This document shows positions 1 to 14,123 of a stretch of 14,123 nucleotides of DNA, one piece after another. Each line of letters begins with the position of its first letter. Positions within the stretch are counted from its first letter, which is position 1. This DNA comes from Phycisphaerales bacterium (GTDB lineage: Bacteria > Planctomycetota > Phycisphaerae > Phycisphaerales > SM1A02), in contig SKZB01000334.1 in assembly GCA_007127615.1 (NCBI GenBank), forward strand, positions 1 through 14,123. The letters run 5' to 3'. The notes beneath the pieces are model-generated. The model saw only the letters and a list, made by a program, of their open reading frames with translations, searched no databases and had not been told where the DNA came from. The position numbers were made by a program, and so were the translations under genes.

Positions 1-1944
1 CAGATGGTCCGCGAAATCGACGCCCTCGGCGGAATCATGGCGCTGGCGATCGACGCGACCGGCATCATGTTCAAGATGCTGAACACGTCCAAAGGGGCCG
101 CCGTGCGCGGCCCGCGGGCCCAGGCGGACAAGTACGCCTACGCCGCGGAAGTCCAGCGACGGGTGGCCGGCCGATCCAATCTCGACGTGATTGCCGGCAC
201 CATCGATGATCTGATCGTTGAAGACGGCCGCGTCATCGGCGTGACCGTCCCCGCCGGCGCGGGGATCGTCGCGCCGGATCCCGACGCGATCGAACACAAT
301 CTCCGCGGCGATTCACCGGCGAAACCGGTCTACCCGAGCCGGCCGCGCGCGGCCGAAGCGCTGCGCGGGCCGCGCACCATTCGCTGCGGTGCGGTCGTTC
401 TGACCACGGGAACCTTCGCGCGCGGATTGATGCACACCGGTGAAACCCGGACCGCCGGAGGACGCGTCGATGAGGGCGCCGCCCGGGGCATCTCCGACAC
501 ACTGCGCGGGCTGGGTTTCGAGCTCGGGCGGCTCAAGACCGGCACGCCGCCGCGGCTGGCGCAGGAATCGATTGCGTGGGATGAGCTGGATGCCCAGGCC
601 GGCGATGAACGCCCGGTGCCGTTCAGTGACCTCTCTGCGCGCGAAGCCAATCCCGGCGCGGCGCGAAACGGTGAACCCAAGGCAGTTCTTCATGGACCCA
701 TCGTCCCGTCGATGGATCGGTTTCCGGTTCTGCCGCAGACCGAATGCCGCATCACCCGGACCACCGTGCATGCGCACGAGTTGATCCGCGCCAACCTCCA
801 CCGGGCGCCGATGTTCTCCGGCCGGGTCGATGCCGAATGTGGCCCGCGGTACTGCCCGTCGATCGAAGACAAGATCGTGCGGTTTGCGGACCGGGAATCG
901 CACCACGTCTTTCTCGAGCCGGAATCGCTGTACACGAACGAGATCTACTGCAACGGCATCTCGACCTCACTTCCGGTAGATGTTCAGGAGACCCTGGTGC
1001 GTCTGATGCCGGGTTGCGCGAACGCGGTAATTCTGAAGTGGGGATACGCCGTGGAGTACGACATGGTCTGGCCGCACCAGATCGACGCGACGTGCATGAC
1101 CAAGCGCGTCCGCGGCCTTTTTCTCGCCGGCCAGATCAACTGTACGACGGGGTACGAGGAAGCGGGCTCGCAGGGGCTGATCGCCGGGTTGAACGCAGCC
1201 CGCCTGGTTCTGGGCGAAGACCCCGTGCGGCTCGGGCGCGATGAGGGCTACCTCGGCGTGATGATGGATGATCTGGTCACCAAGACGCCGCGCGAACCCT
1301 ACCGCATGTTCACCAGCCGCGCCGAACACCGACTTCACCTGCGGGCGGAGAACGCCGATGAACGGCTGACCCCGCTCGGCCGTGAATTGGGGCTGGTGGA
1401 TGATCTTCGCTGGTCCGTCTACGAAGAACGCGCTGCGCACCTGCAGGCACTTCGAAACGCGTTCGACCGCATTCACGTCGAGGGCAAATCTCTTCGGGCC
1501 CTCGCCCGCCGGCCGGATGCGAGCGCGGGATCCATCCGGGTGCACCTTGAGAATCATGAGGTCACCACGGCGGCGCGGAGTAACGGAAGCCACGCGAACG
1601 AATCGGGTTCCGGGCGGCTTCCCGGCCCGGCCGACCTCCCCGGCGAACTCCTCGAACGTGTCATGACCGAAGCGAAATACGAGGGCTACCTCGCGCGGCA
1701 GCAGGCGGAGATCAAACGACAACGCGCGGCCGATCACCAGAAGATCCCCGGCTGGTTCGAGCCGTGGACGGCGAAGGGGCTGCGGGCCGAGGCGGCCGAA
1801 ACACTCCGGAAGTACCGTCCCGCCACGATGGGGCAGGCCGCGCGACTGCCCGGGGTGAACCCCGCGGACCTGACCATCCTCGCCGTCGCCATCCGCCGCG
1901 GACCGCAGCGGGCCGCGGCGAACCACAGTGCCCCAATCGCGTGA
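1..1944 (+). CDS. mnmG: tRNA uridine-5-carboxymethylaminomethyl(34) synthesis enzyme MnmG (GidA), 5'-truncated by window
   Basis: FAD-dependent partner of MnmE that installs (carboxymethyl)aminomethyl at U34 of certain tRNAs in the cytoplasm. The frame is open to base 1. By comparison with E. coli MnmG about 50 N-terminal residues, including the FAD-binding Rossmann glycines, lie outside. Visible family landmarks, numbered from the ATG at 4, are: the opening VREIDALGG; RLKTGTPPR; GPRYCPSIEDK with the conserved cysteine (Cys284); FLEPESLYTNEIY; TTGYEEAGSQGL; EPYRMFTSRAEHRL; NADERLTPLGRELGL; the helical KYEGYLARQQ; and GQAARLPGVNPADL near the end. Two insertions relative to E. coli stand out, about residues 80-120 (Pro/Arg-rich) and about 200-230. 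The usual GTTGYEE reads CTTGYEE here. The stop TGA is at 1942-1944. The gene converges on leuS with no adjacent partner gene. Identity is very secure; the true start is unseen. Confidence 0.96.
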   Translation, partial: QMVREIDALGGIMALAIDATGIMFKMLNTSKGAAVRGPRAQADKYAYAAEVQRRVAGRSNLDVIAGTIDDLIVEDGRVIGVTVPAGAGIVAPDPDAIEHNLRGDSPAKPVYPSRPRAAEALRGPRTIRCGAVVLTTGTFARGLMHTGETRTAGGRVDEGAARGISDTLRGLGFELGRLKTGTPPRLAQESIAWDELDAQAGDERPVPFSDLSAREANPGAARNGEPKAVLHGPIVPSMDRFPVLPQTECRITRTTVHAHELIRANLHRAPMFSGRVDAECGPRYCPSIEDKIVRFADRESHHVFLEPESLYTNEIYCNGISTSLPVDVQETLVRLMPGCANAVILKWGYAVEYDMVWPHQIDATCMTKRVRGLFLAGQINCTTGYEEAGSQGLIAGLNAARLVLGEDPVRLGRDEGYLGVMMDDLVTKTPREPYRMFTSRAEHRLHLRAENADERLTPLGRELGLVDDLRWSVYEERAAHLQALRNAFDRIHVEGKSLRALARRPDASAGSIRVHLENHEVTTAARSNGSHANESGSGRLPGPADLPGELLERVMTEAKYEGYLARQQAEIKRQRAADHQKIPGWFEPWTAKGLRAEAAETLRKYRPATMGQAARLPGVNPADLTILAVAIRRGPQRAAANHSAPIA

Positions 1945-1984
1945 TTGAGCGCAAGTGACGGGATGGGAGAGGTACGGAGGGAAA

Positions 1985-2016
1985 GTGACCAAGTGACCAA
2001 GTGACCAAGTGACGGA
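1985..2016 (+). repeat. 8-bp tandem repeat GTGACCAA x3 plus GTGACGGA
   Basis: Three exact copies of GTGACCAA (1985-1992, 1993-2000, 2001-2008) are followed by a variant unit GTGACGGA (2009-2016). A related AAGTGACGG occurs about 30 bases upstream, near 1953. The variant last unit is identical to the unit of the array at 2165-2188 read on the other strand, so the two arrays look like one family in opposite orientation. Confidence 0.95.
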
Positions 2017-2164
2017 GGGATGGAGGGTTGCCACGGCCAGCGGGCCGAAGGGAGTCGGCCGTGCGAGATGGAAGAACCATCGACGGATCCATGCAGGAGG
2101 CGCCGGCGGATGCGCGATTGACGGACAGTGTGACCCGGATGACGGTCGCGCGAACCACCCGCCT

Positions 2165-2188
2165 TCACTCCGTCACTCCGTCACTCTT
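2165..2188 (-). repeat. 8-bp tandem repeat TCACTCCG x2.6 (reverse complement of GTGACGGA type)
   Basis: On the plus strand there are two exact TCACTCCG units (2165-2172, 2173-2180) and a partial third. Read on the minus strand the units are GTGACGGA, matching the last unit of the array at 1985-2016. The string AGTGACGGAG (2008-2017) has exact reverse complements at 2168-2177 and 2176-2185, giving a 10-bp inverted pair about 150 bases apart. Confidence 0.9.
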
Positions 2189-2189
2189 C

Positions 2190-2235
2190 CTTCGTGCCTT
2201 TATGTCTTCGTGCCTCCGTGCCTTCATACCTCCGC
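2190..2235. repeat. Imperfect CTTCGTGCCT/CTCCGTGCCT repeat near the leuS 3' end
   Basis: CTTCGTGCCT occurs at 2190-2199 and 2206-2215, and CTCCGTGCCT at 2214-2223, with similar CTTCAT/CCTCCG text up to about 2235. On the minus strand this reads as an AGGCACGAAG-type repeat directly downstream of the leuS stop. It is low-complexity sequence continuous with the octamer array beside it. Confidence 0.75.
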
Positions 2236-2262
2236 GGCTTTCCCAACCCCCTTGTCACGCCC

Positions 2263-5148
2263 CTAACTCGCAATAACATTGATGATCTTGCCCGGCACCA
2301 CGATGACCTTGCGCACGGTCTTTCCTTCGAGCTGCGCTTTGATCTTTTCGTCGCCCAGCGCGAGTTCTTCCGTCGTCTTCTGATCGGCATCGGCGGGAAC
2401 CATGATCCGGCCGCGCACCTTGCCGAGAATCTGGACCGGCATTTCGATCTCATCATCCTTCAGCATCGCCGGATCGACCTTCGGCCACGCGGCATCGGCG
2501 ACCGACGGCTGATGGCCCAGCTTCGCCCAGATCTCTTCCGCCAGATGCGGCACGAACGGCGCGAGCGTGATCACGTACCGCTCGATCTGATCAGGCGTCA
2601 GTTTCCCCGCGCCGTCGCCGTCGCTCACCGAAGCGTTCGTGAACTCGATCATCGCGGCGATCGCGGTGTTGAATGACAATCGCTCAATGTCATCGCCCAC
2701 CTTCTGAATCGTGCGGTGCAGCATCTTTTCGAGCGCCTCATCCCGGGCTTCCGCCGTCCGCAGCGCGCCGGTTCTTTCATCGATCACCGCGCGCCACGTT
2801 CGCTGCAGGAAGCGGAAGAGCCCGGCGATATCGCGCGGGTTCCAGGGTTTGCTCGCATCGAGCGGGCCGAGGTACATCTCGTACAAACGGAACGTATCCG
2901 CGCCGAACGCCTCGATCACCTCATCGGGGTTGACGACGTTCTTCAGCGACTTGGACATCTTGGCGACGACCTGCGTGACGGTTTCGCCGGAGGCGCGTTC
3001 GATCAACGTGCCGTCCTCGCGCTCGTCAACCTCATCGATCGGCACGAGCGACTTGTCGGCGCGCTGGTAGGCGAAGCTCGTGATCAACCCCTGGTGGAAG
3101 AGCTTTCGGAACGGCTCGGGGGTGGAAACCTCACCCAGGTCGAAGAGAATCTTGTGCCAGAACCGCGCGTAGAGCAGATGCAGGACCGCGTGCTCGGCGC
3201 CGCCGATGTAGAGATCGACGTTCATCCAGTACTGCTCGACCTCCCGCGCGATGAAACGGTCCGAATTCGCCGGATCACAGTAGCGCAGGAAGTACCAGCA
3301 CGAACCGGCCCAGCCGGGCATGGTGTTCGTCTCACGACGGACGGGCGTCTCCGGCGGCAACACGCCGGGGTCGACTCCGGCCTCGCCGGCGGTGGTATGC
3401 ACCCAGTCGGTCGCCTTCGCCAGCAGCGGCATCGGCTCATCACTTTCGACCGGCTGGTAGTCCGCCATCGGCGGCAGGACAACCGGGAGCTTCTCTTCGG
3501 CAATGGGGTGGTGATTGCCCTTCTCATCGAACACGATCGGGAAGGGCTCTCCCCAGTAGCGCTGTCTCGAGAAGAGCCAGTCGCGGAGACGGTAATTGAT
3601 CTTCCGCGCGCCGTGACCGGATGACTCAAGCCAGTCAATGATCGTCTTCTTCGCTTCGGCGGTGGGCAGATCGTTGAGCGAGACCTCGTCGTTCGCGCTG
3701 TTGATGCTTCGGCCGCCGGCGGCATAGCGATCATCCCACGCCTCGGTTGACCACGACCAGCCGGCGCCGGGTTCCGGGGCGACGACCTGCGTGATCGGGA
3801 GATCGAACTTCTGCGCGAAGGCGAAGTCCCGTTCGTCGTGCCCCGGCACGGCCATGATCGCGCCGTGGCCGTATCCCATCAGCACGTAATCGCTGGTCCA
3901 GACGGGGATCGTCGCGCCGGTTGCGGGGTTGATTGCCCTGACCCCGGTATCGACGCCGGTCTTCTCCTTCGTGTCGGCCTGCCGGTCGACATCGCTCCGG
4001 TTCCGCGCAGATTCGACGTATCTTCGCAGCACGTCGGCCACCGTGCCGGGACGGGGATGGGCGATCGCCGAATCGACCAGGGGATGCTCCGGCGCGACGA
4101 CCATATAGGTGGCGCCGAAGATCGTGTCCGGCCGCGTGGTAAAGACGCGCAGCGTTGAGGTCTCGGATTGATCGTCAGAGATTTGAGATTTGAAATCTGA
4201 AATCTGAAATTTGAAATCTGAAATCTGAAAGTCAACCTCCGCCCCTTCGGAGCGCCCGATCCACTCCTTCTGCATCGTTCGGGTCGACTCGGGCCAGTCG
4301 ACGAGTTCGAGATCCCGAAGCAGGCGTTCGGCGTAGGCGGTGATGCGAAACATCCACTGCCGGAGCGGCTTGCGGTAGACGGGATACCCGCCGCGCTCGC
4401 TCCGGCCGTCGATTACCTCCTCGTTGGCCAGCGCGGTCCCGAGCTTCGGGCACCAGTTGACGGTCTGCTCGGCGAGGTAGGCGAGGCGCCGTTGGTCGAT
4501 GAAGTCGCGTTGTTTCTCCGGAGACATCTCGCGCCACTGTTCCGGCGTCATGCCGCCGACGGCCTGGCCGTGGTCGAGGGCCTCGATCAGTTCCTGAATC
4601 GGCCGCGCGCGGTCCTCGGCCGGGTCATACCACGCGCGGTACGCCTTGAGCCAGATCCACTGCGTCCAGCGGTAGTAGTCCGGATCGATCGTGGCAACCT
4701 CGCGCGACCAGTCGTAGGCGAACCCGAAGCGTTTGAGCTGGCGGCGGAAGTTGTCGATCGACTTGCGGGTCGTCTCGGCGGGATGGATTCCGGTCTGAAT
4801 CGCGTACTGCTCGGCGGGCAGGCCGAACGCGTCCCACCCCATCGGATGGAGGACGTTGAATCCGCGCAGCCGTTTGTACCGCCCGATGATGTCGGTCGCG
4901 GTGTACCCCTCGGGATGGCCGACGTGCAATCCCGCTCCGGAGGGGTAGGGGAACATGTCGAGCACATAGTACTTCGGCCGATCGGCATCAAAGTCCGGAT
5001 CGCCGGGATTCGGCACGCGGAAAGTCTGCTCCCGCTCCCAGTGTTCCTGCCAGCGCACTTCGAGCTGATTCGCCAGGTCGGCGGTATAGCGGTGCGGCGT
5101 GGTGGAGGAACCGGCGGCGTGCTCTGCGGGCGTGGTTGTCTTGCTCAT
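2263..5148 (-). CDS. leuS: Leucyl-tRNA synthetase (class Ia)
   Basis: Cytoplasmic enzyme charging tRNA-Leu with leucine; 961 residues, long for a bacterial LeuRS (about 860). Seen in order: FPYPSGAGLHVGHPEGY with the HIGH-type motif HVGH at 75-78; NWCP near 231; WIGRSEG at about 296-302; the editing-site threonine motif TTRPDT (337-342); GHGAIMAVPGHDERD of the editing domain; YRLRDWLFSRQRYWGEP; KMSKS at 730-734; and the C-terminal VRKVIVVPGKIINV. Two features lengthen it: a roughly 48-residue insertion (about 175-222) before NWCP, and FQISDFK heptads (307-327) from a 7-bp DNA repeat. The zinc-type cysteines seen in some bacterial LeuRS are mostly absent: only Cys233 remains of the CxxC...CxxC pattern. 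The start is the ATG at 5148-5146; the upstream AGAAGAAG is at best a weak ribosome site. Catalytic motifs look intact, so the enzyme should be active. Confidence 0.98.
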   Translation of the reverse strand: MSKTTTPAEHAAGSSTTPHRYTADLANQLEVRWQEHWEREQTFRVPNPGDPDFDADRPKYYVLDMFPYPSGAGLHVGHPEGYTATDIIGRYKRLRGFNVLHPMGWDAFGLPAEQYAIQTGIHPAETTRKSIDNFRRQLKRFGFAYDWSREVATIDPDYYRWTQWIWLKAYRAWYDPAEDRARPIQELIEALDHGQAVGGMTPEQWREMSPEKQRDFIDQRRLAYLAEQTVNWCPKLGTALANEEVIDGRSERGGYPVYRKPLRQWMFRITAYAERLLRDLELVDWPESTRTMQKEWIGRSEGAEVDFQISDFKFQISDFKSQISDDQSETSTLRVFTTRPDTIFGATYMVVAPEHPLVDSAIAHPRPGTVADVLRRYVESARNRSDVDRQADTKEKTGVDTGVRAINPATGATIPVWTSDYVLMGYGHGAIMAVPGHDERDFAFAQKFDLPITQVVAPEPGAGWSWSTEAWDDRYAAGGRSINSANDEVSLNDLPTAEAKKTIIDWLESSGHGARKINYRLRDWLFSRQRYWGEPFPIVFDEKGNHHPIAEEKLPVVLPPMADYQPVESDEPMPLLAKATDWVHTTAGEAGVDPGVLPPETPVRRETNTMPGWAGSCWYFLRYCDPANSDRFIAREVEQYWMNVDLYIGGAEHAVLHLLYARFWHKILFDLGEVSTPEPFRKLFHQGLITSFAYQRADKSLVPIDEVDEREDGTLIERASGETVTQVVAKMSKSLKNVVNPDEVIEAFGADTFRLYEMYLGPLDASKPWNPRDIAGLFRFLQRTWRAVIDERTGALRTAEARDEALEKMLHRTIQKVGDDIERLSFNTAIAAMIEFTNASVSDGDGAGKLTPDQIERYVITLAPFVPHLAEEIWAKLGHQPSVADAAWPKVDPAMLKDDEIEMPVQILGKVRGRIMVPADADQKTTEELALGDEKIKAQLEGKTVRKVIVVPGKIINVIAS
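4178..4230 (-). repeat. In-frame 7-bp tandem repeat inside leuS (encodes FQISDFK heptads)
   Basis: Plus-strand units are GAGATTT (4178, 4185), GAAATCT (4192, 4199), GAAATTT (4206), GAAATCT (4213, 4220), then GAAA to 4230: seven units plus four bases. Because 7 and 3 are coprime, three units equal seven codons, giving FQISDFK-FQISDFK-SQISDDQ at LeuRS residues 307-327. The block is strikingly AT-rich against the GC-rich gene. It sits between WIGRSEG and TTRPDT, where E. coli LeuRS has only a short hairpin (from memory). Confidence 0.97.
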
Positions 5149-5175
5149 GGCGGTGACTTCTTCTGGGGACTCTTA

Positions 5176-5205
5176 CTTCCGGACGACGGACTTCCGGGCG
5201 ACGGT
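5176..5205. repeat. 15-bp imperfect tandem duplication
   Basis: CTTCCGGACGACGGA (5176-5190) is followed at once by CTTCCGGGCGACGGT (5191-5205), 13 of 15 bases identical. It lies in the leuS 5' leader region, six bases before the 35-bp array begins. Confidence 0.8.
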
Positions 5206-5210
5206 ACGCG

Positions 5211-5309
5211 ACGAGAAACGGGGTCCCGCGCGGCGAGACGACGCCACGAGAAACGGGGTCTCGCGCGGCGAGACGACGCCACGAGAAACGGGGTCTCGCG
5301 CGGCGAGAC
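5211..5309. repeat. 35-bp tandem direct repeat, three copies (last incomplete)
   Basis: Copy 1 is 5211-5245, copy 2 is 5246-5280 and copy 3 runs from 5281 to 5309 before diverging. Copies 1 and 2 differ at one base (GGGTCCC versus GGGTCTC). Each copy begins ACGAGAAACGGGGT and contains a GTCTCGC-GCG-GCGAGAC dyad, perfect in copies 2 and 3 and with one mismatch in copy 1. The array therefore encodes serial hairpins. There are no unique spacers, so it is not a CRISPR. It lies 63 bases upstream of the leuS start codon. Confidence 0.97.
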
Positions 5310-5314
5310 CCCGT
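5288..5314. other. Perfect 12-bp stem, 3-base loop hairpin
   Basis: ACGGGGTCTCGC (5288-5299), loop GCG (5300-5302), and GCGAGACCCCGT (5303-5314) are exact inverted copies. This is the longest dyad of the array, formed where the third 35-bp copy ends in CCCCGT instead of GACGCC. No T-run follows on either strand, so an intrinsic terminator is not supported. A repeat-element core, a protein-binding dyad or a leader RNA structure are possible. Confidence 0.85.
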
Positions 5315-5344
5315 GTGGGGGGACGATTCGGTCCTCGCGCGCGA

Positions 5345-5374
5345 CCACTACGGGCGGAATAGCCCCCGTCGTGG
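5345..5374. other. Imperfect inverted repeat in leuS/fliN-like spacer
   Basis: CCACTACGGG (5345-5354) pairs with CCCGTCGTGG (5365-5374) with one T-C mismatch and a 10-base loop. A TTTTT run lies about 14 bases further on (5389-5393), too far for a standard terminator, and no plus-strand gene ends here. Function unknown; it could be chance in GC-rich sequence. Confidence 0.4.
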
Positions 5375-5535
5375 CGAGCGGAAGTTCGTTTTTCTCTGCG
5401 GCATGGCCCACAGTCTATCTTTTCCTGCGGTGGGGACAAGCCGGTCGGCGGACCGTGAAGATTCACCATGCAATCGGCAATTCCGGCCGGATCACGCTCA
5501 TATCCCACCCCGTCTCCTGCCGATAACCCCCACTG

Positions 5536-5955
5536 ATGTCCACGCACCTGAAATCCATCCTGCGGCTGGAGGTTCCGCTGATCGTACAGATTGCCTCCCG
5601 AAAAATGTCGATGCGGGACGTCGCCAACCTCGCCCCCGGCGCCATCATCGAGCTGCCGAAGCTGGCGGAGGAAGAACTCGAGCTGCTGGTCAGCAACCGC
5701 TCGATCGGCTCCGGGCGGGCCGTCAAGGTCGGCGAGAACTTCGGCCTGCGTGTCAGCCGCCTCGGCGATGTCAAGGAGCGTATCAACGCGATGGGCGGCC
5801 AGGACGATCCGGAGACCGCCCCGGCCGACATTGATGAGACCGACGACGCCGGGGCGCTCGTCGATCAGATTCTCGAAGGTCAGGAGGCCGCCACCGGCGA
5901 CCCGGCGGAGGGAACCGAAACCGATGGTGAGCGTCGGGAGAACGAGGCGGCGTGA
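5536..5955 (+). CDS. fliN: FliN/SpoA-domain flagellar motor switch-type protein
   Basis: Protein of 139 residues whose first about 78 form a SpoA (FliN/FliM C-terminal) domain: LEVPLIVQIASRKMSMRDVANLAPGAI (from Leu11), then VSNRSIGSGRAVKVGENFGLRVSRL. In the family this domain builds the C-ring that sets rotation direction and receives CheY signals, or the cytoplasmic sorting ring of type III secretion. The remaining about 60 residues are a low-complexity Asp/Glu-rich tail with no recognised fold. E. coli FliN has the opposite plan, with SpoA at the C-terminus after a linker. The ATG is effectively fixed by an in-frame TAA at 5524-5526. No clear Shine-Dalgarno is seen. No other flagellar or secretion gene is in the window. 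The domain call is firm; assignment as fliN itself is less so. Confidence 0.82.
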   Translation: MSTHLKSILRLEVPLIVQIASRKMSMRDVANLAPGAIIELPKLAEEELELLVSNRSIGSGRAVKVGENFGLRVSRLGDVKERINAMGGQDDPETAPADIDETDDAGALVDQILEGQEAATGDPAEGTETDGERRENEAA

Positions 5956-6004
5956 AGCGTTGGTCCTGCCACCGGACCGGGGCCGTTATGATCAGGTGTC
6001 CTCT

Positions 6005-6010
6005 GGAGGT
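6005..6010 (+). promoter_or_regulatory. Shine-Dalgarno GGAGGT for the GH15 gene
   Basis: GGAGGT lies 11 bases before the ATG at 6022. It is the clearest ribosome site in the window and supports that start, and it lies in the 66-bp gap after the fliN-like stop. Confidence 0.7.
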
Positions 6011-6021
6011 CCCGATTCGTC

Positions 6022-8043
6022 ATGCCCCGCAATATCCCCGTCGGTAACGGAGAAATGCTCGTCACCTTCGACGAGTTCTACCGAATCCGCGACATCTACT
6101 GGCCGCACGTCGGCATGCCCAACCATACCGACGGCCATCTCCAGCGCTTCGGCGTCTGGGCGGACGGTGAGTTCGCCTGGATCGAGCACGAAAGCTGGAC
6201 GCGCGAGCTCCGCTACAAGCCCGACACCATGGTCACCGAAGTCGTCCTGCGCAACGAGCGGCTCGGCCTGGAGCTGATCTGCCACGATGCCATCGACTAC
6301 TGGAGCCCGGTTTACTTCCGCAAAATTCACGTGACTGATCTGCGCGACAAGTCGCGCGATGTCCGGGTCTTTTTTCACCATGATCTCTCGGTCAACGGCT
6401 CGCCCGTCGGTGACACGGTCAACTATGACCCCCGACTCGCCGGGCTGGTCCATTACAAGGACGATGCGTATTTTCTGATCAACGGTTGCGATGAACGCAA
6501 GTGCGGCATCGACCACTGGGCCACGGGCACCAAGCGAATCGGCGGCGCCGAAGGCACGTGGCGCGACGCGGAGGACGGCCAGCTTACCCGCAACGCCATC
6601 GCGCAAGGGTCCGTCGACTCCACGGTCGGGTTCAACCTGCACATTCCCGCCGGCGGAACCAGCCACGTGATCTACTGGATCGCGGCGGGGCGTGACCACC
6701 GTTCCCTCGAAGCGCTGAATCGAAAGATCATCGAGAAAACCGCCCAGCGCATGATGGACCGCTCGGAGGCCTATTGGCGACTGTGGGCCTGCAAGGAGCC
6801 GATCGATTTCTCGCCCCTGCCCGAACCTCTGCGCGATCTGTACGTGCGGAGCCAGCTCATCCTGCGCACGCAGATCGATCACGGCGGCGCGATTATTGCG
6901 GCCAATGATTCGGACATCACGCACTTTGCCGGCGACACGTATTCGTACATGTGGCCGCGGGACGGCGCCCTGGTCGCGCACGCGCTCATTCTCGCCGGGC
7001 ACGGTGAGCTGAGCCGGCGCTTCTTCCGATTTTGCGCGGACGTCATCAGCGAAAAGGGTTACTTCCTGCACAAGTACAACCCCACGGGAACGCTGGCGTC
7101 GAGTTGGCACCCGTGGATGCTGGACGGTAAACCCGTCCTGCCGATTCAACAGGATGAGACCGCCCTGGTGACGTGGGCCCTGCGGCAGCACTTCCTCGTC
7201 TTCCGGGATGTGGAGTTTCTCAAGGATCTCTACACACCGCTGGTCATCAACCCCGCGCGCTGGATGCTCAAGCACCGTGATCACCACGGCCTGCCCCTGG
7301 CGAGTTGGGATCTGTGGGAGGAACGCCGCGGCGTGCACACCTTTACCGTGGCCGCGACGATCGGCGCGCTCTTCGCCGCCGCCGACTTCGCCGAAGATAT
7401 GGGCGCGATGGATCATGCCGCGGAGTTTCGCGAAGGCGCCGAGCGCATGCGCGGGGCGATGTTGCGGCACCTCTGGCGCGAGGAGGACGGCCGCTTTGCG
7501 CGCATGGCCATCCTTCTCGAAGACGGCACCTACCGACTCGACATGACCTGCGATGCCGCCAACTTCGCGATTTTCGCCTTCGGCGCGCTGCCCGCCGATC
7601 ACGAATCCGTCCTCCGCGAAATGGAGGCGATGCGTGAACGGCTGTGGATCAAGACCGATATCGGCGGCGTCGCACGCTACGAACACGACTACTACCACCA
7701 GATCGAACGCGAGGATATCGAAAAGGTTCCGGGTAACCCGTGGGTCATCTGCACGCTCTGGGCGGCCCAGCATCTGATTGCGATCGCCAGCTCCACCGAT
7801 GAACTCGCGCGGGCGATGCCGTATCTGGAGTGGACACAGCAGAGGGCCCTCGATTCGGGGGTGCTCGCCGAGCAGTTCGATCCCTACACCGGCGATCCGT
7901 TCTCCGTCAGCCCGCTCACCTGGTCTCACGCCACCGTCATGACCACGTTGATAAAGTACCTGCTGAAACACGCGGAGCTGACCGGAAACCGATCGGGACT
8001 CATCGCGGAACTGGCCAAGCGCCATCAGAGCAATTTCTCGTGA
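6022..8043 (+). CDS. Glycoside hydrolase family 15 protein (glucoamylase / trehalase-like)
   Basis: Protein of 673 residues with the prokaryotic GH15 plan: an N-terminal beta-sandwich-like region (about 1-260, starting NIPVGNGEMLVTFDEFYRIRDIYWPHVG), then an (alpha/alpha)6 catalytic barrel. Barrel landmarks are DTYSYMWPRDGALVA, SSWHPW, QQDETALV, SWDLWEER (429-435) supplying the putative acid glutamate (Glu433 or Glu434), GNPWVICTLW, and LAEQFDPYTGDP with the putative base Glu617. Family members release glucose from alpha-glucans by inversion; some hydrolyse trehalose, and sequence alone does not decide. No signal peptide is seen, so it is probably cytoplasmic and acts on glycogen-type oligosaccharides or trehalose. 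The GGAGGT at 6005 supports the ATG. It lies 66 bp after the fliN-like gene; co-transcription is possible but no functional link is evident. Both catalytic regions look intact. Confidence 0.92.
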   Translation: MPRNIPVGNGEMLVTFDEFYRIRDIYWPHVGMPNHTDGHLQRFGVWADGEFAWIEHESWTRELRYKPDTMVTEVVLRNERLGLELICHDAIDYWSPVYFRKIHVTDLRDKSRDVRVFFHHDLSVNGSPVGDTVNYDPRLAGLVHYKDDAYFLINGCDERKCGIDHWATGTKRIGGAEGTWRDAEDGQLTRNAIAQGSVDSTVGFNLHIPAGGTSHVIYWIAAGRDHRSLEALNRKIIEKTAQRMMDRSEAYWRLWACKEPIDFSPLPEPLRDLYVRSQLILRTQIDHGGAIIAANDSDITHFAGDTYSYMWPRDGALVAHALILAGHGELSRRFFRFCADVISEKGYFLHKYNPTGTLASSWHPWMLDGKPVLPIQQDETALVTWALRQHFLVFRDVEFLKDLYTPLVINPARWMLKHRDHHGLPLASWDLWEERRGVHTFTVAATIGALFAAADFAEDMGAMDHAAEFREGAERMRGAMLRHLWREEDGRFARMAILLEDGTYRLDMTCDAANFAIFAFGALPADHESVLREMEAMRERLWIKTDIGGVARYEHDYYHQIEREDIEKVPGNPWVICTLWAAQHLIAIASSTDELARAMPYLEWTQQRALDSGVLAEQFDPYTGDPFSVSPLTWSHATVMTTLIKYLLKHAELTGNRSGLIAELAKRHQSNFS

Positions 8044-8101
8044 GCTTTTCGCATCGGGCCTATGCATCCGCGGCGCGCATCCGCCCGCTTTCGTCGTTCT
8101 G

Positions 8102-8119
8102 ATCGCTGGATCCAGCGAT
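8102..8119. other. Perfect 18-bp palindrome between GH15 gene and aroC
   Basis: ATCGCTGGATCCAGCGAT equals its own reverse complement. As RNA it would give a 7-bp stem with a GATC loop. It lies 58 bases after the GH15 stop and is followed by GC-rich sequence, not a T-run. A stabilising 3' hairpin, an atypical terminator or a dimeric regulator site are all possible. Confidence 0.75.
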
Positions 8120-8140
8120 GCCCGGCGGCCCATCTGACCT

Positions 8141-8188
8141 GACCATCTCATCATCTGACCATCTCATCATCTGACCATCTCATCATCT
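8141..8188 (+). repeat. 16-bp tandem repeat GACCATCTCATCATCT x3, abutting aroC
   Basis: Three exact copies occur at 8141-8156, 8157-8172 and 8173-8188, with a degenerate fragment (CATCTGACCT) just before. Only four bases separate the last copy from the aroC ATG at 8193, so the repeat occupies the place where a ribosome-binding site would be. No purine-rich Shine-Dalgarno exists there. An in-frame TGA at 8172-8174 lies within the array. Confidence 0.97.
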
Positions 8189-8192
8189 GATC

Positions 8193-9419
8193 ATGTCCAG
8201 ACTTCGTTACGACACCGCCGGTGAATCACACGGCCCGATGCTGACGGTCCTCGTCAACGGCGTTCCCGCCGGCCTCGAGATCGATACCGACTTCATCAAC
8301 GCGGAACTTCGCCGTCGCCAGGGCGGGTACGGCCGGGGCGGACGGCAGCGTATCGAAACCGATGCCGTCACCTTCACCGCCGGCGTGCGGCGCGGGGTGG
8401 GCACCGGCGCGCCGATCGTCATGCAGATTCCCAACCGGGATTCGCGGCTGGACGATCTCGAACGCACCCCGCCGGTTCACCGGCCGCGCCCGGGCCACGC
8501 GGACCTCGCCGGTTCGGTCAAATGGCTCACCACCGACTGCCGGGAGACGCTCGAACGCGCCAGCGCCCGCGAGACCGCCGCCCGCACCGCCGCCGGCGCC
8601 CTCGCCCGCTGTCTGCTGCGGGAATTCGACGTCGAAGCGTTCGGGTTCGTGCGCGGCATGCTCGATGCCGTCACCGATGTCGAACCGGCGCCCGGAAACC
8701 TCGACACCCTGTTCCGGGCTCGAGACGCATCGGACGTCTACTGCCCCGATGCACGCGTCAGCGCGCAGATGATCGAGATCATTCGCCGGGCCAAAGTGGA
8801 TAAGGACACCGTCGGCGGGCTGGCGGAAGTACACGTCTTCGGCTGTCCGATCGGCCTCGGCTCGTGCGTGAACTGGACGGAAAAACTCGACGCCCGGCTC
8901 GCCGGGGCGGTCATGGGTATTCAGGCGTTCAAATCCGTCGAGATCGGCCTCGGGAAGGACTGCGCCGTTCGGACCGGTTCCCAGGTGCACGATCCGATTC
9001 TCTACGACGCATCGCAGCAAGAGACGGCATCGCTCGGATTTGTCCGGCCGAGCAACAACGCCGGCGGTCTCGAGGGCGGCATGACCAACGGCATGCCCGT
9101 GGTCGTGCGCGGCACGATGAAACCGATCTCCACCCTCTTGCGCGGGATGCCGAGCGTTGATCTGAACACCCGGCAGCCCGAACACAGCGCCTACGAGCGT
9201 TCGGATGTCTGCGCGCTCTCCGCCGCCAGCGTCGTCATGGAAAACGTCGTCGCCTTCGAGATCGCGCGGGCTTTCCTGGAGAAATTCGGCGGGGATTCCA
9301 TGCACGAAGTGCAGGCCAACTATGAATCCTTCATGGACATGGCCCGCCGCCTGCCGCTTGAGCCGCCCATGCGGGACATGCGGGAGTCGCCGATGGAATC
9401 CGATCAGTCCGAAGCGTGA
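8193..9419 (+). CDS. aroC: Chorismate synthase
   Basis: Last shikimate-pathway enzyme; it converts EPSP to chorismate using reduced FMN in the cytoplasm. The 408 residues show all family signatures: TAGESHG (8-14, His13), RRQGGYGRGGRQ (41-52), RPGHADL (99-105), RASARETAAR (122-131), and the later SNNAGGLEGGMTNGMPVVVRGTMKPI. Length is slightly above the usual 360-400; the final about 20 residues (after RLPLEPP) are a Met/Asp/Glu-rich tail. The start is supported by the family N-terminus MSxLRYxTAGESHG and by the in-frame stop at 8172-8174. No Shine-Dalgarno is present: the leader is a 16-bp repeat array. Its 3' end overlaps the convergent membrane-protein gene by 16 bp. No other shikimate gene is adjacent. 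Confidence 0.98.
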   Translation: MSRLRYDTAGESHGPMLTVLVNGVPAGLEIDTDFINAELRRRQGGYGRGGRQRIETDAVTFTAGVRRGVGTGAPIVMQIPNRDSRLDDLERTPPVHRPRPGHADLAGSVKWLTTDCRETLERASARETAARTAAGALARCLLREFDVEAFGFVRGMLDAVTDVEPAPGNLDTLFRARDASDVYCPDARVSAQMIEIIRRAKVDKDTVGGLAEVHVFGCPIGLGSCVNWTEKLDARLAGAVMGIQAFKSVEIGLGKDCAVRTGSQVHDPILYDASQQETASLGFVRPSNNAGGLEGGMTNGMPVVVRGTMKPISTLLRGMPSVDLNTRQPEHSAYERSDVCALSAASVVMENVVAFEIARAFLEKFGGDSMHEVQANYESFMDMARRLPLEPPMRDMRESPMESDQSEA

Positions 9420-10693
9420 GCCGGTCGCGGTCCTTCGGGCGGCGAGGGATCGGGCGTGCCGGAAGGTGCCCGCGGCTCCGTTGACGGTTCCGGAGCGCCC
9501 AAACCCAAGGCGCACCGAAGCTCCCAGGCGATCCACTGCAACTCATCCGCATCTCGCCCGACAAAGAGCGTGAGGCACTCGTTCCTGTCGTGATGCACGT
9601 TGAGTTCGAGGATGGGCTTGTCGTCCAGTTCCATGGTGCCGTGTTCGCACTTGATCGCGCGAATGTCGGCGCGTTGCAGTTCGTGCAGCGTGGTTCCGAA
9701 CCGCGAGCCGCGCGAGATGAGCAGTGTGTCATCCACCACATCGAGATAGGTCTCGCGTTCCAGGATTCGCGCGATGCACCAGGTTCCCCACGAGATCGCG
9801 GCCGGCACGGCGCTCAACAGAAGAACCATGCCGAAGACATTGTTGAGGGCCCAGCCGAAGATCAGACTGGTCACGAACACGCCGATCGCGCCCGCGACCA
9901 GCGCGTTGAGAATCATCACGCCGATCGACGCACGTCCGCGCCGAAACAGCCGCATGGGCGGCACGATGATCGTGATGCCGTCCGCGGTCTCCTCCAGGGC
10001 GACTTCCGTCAGGGCGGGGCGGTCGACCGCTTTCTCCGGCCCATCCGCTGCCTCGGCGCGGTACCCCTCGATCGTGATCGGCACCGGGCGGCCGGATGCA
10101 TCATGTTCCGTGAGAAAGTCCGCCAGGGCTTCCGCCGCATCCTTCAGCCGGACGTGGGGAAACCACCGCGCCAGCGTGACGGTCGAGCCGTCCGCAAACC
10201 GCGCTTCCAGTCGATCGGTGTTGCTCGTCACCGCCCGCACGGCCGCGGCGGCTTCCGCATCCTCGAAATCATTGCACACGGTCAAACGCTTGGGCAGGGC
10301 ATCCAGCGACGCCCGGCCGCGTCGGAAGAATGCCGCCGTTTCGGCCGTCAGAATGGTGGATCCTCGCACCTCGATCCGGACCCGACCGAAGAGGGAGAAG
10401 ATCCCGCTGCGCATCATGAACAGACCGAGGGTAAAACCGATGACCGCGGCGACCGCGAGCATCACGATGGCGGGCGGGTAGCCGCCGGTGACGGCATGCG
10501 CCGATGTCGCCAGGGCGACGCAGCCGGCGGCGATGATCCCGCCGATCAGCACGAAGAGCGCTGAGAAAATCCGGTCGGCGGCGCGGCGTTCACGCCCCAG
10601 GACGATTTCGATGCCGTTGGGCTCCCGTCGTACGCGCACGCCCGGCACGGCCCGGACCTGTTCGCCGAACTCGATCGCTTCAACATCCGGCAT
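9404..10693 (-). CDS. Hypothetical multi-pass membrane protein with an internal two-TM/beta-domain duplication
   Basis: Not assigned to a named family. The 429 residues contain four probable membrane helices in two pairs, about 41-66 with 73-95 and about 236-262 with 265-290. Each pair is preceded by a short beta-like stretch (PNGIEIVLGRE near 26; ADGITIIVPPMRLF near 228) and followed by a hydrophilic beta-rich segment (RIEVRGSTILTAE near 106; YLDVVDDTLLISRG near 306). This order suggests an internal duplication of a two-helix plus PH-like domain, though sequence similarity is weak. The second copy ends in WIAWELRCALGLG, and a Pro-rich tail closes the protein. The ATG at 10693-10691 lies 59 bp downstream of the UXS gene stop on the same strand, so the two may share a transcript. 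The 3' end overlaps aroC by 16 bp. Function unknown; a cytoplasmic-membrane location is likely. Confidence 0.8.
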   Translation of the reverse strand: MPDVEAIEFGEQVRAVPGVRVRREPNGIEIVLGRERRAADRIFSALFVLIGGIIAAGCVALATSAHAVTGGYPPAIVMLAVAAVIGFTLGLFMMRSGIFSLFGRVRIEVRGSTILTAETAAFFRRGRASLDALPKRLTVCNDFEDAEAAAAVRAVTSNTDRLEARFADGSTVTLARWFPHVRLKDAAEALADFLTEHDASGRPVPITIEGYRAEAADGPEKAVDRPALTEVALEETADGITIIVPPMRLFRRGRASIGVMILNALVAGAIGVFVTSLIFGWALNNVFGMVLLLSAVPAAISWGTWCIARILERETYLDVVDDTLLISRGSRFGTTLHELQRADIRAIKCEHGTMELDDKPILELNVHHDRNECLTLFVGRDADELQWIAWELRCALGLGAPEPSTEPRAPSGTPDPSPPEGPRPAHASD

Positions 10694-10752
10694 GTCGTGG
10701 CTTCCGCATCATCCCATGATTCATATGGCCGCTGAAGCGGAATCGCAAGCCA

Positions 10753-11724
10753 TCAGTAATTCGGAGTCGGGGCGCGGAACCTGGACAAGTCCACACTTTG
10801 GAACCAATCGACGGTCCTGGCCAGCCCGTCCCGGAGTTTGACCTTCGGTTCCCAGTCCAGTTTTTGCCGCGCCAGCGTGATCTCCGGCTGCCGTTGGGTG
10901 GGATCATCCTCGGGCAACGGCCGGGCCCGGATAATCTTCGATCCGGAGCCGGTCAGATCGATCACCTGTTCGGCGAGTTCCCGGATCGTGAACTCATCCG
11001 GATTACCGAGATTCACCGGACCGACGAAGTCATCGCCGGCGCTCATCATGCGCAACAGACCGTCCACAAGATCATCCACGTAGCAGAACGAACGCGACTG
11101 TGATCCGTCGCCGTACAGCGTAATGTCTTCACCGCCCAACGCCTGGCGGATGAAATTACTCACGACCCGGCCGTCGTAGGGATGCATACGCGGGCCGTAC
11201 GTGTTGAAGATGCGCACGAGGCGAATATTGACGTTGTTCTGCCGGTAGTAATCGAACATGAGCGTTTCCGCGGCCCGCTTGCCTTCGTCGTAGCACGCGC
11301 GGGGGCCGATCGGATTGACATTGCCGCGATAGCTCTCCGGCTGGGGATGAACATCCGGATCGCCGTACACCTCGCTGGTCGACGCGTGCAGAATCTTCGC
11401 GCGCACCCGTTTCGCCAAACCGAGCATATTGATCGCGCCCATCACGCTGGTCTTGATCGTCTTGATCGGGTTGTACTGATAGTGCCCCGGTGCGGCCGGG
11501 CAGGCGAGATTGAATATCTCATCGACTTCGAGCCAGAGCGGATGGGTCACATCGTGGCGAATCAGTTCGAAATTATGGCAATCAAGCAAATGATCAATAT
11601 TGGATTTCTGGCTCGTAAAGAAATTATCCACGCACACGACGTCCTGGCCCGAGGCGACCAGGCGATCGCAGAGATGTGAGCCGAGAAAGCCGGCCCCGCC
11701 GGTCACGAGAATGCGCTTGATCAT
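10753..11724 (-). CDS. UDP-glucuronate decarboxylase (UDP-xylose synthase)-type extended SDR
   Basis: NAD-dependent extended short-chain dehydrogenase of 323 residues, the usual length for soluble UXS. The Rossmann motif is GGAGFLGSH (Gly9, Gly12, Gly15). The catalytic set is STSE (115-118), Tyr145 and Lys149 in [10 protein letters not shown]. Text typical of the UXS branch includes [54 protein letters not shown] and [18 protein letters not shown]. The family oxidises and decarboxylates UDP-glucuronate to UDP-xylose, supplying sugars for surface polysaccharide. The start is the ATG at 11724-11722, with AGGA three bases before it. The membrane-protein gene follows 59 bp downstream; the divergent anmK start is 130 bp upstream. 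A dTDP-glucose dehydratase or UDP-glucose epimerase is less likely given the HDVTHPL text. Confidence 0.92.
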
Positions 11725-11854
11725 GTTCCTGCCTCTGGATGCGGCCCATGCCGCGAAATACGGTGAGTGACACGAGGTGCGGATTGTACGCGATCATCCG
11801 TCTCCTGCGCGTCCGCCGCTCGACAGACGGTCCGGAGAAAGCCATGATTGCAAC
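11725..11854. promoter_or_regulatory. Divergent promoter region between UXS gene and anmK
   Basis: These 130 bases lie between two divergent start codons, so both promoters should be here. I cannot pick out convincing -35/-10 boxes or an operator. A GTG at 11777 could extend anmK upstream by 26 residues, but family alignment does not favour it. Confidence 0.45.
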
Positions 11855-12997
11855 ATGACCGATGATCGCCCATATGACGCATCCAAGCACCCCGAACGAT
11901 TCATCATCGGCGCGATGACCGGCACCAGTCTCGATGGAATCGATCTCGCGTTCGTGCGCACCACGGGTGAAGGACTCGCGCTGAAAGTTGAACTTGTTCA
12001 GCACCTCAGCGCAGCGCTCGGCGATCTCGCGGCACCGTTGCGGGCCCTCGCGCAGCGACAGCCCGCGACGGCAGGGGCGATCGCGGATCTTGCCCTTCGT
12101 TTCGGCGAACGCCACGCACAACTGATTCGTGAACTGATCACCCGGGCCGGCCGTCGTCCCGACCTGATCGTGCTGCACGGCCAGACCGTCTTTCACCGGC
12201 CGCCGGTCTCGTGGCAGGTGATCAATCCCGGGCCAATCGCCGCAGAGAGTAATTGCCCGCTCGTGTTCGACCTTCGCCAGGCCGATCTCGCTGCCGGAGG
12301 ACAGGGGGCTCCCATCACACCACTGGCGGATTGGGTGCTCTTCCGCAGCAAAGAGCACCGGCGTGCAATCGTCAACCTCGGCGGATTCTGCAACGTCACG
12401 CAGCTTCCCGCGGCCGCGAGCACCGCGTCGATTCGTGATATCCGGGCGCACGATCTCTGCGTCTGCAATCAGCTATTGGATGCAATCTCGCAACGTGCGT
12501 TTGACTCACCGTATGATCCCGACGGTCAGAATGCCGCTTCGGGCCGAACGATCTCCGCGTTGGTTGACGACCTGCACGCGCAGCTCAAGGCGCAGACAAC
12601 CGGCGGTCGATCACTCGGCACGGGCGATGAACTTTCCTCGTGGCTCGACTCCATCGAAGGCGATGTCGCCGGCGGCGATCTGGCGGCGAGCACCGCCCAC
12701 GCGATCGGCAGGACCATCGCCGAAGCAATCCGCGATCAAACGGACGAAATCATTCTTGCCGGCGGCGGTACGCGACACCGCCCGCTGGTGCGGGCGATCA
12801 GGGATCATGCTTCGATGCACGTGACGACCACGGAGACCTTCGGTATCCCGGTGTCAACTCGCGAAGCGGCCGCCATGGCGGTCCTCGGTGCACTCTGCGC
12901 CGATGGCGTCCCGATCACCCTGCCGCAGGTGACCGGTTGCCGCGCGCCCGCCCCCGTCGCCGGGGTGTGGGCGCACCCCCGCGCGAGACCGGGGTGA
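11855..12997 (+). CDS. anmK: Anhydro-N-acetylmuramic acid kinase
   Basis: Cytoplasmic ASKHA-fold kinase of peptidoglycan recycling; it opens and phosphorylates 1,6-anhydro-MurNAc to MurNAc-6-phosphate. The ATG at 11855 gives 380 residues, the usual length. Landmarks are MTGTSLDGID (21-30, nucleotide loop), VLHGQT (106-111), QVINPGPIAAE, FDLRQADLAAGGQGAP, NLGGFCNVT (174-182), PYDPDGQNAASG, LAGGGTRHRPLVRAI and TFGIPVSTREAAAMAVLG. The family motif FD(T/C)GPGN appears here as HDLCVCN (199-205): the presumed catalytic aspartate (Asp200, equivalent to Asp182 of P. aeruginosa AnmK from memory) and the asparagine are kept, but GPG is CVC. A GGAGAAA lies 15 bases upstream, a poor ribosome site. The gene converges on the AsmA-like gene with a 9-bp gap. 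No murQ or other recycling gene is visible. Confidence 0.93.
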   Translation: MTDDRPYDASKHPERFIIGAMTGTSLDGIDLAFVRTTGEGLALKVELVQHLSAALGDLAAPLRALAQRQPATAGAIADLALRFGERHAQLIRELITRAGRRPDLIVLHGQTVFHRPPVSWQVINPGPIAAESNCPLVFDLRQADLAAGGQGAPITPLADWVLFRSKEHRRAIVNLGGFCNVTQLPAAASTASIRDIRAHDLCVCNQLLDAISQRAFDSPYDPDGQNAASGRTISALVDDLHAQLKAQTTGGRSLGTGDELSSWLDSIEGDVAGGDLAASTAHAIGRTIAEAIRDQTDEIILAGGGTRHRPLVRAIRDHASMHVTTTETFGIPVSTREAAAMAVLGALCADGVPITLPQVTGCRAPAPVAGVWAHPRARPG

Positions 12998-13006
12998 ACT
13001 GCGGAA

Positions 13007-14123
13007 TCAGCGGTCGCCGCCGAAGAGGCCCCCACCTTCACGCAGACGGTCGCCGAGACCGCCCGGCAACTGATCCTTGATGTCGTCGAGTTTCTCACCG
13101 ATCGACTCATCGAGGCGGCCTTCGAGTTCGCCGACCAGCCGGGCCGCGCCGGCATCCACCAGACCGCGCACCAGCATCTCATCGTCAATCGTGATCAGGG
13201 GCTGATCGATCGGGCCGCGCACGCCGATCGGCAGTTCAAACGAGTCGACGCGTTCCTCCCGTCCGCCCACCGCAAGGGTCGCATCTTTAATCAGCGCGCG
13301 GAGCGGCAGGTTGATCCAACCCGCGCCCTCCTCGCCGTAGGTCCCGTCCGCGCTGAGGTCGATCGTTCCGCCCCGCAGCGGCGCGCGGCCGGCAAAGGCG
13401 ATTCGATCTGATGGCACCCCCTTCAGATGAAACCGGATCACGCTCGACGCGGCCGGATCGACCAGATGGTCGAGTGACAGCAGCGCGAAAAAGCGATCCC
13501 GGCTCGATTCGATCCGCACGCTTGCCGGTTCTTCGGACAGGTGCGGATGGGTGGAAAGATTTCGACCGCGCAGCGTGACCGTTTCGTCTTCCAACTGTGC
13601 GCTGCGCATGTTCTCCGCGTCGAGCCGGTAGACGATGAACGTCGGCGTGTCGTCGATCAGATGATTCGCGCGCACCCAGGCGTAGCCGGACTCGCGAATC
13701 TGACGGTCGAGGCGATCGCGCAGCGTTTCGCGCTTCTTTTCCGGATCGTCCTCAACCGCTTCCTCCGGGCCGGAGATCCGTTCGATCCAGCGGCGCGCCT
13801 GCGCGAGCCGTTCCTTCCATTGCTCGGCCTCTTCGAGATAATCCTGAATCGTTCTCTCTTCGGGCTTGCGGAGGTCCGGATCTTCCGGGGCCGGCCGGGG
13901 CGGGCGGCCGACGATTCGGCCCGGGACGCGGCGCGTCTCGCCGGTTCCGGCGTCCATCAGAACCACATCATCCAGGGCGAGACGTTTCCGCAGCAGATCA
14001 CGCCCGCTGATGGCCGCTTCGATGCGCTCGGCGCGGAGCAGATCCCGCGAAAGGTCGTTCGCATCCGCCATCGCGAAGCCGGAGATCGTCAAACGACTCT
14101 CCCGGAAGCTCAGCTCGGCCGAG
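13007..14123 (-). CDS. AsmA-like / TIGR03545-like envelope protein, N-terminus cut by window
   Basis: The reading frame stays open past a TTG at 14092 to the window edge, reading AELSFRESRLTISGFAMADAND, so the start lies outside and about 372 residues are visible. The opening pattern (beta strand, LTISGFAMAD, then LLRAERIEAAISGRDLLRKRLALDDV) resembles the AsmA-type repeat in which a protein layer is set by a membrane-anchored beta structure. A charged, probably coiled-coil segment follows (about 80-150, EERTIQDYLEEAEQWKERL). Next come beta-rich segments (RIESSRDRFFALLSLDHLVD, IRFHLKGVPSDRIAFAGRAPLRGG), then the C-terminal helix LVGELEGRLDESIGEKL and a Gly-rich end. This order recalls TIGR03545, an uncharacterised family of outer-membrane bacteria. 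Any N-terminal membrane anchor would be outside the window. The family call is moderate; a periplasmic or envelope role is inference. Confidence 0.65.
   Translation of the reverse strand, partial: SAELSFRESRLTISGFAMADANDLSRDLLRAERIEAAISGRDLLRKRLALDDVVLMDAGTGETRRVPGRIVGRPPRPAPEDPDLRKPEERTIQDYLEEAEQWKERLAQARRWIERISGPEEAVEDDPEKKRETLRDRLDRQIRESGYAWVRANHLIDDTPTFIVYRLDAENMRSAQLEDETVTLRGRNLSTHPHLSEEPASVRIESSRDRFFALLSLDHLVDPAASSVIRFHLKGVPSDRIAFAGRAPLRGGTIDLSADGTYGEEGAGWINLPLRALIKDATLAVGGREERVDSFELPIGVRGPIDQPLITIDDEMLVRGLVDAGAARLVGELEGRLDESIGEKLDDIKDQLPGGLGDRLREGGGLFGGDR

What the first reader, a model, noticed from the sequence alone, without database searches (positions are those of the whole stretch)
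4178..4230. A 7-bp tandem repeat has expanded in frame inside leuS and adds FQISDFK heptads beside the editing site
Seven heptamer units in AT-rich sequence sit in an otherwise GC-rich essential gene. Since 7 bp is coprime to the codon, three units make one seven-residue peptide period, and no phase gives a stop. The added peptide lies between WIGRSEG and the TTRPDT threonine motif, at the base of the CP1 editing domain. Change by one unit would frameshift an essential gene, so only steps of three units are tolerated. The same peptide text is familiar from dispersed intergenic repeats in some bacteria (recollection, not searched), which suggests a mobile or self-expanding repeat that has entered a housekeeping gene.
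Basis: partly seen in the sequence, partly recalled or inferred. Interest (0 to 1): 0.72.

Follow-up and report, generated by a model that had tools for sequence, protein, structure and literature searches.

The report
Mobile-element heptamer repeat inside leuS
A seven-base repeat sits in frame inside an essential tRNA-charging gene, and it looks like a stray copy of the end-repeats of a tiny gene-carrying element (a 'four-helix-bundle/S23' gene between inverted seven-base arrays), which may explain where scattered seven-base repeats in bacterial genomes come from.

Summary
In detail: window 4178-4230 (minus strand) is a TTTCARA heptamer array, in frame in leuS, 26% GC in a 63.5% GC gene; 0 of 1000 codon shuffles match it. 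The closest relative (90.6% nt) has five units of the same pattern at the same place, and its gene is exactly 42 bp shorter. AlphaFold puts the tract in a low-confidence hairpin loop before the editing motif.

The new part is the source. S23/IVP genes (PF05635) in this order are framed by short 7- or 8-bp tandem arrays in inverted orientation (60 of 68 loci; 8 of 340 mismatched pairs). The same genome carries such a gene framed by the same TTTCAGA heptamer (L198). That heptamer marks one IVP subfamily (14 of 14 loci; 0 of 66 other IVP loci). Of 8 genomes in 400 with exact arrays, 6 carry that subfamily, which is in 14 of 400 (p 1.5e-8). Filled/empty comparisons show array-IVP-array as a discrete insert between genes.

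The leuS tract is most likely an array-only copy of this element, tolerated in a permissive loop. How arrays spread is unproven.

The parts
4178..4230 (-). TTTCARA heptamer array, in frame in leuS (FQISDFKFQISDFKSQIS)
   Evidence: best period-7 segment of leuS; 0 of 1000 codon shuffles as high
4154..4177 (-). end of the eighth unit and three degenerate heptamer-like units that continue the array (by eye)
   Evidence: sequence; with them the tract is 77 bp (11 units) against 35 bp (5 units) in L058, a 42-bp difference
2263..5148 (-). leuS, bacterial leucyl-tRNA synthetase, 961 aa
   Evidence: Pfam PF13603 191.9 bits and three others; phmmer to T. thermophilus LeuRS 1h3n, E 4.4e-203
4156..4221 (-). 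codons 310-331: loop between predicted strands 299-309 and 332-337 that holds most of the array
   Evidence: AlphaFold2 model, pLDDT under 50 at 315-329; 1h3n has a gap within this stretch
3625..4269 (-). CP1 editing domain (codons 294-508) in which the loop lies
   Evidence: PF13603 match 294-508
2189..2234 (+). octamer array CCTCCGTG/CCTTCGTG in the mnmG-leuS spacer, same unit as the upstream arm of the genome's own IVP gene at C460
   Evidence: L058 spacer is about 99 bp against about 351 bp here
1983..2013 (+). octamer array AAGTGACC, first arm of an imperfect inverted pair without an IVP gene (by eye)
2165..2186 (+). octamer array TCACTCCG, second arm of that pair

Best explanation
The leuS tract is an array-only copy of the terminal repeat of an S23/IVP element. 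Shown: PF05635 (four-helix-bundle) genes are framed by inverted 7/8-bp tandem arrays; the leuS unit is specific to one IVP subfamily; the window's genome has an IVP gene framed by that unit, TTTCAGA; array-IVP-array is present or absent as a block between genes of related bacteria. Inferred: arrays with the element's unit also land without the gene, in spacers and now and then in coding sequence. In leuS the array survived because (a) this orientation has no stop, (b) the unit count keeps the frame, (c) the site is a loose hairpin loop. Afterwards units were gained or lost by strand slippage in steps that keep the frame. Not shown: how the element or its arrays move. My guess is that the Avd-like IVP protein binds its own heptamer stem as RNA or single-stranded DNA and recruits a host activity that copies it.
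For: Tract real. 42-bp difference to L058, which has five units in place. Same unit at L198: (TTTCAGA)n at 1911-1985 before, inverted (TCTGAAA)3 at 2617-2640 after the IVP gene 2072-2611, which itself holds an in-frame heptamer stretch (LKSQISNLKS; PF05635 90.5 bits, cut-off 33.8). Inverted arms at 60 of 68 IVP loci, 8 of 340 mismatched pairs, 0 of 68 direct; best lag 7, 8 or 14 in 64 of 68 upstream and 63 of 68 downstream flanks. In other genomes 10 of 16 usable loci and 10 of 13 plasmid loci. Unit similarity follows IVP protein similarity: Mantel r 0.37, p 0.0005. TTTSARA score 22 or more in 14 of 14 L198-type loci (lowest exactly 22), 0 of 66 other IVP loci (highest 16), 0 of 29 leuS loci. 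Genome-level association 6 of 8 against 14 of 400, p 1.5e-8; without the own genome p 3.2e-7. Filled/empty: groES-groEL, nrdB-nrdA and two slots of one Nostoc plasmid gene cluster. L058's genome has the heptamer in frame in a valS-like ORF (L350). Heptamer-like peptides in 10 of 120 LeuRS linkers, the window's own included.
Against: L198-type genes often lack the full architecture: arrays within 700 bp of the match in 8 of 14 and inside the gene in 9 of 14 (the place of L365 was assumed), and only L352 and perhaps L358 have arrays on both sides. Two of 8 array-bearing genomes (G127, G237) have no L198-type IVP, and none lies by their arrays. Genomes whose exact arrays lie away from an IVP gene, own genome left out, give only p 0.006, 2 of 4. 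L058's genome gave no 24-mer match with up to 3 mismatches; its copies are more mixed. No heptamer-free close sister shows the leuS tract arriving; slippage alone can make the 42-bp difference. The leuS array does not fold unusually well (z -0.77). The linker peptides of other LeuRS proteins were not checked in DNA, and 4 of 600 random control segments of the same proteins also reach the peptide threshold (they may overlap the linker). Among 98 other leuS linkers read as DNA none reaches score 22; one (L170) reaches 20. No mobility was observed.
Confidence: 0.7

Rival explanations
1. Plain slippage: an AT-rich seed in the loop grew by replication slippage, with no link to IVP elements; the unit match is chance.
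For: Only one close relative is held and the difference is a whole number of units. The loop tolerates many sequences.
Against: The unit is that of the genome's own IVP arm, exact arrays of it are rare (8 of 400 genomes) and it is subfamily-specific. It also occurs in frame in a valS-like ORF of the relative.
Confidence: 0.15
2. Reverse direction: heptamer arrays spread by some other agent, and IVP genes merely settle in or acquire them.
For: Arrays without an L198-type IVP in the genome exist (G127, G237). Many L198-type genes have arrays on one side or only inside.
Against: Arms are inverted, not direct (0 of 68 direct), which insertion into one array would not give. The empty groES-groEL, nrd and Nostoc plasmid sites show no array. 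Unit similarity tracks protein similarity.
Confidence: 0.1
3. Selected insert: the heptads tune LeuRS editing or bind a partner.
For: It sits at the entrance of the editing domain.
Against: Low-confidence loop; other LeuRS carry unrelated inserts there; the length is not conserved even in the nearest relative.
Confidence: 0.03
4. Assembly artefact at a repeat.
For: Other copies of the array lie at or near contig ends (C79 at base 1, C81), so arrays may break this assembly.
Against: The tract is inside a contig with intact frame on both sides, and a separate assembly has a shorter version.
Confidence: 0.02

Closest known systems
23S rRNA intervening sequences (IVS) with an S23p/IVP ORF, e.g. 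Coxiella burnetii (PMC4990558, abstract start and passages seen)
   Same: S23p ORF, which I take to be the PF05635 family; terminal inverted repeats forming a stem (28 bp in Coxiella); the paper reports tandem heptamers (GACAGAT) before the S23p ORF with strain-dependent number.
   Different: Here the elements lie between protein genes, the stems are built of 7/8-bp tandem units whose sequence differs by lineage, and array-only copies occur. RNase III processing untested.
Dispersed bacterial heptamer repeats: cyanobacterial STRR (recalled; GGGGA(C/T)T in Nostoc, PMC4692102, abstract, section headings and passages) and TAACTGA repeats (PMC4679880, abstract, section 15 and passages)
   Same: Short head-to-tail heptamers, mostly intergenic, sometimes in ORFs. 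Nostoc edaphicum IVP arms are GGGAGTA/GGGGAGT; two Chlorobiaceae IVP loci have arms with TCAGTWR units, L387 also TCAGTTA, the reverse complement of TAACTGA.
   Different: The words S23 and four helix do not occur in the held text of either paper.
Rickettsia palindromic elements in coding genes (recalled; search listing only)
   Same: Repeat family inserted in frame in housekeeping genes (recalled).
   Different: Not a tandem heptamer (recalled); the leuS tract is not a marked palindrome.
Avd of diversity-generating retroelements (PMC10053308, passages)
   Same: That paper states that PF05635 resembles Avd.
   Different: No reverse transcriptase or template/variable repeat was looked for here.

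Membership tests
Dispersed heptamer tandem repeats (STRR-like) | 7-bp head-to-tail units | tested here: met
Dispersed heptamer tandem repeats (STRR-like) | same unit at several places in the genome | tested here: met
   C34, C79, C80, C81, C322
Dispersed heptamer tandem repeats (STRR-like) | mostly intergenic | tested here: inconclusive
   C81 and C322 arrays lie outside the long ORFs I take as genes; leuS and one stretch of C34 are coding
S23/IVP element (leuS tract as a full member) | carries a PF05635 gene | tested here: not met
   the family search lists three PF05635 matches in the genome, on C34, C420 and C460, none on the window's contig C80; the tract is at most an array-only derivative
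S23/IVP element (leuS tract as a full member) | terminal inverted arms | tested here: not met
   one orientation dominates; RNA fold z -0.77
S23/IVP element (C34, L198) | PF05635 gene between inverted arrays of one unit | tested here: met
23S rRNA IVS | located in 23S rRNA | tested here: not met
   the elements compared in detail lie between protein genes; Rfam finds nothing at gathering score in five sources. Most of the 69 loci were not checked for rRNA.
23S rRNA IVS | excised by RNase III | not testable with these tools
   needs RNA data
REP/RAYT | palindromic unit with a cognate RAYT | tested here: not met
   the leuS unit is a tandem heptamer and does not fold unusually well; RAYT domains were seen in this loop in other species' LeuRS; a RAYT in the own genome was not searched for
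Diversity-generating retroelement | reverse transcriptase with template and variable repeats | not tested
   not searched

The most novel reading that the evidence does not exclude
Array-IVP-array is a minimal mobile element found from Planctomycetota to Chlorobi, Bacteroidota and Cyanobacteria. Each Avd-like IVP lineage recognises its own 7- or 8-bp unit and propagates it, so that the long-unexplained dispersed heptamer repeats of bacteria, including tracts inside essential tRNA synthetase genes, are its solo ends.
Probability: 0.45. Interest if true: 0.9.

Novelty: new variant of a known kind. Interest (0 to 1): 0.78.

Why it matters
Dispersed heptamer repeats have long been used as fingerprints without a known origin, and the S23/four-helix-bundle genes are common without a known function (both recalled). 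Linking the two gives a testable origin and a testable function: a small protein that sits inside, and seems matched to, its own tandem-repeat stem. It also shows a repeat that reaches essential genes where frame and fold allow.

Tried and rejected
Searching papers for the peptide text (FQISDF and four variants) found nothing. Searches for heptamer/STRR and S23/IVP words brought one listed paper in which I saw heptamers next to S23, the Coxiella IVS paper; absence elsewhere means only this open-access library, these terms and the listings shown.

A plain strain-specific gain was rejected because L058 has units in place. That every heptamer-bearing LeuRS descends from one insertion was not supported: 9 changes for 10 labelled rows, shuffled mean 9.7, which also fits many losses. 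Period (7 or 8) does not follow IVP protein similarity (Mantel r 0.01, p 0.38). The C420 IVP locus of the own genome is matched across the gene in L058's genome, so it gives no empty site; the C34 locus falls on two contigs there. Anabaena cas6-IVP-cas4 against Dolichospermum is not a clean empty site: about 230 bp of other sequence replace it. The three groES-groEL IVPs are 50-59% alike, so one or several insertions cannot be told apart. In the first test of other genomes my profile recognised 17 of 30 returned loci and 16 were usable. The element RNA at groES-groEL folds only moderately better than shuffles (z -2.15; 2 of 100 as good). The model of a RAYT-LeuRS fusion was too poor to use (pLDDT 55). 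The 69 IVP loci are mostly the higher-scoring matches plus the own genome's three and one of G059; the other matches were not looked at. The score limits (14 for arms, 22 for TTTSARA, 8 of 9 for peptides) were mine, set while looking at the data.

Full report
What was checked. Window 4178-4230 holds a TTTCARA heptamer array on the minus strand, in frame in leuS. It is far beyond chance (0 of 1000 codon shuffles) and has 26% GC in a 63.5% GC gene. The gene is an intact bacterial LeuRS. The array lies in a loop between two predicted strands (299-309 and 332-337) at the entrance of the editing domain; confidence is under 50 at 315-329, and the T. thermophilus enzyme 1h3n has a gap there.

The nearest relative. 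Phycisphaerales bacterium DLM2.Bin64 (L058) has leuS 90.6% identical in DNA. At the same place it has 35 bp that fit TYTSARA without a mismatch (five units), and its gene is 42 bp shorter, the only gap of the alignment. Eleven against five units is a count by eye. A change of six units keeps the frame.

The linker is a permissive site. leuS was read in 101 genomes of the order, the own one included; two had only partial genes. Of 99 linkers, 97 are 18-46 residues long. Two (L138, L139) have 276 and 239 residues with a REP-associated tyrosine transposase-like domain in frame; L139 passes the NCBIfam cut-off (82.6 against 80), L138 does not (69.2). Proteins P0027 (88.5) and P0033 (83.4) pass, P0097 (77.3) does not. 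L051 and L053 have palindromic inserts by eye. Of the 98 linkers other than the window's, none has a TTTSARA score of 22 or more and one (L170) has 20. Of 120 proteins (the 120 listed of 8000, the window's own included), 10 have heptamer-like peptides there, spread over the tree (9 changes, shuffled mean 9.7); 4 of 600 control segments from the same proteins reach the same score. So the loop accepts much that keeps the frame.

Where the heptamer comes from. The same unit occurs at contigs C34, C79, C81 and C322 of the genome. At C34 it frames a PF05635 gene (four-helix bundle, 23S rRNA IVP): TTTCAGA units before it, inverted TCTGAAA units after it. This led to a test of IVP genes at large. Of 69 loci in this order, 68 were usable: 60 have inverted complementarity of score 14 or more between the two flanks, against 8 of 340 mismatched pairs and 0 of 68 in direct orientation. 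The best lag is 7, 8 or 14 in 64 of 68 upstream and 63 of 68 downstream flanks; 345 control windows from the same loci favour 9, 15, 12 and 6. In 52 strongly periodic loci, 37 have period 7 and 15 period 8; the consensus units of the two sides match as reverse complements within one base in 39 and in direct orientation in none; units resemble each other more when the IVP proteins do (Mantel r 0.37, p 0.0005).

Beyond these loci. In 32 other genomes reached by locus handle (Chlorobi, Verrucomicrobia, Fibrobacter, other Planctomycetota and more), 30 loci were returned; my profile recognised 17, 16 were usable, and 10 have inverted arms (2 of 80 mismatched pairs); the best period is 7 in 14 of 16. 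Of 19 plasmid records with a match to the C34 protein I opened 13 (Nostoc, Calothrix, Anabaena, Pseudanabaena, Aulosira, Stanieria, Picosynechococcus, Riemerella); 10 have inverted arms (7 of 156 mismatched pairs), and in 13 of 13 the best period is 7 or 8. Some sit between annotated neighbours: cas10-cmr3, cas6-cas4 (twice), nrdB-nrdA, an iron-sulfur assembly gene and sufB.

The element is a discrete insert. In one genus, the spacer between a Cpn10 and a Cpn60 gene (groES-groEL) has array-IVP-array right after the groES stop in G012, G017 and G062; G007 and G001 have a spacer of 65 bp in which I see no array; G102 and G074 have another ORF in the slot. Nostoc edaphicum nrdB-nrdA is filled, Calothrix NIES-4105 is empty. 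In one Nostoc plasmid gene cluster, copies differ: an IVP with TCAGGAG arms between genes A and B (L429), a different IVP with GGGAAAA arms between B and C (L428), and neither in L443. In the A-B and nrd cases the ends of the insert are, within a few bases, the ends of the arrays. The own genome's C420 locus gave no empty site and the cas6-cas4 pair was not clean.

The leuS unit belongs to one IVP subfamily. The C34 protein has 14 relatives of 48% identity or more in 400 genomes, itself included. A TTTSARA array (score 22 or more) is found at 14 of 14 of these loci, 0 of 66 other IVP loci (highest 16) and 0 of 29 leuS loci; more narrowly, 8 of 14 have it within 700 bp of the match and 9 of 14 inside the gene. 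Exact 24-base arrays occur in 8 of 400 genomes (the same draw, judging by the handles); 6 of these are among the 14 (Fisher p 1.5e-8; without the own genome 5 of 7, p 3.2e-7; genomes whose exact arrays lie away from an IVP gene 2 of 4, p 0.006). Because some of these arrays are the IVP genes' own, the last figure is the fair one for solo arrays. The query protein includes the heptamer-coded stretch; with it masked, ten of the 13 others score 336-439, L363 267, L360 184 and L365 162, against at most 210 for other IVPs; L360, L363 and L365 carry a stop.

Other array-only copies. The window's mnmG-leuS spacer (mnmG by Pfam) is 351 bp against about 99 bp in L058; it contains octamer arrays, one with the unit of the genome's own IVP gene at C460 (GGCACGGA) and an inverted pair without a gene. 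In L058's genome a valS-like ORF carries the leuS heptamer in frame (LKSQISNLRF).

Reading. Array, frame, site, element architecture and subfamily match are shown. That the leuS tract came from such an element is inferred from unit identity and association. How arrays move is unknown. The Coxiella IVS paper reports heptamers next to S23p with varying number (passages), which supports the link; the two papers on dispersed heptamers do not use the words S23 or four helix.

Noticed in passing
L138:718-4830 (+), L139:524-4213 (-); proteins P0027, P0033, P0097: A REP-associated tyrosine transposase-like domain sits in frame inside LeuRS, in the same loop as the window's heptamers (3 of the 5 pass the NCBIfam cut-off). 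Two of 99 genomes with a readable linker.
   Followed up: partly
proteins P0081, P0112, P0113, P0114: About 100 extra residues in the same LeuRS loop; they look STAS-like from memory, but Pfam found no domain there in P0081 and P0112.
   Followed up: partly
L051, L053, L208 (leuS linker): Palindromic, REP-like inserts coded in frame in the LeuRS loop (L051, L053 by eye; L208 by peptide only).
   Followed up: no
L350 (G101:C3): A valS-like ORF of the closest relative carries the same heptamer in frame just before QQDPDVLDTWFSS.
   Followed up: partly
window 1911-2261: mnmG-leuS spacer is about 250 bp longer than in L058 and contains octamer arrays, including an inverted pair.
   Followed up: partly
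window 5206-5309: A 35-bp unit repeated three times just upstream of leuS.
   Followed up: no
window 8139-8194: 16-bp (8-bp) tandem repeat directly before the next long ORF.
   Followed up: no
L387, L388 (Chlorobiaceae IVP loci): The IVP arms are made of TCAGTWR units, in L387 including TCAGTTA, the reverse complement of the TAACTGA repeats described in Beggiatoaceae and cyanobacteria.
   Followed up: no
L343 (G102), L344 (G074): The groES-groEL slot that holds IVP elements in sister species holds an ORF of about 1 kb (sulfotransferase-like from memory) in these two.
   Followed up: no
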